From an uncultured Schlesneria sp. (lineage in GTDB: Bacteria > Planctomycetota > Planctomycetia > Planctomycetales > Planctomycetaceae), in NCBI GenBank assembly GCA_903834925.1, contig CAILLA010000146.1:1-64000 (forward strand): a stretch of DNA of 64,000 nt, in the 5' to 3' direction. This document shows positions 1 to 64,000 of this stretch, one piece after another. How positions within the stretch are numbered: the stretch's first letter is position 1; the number at the start of each line of letters is the position of its first letter. The translations under genes and the position numbers were made by a program. Under the pieces are notes generated by a model. It saw only the letters and a program-made list of their open reading frames with translations. It did no database searches and was not told the DNA's origin.

Positions 1-2
1 AA

Positions 3-88
<86 letters not shown>

Positions 89-93
89 CTCGG

Positions 94-1947
94 TCAATTA
101 AGCGAATCTAAAATTATCGGCAAAATCGCATCTGCAAGTTTTCGTTGGCCCTCGGGATTTGGGTGGCAAAGGTCCGTCGTCCACCCCGAGATATCGGTTC
201 CCTTTGCTTCAGCATCGGACCAGATCTGAAAATGGTCCACCAATGGGACATTTTCCTTAACGGAAACTTCGCGGCAGGCTTGCAGATAGCTGGATAACAA
301 ATGATTCGGGTCTTCACCGACTCCATTCTTCGCCGTTTTCCCCCAGCGCGGTGGTGTCATCAGAATTGGGATCGCTCCTGCCATGCGTAATTTCTCGATG
401 ATTTTCGTCAGGTTGTCTCGATATTGATCTTTACTCAAGCGAGGCGCTTTCTCGTCCTTATAGTGATAACTGTCATTAGTACCGTACATAATTGTCACAA
501 TTGTCGGCTTCAGCAAGACGACGTCACGGTCGAGTCTCATCAATGCTCGATCGGTCTGCTCACCTCCAATTCCGACATTGATGGTTTCTGCATTAATGCC
601 ACGTGCCCTCAAGTCGGCACCCAGCATCCACGCAAATGTCTCCGTTGGCCCGACGCCCGGACGAACAGCCTTGGTGATCGAATCTCCTAAGTTGACAATT
701 CTTACCGAAGGCCCACCCAACGTGATCAGGGTGTTCACCTTTGACCATTTGATCTTGCACACCCATGTCGTACCATCAGCTCCGCGTGGATGATTCTGGC
801 CGTTGACGATGAATTCCGAGTCGGTGACCCACGATTCGTCTGGAGTAATATTCGAGGCTCCGAAATTGCCCAGCATGACCCCTCGTTCCGGCAACAGGAT
901 TTTTTCGGTTTGTCGCATGACCCGAAGTTTGTCGGGATCAACTTGAGCCAGAAAAAGGGGAGCACGATTGCGGGCAATATGATCGTTGTTTGCGCCACGG
1001 CGGGTATAGCTCACGAATAATCCGTCACTATGAAACAGCCAATGAGCTTGCGTGTTGTAGCTGCCGAGTTCGGAACCTTCGTCGAACAACCATGGCGTTA
1101 CGGCACCGTAATTCAGGCCGTCTTCGCTGACTGCAACATAGGCTCGTGTGTCGTTGCGCAGGGTTAAATAATATTTGCTGCGAAAGGATGCGAGAGACGG
1201 TTCATAAAGGCCACGTCCGCCAGCGATCTTCAGTTCGTTGCCGTGTCGAACGCAGGTCAGTTTGTCTCCATCGAAGGCGAGTTGCAGAACGATCGTCTGA
1301 TATTCAATCTGCCCTGGAACTGTTGCGTAGACTGGCACGAGCATTGTGCCATCCTCCTTGATGACCGACTGAACGCAGCCGGGGGCCAGTGTTCGAAACT
1401 TGTCGCGCAGTTCCGGTGTGATTTCGAGATTCCGCCAGACAGTCCATTTGTTGATCTTGGGGTCATAGACCGTGTATGCAAAGTCGTAATAACCAGGTTT
1501 GTCGAGCAGTGCGACTCCTTTTTCGTCACAACGGACCTGGATTCCCCACGCGATCAGCTTTCCCGTCTTGGCATGCCATTGCGGAGTCACATCAGCCACT
1601 GAAAGATCGACTTTCTCATTACCCTGTTCTTTTCGCCAGGCGAGTTCAGCAATCTCCAACGGTCCGTTCCATGTCTTTCCGAGGTCATCGGTTCTCATCA
1701 CCCACAACCCAGAATAATGATCATCAGCGACGAAATGTTTTTGAATCGTCATGATGACAGCCGGCTGCCCGTCTTTTCCCAGCTTGGGAATTGCTGTTGC
1801 TCTCGGGTGAAACCAGCAGAATTTCGGATTCAGTTCCTGCAATGCAACGGTCGGGTTGACCTCAAAGTCAACCTGTTGCGCGATGGAAGCGGACGTTAAA
1901 GAAAACAGAGCAATCAGGGAGAAGAAGATTTTGACAAGTGCGTTCAT
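94..1947 (-). CDS. secreted sialidase-like / SGNH-hydrolase fusion protein
   Basis: 617 aa. An N-terminal signal peptide (residues 1-23, hydrophobic core FFSLIALFSLTSAS, cut after a SIAQ-like site) indicates export. Residues about 30-400 resemble a sialidase/exo-glycosidase beta-propeller, with an Asp-box-like RTDDLGKTW near residue 86. Residues about 415-615 form an SGNH/GDSL esterase: block I GDSITK, block III YGTND and the terminal DLCHPNP (Asp-x-x-His dyad). The protein probably removes a sugar and/or an acyl group from extracellular polysaccharide; the substrate cannot be read from sequence. The gene is monocistronic, with the (CA)n tract just past its stop. No strong ribosome-binding site precedes the ATG, but the signal peptide supports this start. 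The SGNH call is firmer than the sialidase call. Confidence 0.85.
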   Translation of the reverse strand: MNALVKIFFSLIALFSLTSASIAQQVDFEVNPTVALQELNPKFCWFHPRATAIPKLGKDGQPAVIMTIQKHFVADDHYSGLWVMRTDDLGKTWNGPLEIAELAWRKEQGNEKVDLSVADVTPQWHAKTGKLIAWGIQVRCDEKGVALLDKPGYYDFAYTVYDPKINKWTVWRNLEITPELRDKFRTLAPGCVQSVIKEDGTMLVPVYATVPGQIEYQTIVLQLAFDGDKLTCVRHGNELKIAGGRGLYEPSLASFRSKYYLTLRNDTRAYVAVSEDGLNYGAVTPWLFDEGSELGSYNTQAHWLFHSDGLFVSYTRRGANNDHIARNRAPLFLAQVDPDKLRVMRQTEKILLPERGVMLGNFGASNITPDESWVTDSEFIVNGQNHPRGADGTTWVCKIKWSKVNTLITLGGPSVRIVNLGDSITKAVRPGVGPTETFAWMLGADLRARGINAETINVGIGGEQTDRALMRLDRDVVLLKPTIVTIMYGTNDSYHYKDEKAPRLSKDQYRDNLTKIIEKLRMAGAIPILMTPPRWGKTAKNGVGEDPNHLLSSYLQACREVSVKENVPLVDHFQIWSDAEAKGTDISGWTTDLCHPNPEGQRKLADAILPIILDSLN

Positions 1948-2385
1948 TTGGGCGTTTTCTAATGGAATCGAACTGACCTGGCTGACACTACTTTTTCGTT
2001 GGTTCTAACAAACGCATCGCTAAAATGCGTGTTGGAAATCGCCAAACATACGGCTCGATATTCCCGCGATGAGAGCGTGCGAGGATCTGCGGGCGGGCAA
2101 AACCGGAGCGATTTCAGAGGGGAATGAAGGGAAGACAATCACATGCGATCGGCGTTTAGTGGAGTTGTTTGAGGTTCACGGCGGATTTCGGTGTCGCTTG
2201 CTGTTCGCGAAGCTTTCGAAGAGGGCGTTCCCAAGCTGGAGCCTGGGAACGAGATAGATCGCTGGATCAATGAATGCCATTGACCGACTTGGAAGTGACG
2301 ACATATTCTTCGCGCCGATCGGACTGGTGAGTCCGATGCTGACATGGCGAATTGGATGCGCCGGTCAAAATTCAGGGAGGATCGT
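1948..2385. other. 438-bp intergenic region
   Basis: Gap between the divergent sialidase/SGNH and GT87 genes. It should hold both promoters, but no convincing boxes stand out. It contains one palindromic repeat (2227-2252) and no supported ORF. Confidence 0.6.
2227..2252. repeat. REP-like palindrome (GTTCCCAAGCT type)
   Basis: GTTCCCAAGCT, a two-base spacer, then AGCCTGGGAAC form a stem of about 11 bp with a single mismatch. It is a free-standing intergenic hairpin with no T-tract, so it reads as a repetitive extragenic palindrome rather than a terminator. Only one copy was seen in the window. Confidence 0.65.
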
Positions 2386-3603
2386 ATGTCCGTCGACACA
2401 TTTTCATTATCTCGTTACCGACACTCCAGTTGGTGGTCTTGGCTGGCTTTGACGGCTGTTGTCACCTTTACTGTCGTGGTATCGATCGTGAAGGGCCAGG
2501 AACGTTCCGTTACACCTGCTTATCAGTCTGCCGTTGTCCATTGGTTTGCGGGTGAACCGCTTTACAACATGGAAGGACATGGGTTTCTCTACCTTCCGCA
2601 AGCGGCACTGACTTTTGCACCCTGGGCCATGTTGCCTCATTCGGCCAGCGAACTCGTTTGGCGCTGGTGCATGATCGGTGTTTTGGCGGCGAGTTGCATC
2701 CGGCTTACGCGGCTTTTGGGAGGTGATGATCGCTGGTTTTTTGCAATTTCGGCATCTTCCGTCGTTCTGGCGTGGGGATGTGCCAGAAATGGGCAATCGA
2801 CGCTGCTTATTACGGGATTGATGATCCTGGCTGCGGCAGATCTCAGTGAAGCTCGCTGGTGGCGGGCTACGATCCTTCTTTCACTCGCCTTCGCGTTCAA
2901 ACCCTTGGCGATTGTCATGATTCTGCTTACTGCCGTCGTCTATCCACAAACATCCTGGCGACTCGCGATCGGTTTATTGTTTGTCGCGGTTGTTCCGTTC
3001 CTGACTCAACGACCTGATTATGTGATTTCACAGTATCGGGCTTGTGTCCAGAATCTGGAAATCACGTTCGAAGTCGGTGAGACTGGACTCTGGGCTCAAT
3101 TTTTTGGCATGCTGCAAGTCGCAGGAATTGAATTCCCTTCGCCGGTACGAACAGCAATCCGATTGTTGGCTGCGGCGACAACCTTGTTTGCCTGTTGGAA
3201 AGCCTCAAGGATTTTGGCGCCGGAACGGAGTGCCTTTTATTTATTCTCATTCGCAAGTTGTTATTTGATGTTGTTTAACTCGCGTACTGAAGGAAACACG
3301 TACACGATGATCGGACCGGTTTACGGTGCCTTACTGGCCGAAGCCACGTTTCGGTTGAAGAACCGGACATCGACGGCATGGATGATCGCTGCGGTAGTCC
3401 TGACCGTGGCAAACTATGAATTGGCGGTATTAGTGTCACCCCGGCCTAAAGCGATCTGGATTTCACCATTGGTATGCGTTGGTGTGACGGGTTATCTAGT
3501 GTTTCGCCTGATTGAAGAAATCAAAGCCGCCGTATCCGAAAAGAAATCTGCTGAAAAGCACGCGTTTGAAAATCGAATTCACGATCAGTCAGTTGCTGCC
3601 TGA
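2386..3603 (+). CDS. GT87/DUF2029-type polytopic membrane glycosyltransferase
   Basis: 405 aa. The ATG at 2386 is preceded by AGGGAGG six bases upstream, which is much better than the ATG at 2344. Around ten hydrophobic segments run through the protein. The first extracytoplasmic loop carries the pattern VHWFAGEPLYNMEGHGFLY followed by PWAMLP, typical of the DUF2029/GT87 family of polyprenyl-phosphate-mannose-dependent transferases. It is expected to transfer a hexose from a lipid-linked donor to a cell-surface glycan. The C-terminus (about 25 residues) is charged and cytoplasmic. It stands alone and is followed by a REP pair. Donor and acceptor are not predictable. Confidence 0.75.
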   Translation: MSVDTFSLSRYRHSSWWSWLALTAVVTFTVVVSIVKGQERSVTPAYQSAVVHWFAGEPLYNMEGHGFLYLPQAALTFAPWAMLPHSASELVWRWCMIGVLAASCIRLTRLLGGDDRWFFAISASSVVLAWGCARNGQSTLLITGLMILAAADLSEARWWRATILLSLAFAFKPLAIVMILLTAVVYPQTSWRLAIGLLFVAVVPFLTQRPDYVISQYRACVQNLEITFEVGETGLWAQFFGMLQVAGIEFPSPVRTAIRLLAAATTLFACWKASRILAPERSAFYLFSFASCYLMLFNSRTEGNTYTMIGPVYGALLAEATFRLKNRTSTAWMIAAVVLTVANYELAVLVSPRPKAIWISPLVCVGVTGYLVFRLIEEIKAAVSEKKSAEKHAFENRIHDQSVAA

Positions 3604-3667
3604 AACTTTAGAGTGTCGTCAAAGAGTGTGATGCCTGGTGGCGACACGCAGTTGAGGTTGTTAGTCC

Positions 3668-3731
3668 TTTATCGTGTGGGCTTTACCCGGCACAAGATCT
3701 TACATGTAGCACGGGCTAAAGCCCATGCTAC
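3668..3731. repeat. REP pair, family 2 copy 1
   Basis: Two adjacent hairpins: an imperfect one over 3673-3694 (TGTGGGCT...GGCACA) and a long one over 3706-3731 (GTAGCACGGGCT, two-base loop, AGCCCATGCTAC). The same pair in the same order recurs at 55559-55622 with only scattered differences. It sits in the convergent gap between the GT87 gene and ddl. Confidence 0.8.
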
Positions 3732-3744
3732 GTAGTCGATTGTC

Positions 3745-4776
3745 TCAGAATTCAAACAGGTCATTTCCGATCAAATCGGCGGATGGTTGAATCCGCGCCC
3801 CAAACGCGTGTGGTCTGAGTTCATGTTGAGCTTGAGAATCCTGTGGATTTTCCTTGCAACAAGACCGGACGATCCGGTCACACAACGTCACGAAATCAAT
3901 TCCGATTCGTGCCGCAGCTTTCGGAAGCAGGCTGTGATCAGTGAAGCCGGGAATTGTGTTGATTTCAAGAACCCAAGGTTGATTCTGTGCGTCCAGCCGA
4001 AGATCGACTCGTGTTAATCCACTTGTTCCTAACGCCAAACAGGCGTTTTGAGCGACGAGTTCCATCTGTTTAATAACATCACGCGGAACATCCGCGTTAA
4101 AGACATAGCGAGTTCCATCGTCTTCGTACTTCGCTCGCCAATCAAAGAACTCACGATCCGTTTCAATTTTTATTGCTGGTAGGGTTTGCAAGTCGATCAG
4201 GCCGACAGTCCATTCGGTCCCTTCGATCATTGTTTCGATAACACCAAAGACGTCATATTGAAAACAAAGCTTCAATGCGTTCGAGAGTTGTTCAGGGGTT
4301 CGAACAATACTGACACCTAGACTCGACCCCTGCGTATCTGGTTTAACGACCAGCGGATAACCAATTTCAGCCGCGTTTCGCGAAAGTTCTTGCAAGTCGT
4401 TGTTGTAATGGATTAACGAATAACGAGGGGTAGGAACTCCAAACTGTTCGAAGCGTTCCTTCGCTGCTGATTTGCTGAACGCCAATCGGGAGGCCAGAGC
4501 GCTACTTCCTGTATAAGGGACGTTCGCACCATCGAGAAGTTGTTGAACCTGTCCGTCTTCTCCAAATCGTCCGTGGAGCGCGATAAATGCAACGTCAAAT
4601 TGAGACCAGTCGATCCCTGAAAGCTCAACTATCGCGGGATCGAGATGCAGAACGCGATGCCCTGACTGAGCAAGTGCCTCTGCCACCGCCATACCACTCT
4701 TCAAACTGACGGTCCGTTCGTCTGAATCACCTCCAGCAAGAACGGCCACACGCAACGACAATCCCCTATCCAACAT
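3745..4776 (-). CDS. ddl: D-alanine--D-alanine ligase
   Basis: 343 aa from the ATG at 4776, which has GGGAAG six bases upstream; a longer ORF start at 4812 is less likely. This ATP-grasp enzyme makes D-Ala-D-Ala for the peptidoglycan stem peptide. Visible family features are the N-terminal VAVLAGGDSDERTVSLKSG, the FIALHGRFGEDGQ loop, VVKPDTQGSSLGVSIV (ATP-binding) and the metal-binding LEINTIPGFTDHSL near residue 280. The C-terminus extends some 30 polar residues beyond the usual end. It is the third gene of a murC-murB-ddl run on one strand, 265 bp after murB, so it may have its own promoter. Confidence 0.96.
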   Translation of the reverse strand: MLDRGLSLRVAVLAGGDSDERTVSLKSGMAVAEALAQSGHRVLHLDPAIVELSGIDWSQFDVAFIALHGRFGEDGQVQQLLDGANVPYTGSSALASRLAFSKSAAKERFEQFGVPTPRYSLIHYNNDLQELSRNAAEIGYPLVVKPDTQGSSLGVSIVRTPEQLSNALKLCFQYDVFGVIETMIEGTEWTVGLIDLQTLPAIKIETDREFFDWRAKYEDDGTRYVFNADVPRDVIKQMELVAQNACLALGTSGLTRVDLRLDAQNQPWVLEINTIPGFTDHSLLPKAAARIGIDFVTLCDRIVRSCCKENPQDSQAQHELRPHAFGARIQPSADLIGNDLFEF

Positions 4777-4825
4777 AAATCGCTTCCCTGCTTCTTTTGG
4801 TGCGCGTCGCACGAATTGTTATGAA

Positions 4826-4842
4826 GCGCGAATCCTTCGCGC
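4826..4842. repeat. short hairpin upstream of ddl
   Basis: GCGCGAA, three-base loop, TTCGCGC: a perfect 7-bp stem in the murB-ddl spacer, 50 bp upstream of the ddl start. It could be a weak terminator or leader hairpin, but there is no T-run. Confidence 0.5.
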
Positions 4843-5041
4843 GTTGTGAGATGTGTTTTCGTTTGATTCTAGCGTTGTGAGAGACGTCTCCGTTCAAACA
4901 GACCAAGAGATCAAACAACGATGAAATGATGTCATAGATCCAGAGCTATAAAGTTTCCGCTAACGCAATTCGCGACCAAAAATTTCCCCAACGCGAAAGC
5001 GATTACCCTATTCTAAACCCATCTCCCGTCGCGCGTAAAAA

Positions 5042-5920
5042 CTACCAGAATTTGATTTCGGGCTCTAGGTGGACTCCGAATTGTTCGGAGATTTTGGAGC
5101 GGGTCAGGTCGATCAGTCGCATGACGTCGCTGGACTTGGCACCGGGGTGAGTGACGATGAAATTGGCGTGGCGATCGCTGATTTCGGCACCACCGACACG
5201 AGTTCCTTTCAGTCCGGCTTGTTCGATCAGCAAGCCCGCTCGTTGACCACGTGGATTCTTGAAAACGCAACCTGCGGATTGAGAGCTGAGCGGTTGCACG
5301 GATTTTTTCGCGATCCAGTTCATTTTCAGCATTTGAGCGATTGCCGCAGGATCGCCTGGGCGAAGCTCAAATTCCGCTTCAATGATGATCAATTCGTTGA
5401 GGTTACTTTGGCGGTAATCAAACGAAAGCTCGTCTTTCCCTCGAACGACTCGCTCCCCCACAGAAGTCAATCCGGTCACGCTGGAGACGAGTTGTGAGAC
5501 CTCACCCAGACGGCCACCGCTATTGCCACAAAGTGCGCCGCCGATGGTGCCGGGTATTCCCGCCAGATTTTCAAATCCCGCCAAACCAACACGAACGGTT
5601 TCGGAAATCACATGTGAAAGGAGTACTCCTGATCCGGTTCGAACACGATTTCCATCGATTTCGACATTCCCGAAGACGGATGCCGTTAAGCGAATAACGA
5701 CACCGCTGACCCCTTCGTCTTTGACGAGCAAATTGGAACCGCCTCCTAAAACATGGATTGGAAGCTGTTCGTCATGACAGACCGTGACCAGTCCGATCAG
5801 TTCTTCGACCGACCGTGGAGTGGCCATATACTGAGCCGGCCCTCCCAGTCGTAACCAGGTATAAGGGGCCAATGGCTCGTCTCGTTGAAGAATCTCATTG
5901 AATGCGTCGAGTGAACTCAT
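5042..5920 (-). CDS. murB: UDP-N-acetylenolpyruvoylglucosamine reductase
   Basis: 292 aa. A FAD enzyme that reduces UDP-GlcNAc-enolpyruvate to UDP-MurNAc with NADPH. Signature segments: YTWLRLGGPAQY near residue 20, VLGGGSNLLVKDEGVSGVVI (FAD pyrophosphate loop) near 58, GIPGTIGGALCGNSGG near 125, and SAGCVFKNPRG near 215 with the catalytic Ser/Cys-region geometry of type I/II MurB. C-terminal HPGAKSSDVMRLIDLTRSKI is standard. It overlaps the 3' end of murC by 26 bp, which implies coupled expression. Length is normal for the shorter (type II-like) MurB proteins. Confidence 0.96.
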   Translation of the reverse strand: MSSLDAFNEILQRDEPLAPYTWLRLGGPAQYMATPRSVEELIGLVTVCHDEQLPIHVLGGGSNLLVKDEGVSGVVIRLTASVFGNVEIDGNRVRTGSGVLLSHVISETVRVGLAGFENLAGIPGTIGGALCGNSGGRLGEVSQLVSSVTGLTSVGERVVRGKDELSFDYRQSNLNELIIIEAEFELRPGDPAAIAQMLKMNWIAKKSVQPLSSQSAGCVFKNPRGQRAGLLIEQAGLKGTRVGGAEISDRHANFIVTHPGAKSSDVMRLIDLTRSKISEQFGVHLEPEIKFW

Positions 5921-7283
5921 GATGTATCCGGTCGATGTCGCCAGCCCCCATAGTCACAATGACGTCTCCGGGGCGCGTTGCATCGTCTAATGTGTTCACG
6001 ATCTGGTCAAGCGACGAAAAAAACTGGGCAGGAACACCATTTGATGTGATTCGATTCGCCAACTCGCGCGAAATCACCGCAGGTTCATCAACGACGGACT
6101 CGCGAGCGGCGAAAACCGGTGCAATGAACACCTCATCGGCGTCAACAAAGCTTGAGGCGAATTCCGTCATTAATGCGACGGTCCTGCGAATTTGATGTGG
6201 CTGGAAGACGCAACGTATTCGGCGTGACCCCATGACTTTTCGTAAGGTTTTTAACGTAATGAGAACCGCCGTGGGATGATGTGCGTAGTCGTCGATGAAT
6301 GTTACTCCGTTCCATTCGCCAACGAATTCGAATCGCCGACGAATTCCTTGGAATTTGGAAAGGCTGTCGCGAATGTGTTCGGGCGAGACACAGATCTCCG
6401 CACACAATGCCGCAGCCGCTAGTCCGTTCCAGACATTGTGCTGGCCGTGAAGCGGTAAATCGATTTCGACGACGCTTTTTCCGTGATGCTCGAGCTCAAA
6501 TCGTGTTCCATTTTTCGTTTGCACCAGATTGGTGGCCTGCCAATCTGCAGTGGGATTCGTTCCAAACGAGACTCGTTTCGCCGTCGTTTGAGCCTTTTCC
6601 GAGACCAGGCGTGAAACCTGGCAATCGTGATTGACCAGTAAGACTCCGTCGGATGCAGTTTGACTCGCAAAGTCACAAAAGGCCGTTTTAAGAGAATCTA
6701 GGTCGGCGTAGCAGTCGAAATGGTCTGGCTCGATCGTCAGAATGGCCGAGTATGTTGGGTTCAGATCAAGAAAGCTTTGCTGAAATTCACAGCTTTCGGC
6801 GACAAACAAATCACCAACTCCGCTCCATCCGCTCCTCTCACTGTCGCGCAGTTCCGCTCCCAGAACCACTGCTGATAAGCGTCCGGATTCCTCTAATATT
6901 TTGGCAACCATTGCCGTCGTTGTGCTTTTGCCATGAGTTCCCGCAACGCAGACACCCGTTGAGTTTCTCATCAAATGGCCAACGGCTTGGCTATAGGAAT
7001 GTTGTGGCAGAGAACGGTGTGCAGCTGCCGTCCGTTCGACATTTTCAGCTGGAATTGCCGGACTATAAATCAATTGTTGAGTATTTTCTGAAAGATTGGC
7101 TTCGGAATGCCCCTGATGGAAAACGAGACCCCGCTCAATCAGCCTTTTGATTGAAGCGTTTGGAGTCATTAAATCCGAGCCTGAAAGAGAGCACCCATTG
7201 TCCATCAGGACTTCGGCCAAAGCGCGCATTCCCGATCCGCAGATCCCGACCAGATGTGCCAATGGCAAATGATTGTTACACAT
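5895..7283 (-). CDS. murC: UDP-N-acetylmuramate--L-alanine ligase
   Basis: 462 aa. It adds L-Ala to UDP-MurNAc, the first step of stem-peptide assembly. Mur-ligase landmarks are present: the N-terminal Rossmann HLVGICGSGMRALAEVL, the ATP loop GTHGKSTTTAM near residue 115, the central-domain EPDHFDCYAD, HNVWNGLAAAALC, and YAHHPTAVLITL near residue 315. It is the first gene of the murC-murB-ddl run; no strong ribosome-binding site is visible. Planctomycetes were long thought wall-less, and this block is direct evidence that the precursor pathway is kept. Confidence 0.96.
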   Translation of the reverse strand: MCNNHLPLAHLVGICGSGMRALAEVLMDNGCSLSGSDLMTPNASIKRLIERGLVFHQGHSEANLSENTQQLIYSPAIPAENVERTAAAHRSLPQHSYSQAVGHLMRNSTGVCVAGTHGKSTTTAMVAKILEESGRLSAVVLGAELRDSERSGWSGVGDLFVAESCEFQQSFLDLNPTYSAILTIEPDHFDCYADLDSLKTAFCDFASQTASDGVLLVNHDCQVSRLVSEKAQTTAKRVSFGTNPTADWQATNLVQTKNGTRFELEHHGKSVVEIDLPLHGQHNVWNGLAAAALCAEICVSPEHIRDSLSKFQGIRRRFEFVGEWNGVTFIDDYAHHPTAVLITLKTLRKVMGSRRIRCVFQPHQIRRTVALMTEFASSFVDADEVFIAPVFAARESVVDEPAVISRELANRITSNGVPAQFFSSLDQIVNTLDDATRPGDVIVTMGAGDIDRIHHEFTRRIQ

Positions 7284-7615
7284 AGATCGATTGGTTTCTT
7301 ATTCGAATTGCGAATTTATAATGAAGAGAACTCCCGTTGCTCAATCCTAACGGATTGCGTTCTCGTCAACGTCGGATCAAATCACGTTTTCGTAAGCGTA
7401 TTCCAGAAAACAACTTGTCTCAATATCAATCACTGGATTGGTTGATCCGCAGGGACTTGTTGGATACACTGATCATGTTGCAGAAACGTCGATTGCGTTT
7501 GACGTTTGCAATTGGACTGAGAAGACGTTCTACGGATTTCTGGTCGACTGACCGAGACATTAAAGCCCCGTTCCCTCTCAATTAAAGCTTTGTTCCATCG
7601 TTTGGAAACTCTGTG
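7284..7615. other. divergent intergenic region
   Basis: 332 bp between murC (minus) and the YrdC/phosphatase gene (plus). No hairpin or supported ORF was seen. A 82-codon plus-strand ORF inside is Arg-rich, lacks a ribosome-binding site and was rejected. Promoters of both neighbours are expected here. Confidence 0.5.
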
Positions 7616-8737
7616 ATGACTCAGATTATCGAAATTCGCAATAGTGACGATCCGCGCGATGCGATCCATCGCGCGTGTCATCGACTGGCGGAAGGTGATC
7701 TGATCGCATTTCCAACGGAAACGGTTTATGTGGTCGTTGCGAATCCGTTAAGCTCGCGCGGGGTCGAAAAAATGGTTGCTCTGCAACCGGAAAGTCGGCG
7801 AACACTGCTTTTGAAGTCGTGTTTTGAACTCTGGGATTACGTACCAAATTTGACGAACTACGCGGACAAGCTTTCTCGTAGAGCTTGGCCAGGGCCCTTG
7901 GCGATTGCGATGGACCGCGCCATCATTCAAGGCGTTTTTGATGATTTGAGTGAAATCGCACAAAACGCATTAACTGCAAGCGACAATACCGTAAGTTTTC
8001 GATCACCCGCCCATCCGCTTCTCTTGGAAACGTTGAAATTGTGTCCTGCGCCGTTAATTGCCTGCGCAGAGTTTACATCCGGCGTGATTATGCCGCGCAG
8101 CGCGGCAGAAGTTGCTACTCGATTTGGCGACCAATTGGCAATGATCTTCGATGACGGCCCCTGCCGTTACGGAGAATCGTCAACGGTGGTCAAAGTCGAT
8201 TCAGATCGATGGCAGGTTGTTGAGCCGGGCGTTGTTTCTGATTGTACATTGAAACGGTTGTGTGGCGAGGTCTATCTGTTTGTTTGCACTGGAAACACGT
8301 GTCGTAGCCCAATGGCAGAAGCGTTATTTCGTCGATTATTGGCCAACCGCCTGCATTGCCATGATGAAGAATTGATGGATCGTGGGTTCAACGTCGTTTC
8401 AGCGGGCGTTTCAGCGGGAAACGGTGCTCCAGCAAGTCGAGAAGCAGTCAATGCCCTCGCACAAGAGGGAATTGACCTTCGAAATCACGAAAGCCAACCC
8501 GTGACGGAACGGCTTCTGCTACATGCTGATCATGTTTTGACGATGACTCGAGGACATCGACAGTCGATTTTGAATGCATATCCTGATCTGGCAAGTCGTG
8601 TCAGCCTTTTATCTTCAGATCAGGACGATATTGCTGACCCGTACGGAGGAGGTCCTCGCGAGTATGCCGAATGTAAGGAGAGCATCGCACAAAACCTTAA
8701 GAGTTTGATAGCTCTGCACATTCCGGCTGGTTCGTAA
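7616..8737 (+). CDS. YrdC/Sua5-like domain fused to low-molecular-weight protein phosphatase
   Basis: 373 aa; ATG at 7616 with GGAA upstream (a GTG three bases earlier is also possible). Residues about 8-205 match the YrdC/Sua5 fold (AFPTETVY, AWPGPLAIAM, GESSTVVKV). That fold makes threonylcarbamoyl-AMP for tRNA t6A. Several usual active-site positions are altered: PTETVYG reads PTETVYV, the KxRP segment reads PESRRT, and the SANxSG motif reads CAEFTSG. Residues about 220-370 are a LMW phosphatase/arsenate-reductase-like domain with an intact P-loop CTGNTCRS and the acid loop ADPYGGG. The phosphatase half is probably active and the YrdC half degenerate or repurposed. It lies 86 bp upstream of rpiB on the same strand. 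Confidence 0.88.
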   Translation: MTQIIEIRNSDDPRDAIHRACHRLAEGDLIAFPTETVYVVVANPLSSRGVEKMVALQPESRRTLLLKSCFELWDYVPNLTNYADKLSRRAWPGPLAIAMDRAIIQGVFDDLSEIAQNALTASDNTVSFRSPAHPLLLETLKLCPAPLIACAEFTSGVIMPRSAAEVATRFGDQLAMIFDDGPCRYGESSTVVKVDSDRWQVVEPGVVSDCTLKRLCGEVYLFVCTGNTCRSPMAEALFRRLLANRLHCHDEELMDRGFNVVSAGVSAGNGAPASREAVNALAQEGIDLRNHESQPVTERLLLHADHVLTMTRGHRQSILNAYPDLASRVSLLSSDQDDIADPYGGGPREYAECKESIAQNLKSLIALHIPAGS

Positions 8738-8823
8738 GCTCTGTGTGTTAAATGATTTTTGTTACAATTCCGACGAATAATTGATTTCCTTCACAGCCCA
8801 TTCAGAGATTTGAGTCGCCTTAT

Positions 8824-9300
8824 ATGAAAATTGTTGTCGCCAGTGATCATCGCGGCTTTCAGGTGAAGGGTCGAATTCTCGCCCAAGCCGCAGAACTCGG
8901 CCATGAAACAATTGACATGGGGCCAGTGACTTCAGAAATTGTCGATTATCCCGACTTTGGTGCAAAAGGAGCTCGTTCTGTCTCTGAAGGCAAAGCAGAT
9001 CGAGCGATCTTGATTTGCGGAAGCGGAATTGGGATGAGTATCGTCGCGAACAAGTTTCCTGGCGTTCGGGCTGCGCTTTGTCACGATGAACTGACGGCAG
9101 AGATGAGTCGTCGCCACAACGATGCCAACGTCCTTTGCCTTTCCGCCGATCTTCTTGGGGAAAGACTGACGTCTCGGATGATCGAAATTTGGCTCGGTAC
9201 CGCCTTCGAGGGTGGTCGCCACGCACGTCGAATTGGTAAGATCGCAGAAATGGAGCATCAGGTGGAATGCCACCCGACGGACTGCGCCACCTGCGAATGA
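8824..9300 (+). CDS. rpiB: ribose-5-phosphate isomerase B
   Basis: 158 aa. Interconverts ribose-5-phosphate and ribulose-5-phosphate. RpiB/LacAB features: MKIVVASDHRGF at the N-terminus, DYPDFG near residue 40, the phosphate/anion loop ILICGSGIGMSIVANK with catalytic Cys near 62-67, and RRHNDANVLCLSADLLG near residue 98. It probably shares a transcript with the YrdC/phosphatase fusion just upstream, an association seen in other planctomycetes. It ends with an unusual Cys-rich tail (CHPTDCATCE) whose role is unknown. A stable hairpin follows. Confidence 0.94.
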   Translation: MKIVVASDHRGFQVKGRILAQAAELGHETIDMGPVTSEIVDYPDFGAKGARSVSEGKADRAILICGSGIGMSIVANKFPGVRAALCHDELTAEMSRRHNDANVLCLSADLLGERLTSRMIEIWLGTAFEGGRHARRIGKIAEMEHQVECHPTDCATCE

Positions 9301-9311
9301 TGGACTCTGCG

Positions 9312-9346
9312 GAACTGAGACCCTAAAACGTCCTTAGGGTAAGTTC
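9312..9346. terminator. hairpin after rpiB
   Basis: GAACT...ACCCTAA, seven-base loop, TTAGGGT...AGTTC form a two-part stem starting 12 bp after the rpiB stop. There is no T-tract, so it may be a Rho-independent terminator variant or simply a 3'-protective hairpin. Confidence 0.45.
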
Positions 9347-9439
9347 AGCAGTTGCTCGCTTCGACTCGGCGACTACCATGCATCCGATAGCAATTGAACA
9401 GAAGTCAAAACTGAAACCGCGAACGGAGTCGTAATCCCA

Positions 9440-9859
9440 ATGAGTCTCGACCAACTCAAGTACTCGAAAACCCACGAATGGGTTTCCATTGAAGGCAATA
9501 TCGCAACCATCGGCATTACAGATTTTGCCGTCCATTTATTAACCGACTTGGTGTTTGCCGAACTTCCACCGCTCGGAAAAACCCTCGTTCAGGGTCAAGC
9601 TTTTGGAGAGGTGGAAAGCGTCAAAGCGGTCAGTGATCTGTATGCTCCGGTCAGCGGTGAGGTCATTGCAAGAAACGACCGGCTGACGGAACGTCGCGGA
9701 CCTGATGGAAAGACGATCCCCGCAGAGTTAGAGCTGCTCACAACCAGTCCCTTCACCGATGGATGGATGATCAAAACCCAGGTTTCAAACCCTGGTGAAC
9801 TGGTAAACTTGCTCGATCTGTCTCAGTATGCGGCTCATTGTGAAGCGACGGATCACTGA
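9440..9859 (+). CDS. gcvH: glycine cleavage system H protein
   Basis: 139 aa. The lipoyl-carrying shuttle of the glycine cleavage complex. The lipoyl-lysine motif EVESVKAVSDLYAPVSGEV is around residue 63, preceded by SKTHEWVSIEG at the N-terminus, which is the usual layout. A GGAG lies about 11 bases upstream of the ATG. gcvPA follows after 82 bp, making a two-gene H-PA unit. gcvT and gcvPB are not in the window. No glycine riboswitch-like structure is evident upstream. Confidence 0.95.
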   Translation: MSLDQLKYSKTHEWVSIEGNIATIGITDFAVHLLTDLVFAELPPLGKTLVQGQAFGEVESVKAVSDLYAPVSGEVIARNDRLTERRGPDGKTIPAELELLTTSPFTDGWMIKTQVSNPGELVNLLDLSQYAAHCEATDH

Positions 9860-9876
9860 TATTCTCGATAGAATAT
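9859..9876. repeat. small hairpin between gcvH and gcvPA
   Basis: ATATTCT, four-base loop CGAT, AGAATAT: a perfect but AU-rich 7-bp stem overlapping the gcvH stop. It may tune processing between the two genes; no T-run follows. Confidence 0.4.
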
Positions 9877-9941
9877 TGCAAGGTGAGAATGAGAATCAGT
9901 CGGCTGGAATCAGCCCCTCGTTCTGAAAAAAGGATTCTCAA

Positions 9942-11303
9942 GTGGCTTATTTGTTTTGTACGCCGGATGAGCAGCAACAGATGCTTAATCGCATCGGTGT
10001 AGATTCCCTGCAAACTCTGCTCGACCAGATTCCCGCCGAACTTCAACTTCAACGCCCGTTGGATCTTCCGGTCGCACTGACAGAACTTGAGCTTGAACAA
10101 CACTTGCAGAAATTGGCGTTAAACAACATCGGCGCATCAGCACGCGCCTGCTTTATGGGAGGTGGTGCCTACGACCACTACATCCCCAGTGTTGTTGACG
10201 AAGTGACATCACGAGGCGAGTTTTATACCGCATACACCCCCTATCAGGCGGAAGCGAGCCAGGGAACGCTTCAGGCGTTTTTTGAATTCCAGTCGATGAT
10301 CGCAGAGTTGACGGGTCTTGATGTCGCCAATTCCAGTCTTTACGAGGGTGGAAGCGGGGTCGCAGAAGCGGCTTTGATGGCTATGCGTTGTACGGACCGA
10401 GTTAATCAGGTTGTCTGTCTTGGTTCGACAAATCCTGAATATGTGGCAACGCTGAAAACGTATCTGACGAACAAGACGACGAAACTTGAGGTTGTTCCTG
10501 CGCCAACAGGTGTTTGCAATGTTGCAGCATTAGAGAACATTGTTACCGACCAGACGGCCTGCATCATCGTCCAACAGCCGAACTTTTTCGGCTGCCTTGA
10601 GGATATCGAAGCCATCGGCAAAATTGCCCGTCAGGCTGGTGCATTGCTGGTCGTCAGCTTTGATCCACTGAGCTTGGGGATTCTCAAACGTCCTGGCGAT
10701 TTTGGTGCAGATATCGCCGTTGCTGAAGGCCAGTCACTTGGCACGCCTCTGCAATTCGGTGGCCCCTACCTGGGCCTTCTCGCCTGCCGTCAGCAATACG
10801 TCCGCAAAATGCCAGGAAGGCTGATTGGTAAGACCGTTGATCGAAACGGCAAACGTTGCTTTTTTCTGAATTTGCAAGCGCGTGAACAACATATTCGCCG
10901 CGCTGGTGCCATGAGTAACATCTGCACGAACCAGGGTTTGATGGCGCTGCGCGCAACGGTCTATTTATCGCTGCTCGGACCGCAGGGGCTGAAAGAAGTC
11001 GCCGAATTGAGCTGCCGTAAAGCTCACTATGCCGCTGATCGACTGAAGCTGATTGACGGCTGCGAGTTGTCGTTTGCACAGCCCTTCTTCAAAGAATTCG
11101 TATTAAAGTATCACCACGGTGCAGATGTCGCAATCCGCCGGGCTGCGGCAGCCAATATTGATATCGGCCCCGCCCTCAATCATTTGCCGGGGCTGGATTG
11201 GCTCACGAAGGAAGACCGGGATCAAAGCGTCTTGATCGCGGTAACGGAATCGCGAACAAAAGACGAAGTCGATCGTCTGGTCACTGCATTGGCCGCAGGC
11301 TGA
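9942..11303 (+). CDS. gcvPA: glycine dehydrogenase (decarboxylating) subunit 1
   Basis: 453 aa, starting at a GTG with AAAAAAGGA seven bases upstream. This is the N-terminal (alpha) half of the split P-protein that decarboxylates glycine with PLP. Landmarks: MGGGAYDHYIPSVVDEV near residue 68, TAYTPYQAEASQGTLQAFFEFQ split across 95-120, ANSSLYEGG near 130, and SNICTNQGLMALRATVYL near 325. The PLP lysine lies on the beta subunit (gcvPB), which must be elsewhere. It ends 9 bp from the convergent ALDH gene. Confidence 0.95.
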   Translation: MAYLFCTPDEQQQMLNRIGVDSLQTLLDQIPAELQLQRPLDLPVALTELELEQHLQKLALNNIGASARACFMGGGAYDHYIPSVVDEVTSRGEFYTAYTPYQAEASQGTLQAFFEFQSMIAELTGLDVANSSLYEGGSGVAEAALMAMRCTDRVNQVVCLGSTNPEYVATLKTYLTNKTTKLEVVPAPTGVCNVAALENIVTDQTACIIVQQPNFFGCLEDIEAIGKIARQAGALLVVSFDPLSLGILKRPGDFGADIAVAEGQSLGTPLQFGGPYLGLLACRQQYVRKMPGRLIGKTVDRNGKRCFFLNLQAREQHIRRAGAMSNICTNQGLMALRATVYLSLLGPQGLKEVAELSCRKAHYAADRLKLIDGCELSFAQPFFKEFVLKYHHGADVAIRRAAAANIDIGPALNHLPGLDWLTKEDRDQSVLIAVTESRTKDEVDRLVTALAAG

Positions 11304-11312
11304 TGCTGGTTG

Positions 11313-12884
11313 TTACAAATCGAAGCGAATCCCTTGCGCAAGGAGCAATTCTTTCGAATAGTTGATCGTATTTGTGGTTCGCCGCATGTAGGCCTTCCAA
11401 CTGTCCGAACCTGATTCTCGACCGCCACCGGTGGATTTCTCACCTCCGAAAGCACCACCAATTTCCGCGCCGCTGGGACCAACATTCACGTTGACTATTC
11501 CGCAATCCGATCCCGCCGCAGAGCAGAACCGTTCGGCCTCGCTCATGTCGCTGGTCATAATTGAGGATGCCAGTCCTTGAGGAACGTCGTTCTGCATCGC
11601 GATCGCTTCTTCGAATGATCTGTAGCTTTTTACGTAGAGAATCGGCGCAAACGTTTCATCTTTCACGACGCTCTGCTGAGTCGTTCCTGACAAGTTTGAC
11701 GTTTCAGATTTGGCACTGGAAAAATCGACAATCGCCGGCTGGACATAGACGCCTCCATTGGGCACACCTTGAGTTAAACGCTGGCCACCATGAACAGTTG
11801 CGCCTTCGGCGACGGCTCGCTCCAGTGCTACATCCATCGCATTCCAGGCCGCTTCGTCGATGAGCGGACCGACCAACGTTTTCGATTCGGTGGGATTTCC
11901 GATCGGAAGCCGTTTGTAGATTGGGATCAGTCTGTCGATGACCTGTTTCACCAAACTCTCATGAACGATCAATCGTCGTAGAGTCGTGCATCGTTGTCCG
12001 CATGTACCGACGGCCGAGAATACGATCGCTTGAATCGTCAATTCAATATCTGCAGACGGCGTGACAATCATGGCGTTATTGCCACCCAGCTCCAGTAGTG
12101 ATCGTCCTAGTCGCGAAGCGACCCGCTGAGCGACAGCGCGACCCATCCCAGTTGACCCTGTTGCTGATACGAGCGGTACGGAAGGGGACTCTGACAAGCT
12201 CTCACCAAGGTCTCTCCCTCCGATGATCAGAGACGATACAGCCTTGGGGATGTCTGGCATGTCGCGTAACACAGAGGCGACAACCGCTTGGCAGGCCAAT
12301 GCACACAACGGTGTTTTTTCGGATGGCTTCCAAATGATGGGGTCACCACAAACCCAGGCCAGTGCCGCATTCCAGGCCCAAACCGCCATGGGAAAGTTAA
12401 ACGCAGTGATGACCCCTACAATCCCCAACGGATGCCACTGTTCGGCCAGCCGATGGAACGGCCTCTCGCTGGCAATGGTCAAACCGTGAAGCTGACGACT
12501 GAGTCCCACCGCAAAATCACAGATGTCGATGACTTCTTGAACTTCGCCCAACGCTTCCTGGGTAATCTTGCCCGCTTCCCATGAGATGACTGCCGCAAGG
12601 TCGGTCTTCAAATCGCGGAATCGATTTCCAACACGTCTGACAAATTCGCCTCGAAGTGGCGCAGGCATAATTCGCCAGCGGATAAAGGCTGCGCTCGCTG
12701 CAGAGATGACTTTAGGAACATCGCTTGCCGAGGCAGACACCATTGTCGCCAGCTGTGATCCGTCAATTGGCGAGCGGCTGTGCAATCTCCCACCGGAACC
12801 TGAATGCTCGTTTTCGCCGATCCAAACGCCAGACAGTTCTTTCGCCAGACCGAGTCGGGCTAAGATCGTTGCAATTGAGTCCAT
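11313..12884 (-). CDS. aldehyde dehydrogenase, ALDH7 (antiquitin) type
   Basis: 523 aa from the ATG at 12884, which has GGAG upstream; the longer ORF to 12998 starts inside a repeat and is rejected. NAD-dependent oxidation of an aldehyde. In the ALDH7 family the usual substrate is alpha-aminoadipic semialdehyde in lysine breakdown. Key features: SWEAGKI, VITAFNFPMAVWAWN, ELGGNNAMIV (catalytic Glu), GTCGQRCTTLRR (catalytic Cys), and the ALDH7-typical C-terminal segment GGAFGGEKSTGGGRESGSD followed by WKAYMRR. There is no neighbouring lysine-catabolism gene. Substrate assignment is by family only. Confidence 0.9.
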   Translation of the reverse strand: MDSIATILARLGLAKELSGVWIGENEHSGSGGRLHSRSPIDGSQLATMVSASASDVPKVISAASAAFIRWRIMPAPLRGEFVRRVGNRFRDLKTDLAAVISWEAGKITQEALGEVQEVIDICDFAVGLSRQLHGLTIASERPFHRLAEQWHPLGIVGVITAFNFPMAVWAWNAALAWVCGDPIIWKPSEKTPLCALACQAVVASVLRDMPDIPKAVSSLIIGGRDLGESLSESPSVPLVSATGSTGMGRAVAQRVASRLGRSLLELGGNNAMIVTPSADIELTIQAIVFSAVGTCGQRCTTLRRLIVHESLVKQVIDRLIPIYKRLPIGNPTESKTLVGPLIDEAAWNAMDVALERAVAEGATVHGGQRLTQGVPNGGVYVQPAIVDFSSAKSETSNLSGTTQQSVVKDETFAPILYVKSYRSFEEAIAMQNDVPQGLASSIMTSDMSEAERFCSAAGSDCGIVNVNVGPSGAEIGGAFGGEKSTGGGRESGSDSWKAYMRRTTNTINYSKELLLAQGIRFDL

Positions 12885-12897
12885 TCTATTTCGCTCC

Positions 12898-12964
12898 GAG
12901 GTTGTCAATCTTTGTAAATTGAATATGGCGGGCCACAACCGGTAGCTGCGGCTTCCAGCCGCAG
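12898..12964. repeat. composite repeat: conserved tail plus REP hairpin
   Basis: 12946-12964 is a perfect 8-bp stem (CTGCGGCT, loop TCC, AGCCGCAG). Adjacent 12898-12940, read on the minus strand, is nearly identical to 55624-55665, ending in TGACAACCTC. In both places a REP hairpin is followed by this same tail, whose ends GGTTGT and ACAACC are themselves inverted. It lies immediately upstream of the ALDH start, so it forms that gene's 5' region. Confidence 0.7.
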
Positions 12965-13037
12965 AAGTAAAATATGTGCGGAGTCCGGAAGCCTCCACTA
13001 CAAAATCTGACTGCTTCTCAATAAATCAAAACGCCAG

Positions 13038-13066
13038 AACCCCTGTCGCATCACACGGCAGGGGTT
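13038..13066 (-). terminator. Rho-independent-like terminator after glutathione peroxidase
   Basis: AACCCCTG, 13-base loop, CAGGGGTT: an 8-bp GC-rich perfect stem about 70 bp past the GPx stop. On the plus strand it runs into TTTT; on the minus strand the T-run is weaker. It separates GPx from the ALDH gene. Confidence 0.55.
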
Positions 13067-13134
13067 TTGACATCTCTTGTTTGGAACTCAAGCACGAGCA
13101 CGAATTTCCAAAGTCCCATCGTTGCCGCGCGAAA

Positions 13135-13698
13135 TCACTTGGCTGCCTTGGCCAGTTCGGCTTCGACCACTTTGACCACTTCAGGAGCATCTGGCTTTGT
13201 TCCAGTCGGGAATCGAGCGACAACCTCGCCGTTTCGTCCGATGACAAACTTTTCAAAGTTCCATTTGATCGGACCGTCTTTAGCGGTCAACTGCTTATAG
13301 ATTGGAGCGGCTTTTTCGCCGTTGACGTCAATCTTGGCAAAGAGATCAAACGAAACGTCATACTTCGACTTACAGAATTTAACGATTTCTTCTTCGTTGC
13401 CTGGCTCCTGACCGCCGAATTGATTGCATGGAAAACCGACGACGTCAAGACCTTTTTCGTGATACGTGTCCTGCAAAGCCTCAAGCTGCTTGTACTGCGG
13501 AGTCGCACCGCACTGGCTGGCAACGTTCACCACCAGCAACACTTTTCCTTTGTACTTTTCGGCAAGATTCACTTCTTTACCATCAATCGCCTTCATCTTG
13601 TGATCGAGCACTTTGGAACTCTTTTCTTCAGCAGTCACCGTTACAAACGACATGGCGACAACGGCACCAGTAAACAAGGCAGCAGCGAGCATTCTCAT
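13135..13698 (-). CDS. glutathione peroxidase family (thioredoxin-fold peroxidase), exported
   Basis: 187 aa from the ATG at 13698, with GGAG ten bases upstream. An N-terminal signal peptide (MRMLAAALFTGAVVAMSFV...TAEE) implies export. The GPx fold is clear: VNVASQCGATPQYKQL with the peroxidatic Cys (not Sec) near residue 68, FPCNQFGGQEPG near 102 with catalytic Gln and second Cys, and IKWNFEKFVI near 150 with Trp and Asn of the tetrad. It detoxifies hydroperoxides, most likely thioredoxin-dependent as in other Cys-type bacterial GPx. The long antisense ORF across it is a shadow. Confidence 0.93.
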   Translation of the reverse strand: MRMLAAALFTGAVVAMSFVTVTAEEKSSKVLDHKMKAIDGKEVNLAEKYKGKVLLVVNVASQCGATPQYKQLEALQDTYHEKGLDVVGFPCNQFGGQEPGNEEEIVKFCKSKYDVSFDLFAKIDVNGEKAAPIYKQLTAKDGPIKWNFEKFVIGRNGEVVARFPTGTKPDAPEVVKVVEAELAKAAK

Positions 13699-13831
13699 TG
13701 AAGAAACTCCAGGCGGGACGGATGACGCGAACGAGCCGACGGCCTCCACTGGCCGCACAATCGATAAACTCGTTACGCACAACACTACCTGTAGTGTAGC
13801 CGTCATACCCGGGATGACCAGCGATCAGGCA

Positions 13832-14107
13832 TCAAGCAGATTCTTCCTGTCGTGGAATCACAGCGAGTCGGGGTCGTTCTGCGGGTTCTGTCATCCAGGG
13901 AGAAATCCGAGCTTCCAATAACTCGATTCGATTTCGCAGTTGTTCGCACTGCGACAACCACTTTTCCTGACCGACCGCAAATAAACGATGGAGTCGTGAT
14001 TCCTGTTCAAGATGAGCCACCAGGTTCTGCTTGATTCTTCTGATGGCTTGGTCGATCAGGCGTATCTTCGAAAACGAGGGGTCTTGGGATTCGGTCGGAA
14101 CGAACAT
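13832..14107 (-). CDS. small helical hypothetical protein
   Basis: 91 aa, not recognised. It is predominantly charged and helical with heptad-like spacing (IRLIDQAIRRIKQNLVAHLE and WLSQCEQLRNRIELLEARI), so a short coiled coil is likely. It sits between rfbD and GPx on the same strand, with room for its own promoter. No signal peptide or metal motif. Coding status rests only on composition and reading-frame fit. Confidence 0.5.
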   Translation of the reverse strand: MFVPTESQDPSFSKIRLIDQAIRRIKQNLVAHLEQESRLHRLFAVGQEKWLSQCEQLRNRIELLEARISPWMTEPAERPRLAVIPRQEESA

Positions 14108-14312
14108 CGGCTAACGCTCCCGGTTGGTTGATTCAGTGGGTGAGTAGATTTCAAGATGCCCACTGCCATCGACGCTAACGGGTGCGGAGCTTGAATTGCT
14201 TAGGCAAGATCTGCTGAACAAGAAGACTTTGCGCGGCTCATTCCGAACATTCCGTTCAGTCCGGCGAACTGATTCAAGCAATAAGCCTCAAGGAAATTAA
14301 AAGAAATCCCCA

Positions 14313-15179
14313 TCATGCCGAAGTCATTTGATGGCGTTCGGTCAAGTATCGTTCCAATGCCTCCTGCCAGGAAGGCATTTTCCATCCAAGAACGCGTTCT
14401 AACTTGGAACAATCCAGTACGCTATAGCTTGGCCGACGTGCTCGTGCTCCGTATTCGGCTGTCGTAATTGGAATGACCGTCGGACTAAGGCCAGCCATCC
14501 TCATGATTTCTGAGGCAAATTCGTACCAGGAACAGCTACCAGAATTCGTTGCGTGATAAAGACCATATTCCTCTGTTTTGACGAGATCAAGAATGGCTGA
14601 TGCAAGGTTCGCGGTGGAGGTTGGCGTACATCGTTGGTCTCCAACGACCTTTAATTCAGGCCGTTCACGACCCAGTCGGAGCATCGTCTCGACAAAGTTT
14701 CCTTTTCCGTGCATCGCATTTCGACCGTAAAGGCCGCACGTTCTCACCACGAAATGTCGTGGACAGTGAGCGCGCACCAGCTGCTCTCCCGAATATTTGC
14801 TGGACGCATAGGTGCTGATCGGCAGCGGTTCGTCCTCTTCAGTCCAGGGGGTATTGCCCGTCCGACCGTCGTAGACATAATCCGTCCCGACATGGATCAG
14901 TTTCAAGTCGTGTTCCCGACAATAGTCTGCAAGCAATCCTGGTCCTCGGCGATTGGTCAACATCGCTGCATCGCGCTCGGATTCGGCCTTGTCGACAAAA
15001 TTGTAAGCAGCACAGTTAATGACGGCATTCGGACGCTCTCGGTCGAGTGTACTCGCGACACTTGCTGCGTCTGAAATATCGATCTCGTTATGTCCTAGAG
15101 GAATCGCTTGCGCTCCCAACCGAGCAACAAGATCGCTACCGAGTTGTCCCCTCGCGCCGATGACTGCCACTCGCAACAT
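14313..15179 (-). CDS. rfbD: dTDP-4-dehydrorhamnose reductase (RmlD family)
   Basis: 288 aa from the ATG at 15179, with AGGAG nine bases upstream; a TTG at 15188 abuts that site and is rejected. Extended SDR that reduces dTDP-4-keto-rhamnose to dTDP-L-rhamnose for surface polysaccharide. Features: Rossmann VIGARGQLGSDL, VINCAAYNFVDKAE near 58, VGTDYVYDG near 98, STYASSKYSGEQ (YxxxK) near 125, and ATNSGSCSWYEFA near 220. The other rml genes are not adjacent, so it may serve another sugar-nucleotide reductase role; the family is certain. Confidence 0.9.
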   Translation of the reverse strand: MLRVAVIGARGQLGSDLVARLGAQAIPLGHNEIDISDAASVASTLDRERPNAVINCAAYNFVDKAESERDAAMLTNRRGPGLLADYCREHDLKLIHVGTDYVYDGRTGNTPWTEEDEPLPISTYASSKYSGEQLVRAHCPRHFVVRTCGLYGRNAMHGKGNFVETMLRLGRERPELKVVGDQRCTPTSTANLASAILDLVKTEEYGLYHATNSGSCSWYEFASEIMRMAGLSPTVIPITTAEYGARARRPSYSVLDCSKLERVLGWKMPSWQEALERYLTERHQMTSA

Positions 15180-15293
15180 GCTGTTCAACTCCTGTCAAAA
15201 ACAACGTAAGAAATCGGATGTCATGAAAAACAAGACAGAAAAAGAACGCAAAATACAGGCCGAAATTTCGTCTTGAACACGATCTTATAAGGT

Positions 15294-16373
<1,080 letters not shown>

Positions 16374-17135
16374 TTATCGCGACAGCCATCCGCCGTCAAT
16401 CGCGACGGTACTTCCATGCATATAGTTCGAAGCATCTGAAGCAAGAAACACACAAAGTCCCGCAAGTTCATCCGGTTGCCCCCACCGACCGACAGGAATC
16501 CGATCCAGGATTTGTGGTCCCCGTACCGGATCATCTTGAAGAACGTGTGATAACGAGGTTTCAAAATAGCCAGGACAGATGCAGTTAACGTTAATTCCTT
16601 GCCGACTCCAGGAATTTGCCAAAGACTTGGTCAGTCCCGCCAAACCATGTTTGGCAGCCGCGTAAGCGGGAATATTGAGGCCACCCTCAAACGTCATCAC
16701 CGAACCGATGTTGATAATCTTGCCTCGCCCCCGAACTAACATGTGCTGAGCGGCTTGCTGAGACAGGTCGAACGACGCATGAAGATGCACCTCAAACAAT
16801 TGATGCCATTCGGAAAGGGGATATTCTTCCGGCGGATGGCGATGTGAAATTCCGGCATTGTTGACGAGAATATCAAGTTGCCCTGTCTGCTCAATAATTC
16901 GATCGACCAACCCTGCTCGGTCTGACGGTTGGCCAAGGTCAGCCGAAAAGCCCCAGAACTTACGACCCGTCACGCGAACCAGTCGTTCAAGCTCGGACCA
17001 GTCACCAGAGCGACTGACACCAACAACATCCGCACCCGCTTCCGCAAGCCCTACGGACATTGCCTGACCGAGCCCCCGGCTGGCTCCGGTCACCAAAGCG
17101 ATGCGACCATCAAGTTTAAATAAATCGAGGATCAT
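16374..17135 (-). CDS. short-chain dehydrogenase/reductase (KduD/FabG-like)
   Basis: 253 aa from the ATG at 17135; a 19-residue upstream extension has no homologous look. Classical NAD(P)-dependent SDR: TGASRGLGQAM cofactor loop, ILVNNAGIS, catalytic Ser in NIGSVMTF, Tyr/Lys in PAYAAAKHG, and C-terminal STVAIDGGWLSR. The overall pattern (FKLDGRIALVTGASRGLG, NVNCICPGYFETSL) is closest to 2-deoxy-D-gluconate 3-dehydrogenase/gluconate 5-dehydrogenase types, but SDR substrates cannot be read safely. It precedes hemB on the same strand with a 51-bp gap and may share its transcript. Confidence 0.88.
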   Translation of the reverse strand: MILDLFKLDGRIALVTGASRGLGQAMSVGLAEAGADVVGVSRSGDWSELERLVRVTGRKFWGFSADLGQPSDRAGLVDRIIEQTGQLDILVNNAGISHRHPPEEYPLSEWHQLFEVHLHASFDLSQQAAQHMLVRGRGKIINIGSVMTFEGGLNIPAYAAAKHGLAGLTKSLANSWSRQGINVNCICPGYFETSLSHVLQDDPVRGPQILDRIPVGRWGQPDELAGLCVFLASDASNYMHGSTVAIDGGWLSR

Positions 17136-17488
17136 TTTCGTGCTGTGACCTTGCTGTAAAACTTCAGGGAAACACGGACGACATTCCTTCATCGCCCTGT
17201 TTTGCCGTTAGCCGCTTCTTCCGAATGATTTGCAATACCGACAATCGTTAACTTTAACAATTCTTCCGTTTGCTTCGCTTCAAGCGAATTCCATGCATTC
17301 GTTGCGGTCCGCAGGATAAGCACGCTGCGCAGGTTTGCCCAGTCAGCCCGAAGATTCGGCTGGTTTAGCCGATCAGAGGCATGACAGGCCCGTTCTCAGC
17401 CGATGTCACCCGTGTAGTTTTCATCTTCATCTCGCAACGGTACATTGTTATGGCAATTTGGAACTGGGGTCGGAAGAGGGAATCTCGA
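17136..17488. other. divergent intergenic region, SDR / DUF1501
   Basis: 353 bp. It contains a 15-bp palindrome TTCGCTT-C-AAGCGAA at 17274-17288, about midway. No supported ORF. The palindrome could be an operator for either gene, but there is only one copy. Confidence 0.45.
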
Positions 17489-18640
17489 ATGTTAGCGGCC
17501 GAAAATGTCACCGATGCAGACGGTGTTTCGCGTCGTGACTTCCTGCGCGCAGGGGGGCTGACTGTGGTCGGATTGTCCGGAGCCGCTCGCGCCGCGTCAT
17601 TGATGGCGAATTCAAATCGCCGGGCAATATTGATTCTGATGACCGGCGGCGTCAGCCAACTGGAAACTTTTGACCCAAAGCCCGATGCTCCCGCATCAAT
17701 TCGAGGCCCGTTTAAATCGATCGAAACCGCTGTGCCAGGCGTGCGGTTTGGAGAATCGCTTCCAGGATTGGCGTTGCGATCCAACCGTTTTGCGGTCATT
17801 CGCTCGATGAACCATTCCTACGCTCCTATCCACGAGACCGGAATGCAGTTACTTCAGACGGGGCGGCTGTCGGTTAATGGAATCAAGTTTCCGAACTGGG
17901 GCAGTCTGGTCGCAAGTAACGTTGTCACAAAGAACGGCATTTCCCCCAACATCATTCTTCCGCAACCACTTGCTGAAACCGGTGTCGCCACTTACCGAGG
18001 CCAGCAGGCAGGAATCCTGGGAAGTGAGTGGGAACCGCAGCTTGTGACGAAAGACGTTGCGGACGAGCCTGAGTCGATCCGAAGAATGTATGGCGACACC
18101 GAATTCGGTCGATTGCTGCTGAAGGCAAGACAGCTTGCGGAACACGGAACACGCTGTGTCACCGTGAATTTATTCGATTCGCTGAAAGATCGGATCACAT
18201 GGGATTGCCATGGCGACAAGAGTTGCGGTCCGGCGACACTATTTGATTATCAGGCAAAACTTTGCCCGGAATTCGATCAAGCGATGTCAGGCCTGCTAGA
18301 CGACCTATCGCAGCGCGGAATGCTGGATGACACTCTCGTCGTCGCAACAAGCGAATTCGGTCGAACTCCTCAAGTCAACGAAAATATGGGGCGAGATCAC
18401 TGGCCTCTTTGCTGGTCCGCGATTGTTGCCGGTGGAAAAGTCTCCGGTGGAAAGGTGATCGGCTCCAGCGATTACGCCGCTGCGGAACCTCTGGAACGAC
18501 CGATCGAACCTGGCGAACTGACGGCAACGCTACTCAACTGGTGCGGAATCGACGGTGCGTCTCAATCGTTTACTTACGAAAAAGAAGCGATTTCGCTAGT
18601 TCCTCACGCCCCGGTTACCGAACTATGGGAAACGGCTTAA
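17489..18640 (+). CDS. DUF1501 family protein with Tat signal
   Basis: 383 aa from the ATG at 17489 (GAGGGA seven bases upstream); an in-frame ATG at 17450 would add 13 residues. A twin-arginine leader, SRRDFLRAGGL, starts near residue 14, so the protein is exported folded. DUF1501 is an alkaline-phosphatase/sulfatase-like superfamily member very abundant in planctomycetes. Segments ILMTGGVSQLETFDPK, MNHSYAPIHETGMQ, VVATSEFGRTP and GRDHWPLCWSAIVAGG are typical. It is usually the partner of a DUF1549/DUF1553 protein, but that partner is not adjacent; the window's only one is 41 kb away. Function in the phylum is unproven. Confidence 0.9.
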   Translation: MLAAENVTDADGVSRRDFLRAGGLTVVGLSGAARAASLMANSNRRAILILMTGGVSQLETFDPKPDAPASIRGPFKSIETAVPGVRFGESLPGLALRSNRFAVIRSMNHSYAPIHETGMQLLQTGRLSVNGIKFPNWGSLVASNVVTKNGISPNIILPQPLAETGVATYRGQQAGILGSEWEPQLVTKDVADEPESIRRMYGDTEFGRLLLKARQLAEHGTRCVTVNLFDSLKDRITWDCHGDKSCGPATLFDYQAKLCPEFDQAMSGLLDDLSQRGMLDDTLVVATSEFGRTPQVNENMGRDHWPLCWSAIVAGGKVSGGKVIGSSDYAAAEPLERPIEPGELTATLLNWCGIDGASQSFTYEKEAISLVPHAPVTELWETA

Positions 18641-18731
18641 GGCTTTTTCGAAGCGATATTGATCGCCTGAATCACCGTATCGGAGTCTTTTCCGATGCGA
18701 CTTACTGAATCCCATGCCGGCCATAAACCGG

Positions 18732-19928
18732 TTATTCGTCTTGCTCGGTGTCACTTTCGTTGCCGGGCATTTCGGGTCTGTCCGACGCTTTTTCCCAAGG
18801 TGGCGTTGGGCCGTGGTATTGATAATACTGGCATTCAATCCGTCCACTGTAGAGCTTTCTTCGGCGATCGGCACGACATCTGAAAAGTCGCTCAAACCCA
18901 CGATGTGATGTCAGGACGTAGATTGACCAGGTAGTCAGAGGACCGAACGCATCGGCCATGTCGTCGTAGATCTCGGCTGCGGATTCACTGTCTCCCAGTC
19001 GTTCGCCGTACGGAGGGTTGGTGATGATCACTCCATATTCGAGTGATGTTTTCAACTCCAGGACATCCATTGTTTTGAATTCGATGTCGCCACCCATCCC
19101 TGCTTCGATGGCATTCGATTGAGCCAATCGCAGAACCCTGTCGTCGATGTCGCTGGCCATCAAGGGGAATTTGGGTTTGCCGAGCATCAGATCTCGTGCT
19201 TCTTCACGCGCCTGCTTCCAGTTTTCGCGTGTCAATTGATGCCAATTCTCACAGAGAAAATTGCGATTAAGGCCCGGAGCACGGTTTCGGCCGATCATGG
19301 CTGCTTCGATCGCGATTGTTCCGGACCCACAAAACGGATCGAGGAACTGACGTTCTCGATTCCAGCAACTGATTAAAACCAGAGCCGCCGCCGTCGTTTC
19401 GCGTAAAGGAGCCGCACCTGAGGTGGCTCGGTAGCCTCGCTTGTGCAGGCCGGGTCCCGATGTATCGATCAACAAAAGGGCCTGATCTTTTAAAATCGAG
19501 ACCTCAATCTGATACTCCGTCCCCGTTTCCTCAAACCAGTGACGTTGATAACTCTTCTTCAAACTTTCGACAATCGCCTTCTTGGTAACGGCTTGAATGG
19601 TCGGCTCATGGTGCAATTGGGACCGGACCGATTTGCCCGAAACAGGGAACCTGGCATCGACAGGAAGCCATTCGTTCCACGGCAATCCCTCGACCTGGTC
19701 GAAGTATTCTCCGAAATCGTATGCGGGAAACCCGCCGACTTTCACGAGGAGTCGATCCGCCGAGCGTAGCCAGAGATTACAACGACAAATTGCCAATTCG
19801 TCGCCAACGAAGGTCACTCGACCATCTTCAGAGTATTGCTGGTGATATCCCAGATCGTGTAATTCGCGCGAGACAACCGCTTCCAGGCCAAACGCCGATG
19901 TCGCGATTAATTCTATCTGTCGAGCCAT
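18732..19928 (-). CDS. THUMP-domain class I RNA methyltransferase (RlmL-N/YpsC type)
   Basis: 398 aa from the ATG at 19928. An N-terminal ferredoxin-like/THUMP region (residues 1-160) is followed by a UPF0020 methyltransferase domain: ATSGAAPLRETTAAALV, LDPFCGSGTIAIEAAMIG (SAM motif I) near 195, and the catalytic IITNPPYGERLG near 305. It probably makes N2-methylguanosine in 23S rRNA, like RlmL or YpsC. The C-terminus ends in an acidic tail (NESDTEQDE). The neighbour DUF1501 is convergent. Confidence 0.9.
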   Translation of the reverse strand: MARQIELIATSAFGLEAVVSRELHDLGYHQQYSEDGRVTFVGDELAICRCNLWLRSADRLLVKVGGFPAYDFGEYFDQVEGLPWNEWLPVDARFPVSGKSVRSQLHHEPTIQAVTKKAIVESLKKSYQRHWFEETGTEYQIEVSILKDQALLLIDTSGPGLHKRGYRATSGAAPLRETTAAALVLISCWNRERQFLDPFCGSGTIAIEAAMIGRNRAPGLNRNFLCENWHQLTRENWKQAREEARDLMLGKPKFPLMASDIDDRVLRLAQSNAIEAGMGGDIEFKTMDVLELKTSLEYGVIITNPPYGERLGDSESAAEIYDDMADAFGPLTTWSIYVLTSHRGFERLFRCRADRRRKLYSGRIECQYYQYHGPTPPWEKASDRPEMPGNESDTEQDE

Positions 19929-20179
19929 AACCGTAATTCGCAAAAAGATCTCAGGATAGCGAGTTTGAGAGGGAACGGGAACCTTTAATACGCGAGGCTT
20001 CTCGCTCTTCACTTGAATTGGGCGTATAATCCTCAGTTGGCGCGATTTTGCCGGAAAACGATTTGAACCGGACCGGCGACATCTGCGTTATGGCATTGAA
20101 GAAACTCTCTCTCGGTAAAACGAGACGCCCACATTTTGGCGCTGGGCTGACTGAAAAATACAATAAAAGGAATCTGCGA

Positions 20180-20935
20180 ATGAGAAGTCACAATCCCGTG
20201 TTGAACGTTGCGACCATGGATTCATTTCGGGGCGAATTCTTTCCCGCCAGCCAAAGTATGACGATTCAGGGTACGGCAACAAAGACTCTGATTCTGCTTG
20301 GAATGTGCTTCGGCACCGCATCAATGACGTTCGCGATGACTCGTACCGGCGGTCAGCCAGCGGCATTTCCCTGGATCATTGCAGGGGTAGTCGGAAGTCT
20401 GGTATTCAGTCTGGCCACCTGCTTTAAGCCAACCTGGGCACCGTTTACGGCACCACTTTATGCACTGACCGAGGGACTGTTGCTCGGCGCGATTTCTGGT
20501 TCCTATGAACGAGTATACAATGGCATCGTACCGCAAGCCGCACTGGCTACGCTCGGAACGATGGGTGCCATGCTGTTTGCCTACAAAACCGGATTAATTC
20601 GACCTACCAACCGATTTATGTTGGGTGTCTCGTCCGCAACAGGTGGAATCGCCGTGCTATATATGATTGCAATCATCTGTTCATTTTTCGGTGTCCGCCT
20701 GCCGTTCCTGTATCAGCCGAGCTTGATTGGAATTGGAATCACGTTGGTGATCGCGATTGTGGCAGCCCTCAACCTGATCATCGACTTTGCGTCGATCCAA
20801 CAGGCTGCGTCAAGCGGAGCACCAAAGTATTTCGAATGGTACTCCGCTTTCGGCCTGATGGTGACGCTCGTCTGGTTGTACGTGGAAGTCCTTCGCTTGC
20901 TGTCGATGATCTCCGGCTACACTCGTAACGACTGA
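20180..20935 (+). CDS. Bax inhibitor-1/YccA family membrane protein
   Basis: 251 aa from the ATG at 20180 (AGGA eight bases upstream); the 44-residue upstream extension is not membrane-like and is rejected. A short soluble N-terminus (about 40 residues) precedes seven hydrophobic segments. The family's C-terminal pair is recognisable: LNLIIDFASIQQAASSGAPK, then YFEWYSAFGLMVTLVWLYVE. BI-1 proteins are pH-gated Ca2+ leak channels or interact with membrane proteases in other organisms; the role here is unknown. It is convergent with the MFS gene, 42 bp apart. Confidence 0.88.
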   Translation: MRSHNPVLNVATMDSFRGEFFPASQSMTIQGTATKTLILLGMCFGTASMTFAMTRTGGQPAAFPWIIAGVVGSLVFSLATCFKPTWAPFTAPLYALTEGLLLGAISGSYERVYNGIVPQAALATLGTMGAMLFAYKTGLIRPTNRFMLGVSSATGGIAVLYMIAIICSFFGVRLPFLYQPSLIGIGITLVIAIVAALNLIIDFASIQQAASSGAPKYFEWYSAFGLMVTLVWLYVEVLRLLSMISGYTRND

Positions 20936-20977
20936 TTAATCGTCTTAATCGTCGCCTGTCGTATGTTCCGGCGCCGA

Positions 20978-22573
20978 TCAATGAGCGGTCGGTGCCGCCA
21001 CCTCAACCGAAGTACCGATCTTGGGGGGGTGAAAGAAAAATGCCAGTGCCATCGCAGCGATCAGGGCAGCAAAACAAGGGATTTGAAACAGTTCGCGGAA
21101 ATGAACGCGACCGTTTTCAATCTGATCAACTTCGCGATTTGCGAGAGCACCGACAAATTCGATCGATAAAGTGTCCTTCGGCAACGAACCGCCGGTCACC
21201 TTCACGTTTCCGGCTCCAATCCCGTCAACCGATTCCAAGATCGCTTGCAGTTGGGCCGCAGTGGCGTCCCCAGGAATCTTATCGATCGACCGCTTTCCAA
21301 AGGGAAGCTGGTATGTGCCGTTAGCTGGAGGGAGATTCGCTTTGAGAGTCTGAACCTCGTTGGTCTCTTTGGAACCTTTCACGGTTGTTGAGGTGACTAC
21401 TTCCGTCAACGCATCAAATAACGGCGGACAGGCAAAGTTAGCGACCAACGCACCAATCCCGAGGATCATCAGATTGAACAACCCCTGAGCGCTGGTTCGT
21501 GCATCCTTCGGAAAATGCTCGTCGACAAAAATGTAAACGGTGGCAAAGAAAAATGCGTAACAAACCCCATGCAGGATATTTACGGTAACTATCAACCATT
21601 TGAAGGACTCGTCACCAAAGTAGGCGAATACCGCGAATCTTGCTGCGTGCCCAAGAATTCCGATCACCATCGTCCACCGCCACCCGAGTCTCTTCAAACA
21701 AGCGCCCAACACGGCCATCGTCAGAATTTCTGCAATTTGTCCGATGCTCATCACAGGCGTGACCCAGTTCCCTGGAATTCCTACCGTGGGGAGAAAACGG
21801 CCAGTCCAATTGAAAAAACAGTTATGGACGAAGGAATCGATGAGGGTGACGATCCAAAGCACGAGTACGAACGGATGAGCCAGCAATTTCATGGACTCGA
21901 GCCACGCAAGTCCTTCGCTCGAATCTTTCGCTGGTTTCGCTGGGGTGTGTGGCAAGGTAAGACTGAATGCTGCAAGAACCAGCGATGCGATGCCAGCAAC
22001 AATATATGTTTGAGCAGTCGCATCCTGCATCGCTGTACCAGTCAGCGGTGAACCAAAAACTGCACCCAGCCAGTCAACCGTGGTTTTGGGATTGGATTCA
22101 CGAACCTTTGCCCAATCGACGAGCAAAAAGACAGGTGGCCATGCCGCAGCAATCCATCCGATTGTCCCCCCCATACGGACGATTCCAAATTCACGTTGAG
22201 CATCCTTCATGGCTGCGAACGCGATGGAATTTGTAATTGAGATTGTTGGCACATAGACCACGCAGTGTATCAGCATCAGCGCGAAAAACGTCCAAAAGTC
22301 GTGAACCCATGCCAATGCCAAGATCGACAGACCGCCGATGAGATGGCTGATGGCAAGGAATTTTTCGGCAGCAAAATTGCGATCAGCGAACTGGTTACCA
22401 AAAAACATCGCGAGAATCGCGGCAACAGGGAATGTGTTGAGAATTAATGACTGCTGCTGTGGCGTGAACCCCAAACTCGGAAGATAACCAAAGATTAATG
22501 GCAACCACGCGCCCCAGATAAAGAATTCGAGAAACATCATCGCGAACAGTTTTAAGAATACAGACCTCTGCAT
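20978..22573 (-). CDS. MFS transporter, nucleoside:H+ symporter (NupG-like), with inserted domain
   Basis: 531 aa from the ATG at 22573 (AAGGAAG upstream), giving the usual MQRSVFLKLFAMMFLEFFIWGAWLP start of this clade. Eleven to twelve transmembrane segments are visible, with TM1 rich in Trp/Phe. Between the penultimate and last transmembrane segments (residues about 396-491) lies an inserted roughly 95-residue soluble segment with the pattern DATAAQLQAILESVDGIG, then NVKVTGGS and EFVGALANREV. That pattern resembles a beta-rich module common in large secreted planctomycete proteins. The transporter probably imports nucleosides or related solutes by proton symport; the insert is unusual for MFS. 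Confidence 0.87.
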   Translation of the reverse strand: MQRSVFLKLFAMMFLEFFIWGAWLPLIFGYLPSLGFTPQQQSLILNTFPVAAILAMFFGNQFADRNFAAEKFLAISHLIGGLSILALAWVHDFWTFFALMLIHCVVYVPTISITNSIAFAAMKDAQREFGIVRMGGTIGWIAAAWPPVFLLVDWAKVRESNPKTTVDWLGAVFGSPLTGTAMQDATAQTYIVAGIASLVLAAFSLTLPHTPAKPAKDSSEGLAWLESMKLLAHPFVLVLWIVTLIDSFVHNCFFNWTGRFLPTVGIPGNWVTPVMSIGQIAEILTMAVLGACLKRLGWRWTMVIGILGHAARFAVFAYFGDESFKWLIVTVNILHGVCYAFFFATVYIFVDEHFPKDARTSAQGLFNLMILGIGALVANFACPPLFDALTEVVTSTTVKGSKETNEVQTLKANLPPANGTYQLPFGKRSIDKIPGDATAAQLQAILESVDGIGAGNVKVTGGSLPKDTLSIEFVGALANREVDQIENGRVHFRELFQIPCFAALIAAMALAFFFHPPKIGTSVEVAAPTAH

Positions 22574-22781
22574 CAGGGCTTCCTTCATGGGATTGTGAAT
22601 CTGGCTTGGTTTGGCTTGGGAGATGATGCCGTGGATGGTGTCGAAGGGCAAGTAATCCGTCGATTTCCGTGGTCGAAGGATGATTGGATTCCACTGATAT
22701 TGGCTTCCAGCCCACTCTACAGGGGTTTTGTTCCCCAATTTCATTTGAAAAGACTGACGGCCTCGACAATTCGGCCGAATC

Positions 22782-23888
22782 CTAGCTTGGAGCAACTGTC
22801 GATTCCGGGTTTTCGTTCCGTGACAGGCTTAAAACTATACCGATCGCGAGCAAGCTGACGACGAGGTTGCTTCCGCCAGCGCTGATGAGCGGATGCGAAA
22901 TCCCTTTGGGCGGGACCATGGCGGTGACCACCGCAATATTTAACATGGCCTGGCCGGTTAATTGTGTCAGCAACGTGAAGCTGGCCAGATAGGCGAATCT
23001 CCTTCTGTCCAGATGATTCAGCATTCGCAAACCTGACAAATATAAGCCGCACCAGAGGGCGATCAGGCTGAGCGACCCAATCAGACCCAATTCTTCGCCG
23101 ATCACCGCGAAGACAAAGTCGGTATTCGCCTCGGGAAGAAAGCTCAGCTTCTGCCAGCCGCGTCCTAAACCGACGCCGTGCAGTCCACCCGCACCTAACG
23201 TGACCAGTGACTGCTTCAGTTGATAGGGAGCGTCGTCAAAATTGGCCCAGCTTTCCAGAAACCCGGCGATTCGGCGCTGCTGGTACGGTTTCATCGCCAA
23301 TGTACCGATTGCAATCGGTACGCAAACACCAATGCCAAGCAGAAAATTCCGTAATGGCCAGCCAGCCAGGAAAAGAACCAGTGTGGCGCTGCCGAGCAGA
23401 AACACTGCGGTTCCCAGATCGGGTTCAATCAGCACCAGTGGAACCGAAATCAGAATAGGAATCACAAAAGGGACCGTTCCCGAAAACCAGTTGGCCAGTC
23501 GATCGCGATTCCAATCGGCAAGCCAGCACATCGTCAGCGGGACCGCGATTTTCGCCAGTTCTGAGGGCTGAGCGGAAACCCCTGGAATTCGAATCCAGCG
23601 TTGCGCCCCTTTCACTCGCACTCCGATTCCTGGTACCAGGACAAGAATCAGCAGTGCGATGGTCGCGATAAAGAGCCAGGGAGCAAACCGCTTCCAGAAT
23701 TCAGGGTGTTGCGACGCCGCAAATCGCGATGCAATCAGTCCGATCACCAGAAACACCAGGTGTCGCGACAGATGAACCTGTTCAAATTCGGTCGGCCATG
23801 AGGTGACGCTGGAGCTATGGACCATCAGCAACCCGAACCCCAGTAACAGGGCGGCAAAAGCCACGAAAAGTTGCCTGCATAGTTCCAT
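22782..23888 (-). CDS. ftsW: FtsW/RodA/SpoVE-family peptidoglycan polymerase
   Basis: 368 aa from the ATG at 23888 with AGGA six bases upstream. SEDS glycosyltransferase with about ten transmembrane segments. Landmarks: GVRVKGAQRWIRIPGVSAQPSELAKIA split over residues 110-135, LIEPDLGTAVFL near 170, the catalytic-Asp loop region LPEANTDFVFAVIGEELG near 270, and PPKGISHPLISAGGSNLVV near 335. It polymerises glycan strands from lipid II. FtsW rather than RodA is favoured by the PPKGISHPLISAGGS segment, but the distinction is not certain. It is interesting because planctomycetes generally lack FtsZ. Confidence 0.92.
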   Translation of the reverse strand: MELCRQLFVAFAALLLGFGLLMVHSSSVTSWPTEFEQVHLSRHLVFLVIGLIASRFAASQHPEFWKRFAPWLFIATIALLILVLVPGIGVRVKGAQRWIRIPGVSAQPSELAKIAVPLTMCWLADWNRDRLANWFSGTVPFVIPILISVPLVLIEPDLGTAVFLLGSATLVLFLAGWPLRNFLLGIGVCVPIAIGTLAMKPYQQRRIAGFLESWANFDDAPYQLKQSLVTLGAGGLHGVGLGRGWQKLSFLPEANTDFVFAVIGEELGLIGSLSLIALWCGLYLSGLRMLNHLDRRRFAYLASFTLLTQLTGQAMLNIAVVTAMVPPKGISHPLISAGGSNLVVSLLAIGIVLSLSRNENPESTVAPS

Positions 23889-24332
23889 ATGATTCCTTCC
23901 GACGCTGGCAGCATCGGCGATGACGACGAAGACGACAATTCGCCCTCTCGTGCGAGCCATCGGCAGACGGATTTGAAAACTTAAGGAAGAAATCTGTGGC
24001 CGCTGCCGCGAGTTTTGAATTCAGTTCAAAATGCCCGAATAAGCGCGATATCGGATCTGGCTGACGCCCCGACTGGCGGTTTTATGGATTTCCGCCCGAG
24101 GACGAATAGGAATGTCGGTGAACGTCATTTCCTAATTGCGGGTCACGAAATAGAATGTCTTGTTGGTTTAGTTAGGCCAAAGTCGCCATCATCAGGCGAA
24201 GTGATGATGGTGACTTTGGAAGAAAACCTGAGGTTTGACTGAACGAATCGGGTTTTAGGTTCGAAGAAATCTCAGTGCAAAACCGTTAGCGACCCGTTCG
24301 CGAATTTACGCGGATCAGGAACAGGACAAAAC
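23889..24332. promoter_or_regulatory. ftsW/nadA divergent region with 17-bp hairpin
   Basis: 444 bp without a supported gene. 24177-24193 (CCAAAGTCGCCATCATC) and 24203-24219 (GATGATGGTGACTTTGG) pair over 17 bases with one G:U (plus strand) and a 9-base loop. No T-run follows. It could be an operator-like inverted repeat, a leader-RNA element for nadA, or a terminator for an unseen small RNA. Confidence 0.6.
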
Positions 24333-25328
24333 ATGGAACTTCCCGTCATCAATACGAATGCATCCGTCGAGGTCTATGAAGATACGTTGGATCTGATGGA
24401 CGAGATTGAGGCTCTAAAAAAAGAACGCGATGCGTCGATCCTTGCTCACTTCTATGTCGATGGGGACTTACAGGACATCGCTGACTTTACAGGCGACAGT
24501 TTGAAACTTGCCCGCGATGCGACGCAGGTCAAGACATCGACCATCGTCTTCTGCGGCGTTCATTTCATGGGCGAGTCGGCCAAGATTCTCAGCCCGGAAA
24601 AGAAAGTTCTGATGCCCGATTTGCACGCAGGATGTTCCCTGGCCGAAAGCTGCCCTGCTGATCGGCTGGCGGCGTACCAGACGGAACTGCGAGCCAAGGG
24701 ACACGATTTCCAGACGGTCGCCTATATCAATACCACCGCTGCCGTCAAATCGTTGTGTGATTGGATTGTGACGAGTGGAAACGCTCGTGAGATTATCGAT
24801 CGCGTTCCTTCAGATAAAGAAATCCTGTTCGTGCCTGACCAGCATCTCGGTCGGTATTTGAGTTCGGTGACCGGTCGCCCAATGATCCTCTGGCCCGGTT
24901 CGTGTATGGTCCACGAAGTTTTCAGTGTGCAAGACTTGTTGCGAGCCAAGCGGAATCATCCCGGTTCGTTGGTGATGGCTCACCCCGAATGCCCCGCGAA
25001 CATTCTCGAAGTGGCGGACATCATTGGCGGCACTGAAAAGATGCGAAAGTACGTTGCGTCAGTGACGGAACCCAAAACGTTTCTTGTCGCTACAGAAGCG
25101 AACATGATTCATCCGTTAAAGAAATTAGCTCCTCATCACGAATACATTCCGGTTCCCGGAATTATGACCTCAACGGGCGAAACATGTGCCTGCAATCGCT
25201 GTCCCCACATGGCGCTCAACACACTACAAAAAGTGCGAGACTGCCTGAAGTTCTCCAGCCCGGAAATCGTCTGGCAACCCTATTTTTCGCAGGCCCAAGA
25301 CGTCTTAAAAAGAAGCCTTCTTCAGTAG
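24333..25328 (+). CDS. nadA: quinolinate synthase A
   Basis: 331 aa; ATG preceded by AGGA. A [4Fe-4S] enzyme that condenses iminoaspartate with DHAP to quinolinate in NAD synthesis. Cluster cysteines: [13 protein letters not shown] and [14 protein letters not shown] near residues 80-105, and [14 protein letters not shown] near 287. [26 protein letters not shown] and [10 protein letters not shown] mark the three quasi-equivalent domains. nadB and nadC are not in the window. A palindromic repeat (GGTGGGAC family) starts 19 bp after the stop. Confidence 0.96.
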
Positions 25329-26319
25329 TAGGGCAGGGCTTCTTAAGTAGGGTGGGACAAGTCTTCGACGTCCCACCAAAACCATAACCCAACAAGCGGT
25401 TTGGAAACGCAAAAATTCTTGAAGCGAGACCAACGAAGGAAACAACGAGGGGCCACGATTAGAGATGATTAAGTTGACTATCTTGATCGAGTTCCCTTTT
25501 GCAGCCGCGACTTGACTATCAACACAGGTAAATGCAAGGCAACGTGGCCGATGTTGCCTGAATCGAGAGTTGATCGTCGATGTGACGTGAAATGAATCGA
25601 GCACGGCAGCGTCGACTCAATAGGTATCAGGTAATTCGGACATCAGCCGTTTCACAAACGCGGATTCGGCGATCCCTTCTAGACGGCTGTTACCGCCAGG
25701 ATGCCTTAGAACTGAAAGATTGGGAATGTCGCAGGATATCCTAATCAACGGCGAAATAGCGATGTGTGATATAGCGATGCCAGGCGAATTGTGCTAATCC
25801 ACATCTGACGAAATTCCGTACTGGCTGGTCCGTCGAGATTCAAAACGCGAATCAATCGTCAGGCCGCAGGAGTTGTGCCGACGATTTGACCTGTTTCGAA
25901 AACAGTTAATGCGGATTCAACGTCAGCCTGCGTGGGGTCATCAAGGAAGAAACGGGGTCAATTCAAATTAAGAGGAAGAGTACAACCACGAAATACCTGG
26001 CTTCGGGCTTCGCCCGCAGCCCAAACTGGAGAAGAATTTGAACCACGAAAGACACGGAAATCACGAAAAAAACAGTAGAGGCGAGTCGGGCGACGTAAGT
26101 TCCCGGATTCTTTTCTTCAATAGATTATTCACGCTCTGCAAAGAAAATAAACGTTATTAATACAAAATACACGAAACAAATACGGCAGGTGGAGAGATTC
26201 GATGATTCCTGGTTTACGGTTCAAATTTAAAGGATTTTATCAATGAATCGATTCATCGCATTGATGACGTTTTCGGGTGATTTCCCTTCACACTTTTGGT
26301 CCCGTGTTCCTAAGTGACT
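25329..26319. other. 991-bp region without a supported gene
   Basis: No ORF here has convincing composition. It begins with the GGTGGGAC palindrome (25347-25381). Later it contains short AACCACGAAA-type direct repeats (around 25985, 26041 and 26052) in AT-rich DNA. It looks like decayed sequence or an accumulation of small repeats; no transposase remnant could be identified by eye. Confidence 0.5.
25347..25381. repeat. GGTGGGAC palindrome, copy 1
   Basis: GGTGGGAC, 11-base loop AAGTCTTCGAC, GTCCCACC: a perfect 8-bp stem 23 bp after the nadA stop. A related element follows the DUF58 gene at 44071-44097. Its position directly after stop codons suggests a role at transcript ends. Confidence 0.7.
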
Positions 26320-27633
26320 TTAAAGCTTCGTGATCCGATAACCGGGATGGTCGGGAGTGAAAAGTTCGTCCAGGAGTCTGACTCCTAAACCTGGTCGCGT
26401 TGGTGGTGCGATGTGCCCCTTGATGACGGTTGGGGGTTCGTCGATCAGCATCGGATAGATCGTTTTGATGTGTGCCCGGACTGTTTCTTGATAGGTCACG
26501 TTGGCGCACGACATTGTGACGTTCAGGCCGGCAAACAGTGTTAATGGGCCGGTGCAGTCATGCATCAGGACTGGGATATTAAATGTCTGAGCCAGTTCGG
26601 CTGCTCGACGGGTTTCACTGATTCCCCCTACCCATGTTGGGTCAATCATCGCGTAATCGGCGGCGCGTCTTTGCAGTACCTGGCGGTATTCTTCACGGCT
26701 GACCAGCATCTCGCTGACCGCAATCGGGACCCCTGCCCGGTCGCGGAAGTCGGCAATCGTGTCGACACAGTCGGGGCGAATGACATCCTCCAGCCAGAGT
26801 GGCTTCAGTTCTCGCATTGCCTCGGCGATGCGAAGCGCAGCGGGAAGCGTGAAGAAACCGTGACCGTCAAGCATCACTTCCATCTTCATGCCGACTCGTT
26901 CGCGGATCGCTCGGAAGGGCTGCAATCCTTCTTCGAGGTCGGCCCAACTGACTCGGTGACCGCCGCTCTGTTTGTAAACGCGGTCGAGCGACCACAGCTT
27001 CATCGCGGAGTATCCTTCGGCCAGAAGTTCTTCGGCCAGGTCGCCGGGATTGTGGACGCTGTTGTAGTTGTCTTCCAATGGGCCGGGTCGGCCTAAGTCG
27101 CCATGACCTGGCCAGCCAGATGATGGCGGGTCCTGGTTCCCGTCGGCGTAAGGGCGTCGTCCATAACTGGGGCCGCCGCAACTGTTGTAGACGGGGATGG
27201 AATCTCTGACAGCACCACCCAACAGTTTCCAGGCGGGCTGTTGAGTCAACTGGCCGAGGATATCCCACAAGGCCAGGTCGATCGCACTGATCGCTCGAAG
27301 TTCGCATCCGCGAACACCGAACGCGGATCCTCGTTCGTACAAAAACCGCCAATGGCTTTCGATCGCTGTAGCGTCGGCTCCTAGCAACCGTCGTGACATC
27401 CAGTCATGCAACGTCGAGGCAACAGCTTGTGGAACGTAATAGGTTTCGCCATGTCCGATCACAGGTTCCCCACCGGCCGTTCCTGCATCCGTATGCAGTC
27501 GCAGTAGCAGTAATCCCCCCATGATGTCGTGGGGAATCAGTGTCTCAACCGCCGTGATTCGAGGTCCGTTTCGGAACGCATGTTCTTGAATGGGACTGGA
27601 AGCCCGGAAGAGATGATCTTCGTTCTTTCGCAT
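26320..27633 (-). CDS. mandelate racemase/muconate lactonizing enzyme family protein (enolase superfamily)
   Basis: 437 aa from the ATG at 27633. N-terminal capping domain (residues about 25-150), then a TIM-barrel: metal ligands Asp in MEVMLDGHGF, Glu in LWLEDVIRPD and Glu in PIAVSEMLVS. A MHDCTGPLTLF segment places a catalytic His/Asp near residue 365. The pattern fits sugar-acid dehydratases (galactonate/mannonate-like) rather than muconate cycloisomerase, but the substrate is open. An unusually Gly/Pro-rich loop near residue 165-195 (RRPYADGNQDPPSSGWPG) interrupts the usual barrel entry. No linked transport or sugar genes. Confidence 0.85.
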   Translation of the reverse strand: MRKNEDHLFRASSPIQEHAFRNGPRITAVETLIPHDIMGGLLLLRLHTDAGTAGGEPVIGHGETYYVPQAVASTLHDWMSRRLLGADATAIESHWRFLYERGSAFGVRGCELRAISAIDLALWDILGQLTQQPAWKLLGGAVRDSIPVYNSCGGPSYGRRPYADGNQDPPSSGWPGHGDLGRPGPLEDNYNSVHNPGDLAEELLAEGYSAMKLWSLDRVYKQSGGHRVSWADLEEGLQPFRAIRERVGMKMEVMLDGHGFFTLPAALRIAEAMRELKPLWLEDVIRPDCVDTIADFRDRAGVPIAVSEMLVSREEYRQVLQRRAADYAMIDPTWVGGISETRRAAELAQTFNIPVLMHDCTGPLTLFAGLNVTMSCANVTYQETVRAHIKTIYPMLIDEPPTVIKGHIAPPTRPGLGVRLLDELFTPDHPGYRITKL

Positions 27634-28014
27634 GGTTTTATTACTCAACGAGATTCATTAGCCGGAGGGTGACGCGTGATTTTTAGGAGGCGGCTTTGCG
27701 GAAACGGGGCACCAAATCAAGAACTTGTCGCAAAGACGCAAAGGTGCAAGGACGCAAAGAATTTAAAAGACTGTAACTGCATTGTCTCGTTTCTTTTGGA
27801 ACAGAAATCCACGAAAAGGGTGCCACGGTTTTACCGTTTTCGGTAAGGCCGTGCTCTTCGGAGACCTTATCGAGCCATGAAGACCCGGCCTTGCCGAAGA
27901 CTCCAAAACCGTGGCACCCCATGTTTCTACCGCAATAACGCTCATATGCGACCCTACGCCAGCTTCATCATTTCATCAGGCCCGTTTCAGTTTTTCCAAT
28001 CAAATTCATTGCGA
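27634..28014. other. 381-bp intergenic region carrying a 100-bp palindromic repeat
   Basis: Gap between the Rieske gene and the enolase-superfamily gene, both on the minus strand. Apart from the repeat element at 27819-27918 nothing was recognised. Confidence 0.6.
27819..27918. repeat. 100-bp palindromic element, family 1 copy 1
   Basis: Bounded by GGTGCCACGGTTTT and AAAACCGTGGCACC, with inner inverted segments GGTAAGGCCGTGCTC and CGGCCTTGCCGAAGACTCC. A second copy of exactly the same length lies at 33031-33130, and related copies at 30961-31057 and 52870-53174. The two 100-bp copies also share upstream flank TTTTGGAACAGAAA. No coding capacity; MITE- or REP/BIME-like. Confidence 0.85.
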
Positions 28015-28353
28015 TCAAGACTTTGGTTTTGGAACTTCGATCTGGACTTCGTCACCTGTGATTCGGACGGCATACGATTCGGTTCGGACTTTTGACTTGG
28101 GGTTGTCCATCCAAATCCCGTCTTTGACACAGAACTTCCAGGCGTGCCAGGGGCAGATCACATCGCAACCTTCGAGATAGCCCGAAGCCAGCGATGCGCC
28201 CATGTGTGGACACGAATCATTGATGGCAAAGTATTGGCCATCACGTCGAAAGACGGCGACCAGTGTTCCATTCAGGGGAAATGCGCGTCCTTCACCTTCG
28301 GGGATTGAGTCAGTTTTGCATACGGTCTGAAATTCAATGCTCTCGTCAGTCAT
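28015..28353 (-). CDS. Rieske [2Fe-2S] domain protein (NirD-like)
   Basis: 112 aa. A single Rieske fold: cluster ligands CPHMG near residue 48 and CPWHAWKF near 68, giving Cys-x-His ... Cys-x-x-His. It resembles the small subunit of nitrite reductase or ferredoxin components of dioxygenases, and probably acts as a soluble electron carrier. It starts 9 bp after the ABC permease stop, so it is the last gene of the ABC ATPase-permease-Rieske unit, an odd partnership with no obvious reductase or oxygenase nearby. Confidence 0.9.
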   Translation of the reverse strand: MTDESIEFQTVCKTDSIPEGEGRAFPLNGTLVAVFRRDGQYFAINDSCPHMGASLASGYLEGCDVICPWHAWKFCVKDGIWMDNPKSKVRTESYAVRITGDEVQIEVPKPKS

Positions 28354-28362
28354 CGTCCACTT

Positions 28363-30018
28363 TCACTGAACTATCGTCGTGCTCGGATCAAAACGGTCGT
28401 ACGCGAGAACCAATAGCGGCACAAGTGCTCCGCACTCGACCACCAGTACAAATCCGGCACCGGCAACCGCTACCACGGGCGATTGTAGTGCTAATGCACC
28501 GGGCAATGCAGCGATGATGACGAAGATTGCGCCAGCTCCCAGCATTAGCATCTTCAGGGTCATGAAGATCATTTGCTTTCCCGAGTTCTGGAAGTCGCCT
28601 GGAGCACCTTTGGCCAATCGAGTCGGATAAATGTAGAAGACGAGCTTGTCGATTCCGAACAACAATAAATTCAGCGGCAACGTCAAGATGGCTCCGCACA
28701 ACAGCCACGGTGCCAGATTCGTATAGACACAGGCCAAAACGACAATAAAGGTCGATTGAATCACCGAGAGCAGGATTGGAAATCCAATCAAGTCACCGAT
28801 GACAACGGAGATGGAGCGAATAGGAAGTGATTTCAGATACCCAACCCGTTCGATTTCGTTTTGTATTGACAAGCAGATGAGAAAGCTCATGTAGGCCATC
28901 GAGCCTAGACCGACGAAGGGAGCGGCAACGATCCGGGTGGATTCTGATCCTGATCGACCAATCACGACGACTAGGGTCGCGGCGAATGTGACGGCCCCGG
29001 CAAGGACCCACAAAAGCCTGGATGAGGACCGAAATGTTGTTGTCATCCGTTGCCATAAAACAGGACCGATTCCACCCCAAAAGGGAAGTTGAGCGATTTT
29101 TCGTTGAGCGACCGAGGAATCTCGCTTCGATTCAAAGGCATGCCATGCCCCCTTAGACTGCATTAGCTTAAGTCGCTCCGTCATTTTCTCGCTGATCGCT
29201 AAAGCCGATTCCAGCGACAGGGCATCCAGCCGAAATGCGAGCAACAACAAGGACAGGTCAACCGCGAACGGGACCGCGGCATAGGGGAAAAAGGTTTTCC
29301 AATCAGGAGCCGTAAGAGCTCGAACAAAAACGAAAAACGGAGCGAGCATCAGTTTGCCAGCGGTCGATTCCTTGAAGACCTTGAGGTAGGCATCAAAATC
29401 ATTTCCGTTGACCGACTGAACCGTTTGGGTGACTGCCACAAAAACCAGGATGCCGAATAACAGGCCGAGTACTCGTCGGATCACGACGCTCAGTTTTTCT
29501 TCCAGGATCTGTCTCAAGAACGAAACGTTCATCGTCAGCAGCTGCAAAAACGACAACGTCATGGCGACCGCCAGCCAGCGAGGGATTGCCATTCCGAACC
29601 GGGGACTCGTAAATAAGCCAAAAAACAGCGAAATTCCCGTGATACCAAGCAGGCTTTTCAAAAGTAAATAGGCCAGCAACTGCTTGCGGGTGATCGGTGC
29701 CGGAAAAAGAAATGCTGCTTCGCTCGCCGAGAAATAGACGGTCGCCTCACCCGTTGAAAAGACCAATGTATAGAACGTGAAGGCAAACAGTCCCAGCGGC
29801 AGGAAGTCGTTTTGCATTTTGTTGAGGGCATCGGAGACCTGCGGGGACTGAGCCCCGACTCGGCTGGCAAAGTAAATCGACCCCAGGCCATACAAGGACA
29901 TTAGGGCGATAAATCCGACGAAAAAAAGTCCGCGCCATGTTCGCAGGCTTCGGCCCAATTGGCGAAACCCGCCGCGCCATTGAAATCGCATCAGCTTCCA
30001 CAAAGCGGGATGAAACAT
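28363..30018 (-). CDS. ABC exporter permease (putative ABC_export family)
   Basis: 551 aa, with about 12-14 hydrophobic segments in two clusters. The N-terminus begins MFHPALWKLMRFQWRGGFRQ, then a first transmembrane segment. EAAFLFPAPITRKQLLAYLLLKS near residue 105 is typical of the putative ABC exporter family that pairs with a separate ATPase. It starts 27 bp after the ATPase gene ends. Substrate unknown. An inner hydrophilic stretch (residues about 290-325, MTERLKLMQSKGAWHAFESK) probably contacts the ATPase. Confidence 0.82.
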   Translation of the reverse strand: MFHPALWKLMRFQWRGGFRQLGRSLRTWRGLFFVGFIALMSLYGLGSIYFASRVGAQSPQVSDALNKMQNDFLPLGLFAFTFYTLVFSTGEATVYFSASEAAFLFPAPITRKQLLAYLLLKSLLGITGISLFFGLFTSPRFGMAIPRWLAVAMTLSFLQLLTMNVSFLRQILEEKLSVVIRRVLGLLFGILVFVAVTQTVQSVNGNDFDAYLKVFKESTAGKLMLAPFFVFVRALTAPDWKTFFPYAAVPFAVDLSLLLLAFRLDALSLESALAISEKMTERLKLMQSKGAWHAFESKRDSSVAQRKIAQLPFWGGIGPVLWQRMTTTFRSSSRLLWVLAGAVTFAATLVVVIGRSGSESTRIVAAPFVGLGSMAYMSFLICLSIQNEIERVGYLKSLPIRSISVVIGDLIGFPILLSVIQSTFIVVLACVYTNLAPWLLCGAILTLPLNLLLFGIDKLVFYIYPTRLAKGAPGDFQNSGKQMIFMTLKMLMLGAGAIFVIIAALPGALALQSPVVAVAGAGFVLVVECGALVPLLVLAYDRFDPSTTIVQ

Positions 30019-30045
30019 GTTAAGTCTGCCAAAAAGGAGCCGTTG

Positions 30046-30801
30046 TTATTCTTTCGTGACGTCTGACACGACCGCAGCTGTCGGTTCGGTGAACTGAAAG
30101 AAGATTTCTTCCAGCGACGTATCTGTTCCGGCAGTTTCCATTTTACTTTTGGCTTCGGCGATGGTTCCCTGAAACAGACATTCGCCTCGATGCAAGATCA
30201 GTAAATGGCTGCAAAGATCATCAATCAGATCGAGCAGGTGAGAACTGACCATGACGGCCGCTCCGGCAGCCGCTCGTTCGCGAATCGAGGTTTTCAACGT
30301 TCGAATCCCGCGAGGATCGAGTCCGGTCAGTGGTTCGTCGAAGATGATGGCAACTGGATTGTGAAGGTAGGCACAGCAGATCGCCACCTTTTGACGCATT
30401 CCTCGCGACAATTCCTGAGCGATTGTGTTGCGCTTCTCGGTCAATTCGAATTGCTCCAGCAACCGTTCCGCTTCGTCAGCAAATTCGGCCATCCGGTAGA
30501 CAGACGCAGTGAACTCAAGGTGTTCCCAGACTGTAAGGACATCAAAAAGCTGTGGTTCGTCGGGAATGAATGCCAACCGGCTTTTGGCCGCGATTGGGTC
30601 ATCGACGATATCGAACCCCTCAACGGACAATCGTCCTTTGGAGGGTGGGATGATCCCGACCAGTGCCCGCATTGTCGTGGTTTTCCCGGCACCGTTCGGG
30701 CCGACCACACCCAAGACGGAACCTGCAGCCACTTCAAAACTTAATCCACGAACGGCGACCGTGTTACGGTAGGATTTTTCATAGCCTTCAACTCGAATCA
30801 T
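30046..30801 (-). CDS. ABC transporter ATP-binding protein
   Basis: 251 aa from the ATG at 30801; the longer ORF (to 30894) adds 31 residues with no family match. Walker A GPNGAGKTTTM near 40, Q-loop region FIPDEPQLFDVLTVWEH, signature LSRGMRQKVAI near 135, Walker B VAIIFDEPLTGLDPRG near 155, and H-loop VMVSSHLLDLI. It belongs to the DrrA/NatA-like exporter class and powers the adjacent permease. The signature has Arg-Gly-Met in place of the usual Gly-Gly-Met, a common variant. Confidence 0.92.
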   Translation of the reverse strand: MIRVEGYEKSYRNTVAVRGLSFEVAAGSVLGVVGPNGAGKTTTMRALVGIIPPSKGRLSVEGFDIVDDPIAAKSRLAFIPDEPQLFDVLTVWEHLEFTASVYRMAEFADEAERLLEQFELTEKRNTIAQELSRGMRQKVAICCAYLHNPVAIIFDEPLTGLDPRGIRTLKTSIRERAAAGAAVMVSSHLLDLIDDLCSHLLILHRGECLFQGTIAEAKSKMETAGTDTSLEEIFFQFTEPTAAVVSDVTKE

Positions 30802-31184
30802 GGGACGCTCATCATTCGTTGGGAATCGGTCTGTTATAGTCGAGATCTTCTCGACGGGTTTCAATTGGCCATTTTGATTGTAGAACGTCAACATCGGATT
30901 TACATTCCACAGACAAAAACGCTTTTTTATGTGATGGCGATTGGGGCTGGCATTGGTTTTGTGCCACTGCTTGTCCGTCCTCGGTCAAGCCGTGCTCTTT
31001 CCTCGCAACAATTAATCCTGTGCCATTGCTTCTCCGCAGACTCCGAAGCTGTGACACAGGATTTTCCTATCCATCTAAACGTAATTGATAGCTTTGCCTA
31101 AGCCAAAACCTGCGAGCACTTCAATTTCCCGGTTCTGTGTGCTACAATACTGTGCTTCAAAATGAACTTGGGACACGGAAAATC
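30802..31184. other. divergent intergenic region, ABC / carA
   Basis: 383 bp with no supported gene. It contains the degenerate family-1 element (30961-31057). The carA and ABC promoters must lie in its flanks; no pyrimidine attenuator-like hairpin with a T-run is visible before carA. Confidence 0.5.
30961..31057. repeat. palindromic element, family 1 degenerate copy
   Basis: 97 bp bounded by GTGCCACTGCTTGTCC and GAAGCTGTGACAC, with internal CGGTCAAGCCGTGCTCTTT and CCGCAGACTCCGAAG that line up with the 100-bp copies at 27819 and 33031. Similar length and order, but diverged. Confidence 0.65.
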
Positions 31185-32312
31185 ATGAGTCTGCTGGCAT
31201 CCGCAAAACTCGCTCTCGCTGACGGTACGGTTTATTCAGGGAAAGCATTTGGTGCGACGGGCGAGGTTTACGGGGAAGTCTGCTTTAATACGAGCATGAC
31301 CGGGTATCAAGAGATCCTGACGGACCCCTCCTATTGTGGTCAGATTGTCGCCATGACGTACCCTTTAATCGGGAATTATGGCGTTAACACAGAAGACACC
31401 GAAAGCCGGGGTCTGTTTCTTCGCGGGTTTGTCGTTCGAGAGTTGTGCCAGCAGCCAAGCAATTTCCGGTCAAACGACACCCTTGACGCGTATCTGCGTA
31501 AAAACAAAGTGGTCGGTATTGAGGGGATTGACACTCGATCGCTGGTTCGCCATCTGCGAATTCGCGGCGCGATGACAGGGGTTCTTTCAACGATCGATCT
31601 GGATGACGCATCGCTGATCAAAAAGGCTCAGCAAAGTCCAACGCTGGTCGGGCAAGATCTGGTTCAAGAGGTCATGCCGAAAGCCTCGTTCGACTGGACT
31701 GAAGGATTGTCGGAACTTGGCCTCAGCGGGACAACATTGCCATCTCCAACCGGCAAGCAACTGCACGTGGTTGCGATCGATTACGGAATGAAGTGGAACA
31801 TCCTCAGGCACCTGAAAGCAATGGGCTGTCGGGTTACGGTTGTTCCCGGTACGTCGACTGCGGAACAAATCCTGGCATTAAATCCTGATGGAGTGTTCCT
31901 TTCGAATGGGCCAGGCGACCCTCGTCCGCTGACTTATGCGATCGATACGATCCGGAATCTGCTTGGCAAAGTTCCCGTGTTTGGAATTTGCCTCGGCCAT
32001 CAACTGCTGGGACTGGCGTGCGGCGCCGAGATCTACAAATTGAAATTCGGTCATCGTGGTGCAAACCAGCCGGTGCTGAATAAAGAGAGCGGCCGGGTCG
32101 AGATCACGTCACAGAATCACGGATTCGCAATCTCGGGCGAGTCGCTGCCGAAGACGCTCGAAGTGACGCATGTGAATCTGAATGATCAGACAATCGAAGG
32201 GCTTCGTCACAAGGACTTTCCGGCGTTCTGCGTTCAGTATCACCCGGAAGCCTCGTCCGGACCTCACGATAGCAGTTATTTGTTCCAAGCGTTTTATCAA
32301 CTGATGAGTTAG
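31185..32312 (+). CDS. carA: carbamoyl-phosphate synthase small subunit
   Basis: 375 aa from the ATG at 31185. Glutamine amidotransferase subunit that supplies ammonia to CarB for arginine and pyrimidine synthesis. N-terminal CPSase domain: ALADGTVYSGKAFGA, FNTSMTGYQEILTDPSY, GIDTRSLVRHLR. C-terminal class I glutaminase triad: Cys in VFGICLGHQLLGL near 265, and His/Glu in QYHPEASSGPHDS near 350. SNGPGDPRPL is typical. carB is not adjacent. ndk follows after 15 bp and is probably co-transcribed. Confidence 0.96.
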   Translation: MSLLASAKLALADGTVYSGKAFGATGEVYGEVCFNTSMTGYQEILTDPSYCGQIVAMTYPLIGNYGVNTEDTESRGLFLRGFVVRELCQQPSNFRSNDTLDAYLRKNKVVGIEGIDTRSLVRHLRIRGAMTGVLSTIDLDDASLIKKAQQSPTLVGQDLVQEVMPKASFDWTEGLSELGLSGTTLPSPTGKQLHVVAIDYGMKWNILRHLKAMGCRVTVVPGTSTAEQILALNPDGVFLSNGPGDPRPLTYAIDTIRNLLGKVPVFGICLGHQLLGLACGAEIYKLKFGHRGANQPVLNKESGRVEITSQNHGFAISGESLPKTLEVTHVNLNDQTIEGLRHKDFPAFCVQYHPEASSGPHDSSYLFQAFYQLMS

Positions 32313-32327
32313 AGAAGGAATTTGTCG

Positions 32328-32795
32328 ATGGCGGTCGAACGTAGTTTTGTGTTGCTGAAACCAGATGCCGTGGCTCGTCGTCTGGTCGGAGAAATTCTCG
32401 GCCGGTTCGAGTCAAAGGGATTAAAGATCGTTGGCATGAAGATGCTGAAAGTGACTCCGGAACTTTCCAAGCAGCATTATGCAGAACATGTTCACAAGCC
32501 ATTTTACCCCATGTTGGAAGAATTCATTACGTCTGGGCCCGTTGTGGCACTGGCCGTCGAAGGTCCTCAAGCCATTTCGGTCATTCGAGCGATGCTCGGT
32601 TCGACAAACGGACGTGAAGCACCACTCGGAACGATTCGCGGCGACTTTGGTCTCAGCCGTCAGATGAATCTCGTGCATGGCAGCGACGGCCCCGATGCCG
32701 CCGCACGCGAGCTGGGAATTTATTTCAAGCCCGAAGAATTGATTGACTATTCCACGTCACTCGATCCGTGGACTTGTGCGGGCGACGAGAAGTAA
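32328..32795 (+). CDS. ndk: nucleoside diphosphate kinase
   Basis: 155 aa from the ATG at 32328 (AGAAGGAA seven bases upstream; a TTG two codons earlier is rejected). Transfers the gamma-phosphate between nucleotides through a phospho-histidine in NLVHGSDGPDAA near residue 116. RSFVLLKPDAVARRLVGEI and FITSGPVVALAVEG are typical. The family's usual NxxHGSD begins here as MNLVHGSD. A strong terminator follows at 32825. Confidence 0.95.
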   Translation: MAVERSFVLLKPDAVARRLVGEILGRFESKGLKIVGMKMLKVTPELSKQHYAEHVHKPFYPMLEEFITSGPVVALAVEGPQAISVIRAMLGSTNGREAPLGTIRGDFGLSRQMNLVHGSDGPDAAARELGIYFKPEELIDYSTSLDPWTCAGDEK

Positions 32796-32824
32796 CTGAT
32801 TGGAATGTGCCTGATAATCGTGTA

Positions 32825-32854
32825 GGTGGGTCGGTTTTCGACCCACCTTTTTTT
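32825..32854 (+). terminator. Rho-independent terminator of carA-ndk
   Basis: GGTGGGTCG, five-base loop, CGACCCACC, then seven Ts: a perfect 9-bp GC-rich stem 30 bp after the ndk stop. This is the clearest intrinsic terminator in the window. Confidence 0.93.
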
Positions 32855-33230
32855 ACGCACTTTGTCTACATTCCAACAGGAGGGCCAAGCGTCTGCTGAG
32901 CCGCTTGGTCAATGCGTATACTTACTTCGCGGCTCGGCGGGAGGATCGCCCAGGCGTGATGAAATGACCTGAAGATGAGATGTTTGCGTAAGTAGAGACG
33001 CGGTACTTTTGGAACAGAAACCCTCGAAATGGTACCACGGTTTTACCGTCGTCGGTAAGGCCGTGCTCGTCAAACGTGTTTCTGACCAAAGAAGTCACGG
33101 CCTTGTCGAAGACTCCAAAACCGTGGCACCCAGAGTTTCGACCGCTATTGCAATCATCAAGTGCAACAGTATTGGCTACGGCAATTTGACCATTTCATCA
33201 GGCCAGCCTCGCCCGCCCGACGCAATGCGG
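32855..33230. other. 376-bp intergenic region
   Basis: Convergent gap between the carA-ndk terminator and MoxR. Besides the 100-bp family-1 element at 33031-33130 nothing was recognised. Confidence 0.6.
33031..33130. repeat. 100-bp palindromic element, family 1 copy 2
   Basis: GGTACCACGGTTTTACCGTC at the left and CCAAAACCGTGGCACC at the right, exactly 100 bp as in copy 1. The two copies differ mainly in the loop. The upstream TTTTGGAACAGAAA and the downstream ATTTCATCAGGCC are shared with copy 1, so the repeated unit may be longer than the palindrome. Confidence 0.85.
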
Positions 33231-34304
33231 TCATCCCCGTGCAAGCCTGTCCGCTCGCTGGTTAAGTTCTACGGGGATCTTTTCAATCAGCATATCCACC
33301 ACGCTGTCCGCATTGATTCCTTCACTTTGCGCGGCGAAGGTTGTCACGAGGCGATGTCGCAAGACGGGATGAGCAACCGCCTTGATGTCCTCGGTTGTCA
33401 CATGGAAACGACCTTCTAAAAGCGCTCTTGCTTTTGCACCAAGGATCAGGTTTTGTCCGGCACGCGGCCCAGCGCCCCAGGACAAATATTCTTTGACGAA
33501 CTTTGGTGCATCGGGTTCTTTAGGGCGAGTTGCCCGGACGAGGTCTCGCGCGTAAACGAATACATGTTCTGCTACAGGGACCTTTCGCACGACCTCTTGT
33601 AAGGCCAGGATCTGTCGTCCGGTTAACGTGACAGTCAGCTGTGGCTCGTCGCCCCCAGTGGTTTGCTTCAGGATTCGCAATTCTTCCGCTGCATTTGGGT
33701 ACTTGACCACGATATTGAACATGAATCGGTCGAGTTGGGCTTCGGGCAGCGGATAGGTTCCTTCTTGTTCGATTGGGTTCTGAGTCGCCAGAACGAAAAA
33801 GGGAACGGGCAATCGATACGTGTTCGAACCGACGGTGACGTGCCGTTCCTGCATGGCTTCGAGAAGGGCGGCCTGCGTTTTCGGCGGAGTTCGATTGATT
33901 TCGTCGGCGAGCAAAACGTTCGTGAAGATCGGACCCTGCATGAATTGGAATAGCCGACGTCCAGATTCAGGGTCTTCCTGCAAGACGTCAGTTCCGGTGA
34001 TATCCGACGGCATCAGGTCGGGTGTGAACTGGATTCGGCGAAACGACAGCTGCAGGACTTTTGCCACAGTACTGACAAGCAACGTCTTGGCCAAACCGGG
34101 GACCCCCATCAACAGACAGTGTGACCGACAAAACATGGCGATCAATAATTGATCGACAACATCGTTTTGACCGATGATGACTTTGCCGATTTCCACCCGC
34201 AGTCGAGAGTAAGCACTCGCCAAGCCACGGATCGCAGCCATTTCCCGTTCGCGTGCGGTGGCATCTGCAGCGGTTGCAGGTTCGTCATTCGCTGCAGCGT
34301 TCAT
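33231..34304 (-). CDS. MoxR-family AAA+ ATPase
   Basis: 357 aa. Walker A variant [10 protein letters not shown] near residue 67, Walker [15 protein letters not shown] near 130, sensor 1 [13 protein letters not shown] near 170, and arginine-rich LDRFMFN. It is a chaperone-like ATPase that usually works with a DUF58/vWA partner. The window's DUF58 gene lies about 9 kb away (43154), so the two are split here. An Ala/Asp-rich linker (residues 1-20) precedes the domain. This is the housekeeping-type MoxR and is distinct from the one at 46401. Confidence 0.93.
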
Positions 34305-34394
34305 CTCGTTGGTCTTTCTGTGGATCGAGTTTTTAACGAAAGGGAGTTACCATCATGACGAGACGTCTGACAATTTAAACAAGGAACTGCATCA

Positions 34395-35060
34395 ATGTCT
34401 AACAACGATCCCTGGGTCGACTCGAAAGCCGAAGTCCCGACGCCGCCCGCGAAGAAACCGATGAACGGCTGCCTCCTTGCAAGCTTGATCGTCGGCGGCC
34501 TTGGCATGGTTTGCCTGGTGGTCTGCTGCGGTGCATTTGCATGGTTCGCGTATACAATGAAGCCGACGATCACCAATGTTCCAGCCGAAGTCCGTGCCGC
34601 CAGTCAACAAGTCTTGAATATCAAAATTTCAGACGATTTTATTCCTGAAAACGCCATCACGATGGACAACATGATGTTTACCAATCGGATGGTGAAGTTC
34701 CGCCATAAAGAAGGAAAAGGTCAGTTGTTGATGGGGATGATGACGCTGAAGATTGGCGATCCCAATCAAGCAAAAGCCCAGTCGGGAGGAATGCGAGGCC
34801 CCTTCGAAATTGAATTGAAAACCAATCTGGACATCAAAAAGACGGAAACTCGCGACATCGTGATTAACGGCCAGAAGGCCTCGGTCGCGATCGGCGAAGC
34901 AGCAGATCGTAATACGGGCAAGGCGGTTCACACGGTTGAAATGAATACGAGTTTGCCGTCTGGAGAAGCGTTTCTCCTGTTGCGTCTGGACGACGATGTC
35001 TGGGACGAGGCAGCCGTTTTAAAAATGCTGGAAGAGTCAAAGTTACCGGGAGGTGAATGA
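34395..35060 (+). CDS. single-pass membrane hypothetical protein
   Basis: 221 aa, not recognised. A short cytoplasmic Pro-rich N-terminus, then one long transmembrane helix (residues about 29-53, Cys/Gly-rich with CLVVCCGAFAW). A soluble, presumably extracytoplasmic, domain of 165 residues follows, with beta-like alternation (FEIELKTNLDIKKTETRDIVINGQKASV is its core, spanning about 136-163). AGGA precedes the ATG. It is divergent from MoxR and convergent with the zinc-ribbon protein. Probably lineage-specific. Confidence 0.75.
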   Translation: MSNNDPWVDSKAEVPTPPAKKPMNGCLLASLIVGGLGMVCLVVCCGAFAWFAYTMKPTITNVPAEVRAASQQVLNIKISDDFIPENAITMDNMMFTNRMVKFRHKEGKGQLLMGMMTLKIGDPNQAKAQSGGMRGPFEIELKTNLDIKKTETRDIVINGQKASVAIGEAADRNTGKAVHTVEMNTSLPSGEAFLLLRLDDDVWDEAAVLKMLEESKLPGGE

Positions 35061-35075
35061 GCGAGAACCAGTTCG

Positions 35076-36014
35076 TCACGCGACGTCGCGAGCCCGGCCG
35101 TCTTCCGCACGGCGGTTTTGGGTTCCCGACGTTCGTCGTCGGACTCGGCGATGTTCTCGTTCCAGATCATCGAGCGCCAAGCTCATGTGGTAAACCTCTT
35201 CGGCAAGATGGTCGATCCGCCACGAAACTTCGTGAACGGTCTGTTCCATCCCCGCAGAAATCAACGTGACGACTCCAAGAAACAGCAACATTTGACCAAC
35301 AGCTGCGGTCAGCCAGCCTTTGGGCATGTATTCCGCCGGCCCACCAAAATAACTCCACATCACCAGCACAGTGCCGCAAGTCAGCAAACCGACTCCAGCG
35401 TAGGCACAGAGTTGGCCTGCCGCAGTCGACCAACTTGTGCGGCGAGCCAACTGCTTTTGAAGCGCGTCCCGAACCACGTGATCGTGGTCGAGATTCGTTT
35501 GAGCATTTTCGGATGAGTGGATTTTGGACTCGTCCTCTGAAGAATCGTCGTCTGTCGTTCTGGCGAGTTTGGGACCAGCGTTTAGCTTCTTTCGATCAGA
35601 TCGCTTCGTTCCCGATGATTTCGGTGGCTTCGAATCCGATGAAATTGCCTCCGAAGAATCGGGATCGTCATTTTGAGCGGCGGCAGTGAACTGCGCCGAT
35701 GGTGCCGGGACTTTCATTTGAGGCGGATCGAGACGATGCTCCGGCCTTGTACCGACATTTTCATGAGAGGCCGTTGACGAAGCTCGGGCGTTGACAGGCG
35801 ATGACGATCCGACATCGATAAGATTTTGGGCAGACCAACGAGCTAACAATTCTCGCGCGTCCCTTTCGGTTTCAATCGTACGGGGCGCGTTGACGACTCG
35901 AGGGGGTTCAAAAGCGGCAACGCCAAGTTCCGATTGGCAACGGGCGCAAAGCATACGTCGGTTGTCCGTGGACAACTCGGCCGCGACGTCAGCCCGGCAC
36001 GAAGAGCACCACAT
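35076..36014 (-). CDS. zinc-ribbon and two-helix membrane protein, hypothetical
   Basis: 312 aa. N-terminal CxxC pair WCSSCRAD and LCARCQSE (residues 3-29) forms a zinc ribbon. About 150 residues of low-complexity Ser/Asp/Pro linker follow. Two transmembrane helices lie near residues 195-255 (LCAYAGVGLLTCGTVLVMWS and MLLFLGVVTLISAGME). A terminal charged coiled-coil segment (VSWRIDHLAEEVYHMSLALD) and Arg-rich tail close it. GGAA precedes the ATG. The architecture suggests a cytoplasmic sensor or scaffold at the membrane; function unknown. Confidence 0.75.
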   Translation of the reverse strand: MWCSSCRADVAAELSTDNRRMLCARCQSELGVAAFEPPRVVNAPRTIETERDARELLARWSAQNLIDVGSSSPVNARASSTASHENVGTRPEHRLDPPQMKVPAPSAQFTAAAQNDDPDSSEAISSDSKPPKSSGTKRSDRKKLNAGPKLARTTDDDSSEDESKIHSSENAQTNLDHDHVVRDALQKQLARRTSWSTAAGQLCAYAGVGLLTCGTVLVMWSYFGGPAEYMPKGWLTAAVGQMLLFLGVVTLISAGMEQTVHEVSWRIDHLAEEVYHMSLALDDLEREHRRVRRRTSGTQNRRAEDGRARDVA

Positions 36015-36433
36015 CGGTCAATTCCGCAAGGTTAATTCGAAGACGAAAGGAAGATGATAATTGGCCATGAAATTGCCAATCACCGCGCGGAGGCTACCGA
36101 GACTCTTGTTTTCCTGCAAGATCGGTTCATTTGATTGATCGTCACTGCCAAACGTTTCTGGCTTAATCGCTTACGGATCAATCATCGACGCCCGAGAAAT
36201 ACGCGAGCCGTCGACGGCTTCCTACGCTGAATGACATTCTCAATTTCAAGATTAATGCCGATTCGGAGGTCTCTTTCGAGAAAAGACCAATGAATTTACG
36301 AGGTTTTTTCTTCGATCAAATTTCCTCACTGCAAAGATTGCCAATACTTGCCCTGGAAATCCCTCAACGGCATTAAGGTTGCACTCTTCCCGTACTTTGC
36401 CGATCAGCGACCTGGCAAGTCGTAGGAATATCC
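36015..36433. other. 419-bp divergent intergenic region
   Basis: No supported ORF. One short inverted repeat, ATTGGC...GCCAAT near 36060-36079, with a 9-base loop. Otherwise nothing recognised; promoters of both neighbours are expected. Confidence 0.5.
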
Positions 36434-37051
36434 ATGAGCATCATTACGTGTCGGTCCCATTATTCTCGCGAACCCCAAAGTTTCTTTGTGGGACAACCAG
36501 CGGAGGTTCAGCTGAACTACATTGGTGGTTCGACTGGTTCGTGGCGAGTGAGCAGTGTTACAACCCATTCCGGGGCTCCGATGAAAGCGGTGACCCACGT
36601 TGACATCGCGAAAGGGAAGATTGGTCGTTCACCGATGGGATCGTCGTGGATACTGCGAGGTATCGTGAGAAACACAAGGTTTGTAACGCGTGAAGAACGC
36701 CCGAATCTGGAACCTCACTATTTCAAGCAGGGACCTGTCGAATCGACCTGCGCCGCTTTGATCCCGATTCGAAAAACTGCCGCCTGGTGGAACCTTGAAC
36801 ACGACGAACGGCAAGAGATTATCGAAGCAAGATCAAGGCAACTCGGTTCGGGTATGCGATTTCTTCCCGCAATTGCACGGCGATTCTTGTACGGGCGAGA
36901 CTTGGGCGAACCATTCGATATGGTGACGTGGTTTGAGTACTCAAGCCGTGATCAATCGATTTTCGACGATTTAGCCGGAGCACTTCGTTCGTCGATGGAG
37001 TGGCAATACATCGAACGCGAAGTCGATATTCGGTTGATAAGAGAGCTGTGA
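36434..37051 (+). CDS. chlorite-dismutase-family-like protein
   Basis: 205 aa; ATG with AGGA eight bases upstream. The C-terminal half carries the family's pattern: AAWWNLEHDERQEIIEARSR, then FLPAIARRFLYGRDLGEPFD, VTWFEYSSRDQSIFDDL and LRSSMEWQYIEREVDIRL. This matches the Cld/DyP-related dimeric alpha+beta superfamily. Where many relatives have a haem-proximal His just before the LPAIAR segment, this one reads SGMRFLPAIAR, so haem binding is doubtful. Function is not predictable; it does not look like a true chlorite dismutase. Confidence 0.65.
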   Translation: MSIITCRSHYSREPQSFFVGQPAEVQLNYIGGSTGSWRVSSVTTHSGAPMKAVTHVDIAKGKIGRSPMGSSWILRGIVRNTRFVTREERPNLEPHYFKQGPVESTCAALIPIRKTAAWWNLEHDERQEIIEARSRQLGSGMRFLPAIARRFLYGRDLGEPFDMVTWFEYSSRDQSIFDDLAGALRSSMEWQYIEREVDIRLIREL

Positions 37052-37176
37052 TCGTGATTTCTTCGCTCTGATTTTGAATCCACGAGACTCATGACGCCTT
37101 TGCGAGTTTCTGCGTCGTATGTCTATGATACTTCCAGTTGTTTGCCTCAAGGCCACACGTCCTGGAAGTTCACCTC

Positions 37177-40104
37177 ATGAGTTCGTCATCGATATCAGAA
37201 GGCTCGGCACCACAGGAGGAGCCGGAACAGACGTATCGACTCGCTCAAGAATCACCGATTGCTCCCGAGGGGATTCAGCCGCCGCCCCCAGTCAAAAAAT
37301 ACGTCTCAAAAAAGCCACCGAAACCAACCACCTCGAATCTTGTCGCTCTGATCGGCTTCAATTTGTTGGTGTTTATCACGAGCGTCTGCGTGATGACGCT
37401 GGAATTAACCGCCTCACGCTTGATCGGTAAGCACGTTGGTTCCTCGCTCTACACATGGACATCGGTCATTGGCGTTGTACTGGCCGGGATCACGCTAGGA
37501 AACTGGTTAGGGGGGTGGTTGGCCGATCGATTTGATCGCGGGCGTTCGCTTGCATGGATGTATCTTCTTGCCAGCCTGTCGTGCGGCAGTGTGCTGTGGT
37601 TGGATCAACTGGTTGCCAATATCCCACGCCCCGATTCATTAAGTTGGCCAGCCTGGGTGCTGACATTGGTCGCCCTGATCTTTTTGCTGCCTGCCTTGGC
37701 GTTAGGAACGACATCGCCACTGGTGGCAAGCATGGCCCTGGATCGAAGTTCTAAAACTGGCTCGACCGTTGGGAACGTCTATGCGTGGGGAGCTCTCGGA
37801 TCGATTGTCGGGACATTTCTGACGGGATTTTACTTGATTGATGTCTGGGGTACGCGATCAATCATTGGACTGACTGCCGTAACACTGGCACTTCTTGCAG
37901 TGATTGTTGTGGGAACGCGTCAGGTTTTCCGAACAGCGGTCGTCCTTGGCTGGCTGCAGTTGCTCGGCTGGATGATGCTGTTCGCCACATCACAATCGAA
38001 TGTCCTTGCTTCAGCGGGGTACGCGATGGGTCAGTGCCTTTCGTTAGCACAATCGCAACAAGTGGCCGCTGAGACTCAAGAAAAGTGGAAGACATATGGC
38101 GGTCAGATTGGTGACAAATTTCACGAGATCGGCCTGATTCTGAGATTGCGCGATGACCCACTGAATCAATATCACGATGAGAGCAACTATTCCGATATCC
38201 TTGTCAGTGACACTGTACTTAACGACAAGACGATCAAAATGCTGCGGCTCGATAAGCTAATCCACAGCTATTACGACCCGGACGATCCGACGTCCCTGCA
38301 TTATGAATACGAAAAAGTCTACGCTGCTGTGACCAAGAAAGTGGCGGCACCGTCAAATCTGGAACCGTTAGTTTTGCCGCTGAATGGGTTATCCGGGGTG
38401 ACGGTGACTAATCAGGATTTACCCGATGGAGTTGTCCTCGATGAAACAAATCAGTCGTTGCGGATCGAACGACCCTCGAACGAAGTATTTACGCGGCTAC
38501 TCGCACTCGCTCCAGAGGCGAGCTATTGGAAAGCGGTTGAACAACTGCAGTTGGAGACAAGCAAGCGACTCTGGGGCGGGTTTTCGTCGGTCAGTCTGAC
38601 GACGTTACCGGAAGGCGTCGTGATCCCTGACGACTTTGGTTCGACTATTCGACATGACGAATCGCTTCAAGTCTTAATTGCATATCAGCCACTTTCCAAA
38701 GACGATCGGGACCGGTTAATCGCAAACACTCGTTCGGCAGTTTGGCATCAGGCCATTGCAAAGCTTTCGCGGGAATCGCGACGATCAACCGCATGCTTTT
38801 TCGGGGGTGGCGGATTCATCTTTCCCCGATGGTTTCTGCAAGAATTTCCCGGAAGCACGCGGATTGATGTCGCGGAGTTGGACCCGGCCGTCCATCAAGC
38901 CGTCAAAGCAGAAATGGGCCTGACTCCTGAACTAGAAACGCGGATTCATACGACAATTGGCGATGCACGGAATTTCGTTGACGACCTGCTCCGAGCAAAT
39001 GGACAACGCCGAAGTCGCGGCGAGACGCCAGTGAATTATGACTTTGTCTACGCCGACGCCTTCAATGACTTCAGTATCCCATGGCACCTGACGACTCGCG
39101 AGTTTCTGCAGAAAACGAACGAACTGATGAGCGATCGAGGTGTGTTTCAAGCGAACATTATCGATATCTATCCTCGCACCGAATACCCCGGCACGTCGGT
39201 TGGTGTGGCCGAAGCAGAATATTCCGGTCGATTACCGATGGGAGTTCTGCTCGACGACACTCGACGAGATAAGCTTGTCCCCGCAGCCAAGCCGTTCGCA
39301 CCACTGGAAGTCATGGAACTGGTGTCCAACCGATACCGGCTGCGTGTTCCGCGAACACTCACCCCCACTGAAGAACAGAAGTTACTAACGGTCACCTGGC
39401 CCCCGTTGAAGAAGCGAACGGACTTTGACGTTTCGAAAGGGTTTCAGCCTGAAATCAACGTTACTGACGAAAAAGAAGGTTGGGCAAAGGCGATCTCGGA
39501 ACTTGCGAAGCAGTCGCAAAAGAGAATGCCGTACGTCGGTACGATTCCAGAACAACTCGAAGCATCCGGCGGGAAACTTGAAGGCTGGGTTCCGGCAGTC
39601 TCACCGTTTGAGTTTGTCGAGGTCTATCGAATTGGCGGCGACCGGCACATTCTTGGGTTTCGTGGGATCGTTTCCGAAGATGCTGCGCAAAAGTTGATCC
39701 AGCTAGATCCATCAAACAAGACCTGGTCTGAAGCGGTAACGACTGCCGCAAGACGATCGCGAGTCAGTGCGCCCGGCCGTTTCATGGGACGTTATGTCGC
39801 AACTGCAGCAATGGTCTTCCCCAACATCTACCTGTTTAGCACATCATTCCAGCAACCAGATGCGAGCCGAGACACGTTCGTCATGGTTTGTTCGCGTCAG
39901 CCAATCGATCTGAAATCTCTGGACGACACGGGCGAATGGACGGGTGGCCCATTCGCGTCGTTACAGACAGAGCCGGGTCGATCGGAATCGACACTGAGCG
40001 GCCAGATGAGTGCTGTGCTCGCACTCGCCGAAGGCCAGATCCTGACCGATGACTTCGCCCCCGTCGATAACCTGCTCGTTCCGGTCTTCATGTCGCAAGA
40101 GTGA
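37177..40104 (+). CDS. fused membrane / spermidine-synthase-like protein with repeat insertions
   Basis: 975 aa from the ATG at 37177 (GGAAG upstream). A Pro-rich cytoplasmic leader is followed by seven to eight transmembrane segments (residues about 55-280), including TLELTASRLIGKHVGSSLYTW typical of 'fused spermidine synthase' proteins. The SAM/aminopropyl-binding domain follows: GYAMGQC junction, LRLDKLIHSYYDPDDP near 358, motif I FFGGGGFIFPRWF near 541, VAELDPAV near 565, and FVYADAFNDFSIP near 623. Two insertions (residues about 388-536 and 702-863) each hold two copies of a repeat ending xxWxxAxxxLxxxSxR. Whether it makes polyamines is unknown; many relatives do not. Confidence 0.85.
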   Translation: MSSSSISEGSAPQEEPEQTYRLAQESPIAPEGIQPPPPVKKYVSKKPPKPTTSNLVALIGFNLLVFITSVCVMTLELTASRLIGKHVGSSLYTWTSVIGVVLAGITLGNWLGGWLADRFDRGRSLAWMYLLASLSCGSVLWLDQLVANIPRPDSLSWPAWVLTLVALIFLLPALALGTTSPLVASMALDRSSKTGSTVGNVYAWGALGSIVGTFLTGFYLIDVWGTRSIIGLTAVTLALLAVIVVGTRQVFRTAVVLGWLQLLGWMMLFATSQSNVLASAGYAMGQCLSLAQSQQVAAETQEKWKTYGGQIGDKFHEIGLILRLRDDPLNQYHDESNYSDILVSDTVLNDKTIKMLRLDKLIHSYYDPDDPTSLHYEYEKVYAAVTKKVAAPSNLEPLVLPLNGLSGVTVTNQDLPDGVVLDETNQSLRIERPSNEVFTRLLALAPEASYWKAVEQLQLETSKRLWGGFSSVSLTTLPEGVVIPDDFGSTIRHDESLQVLIAYQPLSKDDRDRLIANTRSAVWHQAIAKLSRESRRSTACFFGGGGFIFPRWFLQEFPGSTRIDVAELDPAVHQAVKAEMGLTPELETRIHTTIGDARNFVDDLLRANGQRRSRGETPVNYDFVYADAFNDFSIPWHLTTREFLQKTNELMSDRGVFQANIIDIYPRTEYPGTSVGVAEAEYSGRLPMGVLLDDTRRDKLVPAAKPFAPLEVMELVSNRYRLRVPRTLTPTEEQKLLTVTWPPLKKRTDFDVSKGFQPEINVTDEKEGWAKAISELAKQSQKRMPYVGTIPEQLEASGGKLEGWVPAVSPFEFVEVYRIGGDRHILGFRGIVSEDAAQKLIQLDPSNKTWSEAVTTAARRSRVSAPGRFMGRYVATAAMVFPNIYLFSTSFQQPDASRDTFVMVCSRQPIDLKSLDDTGEWTGGPFASLQTEPGRSESTLSGQMSAVLALAEGQILTDDFAPVDNLLVPVFMSQE

Positions 40105-40167
40105 TCGATTTGAACTCACAAGATCACTGTCTGAGCTAAGTTACGAACGAAGCCGGGATTGACCGAT

Positions 40168-40193
40168 TTGCGGCTCGTGACTACAAGCCGCAA
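40168..40193. repeat. intergenic hairpin
   Basis: TTGCGGCT, 10-base loop, AGCCGCAA: a perfect 8-bp stem between the spermidine-synthase-like gene and the TPR gene. It resembles the CTGCGGCT/AGCCGCAG hairpin at 12946 and may be the same REP class. Confidence 0.6.
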
Positions 40194-40234
40194 TGACAAT
40201 TTTGGATTTTGGATTGTGGCAAGGAGTGCCAACG

Positions 40235-41503
40235 ATGCGACGCTATGGATTTGTGACGATTCTGGGGTTGATCATCGGTTGTAGCGGAGTGAAAACCGCT
40301 CCGTCGATCGTGAAGGATGCGCCAGTTCAAGAGATTGCGGTACCAGCCGAAGTGGCCCCCTTTTTTGAACGGGGCGAACTCGCAAAAGCCGTCGAGGCGT
40401 TAACGGCCATGATCAGAAGGCAGCCTCAAGATGTTACGCTGTATTCACTTCGCGCAACGGCGAATCACCGAATGGGCAACAGTGATCAAGCCCTCGCGGA
40501 TCTGGATCAGGCCATCAAACTAGACAGTCAGGATGCCAGACTCTTCAACAATCGCGGCTTCGTTCGACTGGGGATGGAACAGTTTCAAGCGGCCATTGCA
40601 GACTTCAACAAAGCGACGGAACTCTCGCCAAAATTTACGAACGTCTACAACAATCGCGGGCTGCTATATATTGCTCAGCAGCATTACAACGACGCGATTG
40701 TCGAATTCAATCATGCAATCGAATTCGATCCGCAATACGTCGACGCTTACAACAATCGGGGATTCGCCGAACTGGAAGCAGGGCAAATCGAGCGAGCGTT
40801 GGACGATTTCAACGTGGCGATTCAGCTCAATCCAAAATATGTCAACGCATTTAACAATCGCGGCCTATTGCGTGCCCAGGCTGGTGACTTCGAGAACGCT
40901 GTGATCGATTTCACCCAGGCGATGATGCTCGACCCACTCAATCCCAAGTACTACGAACATCGAGCTGAGGTCTACTTGCGGCAGGGAACTGCCGACAAGG
41001 CGGTCGCCGATGAAAGAAAAATCGCCTGGCTGCTCCAATTACATGATTTCGGGGCCAGACTCGCGACCTCAACGCGCCCTGCACGTGAACTGACACAACG
41101 GGCTCGCCACTGCCTGGACGTGAACGATTTTGAGAGCGCCATGAAGGATCTGAATCGAGCTGTTTCACTGGACCCAAGCTCTGCCGAAGCACTGTCTGCC
41201 CGTTCCAATCTGCATCTGCGGAAAAAGTCGACGCAGAATGCCAAAGCAGACGCCGAAGCGTCACTGGCAATCGAACCGAACCAGGAAGCATTTTCGGTTT
41301 TGGGTGATGTATTCCTGAGTCTTGGTGATTACGACAAAGCAATCGAAAACTTTGCGAATGCACGTCGCGTCGATCCGAGCGTAGCCGAAGCGTATTACGC
41401 GAAATCAAAAGTATTGGCCGCTCAGGGGCAGGTCGAGAAGGCAAACGACACCTTGCAGCAGGCTTTGGTCCTCGACCCGGATGTCGAAAGCCGGTTGCGT
41501 TGA
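40235..41503 (+). CDS. TPR-repeat lipoprotein
   Basis: 422 aa from the ATG at 40235, with AAGGAG nine bases upstream. The leader MRRYGFVTILGLIIGC ends in a lipobox (LIIGC), so it is probably anchored to a membrane as a lipoprotein. At least nine 34-residue TPR units follow, with repeated segments such as NNRGLLYIAQQHYNDAIVEF and NNRGFAELEAGQIERALDDF. It is a protein-protein scaffold in the periplasm or on the outer membrane. The phosphoesterase gene follows at 41619. Confidence 0.9.
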   Translation: MRRYGFVTILGLIIGCSGVKTAPSIVKDAPVQEIAVPAEVAPFFERGELAKAVEALTAMIRRQPQDVTLYSLRATANHRMGNSDQALADLDQAIKLDSQDARLFNNRGFVRLGMEQFQAAIADFNKATELSPKFTNVYNNRGLLYIAQQHYNDAIVEFNHAIEFDPQYVDAYNNRGFAELEAGQIERALDDFNVAIQLNPKYVNAFNNRGLLRAQAGDFENAVIDFTQAMMLDPLNPKYYEHRAEVYLRQGTADKAVADERKIAWLLQLHDFGARLATSTRPARELTQRARHCLDVNDFESAMKDLNRAVSLDPSSAEALSARSNLHLRKKSTQNAKADAEASLAIEPNQEAFSVLGDVFLSLGDYDKAIENFANARRVDPSVAEAYYAKSKVLAAQGQVEKANDTLQQALVLDPDVESRLR

Positions 41504-41618
41504 CCGACGAGCGATCGGAGACGAGAGTATTCCGACAAGGTTGCGGCTTGACGCTTTTGGGCAGTCAGCGACTACGGTTCTCTCAATTCATCTCGGTTTC
41601 ATTGCAGGTCAGAAGTTC

Positions 41619-42440
41619 ATGTCCACGGTTCAGTTCAAGACAAAAATCAACGGACCAATTGCCGTGATCGGCGATTTACATGGTCAAACCGAAAAGCTCT
41701 CAATCTTATTGGATCGCCTGCGTCAGACTCCTGATTTTGACCGACGCTGGGTCGTCTTTATTGGCGATTTTGTCGATCGCGGGCCTGACGCAAAAGCCGG
41801 AATCGAAATGGTTCTGGAGTTCATGAAGACCCATCAGCGAACGACTGCCATCATGGGGAATCACGAGTTTGCGATGTGCTCGGCCCTCGGTTGGCTCCCT
41901 GTCAGTGAAACGTCAAGCTGGGGTGATCGCTGGATCGAACATTACAACTCGGAAACAACGTTTTCGTCCTACGGTGCCAAGAAAGGTGACCTGAAGGACC
42001 TTGCTGAAAAAGTTCCCGCCTCCCATCGTGAATTCCTGGTCGAACTCCCATGGTGTGTCGAACATCCGCAGTTGCTGTTTGTTCACGCCGGCCTTGATCC
42101 GAACATGCCGTTCAAAGTCCAGTTGAGGATTCTTCATCAAACGGATTACTTGTTGAACCGACCTCAGTGGCTCTGCGAAAAATCATTCGTCGACATGGAT
42201 CCACCTGCGGACTGCCCATTCACGGTCGTTTCCGGGCACGTCAAGGTCAGTAAAGCGGTGATTCGTCCCCGACGAATCCTCGTCGATACGACAGGTGGCG
42301 ATAGTGGTGAACTGAGTTGTGTGCTGATGCCGGAAAAACGAGTCATCACCTCTGCCAAAAATGAGCCGCCAATCAACCTGGAACAGGTCGCATCGACAAG
42401 CGACATTGGTGCATCAAAATGGTGGAAGTTCTGGGGTTGA
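41619..42440 (+). CDS. metallophosphoesterase (PPP-type phosphatase)
   Basis: 273 aa from the ATG at 41619; an upstream-extended ORF overlaps the TPR gene in another frame and is rejected. Metal-binding motifs GDLHGQ near 18, FIGDFVDRGPDAK near 47, IMGNHEFAM near 78, LLFVHAGLDPN near 150 and VVSGHVKVS near 206 define the calcineurin-like PPP family (PrpA/ApaH type). It may dephosphorylate Ser/Thr proteins or dinucleotides. The short gap to the isochorismatase-like gene suggests co-transcription. Confidence 0.9.
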   Translation: MSTVQFKTKINGPIAVIGDLHGQTEKLSILLDRLRQTPDFDRRWVVFIGDFVDRGPDAKAGIEMVLEFMKTHQRTTAIMGNHEFAMCSALGWLPVSETSSWGDRWIEHYNSETTFSSYGAKKGDLKDLAEKVPASHREFLVELPWCVEHPQLLFVHAGLDPNMPFKVQLRILHQTDYLLNRPQWLCEKSFVDMDPPADCPFTVVSGHVKVSKAVIRPRRILVDTTGGDSGELSCVLMPEKRVITSAKNEPPINLEQVASTSDIGASKWWKFWG

Positions 42441-42468
42441 ATGTTGCGAGCACCGAGGGAAGAGTCGA

Positions 42469-43041
42469 ATGAATGTTCTGCGCAGTCCTGAGTTATTGCA
42501 TCGAAGTTCCAGTCGTCTGCTAATTGTTGACGTTCAAGTAAAGCTGGTCGCTTCACTGGAAGAATCGACCCAAAAAAGACTGCTCGAAGCCTGTCGGTTT
42601 CTCGTCGAGGGAGCAAGGACGATGGGAATTCCGGTCATTGCGACCGAGCAATATCCACAAGGTCTGGGTCCGACAGTTTCGTCATTGACGGAATTCGCCA
42701 ATTCTCGTCCCACGAAAAAACGATTCAGTGCCGTCGAATGCTCGGGCTTGCCAACGGCTGCCGATGACGACCGGTTTCAGGTTGTCGTCGCGGGAATGGA
42801 AACGCACGTCTGTGTGCTGCAAACCGTGCTTGATCTGCTTGCGTCAGGGTATCAGACATTCGTCGCACTCGACGCTGTCTCGGCACGAAGATCGATCGAC
42901 CATGAAGTGGCCATACAACGAATGGCCAATTCAGGAGCGATCATCACGACTGCGGAATCTGCGTTGTTCGAATGGTGCGAGTCCGCTGAATCGCCCGAGT
43001 TCAAACAACTGAGTTCGCTTGTCAAATCGCGGCCGCTCTAA
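42469..43041 (+). CDS. isochorismatase-family cysteine hydrolase
   Basis: 190 aa from the ATG at 42469 (GGAAGAG upstream). Catalytic triad: Asp in LLIVDVQVKL near residue 18, Lys in RPTKKRFSAVEC near 80, and Cys in VAGMETHVCVLQT near 114 with the usual cis-peptide before it. IPVIATEQYPQGLGPTV is characteristic of the ycaC/isochorismatase-like subgroup. It is probably an amidohydrolase; the substrate is unknown. Confidence 0.9.
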   Translation: MNVLRSPELLHRSSSRLLIVDVQVKLVASLEESTQKRLLEACRFLVEGARTMGIPVIATEQYPQGLGPTVSSLTEFANSRPTKKRFSAVECSGLPTAADDDRFQVVVAGMETHVCVLQTVLDLLASGYQTFVALDAVSARRSIDHEVAIQRMANSGAIITTAESALFEWCESAESPEFKQLSSLVKSRPL

Positions 43042-43153
43042 GTCATCGTACTCCGATTCACGATGATCCTTCACGACGTTGACCTGTCTGGTTACGATTG
43101 CAGTCGATCAAGAGTCGCACCAAACCGTTCTCGTCAGACAAGACTTTTCCGTT

Positions 43154-44062
43154 ATGGATTCTCTGCAACGATTCATCGACGCCGAGACTTTGAATCGACT
43201 CAAAGGACTCGAACTTAAGGCGAGGCTGATTGTCGAGGGATACGTTTCCGGAATGCACAAAAGCCCGTATCACGGGTTTTCGGTTGAATTCGCAGAACAT
43301 CGCGAATACGTTCCCGGCGACGATCTGCGTTATGTCGACTGGAAAGTGTTTGGTAAGTCCGATCGTATCTACCTGAAGCAGTATGACGAAGAGACCAATT
43401 TCGTCTGCCATCTGCTGGTCGATACAAGCGAATCGATGACCTACAAATCCGAAAAGGCAAAGTTCTCAAAACTGGAATATGCCCAGTACGTCGCCGCGTC
43501 GTTTGCCTATTTGATTATTCATCAGCAAGACGCGGTGGGTCTGGCGACATTTGATTCCTCGGTCAATCAGTTTCTGCGGCCAGGGAGTACCGCTGCACAG
43601 CTAAGGCAACTTTGCCATACCTTGGAACAAAGTCCCCGCCAGGGCGAATCCGCAATCGGTCCAATCTTTCACGACTTGGCCGAGCGGATTAAACGTCGTG
43701 GTTTAGTTGTGATCCTCAGCGATTTCTTCGACGACCCTGAAACCTTAATGATGGGTCTGAAGCATTTTCGGCATCGTCGACACGACGTCGTTCTGCTGCA
43801 AGTGATCGATCCCGCAGAGCAGGATTTTTCCTTCGTCGATCCGACGTTGTTCAAGGGCCTGGAAAATCTGGGCGAGCAACTGACGGAACCCCGAGCGTTG
43901 AAAAAAGCCTATCAACGAGAATTCGAAGCATTTTTGAATACAATCAAGTCAGGAGCACGGGACCTGCACATGGATTACGTCCTAATGCGAACCGACTTAC
44001 CTCTTGAAGTCGCTCTTCACGAATTTCTCTCACGACGAATGTACAAAGCGGGCCGCAGATAG
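43154..44062 (+). CDS. DUF58 domain protein
   Basis: 302 aa from the ATG at 43154. The family hallmark EHREYVPGDDLRYVDWKVFG is near residue 60, followed by a vWA-like region (HLLVDTSESM, a DxSxS MIDAS, near 98; GLVVILSDFFDDPE near 185). DUF58 proteins pair with MoxR ATPases and membrane vWA proteins in surface-assembly or stress operons; its likely partner at 33231 is not adjacent. It is the last gene of the run from the TPR gene and is followed by a GGTAGGAC palindrome. Confidence 0.92.
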   Translation: MDSLQRFIDAETLNRLKGLELKARLIVEGYVSGMHKSPYHGFSVEFAEHREYVPGDDLRYVDWKVFGKSDRIYLKQYDEETNFVCHLLVDTSESMTYKSEKAKFSKLEYAQYVAASFAYLIIHQQDAVGLATFDSSVNQFLRPGSTAAQLRQLCHTLEQSPRQGESAIGPIFHDLAERIKRRGLVVILSDFFDDPETLMMGLKHFRHRRHDVVLLQVIDPAEQDFSFVDPTLFKGLENLGEQLTEPRALKKAYQREFEAFLNTIKSGARDLHMDYVLMRTDLPLEVALHEFLSRRMYKAGRR

Positions 44063-44070
44063 CGGGGTAG

Positions 44071-44097
44071 GGTAGGACGAGTCTTCGCAGTCCCACC
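44071..44097. repeat. GGTGGGAC palindrome, copy 2
   Basis: GGTAGGAC...GTCCCACC with the loop GAGTCTTCGCA, 9 bp after the DUF58 stop; related to 25351-25377, where the loop is nearly the same. Both copies lie directly after a stop codon. Confidence 0.65.
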
Positions 44098-44146
44098 AAA
44101 AGATCGAAATAATACCCACTACGAGGTCCTCACAAGAGTTGACCAA

Positions 44147-44204
44147 GTTGGCGAACTTCCTTTTTTACAGGCTTTTTGATGAGATGAAGTTGGCCAACTT
44201 CATC
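44147..44204. promoter_or_regulatory. paired AAGTTGGC palindromes
   Basis: 44183-44204 is a perfect 22-bp palindrome (GATGAAGTTGG/CCAACTTCATC). 44147-44160 (AAGTTGGCGAACTT) is a related 14-bp near-palindrome some 40 bp upstream. Two spaced copies of one dyad are typical of a dimeric repressor or activator operator. Confidence 0.5.
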
Positions 44205-44292
44205 ATTCTCCTCACTTTGTTACCTTCGCTTCCTTCTTGTCAAAATCTTCTTGTCCGTTTTGCGGTAGTCCCGCACCCAAAATTCGCTGTCA

Positions 44293-44428
44293 AAGTTCGA
44301 TCAAGTTCGACCGACTTCGACAATTCCTCGTAATTCATAGGGTTTTCGAAACGACTTTCCCTCTTTTCATCGTGTCAAAGTTCGATCGAGTTCGACGCAG
44401 TTCGACCGACTTCGATCAAGTTCGGATC
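44293..44428. repeat. 10-bp phased direct-repeat array
   Basis: Consensus AGTTCGAYCR repeats at exactly 10-bp spacing: three units at 44293-44322 and five at 44378-44428, separated by 55 bp. The spacing matches one DNA helical turn, so all units would face the same side. Confidence 0.75.
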
Positions 44429-44961
44429 ACATCGTTCCTTCCAGGCGAGCCGAGGATGTTAATCCTCGGATTCTTTTGAAATTGTCTGCTCTTGATGAAC
44501 TTAACGTTCGAATCGTCGCCAAAATTCCGCAGTTCATGGAACGGGATCTCCTGGCGACCCGCTTGTAGCGGCTCGCGACTTTCTCGGCGTGTCGCCGCCC
44601 CTGATTCTTTCAAAATTAAATAATAAAACGACAAGAACTTTACAACCAAACAGAGCCAGTGTCAATGCAAATTCTTGAAAATAAGATAAATGACGTCAAA
44701 CTTATTTGAGGATCGTTGTGGGGATATTGATCGCACTCGCATTGCAGTCGAAGGAAGATTTGAGAACGGAAAACGGACAACGCAGCGATTTGGTTGTTTT
44801 TCGCTCCTTTGTCGTCCCTTGTTCATTATCCGTTCGCGGATTTGCGAACTTGAGTGGAAATCGCTCCAATATGCAACGACCGCTTCAACCTGGGACTGCG
44901 GGGTCGTAAAAGTTCATTTCCGTCGTGAGCGACCTAAAAAAAGCCCTTGAGGAAGATCACC

Positions 44962-46404
44962 GTGGATGACGGAAGTTCAAATGTGGTAAAGGTGGAAGAT
45001 GTCCACGCTGAACAGGACGAAAAGAATCCTGCGGCGACTGTGACAAGAAAACGATTTGCTGTTGCTTTTTCATTTCCCGGCGAACATCGCAGGTATGTCG
45101 AGCAGATCGCCGATGCCTTAGCGGCAAAGTTGTCCAAGAGTCGCGTATTTTGCGATGGATACCACGAAGCGGAACTGGCCCGCCTGAATTTGGACACTCA
45201 CTTACAAAAGATTTACCATGACGATTCTGAGTTGATTGTTGTGGTGCTCTGTAAAGAGTACGACGAGAAGAAATGGTGCAGGCTCGAATCCCGGGCGATC
45301 CGCGATCTAATTGAAACAGGGCGGAGTGGTCACATCATGCCCGTGCGGATTGCGGAAGGCGACGTGAAAGGGGTTTTCGGAATTGATGGATGCGTTGAGG
45401 TCAAGGATCGCCCTGCGTCCGAAATCGCCGGCCTGATCCTCGAACGACTTTCGCAAATTACCGGGCAAAGCATTGTGTCGTTGCCATCATACTTTCCTCC
45501 GCTTGAGAAGCCACTTCAGGATGGCGAGCCGGCCAGCGAAACAGTGCCAGATGCCGCGAAGAAGAAACGGCAGGATGGCGTCAATCAGTTGAAAGCTGCC
45601 GTAATCGAGATCCTTCAATCAGAAAAGACGCTTGAGTTCATTTTGAAGCGAAATAAAATTTCGACGCAAACGTCTGCCTTCGAACTCGCCAAGAAAATGT
45701 TCGCGGTTGTTCCGACATACCACGACAATGCAGAGAAGTACTGCACCCCAATGTGCTTTCTCAAGAACTGCGACCCACAAGATACGCGGTTCGCTAAACC
45801 TCCTTCCGACGCGACAACTGCAATCTACGCGAATCTGTGGAAACTCGCAGCTTTACTTGCACCCGTTTCATTCGTGCTCGAGGACGACGATGCGATTAAC
45901 AAGATGGTGACAAGTGCCACAAGAAGCGCGAAAGTCGATAAGTCGAATCCAACGGTAAGTGGTGCCATCGTCGCAGGTCTCCTGGGACGCCAATTGGACC
46001 TTGATCACCGTGAGACGGTCATATCAAACGGCATTTACTGCTTCGATGGAAGCGAGATGCAGGGATTCGAGCGACTTTACACAAGCGGCGTGCCACCGTT
46101 GACCAACATCGCAGACGACGGTTTAGTTGACGCCGTTACCAGATCGTTAGCCCCGCAACTTGGCTTGCCTGCGGAAGCATCACCCCTCGACGTGAAGACT
46201 GAACTACGCGAGTTGGAAGGCCGCGGTTCATACGTATGCCTCTGTTTTAATCGAGTACTTCATCCAGATTCGGTGCAACGATTGAACAATGCGTTTCCGA
46301 ACCTGTACGTGATCATGAGCCACTCGAAGCTCGAATCAGACATTAATTCATTGGTATTTCGTCAAATCGCTCGTTTGCGAAAAACGGTTGGAGCAGAGGT
46401 ATGA
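44962..46404 (+). CDS. TIR-domain protein, first gene of the conflict-type operon
   Basis: 480 aa from the GTG at 44962 (AGGAAG six bases upstream; the TTG at 44947 overlaps that site). Residues about 32-150 form a TIR domain: RFAVAFSFPGEHRRYVEQIA (beta-A and box 1), CKEYDEKKWCRLE with the probable NADase Glu at about residue 109, and MPVRIAEG. A Lys-rich linker follows. Residues about 205-480 are not recognised but end in a Rossmann-like pattern (GSYVCLCFNRVLHPDSVQRL, LYVIMSHSKLE). This layout (effector plus C-terminal coupling region) fits the third component of MoxR-vWA ternary systems. Its TGA overlaps the MoxR ATG by 4 nt. Confidence 0.82.
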   Translation: MDDGSSNVVKVEDVHAEQDEKNPAATVTRKRFAVAFSFPGEHRRYVEQIADALAAKLSKSRVFCDGYHEAELARLNLDTHLQKIYHDDSELIVVVLCKEYDEKKWCRLESRAIRDLIETGRSGHIMPVRIAEGDVKGVFGIDGCVEVKDRPASEIAGLILERLSQITGQSIVSLPSYFPPLEKPLQDGEPASETVPDAAKKKRQDGVNQLKAAVIEILQSEKTLEFILKRNKISTQTSAFELAKKMFAVVPTYHDNAEKYCTPMCFLKNCDPQDTRFAKPPSDATTAIYANLWKLAALLAPVSFVLEDDDAINKMVTSATRSAKVDKSNPTVSGAIVAGLLGRQLDLDHRETVISNGIYCFDGSEMQGFERLYTSGVPPLTNIADDGLVDAVTRSLAPQLGLPAEASPLDVKTELRELEGRGSYVCLCFNRVLHPDSVQRLNNAFPNLYVIMSHSKLESDINSLVFRQIARLRKTVGAEV

Positions 46405-47369
46405 ATTCGCGCGTCATCAAGGGGGCCGACTTTGCTCACATTCTTTCGGAAAACGAGGAGGGAGCGATCCAGGCGGCGATGGCGGCGAATCGACCGTTGC
46501 TTGTTCGTGGTGAACCGGGTGTCGGCAAGACCCAATTGGCGAAGGCGGCAGCCGTGTCGCTCAAGCGGCCTTTGGTTTCCATGACTGTCGACGCCAACAC
46601 GGAACCACGCGAGATCATGTGGACGTTTGATGCCGTCCAGCGCCTGGCCGAAGCACAGGTCGCCGCCGTGACAACTAAGGACCCAGCTAAACTTCGTTCG
46701 TTGATCGATGTCAAGCGGTTCGTAAAACCCGGCCCGATCTGGTGGGCCTATTCGTGGGACACGGCCAAAGCACAACTTGGTGAACACGAGGAATCCCCCG
46801 CCACTCCGAAAGGATGGACCAGCAAGAAAGGGGTCGTGATTCTGATTGACGAAATCGACAAGGCGGAAAGCGAAGTTCCCAATGGCTTATTGGAAGCACT
46901 CGGCTCGCGTCAATTCCTGCCTCAGGGATGGAATAACCCCATCGCGTTGTCAACTCAGGTCGCCGCGCCGCTGATCATGATCACCACCAACGAAGAACGG
47001 ATGCTGCCCGATGCGTTTGTCCGCCGCTGCTTCGTCCTGCATTTGGAACTCCCCTCCATTTCCGTCCACGAACCGAAAACGTCGGACGAACAAACTTTAG
47101 ACAAGGAATTTGTTCAGTTCCTGCAACTGCGAGGCGACGCACATTTCGGGAAAGATGATCCTGACCTGTTACGCGAGGCGGCGATGATGCTGCTGGCAGA
47201 CCGTCGCTATGCGATGCAGCACAGATTGTTGCCCTTGCCGGGACAAGCAGAATACCTCGACTTTTTACGAGCGATTGTCACGATGACCATCCCGCCGGCG
47301 GATCGGACCAAGGTTTTTGAACAGGTTCGCAGCTATGTCTTTCGCAAGTCGCGCAGGCCACAACGATGA
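46401..47369 (+). CDS. MoxR-type AAA+ ATPase of the TIR operon
   Basis: 322 aa. Walker A RGEPGVGKTQLA near residue 38, a long insert with PREIMWTFDAVQRL and GPIWWAYSW, Walker B VVILIDEIDKAESEVP near 150, sensor 1 LIMITTNEERMLP near 195 and the Arg finger region FVRRCFVLHL. It differs from the housekeeping MoxR at 33231 by its canonical GEPGVGKT loop and the IWWAY insert, so it is a specialised paralogue. 4-nt ATGA overlaps with genes on both sides imply a fixed stoichiometry. Probably the NTP-dependent switch of the system. Confidence 0.9.
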   Translation: MNSRVIKGADFAHILSENEEGAIQAAMAANRPLLVRGEPGVGKTQLAKAAAVSLKRPLVSMTVDANTEPREIMWTFDAVQRLAEAQVAAVTTKDPAKLRSLIDVKRFVKPGPIWWAYSWDTAKAQLGEHEESPATPKGWTSKKGVVILIDEIDKAESEVPNGLLEALGSRQFLPQGWNNPIALSTQVAAPLIMITTNEERMLPDAFVRRCFVLHLELPSISVHEPKTSDEQTLDKEFVQFLQLRGDAHFGKDDPDLLREAAMMLLADRRYAMQHRLLPLPGQAEYLDFLRAIVTMTIPPADRTKVFEQVRSYVFRKSRRPQR

Positions 47370-50300
47370 AATCCGATTCCCGATCATCGACAACCGTGGG
47401 ACGCAGCGATCTAGCCGCCGTGATTGCTGCGCAAAACAAGCGCGCGGTCGAGGCCGCCGTCTCAATGCTGGGACTCGAGATCACGCCGTTGAAACCAGAA
47501 CCTGTCGCGCGACCTCCAGAATTACCCGTTCGACGAAAGCCAAAACCAGCCCCGTTTGTTGAGATTAACTCGTCCGGATATCCGCAAAACATTCAGGACG
47601 TTCGCTTCTGGCATTGGGTGGGCTATCGCCAGCTCGCGCCGCTTGAAAAGGCCGAAAGCACGGATGCCTGGCATGAATGGCATGTGGAAGAAGGCGCGGT
47701 CGCTGCTACGCATCAGTTGCTGGCGGACTGGTCGGAAATTGGTCCACGCCTGCGACATTGCCTGTTGGATGTACGGTCCAGCAGTCAGCCCGATCTCCGC
47801 AAACTCGTGGCGAAAGTCGCCGAGCGGGAGTTACTTGTTGACATTCCCTGGAGAAAGAAACGCCGGTGGGGTGCCGAAGTCTTTCTTGTCGTCGATAACA
47901 GCATTCGATTGACGTCATTTGCCCCGGATCATGAGGCGATCGTCAGAAAGATCCAGCAGATCCTGCCCGCTGCCAAGGTCCATGTGGTTCAGGGAGCCTC
48001 TCCCGACGCGCTGTGGCATCGTGTCGTCGATGGTCAAACACCGCCGCAATCGCAACCGCGTTTCGTTGCGGCACCGCCGGACGCAACAATTCTGGTGCTC
48101 GGCGACCTGGGCTGCCTTTCGCGAGACGCAAATTTCTGGCGGTTATGGCTGCATTGGGGATTGGACGAGCAACGCAATGGCGCGCGACTGATCGCCCTTG
48201 TCCCGTATAGTACGAAACGAATTGTGACGGCGCTGCGTCAGGTCTATTCGGTCGAATCCTGGCAGTCAGAGAAATTCGCCCTGGATGACCCCGTACTGCG
48301 CGAGGATCTGGTGGAACAGCTGCTGGTTCTGGCCTCGCCGACCCTTCGTTTGGAACCAGGCTTGCTGCGGGACTTGCGTTTGCTGCTACCGAACGCCACG
48401 GATGGTTCGCTGGAGGTCGATGTCTGGAACAGTCCGTTGTTAGTCGGTAATCACCCCGACGGAGCCACGATCGACCGTGACGCGGCACGGCAGCATCTGT
48501 TGCCCAAATTTGAAAAACTACCACAGGAACTGCGCAGGGAAGCGCTCGGCGGTTTGCGAAGATGGCGTTTGCGATGTCGCCATGATCCCGAAGTCTGGTT
48601 TGAAGAAGTTCTTTGTTTGTCACCCGAATCCCAGTCGCTCCTCCCACAACAAGATCTCGCCGACGCCAGAGCCTCGGTACGTCAGTTCTACATCGACAGG
48701 AAGTCAAACAATGGTCGCAGTGGGCACGTCAAAGTCTGGATGTACAACGCGACGGATCGATTGACCGACTTTGCCTATCAGGATGCCGACGTCGGCCCGT
48801 TGCTACGGGAGACGCGCCGGGAATTACATGAAGAACCAGACGCAATACTTGCCGGAACCGATTTACGGGAATTGCCTGCTGGCCCGTTGCGTCAGTTTCG
48901 CATCGATATTGAAGATGACCAGTTGCGAGTGGCAAATATCAACGCCCCTGGAACGGTCACCGGTTCGATCACGATGTCGGCCTCGCTGACGGGATCGGTT
49001 TCGCAAATCGAAATCGGTTCAACAGGCGAGCTCATCAACGACGCCTTTTGGAAAACGGGTAAGCCGGATTTTGTTTGTGATTATGACACCGACGAATACG
49101 GAGCGTGGTTTGAGTTTTCTGTTGAGCGAGCTGCGGGCCAGGGAAACGTTACCCAGCGCATGCGCTGGATCAGGCCCGGGACATTCATGATGGGCTCGCC
49201 GACGAATGAAATCGGACGAAATAAGGACGAAGTCCAACATTTAGTCACGCTCAGTCGCGGCTATTGGCTGGCAGACACGGCCTGTACTCAGGAGCTGTGG
49301 ACGGCGGTGACTGAGAGAAATCCAAGTTTTTTTATTGGCGAGCGCCGACCCGTCGAGAACGTGAATTACAACGACGTTTCCGAGTTTCTTGATCAGTTGG
49401 CGAGTAAAGTGCCTGGTTTGCAACCCGCACTCCCGACCGAGGCCCAATGGGAAAATGCCTGTCGCGCCGCGACGGAAACGCCGTTTAGTTTCGGCGAAAC
49501 CATCACCGCCGAGCAGGCCAATTTCAACGAAGATAATCTCAATCGCAAAAATCAAAAAGGAACGAATCGTCAAGATACAGTTCAGGTGAAATCACTCCCG
49601 TGCAATCGTTGGGGATTGTATCAGATGCATGGCAATGTTTCGGAATGGTGTTCCGACTGGTATGGAGAATATTCGCCGCAATCGCAGTTCGACCCAACTG
49701 GGCCAAAACGAGGGACGAGTCGTGTGGTGCGCGGCGGTAGTCGGTATCGCAACGCTCGCCGCATGCGGTCAGCATGCCGGGACCGGAATGCCCCGGGTGA
49801 CCGTTACCGGAACTTGGGATTCCGCCTCCTGAGTGCTGTCTTGTCGGAGCCTACCAACGTGGCACAGGTGCCCGTTGCGGAACGGGGGACGGAGCAGACT
49901 TGGTTCGGCGGCGACGATCAATTTTTTCTGGAAAAGACGATTTTCGTCGATGACGACAAACCTGCCCATGTCCCATTGAGTCGCCGCAGCCAAATCCAGA
50001 TCCAAACGAACCTTGAATCAATCTCTTTTCAACAGATGAAAAAACCTGACTGGGCTGTTGAGTACGGCCGCGATCTGTTCGGAATCTATGCCGACTTTGA
50101 AGTCAAGGTGGATTTGAGTAACGACGGCGTCCGGCAGCGGCTGCGCTGGATACCGCCAGGACACTTTCAGATGGGATCACCGGAATCAGAGCCGGGCCGA
50201 CGAGAGGATGAGGTATTGCACCCTGTCGTTATCTCGACCGGTTTTTGGATGTTCGACACTCCTTGTACACAGAGACTGTGGCAAACCCTGATGCTGGAAA

Positions 50301-50941
50301 GCAATGCAAGCAAGTTTCAAGACCCAGATCGCCCCGTCGAAAACGTTGACTGGGAAGACGCATTGAGATTTGCGACCCTGCTCGCCGAACGAGTTGATTT
50401 GCAGTTCACACTTCCGACGGAAGCACAATGGGAATACGCCTGTCGGGGCGGAACCTCGACGGCAATTTACACTGGCCCCTTGGAAATCCGAGGCGATGCC
50501 AACGCCCCGGCGCTCGATCCAATCGCCTGGTACGGAGGCAACTGCGGGCACAAGTACGACTTGGAAACAAGAGAGAACGTCACATGGCTCGTTGATAAGC
50601 AATATTCCTTCGAGGAGGGCGGAACTAGAAAAGTCAAGAAAAAAAAGCCGAATCCTTGGGGGCTGTGCGACATGTTGGGCAATGTCTGGGAATGGTGTCA
50701 TGACTGGTATGCAGATTATCCCGAGTTGCCCCAGACAGACCCCGTTGGGCCAGAAACCGGCTCGAATCGTGTGGTTCGCGGCGGCAGTTGGAGCCCCCAT
50801 GCTCTCAACGTGCGGTCAGCCAGCCGGCACGCGAATCACCCCGATAACCGGAATCGGAACCTGGGCTTCCGCCTCCTGAGTTCAGCCAGTCCGATCGCAT
50901 CCCGTCCGGCCCCCCCAAGTCCGTCCCCGCCGAACAAGTGA
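47366..50941 (+). CDS. vWA-like protein with two FGE/C-type-lectin (CLec) domains
   Basis: 1191 aa. Residues 1-165 are unassigned. Residues about 168-345 look like a vWA domain: FLVVDNSIRL (D-x-S of a MIDAS) at 177-179 and ILVLGDLGC at 247. Residues about 345-560 are linker/unknown. Two FGE-sulfatase (SUMF1/EgtB-like) domains follow at about 564-826 and 893-1175, each preceded by a Lys-Pro-Asp-x-x-x-x-Tyr segment. Hallmarks RMRWIRPGTFMMGSP, TEAQWENACR and NVSEWCSDWY in the first; RLRWIPPGHFQMGSP, PTEAQWEYACR and NVWEWCHDWY in the second. The Cys pair of true formylglycine-generating enzymes (GGSYxCxxSYC) is absent, so these are binding domains, not oxidases. Codons 785-823 and 1134-1172 are DGR-like variable repeats. 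Likely the target sensor. Confidence 0.88.
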   Translation: MKSDSRSSTTVGRSDLAAVIAAQNKRAVEAAVSMLGLEITPLKPEPVARPPELPVRRKPKPAPFVEINSSGYPQNIQDVRFWHWVGYRQLAPLEKAESTDAWHEWHVEEGAVAATHQLLADWSEIGPRLRHCLLDVRSSSQPDLRKLVAKVAERELLVDIPWRKKRRWGAEVFLVVDNSIRLTSFAPDHEAIVRKIQQILPAAKVHVVQGASPDALWHRVVDGQTPPQSQPRFVAAPPDATILVLGDLGCLSRDANFWRLWLHWGLDEQRNGARLIALVPYSTKRIVTALRQVYSVESWQSEKFALDDPVLREDLVEQLLVLASPTLRLEPGLLRDLRLLLPNATDGSLEVDVWNSPLLVGNHPDGATIDRDAARQHLLPKFEKLPQELRREALGGLRRWRLRCRHDPEVWFEEVLCLSPESQSLLPQQDLADARASVRQFYIDRKSNNGRSGHVKVWMYNATDRLTDFAYQDADVGPLLRETRRELHEEPDAILAGTDLRELPAGPLRQFRIDIEDDQLRVANINAPGTVTGSITMSASLTGSVSQIEIGSTGELINDAFWKTGKPDFVCDYDTDEYGAWFEFSVERAAGQGNVTQRMRWIRPGTFMMGSPTNEIGRNKDEVQHLVTLSRGYWLADTACTQELWTAVTERNPSFFIGERRPVENVNYNDVSEFLDQLASKVPGLQPALPTEAQWENACRAATETPFSFGETITAEQANFNEDNLNRKNQKGTNRQDTVQVKSLPCNRWGLYQMHGNVSEWCSDWYGEYSPQSQFDPTGPKRGTSRVVRGGSRYRNARRMRSACRDRNAPGDRYRNLGFRLLSAVLSEPTNVAQVPVAERGTEQTWFGGDDQFFLEKTIFVDDDKPAHVPLSRRSQIQIQTNLESISFQQMKKPDWAVEYGRDLFGIYADFEVKVDLSNDGVRQRLRWIPPGHFQMGSPESEPGRREDEVLHPVVISTGFWMFDTPCTQRLWQTLMLESNASKFQDPDRPVENVDWEDALRFATLLAERVDLQFTLPTEAQWEYACRGGTSTAIYTGPLEIRGDANAPALDPIAWYGGNCGHKYDLETRENVTWLVDKQYSFEEGGTRKVKKKKPNPWGLCDMLGNVWEWCHDWYADYPELPQTDPVGPETGSNRVVRGGSWSPHALNVRSASRHANHPDNRNRNLGFRLLSSASPIASRPAPPSPSPPNK
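49718..49834 (+). repeat. variable repeat A (DGR-like), first CLec domain
   Basis: 39 codons from Ser785 to Ser823. Invariant framework VVRGGS...RSA.R...P...R..NLGFRL with variable codons TAT, CGC, AAC, CGC, CGC, TGC, GAC, AAT, GCC, GGT, GAC and TAC, all NNY. Its 3' end (GGATTCCGCCTCCTGAG) is diverged from copies B and C, so it may no longer be a homing target. Confidence 0.6.
50765..50881 (+). repeat. variable repeat B (DGR-like), second CLec domain
   Basis: 39 codons from Asn1134 to Ser1172. Variable positions read AGC, CCC, CAT, CTC, AAC, AGC, CAC, AAT, CAC, GAT, AAC and AAT. The 3' end GGCTTCCGCCTCCTGAGTTC continues into sequence shared with copy C, a candidate initiation-of-mutagenic-homing (IMH) segment. 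Confidence 0.65.
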
Positions 50942-50958
50942 GCTTCTCGCACGAAGCT
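50941..50958 (+). repeat. conserved hairpin after variable repeat B
   Basis: AGCTTC, loop TCGCAC, GAAGCT overlapping the stop codon. Flanking TCCCC and GAGGGA can extend it. The same loop with changed stem bases lies 25 bp after gene C (52687-52703), suggesting a maintained structure. Confidence 0.5.
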
Positions 50959-51024
50959 GAGGGACGAGGCGGTCGAACAAGATGAGAGCACAACCTGAAG
51001 TCACAACGCCTCGCACAAGATTCA

Positions 51025-51760
51025 TTTGTCCCCTTTGGGACACCCGATAATAGTGCACCGTTTCAACGGTGGGGCCGCGAAAAGACCACGCAAACAGGAG
51101 TCCCCTAAGGGACGGCAGATTCGAACTTCACCTCGCGTCAGACGTTTGGCCTCTTTAGGCCGGAAGATGATGCGATTGGACATCGTTTGCGGGAGCGTGA
51201 ACGTTGTCGCCGATCCGATTTGTCTTCCGGACCAAAGGTCCAACCGTTCAAATAGCCCAGCCCATCGGGCTGGGAACGGGCCACTTGATGACAAGAAGGC
51301 CTGAAGGGCCGACCATTCGCCGATCTTGTCATGGCACGTCGGAATTGACGGGAAGAGCATCAGATGCCCCGGTCGTCGCCATTGGAATATGGGTCATATG
51401 TCGCAAACATTGATCCGAGATTGATGGACGATCTTTGTGGAATTCACAATCGACGGAGCGAAGACCGACGTCGAACGGTCGGCCCTTCAGGCCTTTTGGG
51501 ATTCTTAATGGGCGCGTCCTAGCCCGATGGGCTAGGATATTGCAACGAATGGCCCTTTGGGCCGGAAGAGAGTTCATCGTCGCGGATTTTCTATGACGAC
51601 TCATACGTGAAAAAACACCGATAATTTTGACATCCGCGCGCTTCCGCTACGAACACGAATTGAAAATCTGTCGTCCCTTAGGGGACTCGAGATGAAACGT
51701 GGATCATCGATCCCCGCTGTTGAAACGGTGGGCTATTATCGGGTGGGCCAAGGGGACAAA
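51025..51760. repeat. 736-bp fold-back (inverted repeat) element
   Basis: The left end (TTTGTCCCCTTTGG ... CACCCGATAATAG ... CACCGTTTCAAC) and the reverse complement of the right end (TTTGTCCCCTTGG ... CACCCGATAATAG ... CACCGTTTCAAC) match over about 50 bp. Matching continues inward through TCCCCTAAGGGACG, CTTCCGG..CAAAGG.CC, AGCCCATCGGGCT and AAGGCCTGAAGGGCCGACC to a centre near 51393. Each arm is itself a chain of small palindromes. No ORF is supported. Confidence 0.85.
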
Positions 51761-51789
51761 AAACAATCGAAACTCAACTGGCGTGACAA

Positions 51790-52662
51790 ATGTCCGAGAA
51801 CCGTATGACCACCACTATTACCGAACCACCTGTCTTCGAACCACTTCCGCGCCCACCGAAATGGGCCAGCGGCTATGGTCAGGATGAATTCGGTTACTTT
51901 GCCGAATTCTCGGTGGTGACGGGTTCGCAATATTGGGATTTTGTCACGCAGCGAATGAGATGGATTCCCACTGGCACGTTCCTGATGGGTGCCCAAAAAG
52001 GGGAGCAAACATTTATCGATGACGAGAAACAGCACCGAGTGACGATCAGTAGCGGCTTCTGGATGGCCGATACGACATGTACTCAGGAGTTATGGGAAGT
52101 CGTCATGCGGACGAATCCAAGCCATTTTACAGGCCCGCTTCGTCCGGTCGAGGATGTCAGCTTTGACGACGTGCATGACTTCCTCATCAAATTAAATAAG
52201 CGACTGGGCGCGGGATCGATGGCATTACCAACCGAGGCCCAGTGAGAATATTCCTGTCGCGCGGGGACCAAAACTGCTTTCAGCTTCGGGGAATCAATCA
52301 CCACTGAGCAGGCGAATTTCAACGGGAATTATCCGTACCGCTATTCACACAAGGGGAGTTTCCGCGAAGAAACTGTGGAAGTGAAGTCTCTCGCCGCGAA
52401 TTCTTGGGGGCTGTTTCAGATGCATGGAAACGTTTGGGAATGGTGCTCTGACTTTTACGCACCGTACTCATCAAAGCCCCAACTTGATCCTGTCGGCCCC
52501 CAGTCCGGCTCGGATCGCGTGTTGCGCGGCGGCAGTTGGAGCGACAGCGCTCGCAACATGCGGTCAGCCTGTCGGCGCTGGTATGACCCATGTGACGGTG
52601 GCCGCAACCTCGGCTTCCGCCTCATGAGTTCAGCCAGTCCAGTCCAGCCCGGCCCCCCCTAG
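51790..52662 (+). pseudogene. third CLec (FGE-sulfatase-like) gene, interrupted by TGA
   Basis: 290-residue frame with one in-frame stop. After a short leader, WASGYGQDEFGYFAEFSV introduces an FGE domain: QRMRWIPTGTFLMG, TTCTQELWEVVM, then MALPTEAQ followed by TGA at 52243-52245 exactly where the conserved Trp (TGG) of PTEAQWE stands. The same frame then continues intact with EYSCRAGTKTAFSFGE, MHGNVWEWCSDFY and a complete C-terminus including variable repeat C. Everything else is preserved, so the TGG-to-TGA change is recent, or a base-calling error. TGA is the normal stop elsewhere in the window, so recoding as Trp is not general. An ATG at 51805 is an alternative start. Confidence 0.85.
52513..52629 (+). 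repeat. variable repeat C (DGR-like), third CLec gene
   Basis: 39 codons. Variable positions read AGC, GAC, AGC, CGC, AAC, TGT, CGC, TAT, GAC, TGT, GAC and GGC, again NNY. The framework is nearly identical to copy B at the nucleotide level, although the domains upstream differ widely. Confidence 0.65.
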
Positions 52663-53305
52663 TCTATCCCCGCCGAACAAGTGGGTGGTTCTCGCACGAA
52701 GCCGAGGGACGAATCCGTTGAGAATGATCCGAGTACATTCTGATGTCACAACGCCTTGCACCAGATCAATTTGTCCCTTGTTGTATCCGATAATCGCCAC
52801 CGTTTCAGGATCGAGGCCGCAAAAACGCTTCTGCCACGCCTGAAGAGTGGAGGAGAAATCGAAGCACGGGGTGCCACGGTTTCGAATTATTCGGGTCCGA
52901 AACTTGACTCAATGAATCAAGTGTTAGGATTTCCGCAAAAGTAGCCTTCTCGCTCCGCGAGAAGAAAGCCGAATTGCCATTTACCGAGTGACTCATCAGG
53001 GCTTTCAAGTACCAGTCGAGGTTTGCTGCAATTCGGCTATGCTCTCGCGGAGCGATAGGGCTACTTTGGTCTGGGGCAAAGCCTCGCTGTTGTCTTCGAC
53101 AAGGCCGTGTCTTCATGGTTCAATAACGCGCCCGAAGAACACGGCCTTCCCGAAGACGGTAAAACCGTGGCACCCTTTTGGCAAACCAACACGAGTTGTT
53201 CGTCGGCCTGCTTAGCGACGCCCGTAATAATTTGTTGATAACGTTTGCTCGATCGAATCGTAGACTGACCGGGCAACGTCGTGAAGAATTGTCCGCAGTG
53301 ATTCA
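52663..53305. other. 643-bp region of nested repeats
   Basis: Downstream of the CLec pseudogene. It starts with sequence homologous to the 3' flank of copy B, including a truncated copy of the fold-back left end (about 52770-52830). The nested palindromic element follows (52870-53174). No gene supported. Confidence 0.6.
52870..53174. repeat. family 1 palindromic element with a nested element
   Basis: Outer ends GGTGCCACGGTTT (52870-52882) and AAACCGTGGCACC (53162-53174) match the 100-bp family, but the element is 305 bp. Inside, 52938-52978 and 53028-53067 form near-perfect inverted arms of about 40 bp (AAAGTAGCC ... TCGCTCCGCGAGA ... AGCCGAATTGC) around a 50-bp loop. This is a second palindromic element inserted in the first. 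Confidence 0.8.
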
Positions 53306-53722
53306 TCACGGTTTCAGGACTGCGAACCGGACCTTGGTAACTCCGTTTTTTGCGGCGGTGATCAGCATTGGTTCTACGTTCGAGTAACGCACACTTCGGT
53401 CGGCTCGGATGCGAAGCTCGGTCGCTGCCACCCCTTGTTTTGCGATTAACACTTGCAGTCGCTGTTCGAATTCTTCTGGGGTAATCGTTGTTGTTGCGAT
53501 TGAGATTTCACCGCTTGCGACGATCGTTACAACCAGTCGATTGGGTGAATCATCATCTTCACGGGCTTCTGATGCGAGGGGAAGTTCGATTCGCTCGACA
53601 TGCTCGTGTCGAATGAAATGGCTGGCGACAAGGAAGAAAATGATCAGCAGAAACACCACGTCGATTAGTGGGGTTATGTTAAACGCGAAGCCCCGATCCT
53701 GCGTGCGGGTCGGGACTTTCAT
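53306..53722 (-). CDS. exbD: ExbD/TolR biopolymer transport protein
   Basis: 138 aa. One N-terminal transmembrane helix after a short cytoplasmic tail, with the proton-pathway Asp in NITPLIDVVFLLIIFFLV near residue 21, then a periplasmic domain. It partners ExbB in a proton-driven energy transducer. Its ATG overlaps the ExbB stop by 4 nt. No TonB or TonB-dependent receptor is nearby, so the coupled outer-membrane task is unknown. Confidence 0.92.
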   Translation of the reverse strand: MKVPTRTQDRGFAFNITPLIDVVFLLIIFFLVASHFIRHEHVERIELPLASEAREDDDSPNRLVVTIVASGEISIATTTITPEEFEQRLQVLIAKQGVAATELRIRADRSVRYSNVEPMLITAAKNGVTKVRFAVLKP

Positions 53723-54534
53723 CCTCGCTTCTCCCGAGGAACCACATGTGCAACAGGTAGACTGTTAGCGTCTTTCGCAACAGCCTGACGGCGCTCCTCA
53801 CGGCGTTTCAGCAACTGGGATCGTTTCAAATCCGCGAACACCTGTTCGGCCATCAATGCCGTTTGGGCAACAAGTTCATCAATTCGATTGCGGAAGAAGC
53901 CGAACACGGCAATCGCGGGGATGGCAACGATCAAACCAAACAACGTGGTGACGAGAGCTTTGTAAATTCCCGGAGCCAACTCGCTGACTTGAGGATTCGC
54001 TTTTCTTTCGAATTCCATGAAGGCCAGGATCATCCCCCAGACGGTCCCCATCAGACCAAGCATCGGAGCAACGGTACTGATCATGGACAGATATTCGATC
54101 TTTCGCAGCAGCCGGGCCGCTTGTTGGCTTGCGGTATCTTCCATCGCCTTTTCCACGGCCGCGTAACCGAGTTCGATTTCCTTGATACCTGCGGCAAGCA
54201 TGTAGCCGAGAAAACTGCTGCTGGCGATACAATGCTCTTCCGCAAGTTTCACCTGGCCCTGAGAAAGCAGTTTTTGAATGTCCTCTGCCAAACCCATTGG
54301 CATCAATTTCTGACAGCGAATTGTCAGCAGGTGCTCGAAGATCAGCGCCAGCATGATCAGACTGAGAACGACAATGATGTATCCGATGGCACCGCCATCC
54401 TCAAACATCTGACGGACGTTAATTTCCGGGGTGGGGGGCCGGCCGGCGGGTGCGACACGGTCTTCTCCATAGACGACCCCCGTCGTGACAAGGCAAATCA
54501 ACAGAAATGTCACGTTGTGAAATATTGTCTTCAT
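53719..54534 (-). CDS. exbB: ExbB/TolQ/MotA-type proton channel protein
   Basis: 271 aa. Signal-like N-terminus (residues 1-23), then three transmembrane helices: IGYIIVVLSLIMLALIFEHL near 50-70, ISTVAPMLGLMGTVWGMILA near 153-172, and LVTTLFGLIVAIPAIAVFGF near 192-212. The TVAPMLGLMGTVWGM segment is the family signature. A charged C-terminal tail follows. First gene of the exbB-exbD pair. Confidence 0.93.
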   Translation of the reverse strand: MKTIFHNVTFLLICLVTTGVVYGEDRVAPAGRPPTPEINVRQMFEDGGAIGYIIVVLSLIMLALIFEHLLTIRCQKLMPMGLAEDIQKLLSQGQVKLAEEHCIASSSFLGYMLAAGIKEIELGYAAVEKAMEDTASQQAARLLRKIEYLSMISTVAPMLGLMGTVWGMILAFMEFERKANPQVSELAPGIYKALVTTLFGLIVAIPAIAVFGFFRNRIDELVAQTALMAEQVFADLKRSQLLKRREERRQAVAKDANSLPVAHVVPREKRG

Positions 54535-54616
54535 TCGGTGACCTTTTTCAGCCGATATCCGTCATTCGGGAGCATATCATTTTCATGTGATCGCTTTATC
54601 TCTGACGCTCCGCTTG

Positions 54617-55414
54617 CTAAACCCCTGGGGTCAGTAACAACTCAGGTAACATCGCGGAACGAGTTCCCAGCAACGGTTGATTGTCTGCCGAGCGAAATGT
54701 GAAGACGGCTGAGTATTTTGTCTCAGTCGTCGAGTTTCGACTCGCGGCATGCAACGTTCGGCAATGGAAGAATAAGACATCACCCGGTTCGAGCGAGACG
54801 AACGTTTTCGTTTCGATCAACGCCGCATTCTCGGGCAAGTCTTTGCGAAAAAACAGTTCGTCGTCCAGGCGTTTGCGATCGAGGGCGAGTTTATGTGAGC
54901 CGGGGATGACTTGAAGACACCCGTTTTCAGGTCGTTCTGTCCCCAAGGCGATCCAGGCATTAATTAATTCAGGACGTTGAAACGACCAGTATCGAATATC
55001 CTGATGCCAACCAGTTTCACTGCTGTACCTGGGTTGTTTGGTCATGATGCAATTGTGATGTGCCAGGGGGCAAACAACTCGCGGCCCAAGCAGCTGCTGA
55101 AGTCGATTCAAGATCTCGGGTCGGATCATCCATTCAGTAAATAGGAAGCTTCGGCTGTGTGCCTGCTTCAACCGGCGAATCGTTCGCCCTCCCTCGGCGT
55201 CCGTTGAAGGAGGTGCTCCCGGGTAACGTAGTTCTGCTTCGTATTCGACGGGTTCGAAATGATCTCGTAGACCGATCTCGGTGACTTGCCGCATCTTTTT
55301 GACATCGGATTCGCTTACAAGGCCACGAACGATCACGTATCCGTCTCGCAGAAACCCTTCAACTTCGGGTTGACTGAACTGAAGCGATGGCGGGACGGGC
55401 GAGGCAGACACCAC
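54617..55414 (-). CDS. phytanoyl-CoA dioxygenase (PhyH) family oxygenase
   Basis: 265 aa from a GTG with GGAGAG about eight bases upstream. Fe(II)/2-oxoglutarate fold: metal His-x-Asp in ETGWHQDIRYW near 137, distal His in FFHCRTLHAASRN near 218 and the 2OG-binding Arg nearby (FTFRSADNQP). VIPGSHK near 170 is characteristic. It hydroxylates a small molecule of unknown identity. Monocistronic. Confidence 0.88.
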   Translation of the reverse strand: MVSASPVPPSLQFSQPEVEGFLRDGYVIVRGLVSESDVKKMRQVTEIGLRDHFEPVEYEAELRYPGAPPSTDAEGGRTIRRLKQAHSRSFLFTEWMIRPEILNRLQQLLGPRVVCPLAHHNCIMTKQPRYSSETGWHQDIRYWSFQRPELINAWIALGTERPENGCLQVIPGSHKLALDRKRLDDELFFRKDLPENAALIETKTFVSLEPGDVLFFHCRTLHAASRNSTTETKYSAVFTFRSADNQPLLGTRSAMLPELLLTPGV

Positions 55415-55706
55415 GTGAAAACTCTCCGACTTTGATTGTTGATTGAATGTATATTAAGTAGCAGCCAAAGGATCTTGGGCACGTCAGGCTTTGATCCTGT
55501 TCTGATCGATGTTGAATATTCCTCGAAGTCACAGCTGCGTCGACGTCGCGGTTGTCTGTTTTTGTCGTGTGGGCTTTAGCCCGCACATGATGTTGTGTAG
55601 CACGGGCTGAAGCCCATGCTACGGGTTGTGGCTCACCATTCTCAATTTACAAAAACTGACAACCTCGGCTCTCGAAACAAAGGCTTTGTCACGGATTCAA
55701 TGTCTC
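55415..55706. other. repeat-bearing intergenic region
   Basis: 292 bp between the NtrC-type regulator and PhyH. It contains the REP pair 55559-55622 and the conserved tail 55624-55665; the rest is unremarkable. Confidence 0.55.
55559..55665. repeat. REP pair family 2 copy 2 with conserved tail
   Basis: First hairpin TGTGGGCTTTAGCCCGCACA, second GTAGCACGGGCT/AGCCCATGCTAC (55597-55622), both matching 3668-3731. The following 42 bp (GGTTGTGGC ... TGACAACCTC) match 12898-12940 on the opposite strand. Confidence 0.8.
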
Positions 55707-57125
55707 TCAGCCCTTAATGTCAAATTCTTTGATTTTGCGATACATCGTTCGTTCACCGATCCCCAGCATATGAGCCGCTTCTTCCCGCTTGCCACCGGTG
55801 ATTTCCAGGGCGCATTGGATATAGTACTTTTCGACTTCCGTGAACGGTCGGCCAATCAACGAGTCGGCTCCGTGAATATGTCCTAGTCCCTCGGCATTAT
55901 CGGGCTTAAGGCCGAGCGGGGCAATATCCCCAGGAAGGTCATCGACGTCGAGCCGCCCGTCCTTGTCGAGAATAATCATCCCTTCAAGCGCATTTCGCAA
56001 TTCACGAACGTTGCCTGGCCAATCATAGGCGATCAGGGCCTGCTGAGCTTGCCGAGTGACAATGGGAATCGGACGATTGTTGCGTGCGGACAATTGCTTG
56101 AGGAACGAATCCACAAGCAAAGGAATATCACTGCGGCGTTCCCGCAGGGGGGGAAGTTCGATGGTGACGACTGCCAGTCTGAAATACAGATCCTTACGAA
56201 ACGTCCCCTTCTTGATCCCTTCCTGCATGTCTGCATTCGTCGCCGCCACGACGCGAACGTTGACGTCCATCTCTTCGTTCGCACCAATCCTTGATACTTT
56301 GCGGTCTTCCAGGACGCGTAACAATTTGATCTGTGTTGCCATCGGCATTTCGCCGACTTCGTCCAGGAACAGTGTTCCCCCGTTGGCATATTCGAATTTG
56401 CCAATCCGTTTGCCAACGGCACCCGTAAAGGCACCTTGTTCGTGGCCGAACAATTCTCCTTCGAGCAGGCTTTCCGGAAGTGCCGAAATGTTGAGCGGGA
56501 CAAACGGTTTGTTTTTGCGTTCGCTGTTTTGATGCAAAGCGCGGGCGGCAAGTTCTTTGCCTGTTCCACTCTCGCCAAGGATTAAGACCGTACTATCGGT
56601 GGGAGCGACACTGCGCAATTTCTCCATGACACGGTGCATGGCGGGACTATTACCAATCACCCCTTCGTAACCAAATTTCTCGTCCAGGCGTCGGCTGAGT
56701 TCGGCATTGTTGCGAAGCAGTCGGACTCGGCTGGATGCTTTTTCGACGGCGTGCCGTAGTTCGGTAATGTCGAGCGGCTTTGTCAGATAAGTATGTACGC
56801 CGTGCTGCCCGGCAGCCACTGCCGTTTTGATTGACGCGTGTCCCGTCAGCAAGATGACTTCCGCGTCAGGAAGCTCTTCCTTGGATTTGCGGAGAATCTC
56901 AAGTCCATCGATCTCATCCATCATCAGATCGGTGACAATGACGTCGAAAGTCTGACTCTCGATCAATGCAACGGCTCGTTTGCCCGAACCGGCAACCGTG
57001 CAGTCGTATCCGACGCGTTGCAAGCTCTCGGCCACAGCCTGGGCGTGAGCCTCATCATCGTCGACAATCAATACTCGGATCGAAACTCCGGAAAGATCGA
57101 CAGGGGTACCTTCCTTCCCCGACAT
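55707..57125 (-). CDS. sigma-54-dependent response regulator (NtrC family)
   Basis: 472 aa from the ATG at 57125 (GAGG upstream; a TTG at 57164 is less likely). Receiver domain residues about 15-130 with [11 protein letters not shown] and the phospho-acceptor Asp in [15 protein letters not shown]+ domain from about 145: [17 protein letters not shown], the sigma-54 contact loop [10 protein letters not shown], and [13 protein letters not shown]-terminal Fis-type helix-turn-helix ([20 protein letters not shown]). It activates sigma-54 promoters in response to a kinase. The cognate histidine kinase is not in the window. Confidence 0.95.
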
Positions 57126-57295
57126 GCCTGAAGCCTCGTCAAATTTTATGGGTTGCGTGAACAACTGCCCCGAAATGCGTTCGTGGCAGTCAAATAGTTT
57201 AGGCGGATCAACGGAATAAAACTACCGCTTGGAACTTTCCATTGCGAGATGGTGTCCAAGACACCCGAGTTCCGCGTCTTTCTCGCGATCCACTT

Positions 57296-57634
57296 TCAGT
57301 CCGTCTCGCGACGGGAACCCTTAGTGTGCTGCCGTGCTTTAGCCGCTCGCGCGGCTAAGTGATCAAGGTGCCGCCTGGCATATCTGAGCCAGTCTTTTGC
57401 CCAGACAAACTCTGTGGCAAGAATTGCCAGCCCAAGCGGAATGACGATGACTGCCGGCCCAGGAAGCACAACCATTGCGATGCCAATTAACAAAACGGTG
57501 GAACCAATGACAAAGACGACGATTCGACGCGCCTGTATCCAAAGCCAGACGACGAAACGAGGAGGCAACGATTCTGGCTGGGCATCGGGATCGTCGGGGT
57601 CGCATCCCGTCGGTTCCTTGCTTGTCTCAGTCAT
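57296..57634 (-). CDS. PGPGW family two-helix membrane protein
   Basis: 112 aa from the ATG at 57634, overlapping the enoyl-CoA hydratase stop by 4 nt. Acidic N-terminus, then a tight pair of helices around [20 protein letters not shown] and [18 protein letters not shown], the PGPGW-type hallmark (here LPGP with no terminal GW). Function of the family is unknown. Coupled to the hydratase upstream. Confidence 0.8.
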
Positions 57635-58398
57635 TCGCCTGTCCACTGCGCCGGACGCTTCTGAAGGAAGGCCGAGATCCCTTCCTGAGCATCATGTTTC
57701 AATGCATTCTCGGTCATCACACAAGTCGCGCGTTCGTAGGCCGTCGTCTCATCGAGCTTGATTTGATCGTAGAAGGCCCGTTTGCCCAAGCTGATCGTCA
57801 TTGGACTGCTGGCAACAATGGCGTCGGTCATTTCTTTAATCGCCGAGTCAATTTCTCCAACCGGTACGACTCGATTGATCAGTCCCACCGCCAACGCTCG
57901 TTCAGCCGAGATAGGAACGCCCGTCAGCAGCATTTCCATGGCGACCTTTGACGGAACGGCTCGTACCAGTGGGACCATGGGTGTCGAGCAGAACAACCCG
58001 ATTTTGACGCCGGGTGTCGCAAAGCGAGCCTCCGTGGCTGCGACTGCCAGATCACAGGCAGCGACCAGCTGGCAACCAGCTGCAGTTGCCAGCCCCTGGA
58101 CTCGCGCGATAACCGGCTGAGGAAGTTTTCGGATTTTCTGCATGACATTCGAACATCGAGCGAACAACGACGTGTATTCCGCTTTAGAACGACCGACCAT
58201 TTCGCCCAGGTCGTGCCCTGAACTGAAAACAGTTCCGGCCGCCGCAAGGATGACAACTCGAGTTGCCGGGTCGCCCGCGATTCGATCCAGGGCTGCACCC
58301 AGTTCTGTCAGCATCGACTCCGAAAGAGCATTTCGCCGTTCTGGTCGATTCAGAGTCAGCTTGGTCACTCCTGATTCGGATTCCACTAATAACATCAT
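57631..58398 (-). CDS. enoyl-CoA hydratase/isomerase family protein
   Basis: 255 aa from the ATG at 58398. Crotonase fold: [17 protein letters not shown], oxyanion-hole [15 protein letters not shown] near 60, and [21 protein letters not shown] near 105. It is closest to the ECHDC3-type subgroup (SSGHDLGEM). Catalytic Glu of true hydratases is not obvious at the usual second position, so it may be an isomerase or non-canonical member. Coupled with the PGPGW gene. Confidence 0.88.
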
Positions 58399-58452
58399 TC
58401 GTCTCGCAACCAACGTTGAGGGTTAGTTTTCACATACTGCTGATTGATGAGT

Positions 58453-59322
58453 TCAAGCCGCCTTCACAATCGGATTCGTCAACGTTCCGATTCCGGTAAT
58501 TTCAATACTCGAAACATCACCGCTAATGAGCGTGAAGTTATCCGGTGGAACGACGCCGGTCCCGGTCAACAAGAACGCGCCGGTCACGAGATCATTTTCA
58601 CGGGTCAGCCAATCGACCAACTCGTCAAATTCGCGTTTCATCTGGCCGAGATCAGTTTCGCCCGTGAAGACAACCGCACCGTTACGTTCGATCGACAGAC
58701 GTATTTTGGTCGCAGCACGATCCAGTGGCTTTTCCGGGATCAATACAAACGGTCCCAGTCCGCAACAACCGTTGTAAACTTTTGCTTGTGGAAGGTAGAG
58801 CGGGTTTTCGCCCTCAATGTCTCGTGCGGACATGTCATTCCCCACCGTAAAACCAACCAGCCGCTTGGCGGGAGAAATGACCAGGGCAAGCTCTGGTTCC
58901 GGCACGCTCCAATTGCTGTCGGCACGAACTCGTAAAGGTTCGCCCGGTCCCGAAACTCGATTCGGCGTCGCTTTAAAAAAGATCTCGGGTCGAGGTGCGG
59001 TATAAACTCGGTCGTAATGCGAGGCCCCTGTCTCGGATTCCTGCATCCGGGCGACCTGGCTTCGTTTGTAAGTGACACCGGCCGCCCAAACTTCCTGGCG
59101 GTCGATCGGTGCCACAACCGTCACCAGTCGCGGATCGAGCAAAGGAGCCTTGAAATCAATCAAGAACCGAGCCAGTCCGATCGGATCAGGAGAATTCAAC
59201 ACGTCCATCAAACTACGAGCATGGTCAACCTGTGTCAGATCCAGCAACCGGAATTGTCCGTCATCTTCCACCACAGCAACTCGATTTGAACCATCAGCCA
59301 GACGCAGCTTGGCAAGACGCAT
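58453..59322 (-). CDS. fumarylacetoacetate hydrolase (FAH) family protein, AraD1-like
   Basis: 289 aa. FAH-fold C-terminal region: [12 protein letters not shown] near 80, [18 protein letters not shown] near 115, metal-binding [10 protein letters not shown] near 145, and [19 protein letters not shown] near 165. The [12 protein letters not shown] and [15 protein letters not shown] segments fit the AraD1 (2-keto-3-deoxy-sugar-acid dehydratase) subgroup. It may act on a sugar acid; the hydratase pair is 54 bp downstream. Start at ATG 59322. Confidence 0.88.
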
Positions 59323-59745
59323 AACAATTCCCCCCCCAACATGAAACGACCTAAGAGACTAAAGTCAGTATAAAAAGATCGCAGAACCACCCCCCCACCG
59401 CAAGACTTTCAACGCGCGTCGGATAATGGGTTCAAAATAGGTGCGTCGTACTCGCGTTTTGGGCAGGATTTAACGCGCGTCGCATGACGGGTTTTCACGC
59501 GCGTTGGACGATGGGTTCAAAATAGGCGCGTCGTTTTCGCGTAGTGGGCTGGATTTTACGCGCGTCGGACGAGGGGTTTAGATTGGGTGCGCCGTTTTCG
59601 CGTTGTGAGACAGATTTTTTTGGAATTCGTGACAAACGAGTTTTCGACAGGCGAATTAGCCGATATATTGATGGACTGTACAGGTAAAGCGCTGAATGGT
59701 TTCTTGAGAGACTTTCTCGCATTTCACTCGGGGGAATTGGTCTAA
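59323..59745. other. 423-bp region with 61-bp tandem repeats
   Basis: Divergent gap between the FAH-family gene and the DUF1549/1553 gene, largely taken up by the tandem array 59411-59620. No gene supported. Confidence 0.65.
59411..59620. repeat. 61-bp imperfect tandem repeat array
   Basis: Units begin with ACGCGCGT at 59412, 59473, 59497 and 59558; the second is cut short at 24 bp. Each full unit reads ACGCGCGT.GGA..A.GGGTT ... GCGTCGT...CGCGT.GTGGGC.GGATTT. The last unit ends in a T-run. Confidence 0.85.
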
Positions 59746-62019
59746 ATGTTTCAACATCCGGCCCGAAAGCTTGGCTTTTTTTTCCACTGTGCATTGGTGA
59801 CCGGCTTAGTCGGGGCTGGCTTTACTTTGGCGTCCGATCCAACTCAAACTCCGAATGCAAAGTCGGAACATTGGGCATTTCAACCGGTGGTTCGACATTC
59901 CGTCCCGATTGTCGAATCGAATTCGGCGTCAACCCTGCTGAATCCGATTGATGGCTTCATCGTCAATGAACTTCAAAAGAACGCAAAATCTCTTTCAGCG
60001 CCTACCGATCGATACACGCTGTTACGACGAGTGACATTCGATCTGATCGGATTGCCTCCGACTCCTGAAGATGTTGCGGAATTCCTCGCAGATACGAGTC
60101 CCGATGCCTTCGATCGGGTTGTCGACCGGCTTTTGAGCAATCCGCACTATGGTGAGGCCTGGGGGCGAAACTGGCTCGATGTTGTCCGCTTTGCCGAAAC
60201 CGCTGGGTTTAAAGAGGACCCGATTCGACCAACCGCGTACACTTACCGCGATTATGTGATCCGGGCGTACAATCGTGATCTTCCGTTTGATCGATTTGTG
60301 CTGGATCAATTTGCCGGGGACGAATTGTTTCCTGAGGATGCCCAGTCACTCGCCGCTACCGGCTATTGTCGGATGTGGCCAGATGAAAGTAATGCTTCGA
60401 ATATTCTCCTGGCGCGTCAAACTTCGCTCGACGATCTGACAGGTAATGTCGGTGCTGCATTCCTGGGGCTGTCGATCGGATGTGCCCAATGTCACGATCA
60501 CAAATTCGATCCGTTGCTGCAAACCGACTTTTACCAGCTTCAAGCGTTCTTTTCGGGGATTGTGCTCGAAGACAAAGTCCCCGTGGGAACCCATGCAGAA
60601 TTGACGGATTACCGCCGCGACGAACGGGCCTGGCTCGACGAAACAGCAGAATTGCGTCGAGAACTCAATTCATTGGAACGACCTGCCCGGTTCAAAATGC
60701 AGGGGGAACGTCGAATGAAGTTCCCTCCAGAGGTTTTGGAGGCACTCGATACTTGTGTCGAAGATCGTACGACCATGCAGCGACAGCTCGCATTCTGGAG
60801 CGCGCGACAGATGGGGGTGAAGGAAGATGACATTCCGAAACATCTCGACGACGTCGCAAAAGCCCGCCGGGAAGAAGTTCTCAAACTGATGGAAGAAGCT
60901 AAGAAGCGGCAGCCTCGTCCAAGACAAGAAGCCAATGTCATGGCCGTTGTGGAACTGACGACGACACCGCCAGTGACTCATCGAATGGAATCCGGTAGCT
61001 ACGACAAACCTCGTGAGGTTCTTGAACCACACTATCCAGTCGTCTTACGGAGCAATTCGGCCCAAAATCCGCCTGCGATTACTTCGCCGAACAATCGCAC
61101 TTCCGGACGTCGTTCCGAACTGGCACGATGGCTCGCATCAGCCGAAAATCCACTGACACATCGCGTCTGGGTGAATCGGCTATGGCAAGGTCATTTCGGT
61201 CAGGGGTTGGTCTCCAATGCGAACGACTTTGGGACCCAGACGCAAGCGCCAACGCAGCCCGAACTGCTCGATTGGCTGACATCTGAGTTTATTCATTATG
61301 GATTCCAGTCAAAGCGTTTGCATCGGCAAGTTGTGTTGTCTGCCACGTACCGACAGGGATCGGATCGAAGTGAGTTTGAAAATGGTTCTGCGAATGAATC
61401 GCTGTCGAACTCGACTGACTATTCGCATTTCTTGCGGCAGAGACTGTCATCCGAACGGATCCGTGACGCATGGCTGATGGCTTCAGGGAAGCTCAATGAC
61501 ACGATGTACGGACCTGGAACAAGACCCGAATTGCCTCCCAATTTCAGTAGTTACGAATGGAAGGTCAGCGAACCATCTCAGCAGGTCCGGCGTTCGGTTT
61601 ACCTGTTTGCCAAACGCAATCTCCCGTACCCGATGATGGCCGCATTCGATTTTCCTGACATGCATGAGTCTTGCGGTTGTCGGACGAAGACGACCATCGC
61701 CCCTCAGGCATTGATGCTGCTCAATGATCGCATCATCCTGAATGCGGCAGCTCAATTGGCGAACCGGGCAAATGATGAAGCAATATCCGCCGACCCAGCC
61801 ACCAAAATTCAAAGGGCGTGGCAGATCGTATTTGGCCATCCCGCGAATGATGTCGAAATCCAAAATGGACTTAGGTTCGTTTCCGAACAACGACAAATCC
61901 TTGCGAGTTCACCAGGGACCAATTCTGATTCGACAACGCAAACAAAAATTGAAGACGAGGCTTTTGCGGATCTCTGTCACGCCATGCTGAATACGAATGG
62001 GTTTCTATTTGTCGAATGA
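59746..62019 (+). CDS. DUF1549/DUF1553 (PSD1) cytochrome-like secreted protein
   Basis: 757 aa. Signal peptide at residues 1-29. DUF1549 (about 65-270) contains LLRRVTFDLIGLPPTPEDV, RNWLDVVRFAETAGF and the haem c-type motif IGCAQCHDHKFDP near 245. DUF1553 (about 450-720) contains RRSELARWLASAENPLTHR and LSSERIRDAWLMASG. Usually partnered with DUF1501 in planctomycetes, but the only DUF1501 here is at 17489. It is thought to take part in degradation of complex polymers, without proof. Confidence 0.92.
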   Translation: MFQHPARKLGFFFHCALVTGLVGAGFTLASDPTQTPNAKSEHWAFQPVVRHSVPIVESNSASTLLNPIDGFIVNELQKNAKSLSAPTDRYTLLRRVTFDLIGLPPTPEDVAEFLADTSPDAFDRVVDRLLSNPHYGEAWGRNWLDVVRFAETAGFKEDPIRPTAYTYRDYVIRAYNRDLPFDRFVLDQFAGDELFPEDAQSLAATGYCRMWPDESNASNILLARQTSLDDLTGNVGAAFLGLSIGCAQCHDHKFDPLLQTDFYQLQAFFSGIVLEDKVPVGTHAELTDYRRDERAWLDETAELRRELNSLERPARFKMQGERRMKFPPEVLEALDTCVEDRTTMQRQLAFWSARQMGVKEDDIPKHLDDVAKARREEVLKLMEEAKKRQPRPRQEANVMAVVELTTTPPVTHRMESGSYDKPREVLEPHYPVVLRSNSAQNPPAITSPNNRTSGRRSELARWLASAENPLTHRVWVNRLWQGHFGQGLVSNANDFGTQTQAPTQPELLDWLTSEFIHYGFQSKRLHRQVVLSATYRQGSDRSEFENGSANESLSNSTDYSHFLRQRLSSERIRDAWLMASGKLNDTMYGPGTRPELPPNFSSYEWKVSEPSQQVRRSVYLFAKRNLPYPMMAAFDFPDMHESCGCRTKTTIAPQALMLLNDRIILNAAAQLANRANDEAISADPATKIQRAWQIVFGHPANDVEIQNGLRFVSEQRQILASSPGTNSDSTTQTKIEDEAFADLCHAMLNTNGFLFVE

Positions 62020-62038
62020 CGCAGCTTGAGATCATGTG

Positions 62039-62566
62039 TCAATCGAGCGGCGTAAGACCTTGCTTGCGACGTTCCTCGTTCAGCCACAAAAACGCACGTG
62101 GCTCTTTCTTTAGCAACTTGACGATTTGCGACGGGGTACAGTCGAGTTGCTCGGCGGTACCGGGAAGATGAGCGTGCCGGGATGCTATGACGTCCAGAAC
62201 CTCCGCGAGCAAAATCGGGAAATCGTCGTGATCAGAATTAATTCCAATACGACCGCCGTGGCACCGCGATCGCCAAAGCGGAGTTGGAGCCGCTTCTGCC
62301 AGCGAAGCTGATCGAACACCGAGAGCCAGGTTCAGCCGCAATCTTTTCACCGCGTTGCGGTGGTTATCAAACTGGCTTCGACGCTCTGCCGCCTGGCCTT
62401 CGATCCCTGTCGGAATATGACGAATCACCACTGCCGATTCAGTCTTGTTGCGATGCTGGCCACCGGGCCCCCTTCGTCGTTCGTGGCGGATCTCGCAGTC
62501 ACGCAACAAAAGTTCTGCCGGAATCGTCGCAGGATGCTCTTTATTTGGCGGCACAAGTTCTGACAT
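62039..62566 (-). CDS. release-factor-like peptidyl-tRNA hydrolase (GGQ protein)
   Basis: 175 aa. A single class I release-factor domain 3: ERRRGPGGQHRNKTESAVVI with the GGQ loop near residue 36. No codon-recognition domains are present, as in ArfB/YaeJ or other rescue hydrolases. The C-terminal 70 residues are not the usual basic tail but include a helical TPSQIVKLLKKEPRAFLWL. It may free stalled ribosomes. Convergent with DUF1549/1553; rsmD lies 45 bp upstream on the same strand. Confidence 0.85.
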   Translation of the reverse strand: MSELVPPNKEHPATIPAELLLRDCEIRHERRRGPGGQHRNKTESAVVIRHIPTGIEGQAAERRSQFDNHRNAVKRLRLNLALGVRSASLAEAAPTPLWRSRCHGGRIGINSDHDDFPILLAEVLDVIASRHAHLPGTAEQLDCTPSQIVKLLKKEPRAFLWLNEERRKQGLTPLD

Positions 62567-62611
62567 GTTACGGGGCTTTGGCGACGTTTTTCATCCACAT
62601 CAAGTTCATTT

Positions 62612-63250
62612 CTATGGCGACTGATCTTTGTCATCTGCGTCCGCCGCATCGACTGATGTGGTCGGGATCAGATCGAGTCTTTTTCGCATGAGATGTATAT
62701 CCATACTCGCGATCGTCAGGACTTGGGTGGTCTCCCAGGCAAGTGGCATGATGAACTTGGCTTCGGTTGGGGTTCGAACGACGAGCAGTGCATTATCGCT
62801 GGTCAGTTCTGGGCGAGTCAGACGGTCGAGTGACCGATAGAGCAGCTTACCTGGATGCAGATCTTTTTCGATCATGACATACGGAGGATCAAAAAAGACA
62901 ACGTCGTAGGGATACCAGTCTCCCCCTTGCGCTTTGAATGAACACCGCAGGCAGTCAACACGCCAGCACAATGTCCGGTCTTCGACTTTCAGCGCTTCGA
63001 CGTTCTTGACCAGCAGCTCGTGAGCACGATGGTCCTGTTCACAGAAGACGACACTGGCTGCACCGCGACTTAACGATTCGAAACCGAGCGTTCCTGTCCC
63101 CGAATAGACGTCGAGGACTTTGCTGCCGGGGAGCCGATGCCGAATATGGTCGAAGAGCATTACCTTCGCTCGATCAATGATCGGACGCGTTGTCAGCCCA
63201 GGATTGGTCAGCAACGTTCTTCGACGAAATTGTCCAGCAATAATTCGCAT
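62612..63250 (-). CDS. rsmD: 16S rRNA (guanine966-N2)-methyltransferase
   Basis: 212 aa. MRIIAGQFRRRTL start, TRPIIDRAKVMLFDHI, SAM motif I VLDVYSGTGTLGFESLSRGA near 46, and catalytic VVFFDPPYVMIEKDL near 117 (DPPY). Methylates G966 of 16S rRNA. A C-terminal acidic extension (VDAADADDKDQSP) is lineage-specific. Probably co-transcribed with the GGQ gene. Confidence 0.94.
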   Translation of the reverse strand: MRIIAGQFRRRTLLTNPGLTTRPIIDRAKVMLFDHIRHRLPGSKVLDVYSGTGTLGFESLSRGAASVVFCEQDHRAHELLVKNVEALKVEDRTLCWRVDCLRCSFKAQGGDWYPYDVVFFDPPYVMIEKDLHPGKLLYRSLDRLTRPELTSDNALLVVRTPTEAKFIMPLAWETTQVLTIASMDIHLMRKRLDLIPTTSVDAADADDKDQSP

Positions 63251-63411
63251 GCAAAGTCTTTCGGTGGGGGCGTCTCGCCTTACGGTGTTAGCGTGTCGGA
63301 CGAGTGGGACTTATGGGACAGACAGGACACATAAGTCAAATCAGGAAAATTCACGGTTCGGCACGGCAACATGGCGAAACGATGCAATTCCTATTCTGCG
63401 ATATCTCGCGA

Positions 63412-64000
63412 CTATTTTCGACCGACCGACATTTCTCGCGATTCTTTGGCTTCATCCCAATCGTCGAGTGACATCACAACTTCTCGTGCCTGGCTCCCAT
63501 TATAGCCGCCGACAATACCATCTTCGGCCATCCAATCGATCATTCTCGCACCGCGCCCGTATCCGACTCCCAACGCCCGCTGCAATAACGAAACGCTACC
63601 GCGACCTTCGCGAATGACGACTTCAACCGCCTGATCGTAAAGATCGTCTCGTTCGCGTGGCTCAGAAGCACCGCTGCTTTTTCCTCCCTTGCCACTCGGT
63701 GCAGCCGCCTTCAGTTGGACTAGTTCCTGATCGTACTGCGGCTCCTGATCCGCGAAGAATTCAATGACCTTGTTTACTTCTTCGTCACTGACGTAAGTCC
63801 CCTGGGCACGTCGCAGAGCGCTCGTTTCGGGAGCCATGTACAACATGTCCCCTTTTCCCAGCAATTTGTCCGCCCCCATCTCATCCAGCACGACGCGGCT
63901 GTCCATGCGACTCGCGACCTGGAACGATATTCTCGCAGGTAAGTTCGATTTAATCAGCCCCGTGATCACGTCGACAGTCGGCTTTTGAGTCGCCAGGACC
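63412..64000 (-). CDS. ftsK: FtsK/SpoIIIE DNA translocase, C-terminal part
   Basis: Partial: the gene continues past the right edge of the window. Visible residues cover the end of the RecA-like motor (ATQKPTVDVITGLIKSNLP, then ARISFQVASRMDSRVVLDEM) and the DNA-orienting gamma winged helix (SVSLLQRALGVGYGRGARM). A Lys/Gly/Ser linker separates them (AAPSGKGGKSSGAS). It pumps DNA during chromosome segregation; the gamma domain reads KOPS-like sequences. The ATG at 63969 is internal, not the start. Confidence 0.94.
   Translation of the reverse strand, partial: VLATQKPTVDVITGLIKSNLPARISFQVASRMDSRVVLDEMGADKLLGKGDMLYMAPETSALRRAQGTYVSDEEVNKVIEFFADQEPQYDQELVQLKAAAPSGKGGKSSGASEPRERDDLYDQAVEVVIREGRGSVSLLQRALGVGYGRGARMIDWMAEDGIVGGYNGSQAREVVMSLDDWDEAKESREMSVGRK

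What the first reader, a model, noticed from the sequence alone, without database searches (positions are those of the whole stretch)
51025..51760. 736-bp fold-back element made of strings of palindromes
The whole inter-gene space between CLec genes B and C is an imperfect inverted repeat centred near 51393. Matching blocks in each arm (TTTGTCCCC, CCCGATAATAG, TCCCCTAAGGGACG, AGCCCATCGGGCT, AAGGCCTGAAGGGCC) appear in mirrored order. A truncated copy of its left end follows gene C. It may be a non-autonomous fold-back transposon, a recombination substrate that duplicated the CLec unit, or a structured RNA.
Basis: seen in the sequence. Interest (0 to 1): 0.68.

Follow-up and report, generated by a model that had tools for sequence, protein, structure and literature searches.

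The report
Nested dead mini-transposons between two genes
The 736-bp fold-back is one small transposon relic sitting inside another; close relatives of both are found beside, or enclosing, single-strand-DNA (IS200-type) transposase genes in sister species, and the inner one still holds a decayed scrap of that gene, so it is probably mobile-element debris rather than a regulatory RNA, although it points to DNA ends for a transposase class thought to have none.

Summary
Confirmed: 51025-51760 is a highly significant imperfect inverted repeat (folding z -21.5; arm alignment 250 versus 75±8.5 for shuffles). It is a composite of two unrelated repeat families, each found alone elsewhere in this 9-Mb Schlesneria-like planctomycete genome and in sister species. 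The outer pair (51025-51121 / 51665-51760) normally encloses 50-100 bp, the inner pair (51223-51322 / 51469-51569) about 30-125 bp. Both arm types share one plan: hairpin A, linker ending in ATAG, hairpin B, spacer, hairpin C, with compensatory stem changes. In two sister genomes the inner arms enclose an intact 151-aa IS200-type (Y1/HUH) transposase gene exactly where the window has its 146-bp centre; that centre is a decayed 3' piece of such a gene (best hit in 64 kb). Outer arms lie beside a second transposase (37-38% identical) in four genomes. So this is a nested pair of non-autonomous, probably dead, Y1-transposase elements. The transposases carry the Y---Q--HH motif of 'subclass 1.2', reported to lack hairpin ends and IS behaviour; here 11 of 19 genus loci have such ends. 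Mobility was not observed, no clean empty site was found, and no intact cognate transposase was found in this assembly.

The parts
51025..51121 (+). outer left arm: hairpin A (51028-51041 GTCCC..GGGAC), linker ending ATAG (51050-51053), hairpin B (51056-51071 CACCGTTTCAACGGTG), hairpin C (51100-51113)
   Evidence: covariation
51148..51161 (+). extra GGCC hairpin followed by GGAAGA, resembling a lone inner-type hairpin A (remnant)
51223..51322 (+). inner left arm: hairpin A (51229-51241), linker ending ATAG (51252-51255), hairpin B (51256-51274 CCCAGCCCATCGGGCTGGG), hairpin C (51298-51310)
   Evidence: covariation
51346..51443 (+). decayed relic of the 3' coding end of a Y1 (IS200-type) transposase gene, in the centre of the inner element
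   Evidence: nhmmer best hit in the 64-kb window, E 0.005; score versus own-genome transposase relic, z 5.6, 0/200 shuffles
51469..51569 (-). inner right arm (mirror of inner left arm)
51618..51636 (-). 19-nt motif related to CGGATTTCGAAATTGTTGG, 64-70 nt outside the arm in many inner copies
51665..51760 (-). outer right arm (mirror of outer left arm)
52770..52825 (+). decayed copy of the first ~59 nt of the outer left arm, duplicated together with gene 3' end and flank

Best explanation
The 736-bp fold-back is a non-autonomous mobile element relic (inner, about 347 bp, possibly extending to about 51640) nested in the central spacer of a second non-autonomous element (outer). Each is the miniature form of an element associated with a small Y1/HUH tyrosine transposase of the IS200 superfamily. 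The arms carry two or three hairpins with an AG-ending foot 5' of hairpin B; by homology with IS608 TnpA and TnpA-REP, the transposase would bind these hairpins on single-stranded DNA and use the foot as cleavage guide (inferred). The inner element arose by internal deletion of its transposase gene, of which a decayed 3' scrap remains (shown by sequence). Order inferred: outer element inserted downstream of an FGE-domain gene; gene plus left end duplicated; inner element inserted in the upstream copy. Both look immobile now: no intact cognate transposase was found in this assembly.
For: Both arm families occur separately in the own genome (outer alone C62:698-930, 233 bp; inner alone C281:46125-46413, about 290 bp) and in same-genus genomes as inverted pairs. 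Inner arms bracket an intact transposase ORF in two sister genomes (L133 arms 1333-1432/1900-1999, ORF 1446-1901; L131 arms 3347-3451/3914-4018, ORF 3450-3905). Deletion series: G010 copy with aa 1-57 + 130-151 (L067), G001 copy with aa 127-151 (L136), own C83 copy with the last ~40 aa next to a right arm, window centre. Outer arms lie beside a transposase in G005 and in G117, G146 and G167 of another genus (72-76% identical proteins; places). Hairpin covariation: 28 double-change cells versus 4.9 shuffled (outer), 12 versus 3.9 (inner), 0/500 each. 11 of 19 genus Y1 loci with Y---Q--HH have the A-linker-AG-B architecture, against 1 chance hit in about 62 kb. Transposases are PF01797.
Against: No empty site with clean junctions, no target-site signature, no demonstration of movement. 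The nhmmer E-value of the relic is modest (0.005 for 64 kb), and direct pairwise similarity to intact transposase genes was not significant. The link of the outer family to its transposase is adjacency, not enclosure: in G005 the flanking arms point away from the gene. Spacer left over outside the inner element (101 + 95 bp) is longer than the usual 50-100 bp outer centre. In 8 of 19 loci the automatic search found no such arms.
Confidence: 0.84

Rival explanations
1. BIME/REPIN-like mosaic: the arms are ordinary REP-type repeats accumulated by repeated insertion of single units, and their symmetric order around one centre arose stepwise or by chance rather than by insertion of one complete element inside another.
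For: Related loci hold clusters of single arms in alternating orientation (L134, L158, L156, L169, L170), and an extra GGCC hairpin lies at 51148-51161.
Against: Inner and outer pairs each recur as self-contained inverted pairs with characteristic centre lengths, and the inner centre holds a transposase scrap in the right orientation.
Confidence: 0.12
2. A structured intergenic RNA or transcript-end element with a function for the neighbouring FGE-domain genes.
For: Very stable predicted fold and compensatory changes in stems; lies between two co-directional genes.
Against: No Rfam match; same arms occur next to unrelated genes and around transposase genes; the gene locus is not conserved in the genus and gene C is interrupted by a stop.
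Confidence: 0.03
3. The fold-back is the recombination hot spot that duplicated the FGE-domain gene.
For: The duplicated tract runs from the gene through the flank into the outer left arm and fades at about 51083/52825.
Against: No right-arm sequence was found before gene B, the copy after C lacks hairpins, and FGE-domain tandem arrays can arise by unequal crossing-over within the genes themselves.
Confidence: 0.05

Closest known systems
TnpA-Y1 subclass 1.2 (PMC6006769)
   Same: Small PF01797 proteins (148-151 aa) with HUH motif DHIH and tyrosine motif Y---Q--HH (YVANQAAHH, YIENQAEHH; consensus YIKNQKEHH in the paper's table).
   Different: The paper reports this subclass as generally without terminal secondary structures, without IS properties and mostly in Cyanobacteria and Bacteroidetes; here, in Planctomycetota, the genes have hairpin arms and miniature derivatives.
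TIRYT/TIRtron elements and TIR repeats (PMC3733652)
   Same: Y1 transposase gene flanked by long terminal inverted repeats that also form dispersed families of dimers and clusters; the paper mentions many such genes and repeats in the planctomycete R. baltica.
   Different: PMC6006769 discusses TIRYTs under subclass 2.1, which has a Y---NP motif; ours have Y---Q--HH. The GGGGWSAS TIR motif is not seen in the window arms.
REP/REPIN sequences with RAYT (TnpA-REP)
   Same: Hairpins with a tetranucleotide foot 5' of the stem, in inverted pairs, with covarying stems, lineage-specific to a nearby Y1 transposase.
   Different: Foot is NNAG (ATAG here), not GTAG/GTGG; two or three hairpins per arm; copies in tens, not hundreds; protein misses the REP_Tyr NCBIfam cut-off.
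IS200/IS605 insertion sequences and their miniature derivatives
   Same: Transposase matches NF033573 (outer 70.6 bits over cut-off 55; inner 49.9 just below); element enclosing the gene plus internally deleted copies.
   Different: Typical IS200/IS605 ends are single subterminal hairpins without long inverted repeats (general knowledge and PMC6006769).

Membership tests
IS200/IS605 insertion sequence | Y1 HUH transposase encoded between the ends | tested here: met
   Inner family: ORF between arms in L131 and L133, PF01797 66 bits; not in the window copy itself
IS200/IS605 insertion sequence | no long terminal inverted repeats, one subterminal hairpin per end | tested here: not met
   ~100-bp inverted arms with two to three hairpins
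REPIN/RAYT | GTAG or GTGG foot at the hairpin | tested here: not met
   ATAG in both window families; NNAG across lineages, GTAG only in a few
REPIN/RAYT | transposase of the REP_Tyr type | tested here: not met
   NF047646: 19.9 bits against cut-off 80 (outer), no hit (inner)
REPIN/RAYT | inverted hairpin pairs dispersed in intergenic space | tested here: met
TIRYT/TIRtron | Y1 gene bracketed by long inverted repeats that also occur as dispersed repeats | tested here: met
   inner family
TIRYT/TIRtron | transposase of subclass 2.1 (Y---NP) | tested here: not met
   Y---Q--HH in both cognate proteins; class of TIRYTs from PMC6006769
TnpA-Y1 subclass 1.2 | Y---Q--HH tyrosine motif | tested here: met
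   with the description
TnpA-Y1 subclass 1.2 | placement in the subclass 1.2 clade and its C-terminal domain | not tested
   no reference sequences of the subclass at hand
Rfam structured RNA | match to a curated family at gathering score | tested here: not met

The most novel reading that the evidence does not exclude
The subclass 1.2 Y1 transposases, described as having no hairpin ends and no IS behaviour, are in Planctomycetota transposases of a distinct mobile-element family with a conserved compound end (hairpin A, 11-14-nt linker ending NNAG, hairpin B, hairpin C), each transposase lineage with its own cognate ends, giving rise by internal deletion to miniature fold-back elements that nest in each other.
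Probability: 0.5. Interest if true: 0.52.

Novelty: new variant of a known kind. Interest (0 to 1): 0.42.

Why it matters
It supplies candidate DNA substrates for a group of single-strand-DNA transposases that were reported without any, so a simple binding and cleavage test becomes possible; and it shows a graded series from a complete transposase element to a bare fold-back relic, with one relic nested in another. For annotation, it explains a class of striking palindromic intergenic regions in planctomycetes as mobile-element debris rather than regulatory RNA.

Tried and rejected
Rfam on the window and on four loci: nothing. Orthologous empty site: the AAA gene of the window locus finds only 41-55% identical relatives in 4 other genomes, none shown to be a syntenic site. 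A second try with the joined flanks of the C130 copy found the occupied site in G001 and G002 and only one flank in the others, so no clean empty site. Pairwise comparison of the window centre with intact transposase genes was not significant; only the own-genome relic and a profile detected it. A canonical RAYT reading, held at first (notes 1-3 use the word loosely), was dropped after NCBIfam and the Y---Q--HH motif. The CGGATTTCGAAATTGTTGG motif outside inner arms was considered as element end or target; it also occurs beside other repeats and, in one case, seems to be host 5' sequence, so it is left open.

Full report
Observation. The region 51025-51760 is a true inverted repeat. Four mirrored arm pairs are found with 83-96% complementarity. 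The single strand folds at -393.7 kcal/mol against -255±6.4 for dinucleotide shuffles (z -21.5), and the left half aligned to the reverse complement of the right half scores 250 against a shuffled mean of 75 and maximum of 100.5. The element lies between the stop of a two-FGE-domain ORF (47366-50941) and an FGE-domain ORF starting at 51790.

It is a composite. A search of the own genome (G000, 9.02 Mb, 307 contigs) shows that no other place matches the whole 736 bp. Instead two parts recur: the outer arms (query about 1-97 and 641-736) and the inner arms (about 197-298 and 445-559). The outer pair alone is seen at C62:698-930 (233 bp, arms 50 bp apart); the inner pair alone at C281:46125-46413 (about 290 bp). 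In same-genus genomes both occur repeatedly as separate inverted pairs: outer centres are typically 50-100 bp (L032, L132, L141-L144), inner centres about 30-125 bp (L136-L140, L155, L157), against 146 bp in the window. Thirteen of 59 genomes searched match: 11 of the genus (own included), one other member of the family (G036) and one only of the same class (G054). The outer hairpin pattern occurs in 12 of 150 family genomes, 4 of 58 genera, with zero hits for the reversed control. The genus is Schlesneria-like: two of the carriers of the inner-family transposase are records named Schlesneria sp. (inference for the window itself).

Arm anatomy. Both families, though unrelated in sequence, share one plan: a short GC hairpin A, a linker of 11-14 nt ending in ATAG, a longer hairpin B, a spacer, and a short hairpin C. 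Stems covary: in the outer family 28 cells changed on both sides against 4.9 in shuffles, with 97.8% of cells paired; in the inner family 12 against 3.9, 96.3% paired; 0/500 shuffles reach either value. Related rows inflate this control, but slid structures score far lower. This indicates that the folded form of the arms matters; it does not distinguish single-stranded DNA from RNA.

The transposases. A PF01797 (Y1_Tnp) search in the genus placed transposase genes next to these arms. For the inner family, L133 has arm 1333-1432, ORF 1446-1901 (151 aa) and mirrored arm 1900-1999; L131 has two such units; the stop codon lies at the edge of the right arm. The gene therefore occupies exactly the place of the window's 146-bp centre. 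For the outer family, L132 has a 148-aa transposase at 1501-1947 with outer arms 280 bp upstream and 124 bp downstream, and L087, L089 and L090 (G167, G146, G117, another genus of the family) have 72-76% identical transposases about 90 bp from clusters of outer arms. In this family the gene is a neighbour, not an insert between mirrored arms. Inner and outer transposases are 37-38% identical.

Decay series. The G010 copy (L067) encodes residues 1-57 fused to 130-151 with the middle missing; the G001 copy (L136) keeps residues 127-151 at 60% identity; the own C83 copy keeps the last ~40 residues (62-67%) directly before a right arm. A profile of such 3' coding ends, built without the window, has its best hit in the 64-kb window, both strands, at 51346-51443, on the expected strand and between the inner arms (E 0.005); the window centre also aligns to the C83 relic at z 5.6, 0/200. 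So the inner fold-back is a deletion derivative of the transposase-bearing element (moderately strong evidence for the window copy, strong for the family). The own genome has no intact inner or outer transposase in this assembly: best full-length matches are 48% (with an internal stop) and 45%.

Generality. Of 19 Y1 loci with the Y---Q--HH motif in the genus, 11 have the A-linker-AG-B architecture within 700 bp, each lineage with its own hairpin sequences, for example GTCGCGAATGCGAC/GCAGGCATAAAG/CCCGGGGTTTCAACCCCGGG (L037) and GCCGCGTAGCGGC/GACCGAGCATAG/CCTGGGGCAGCTTCTGCCCCAGG (L038). The same scan over about 62 kb of the window outside the element gives one weak chance hit. Further genera (L087, L090, L184) show it too. 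Y---Q--HH is the signature of TnpA-Y1 subclass 1.2, described as generally without terminal structures, without IS properties and mostly in Cyanobacteria and Bacteroidetes (PMC6006769). The assignment here rests on the motif only.

Mechanism, marked. Shown: two families, nested order, shared arm plan, transposase genes enclosed by (inner) or beside (outer) the arms, a transposase relic in the inner centre. Inferred from the known biochemistry of IS608 TnpA and TnpA-REP: hairpin recognition on single-stranded DNA, cleavage guided by the foot, mobilisation of miniature copies in trans. Inferred history: outer element first; then duplication of gene 3' end, flank and outer left end, since the copy after gene C (52770-52825) continues the flank homology; then insertion of the inner element in the outer spacer; then decay. 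A stepwise mosaic of single arms is the main rival, favoured by arm clusters elsewhere.

Comparison. The nearest described things are TIRtrons and TIR repeats (PMC3733652, which notes many tyrosine transposase genes and flanking repeats in the planctomycete R. baltica), REPINs with RAYTs, and IS200/IS605 elements. The element fails at least one tested defining feature of each (foot sequence and protein model for REPIN/RAYT; long inverted ends for IS200/IS605; protein class for TIRYT), while it probably works like all of them. I call it a new variant of a known kind.

Limits. No movement, no empty site, no transcript data; draft assemblies; element copies were counted through capped searches; the outer family's autonomous form is unproven; literature held is open-access only.

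Noticed in passing
window 52925-53085: A second, much more abundant ~160-bp palindromic element: arms AAAGTAGCCTTCTCGCTCCGCGAGAAG (a GTAG tag followed by a hairpin), about 40 scored own-genome copies at 80-92% identity out of 151 candidates. It looks like a canonical GTAG-tagged REPIN, younger than the nested element.
   Followed up: partly
window 52243-52245: Gene C (FGE-sulfatase domain) is interrupted by an in-frame TGA where domain B reads Trp (PTEAQ-stop); it may be a pseudogene or a sequencing error.
   Followed up: no
window 51618-51636 (minus); C135:7431, C263:1824, C281:46461 and others: A motif close to GGGCGGATTTCGAAATTGTTGG stands 64-70 nt outside the inner arms in many copies and also heads an unrelated repeat (TTTCCACCCTGGCTTGTCCAGGTGG; C81, C159, C170). 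10 own-genome hits with up to 2 mismatches versus 0 for the reversed control. Shared target or shared element end: unexplained.
   Followed up: partly
window 44947-50941: TIR-domain protein, MoxR-like AAA ATPase and a long protein ending in two FGE-sulfatase domains stand in a row, reminiscent of ternary conflict systems; not conserved in the genus.
   Followed up: no
G000:C81 (L040 2050-2780): Array of four GATGTCAG-CCCAGGCCATCGGCCTGGG hairpin units in alternating orientation 3' of a Y1 transposase gene with one TAG stop: a BIME-like cluster with the same A-linker-B plan.
   Followed up: partly
G000:C130:3786-3890 versus G002:C17 and G001:C233: At an orthologous site the inner element is about 325 bp with a transposase remnant in the relative G002, but only 105 bp in the own genome, so shrinkage by internal deletion continues after insertion.
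   Followed up: partly
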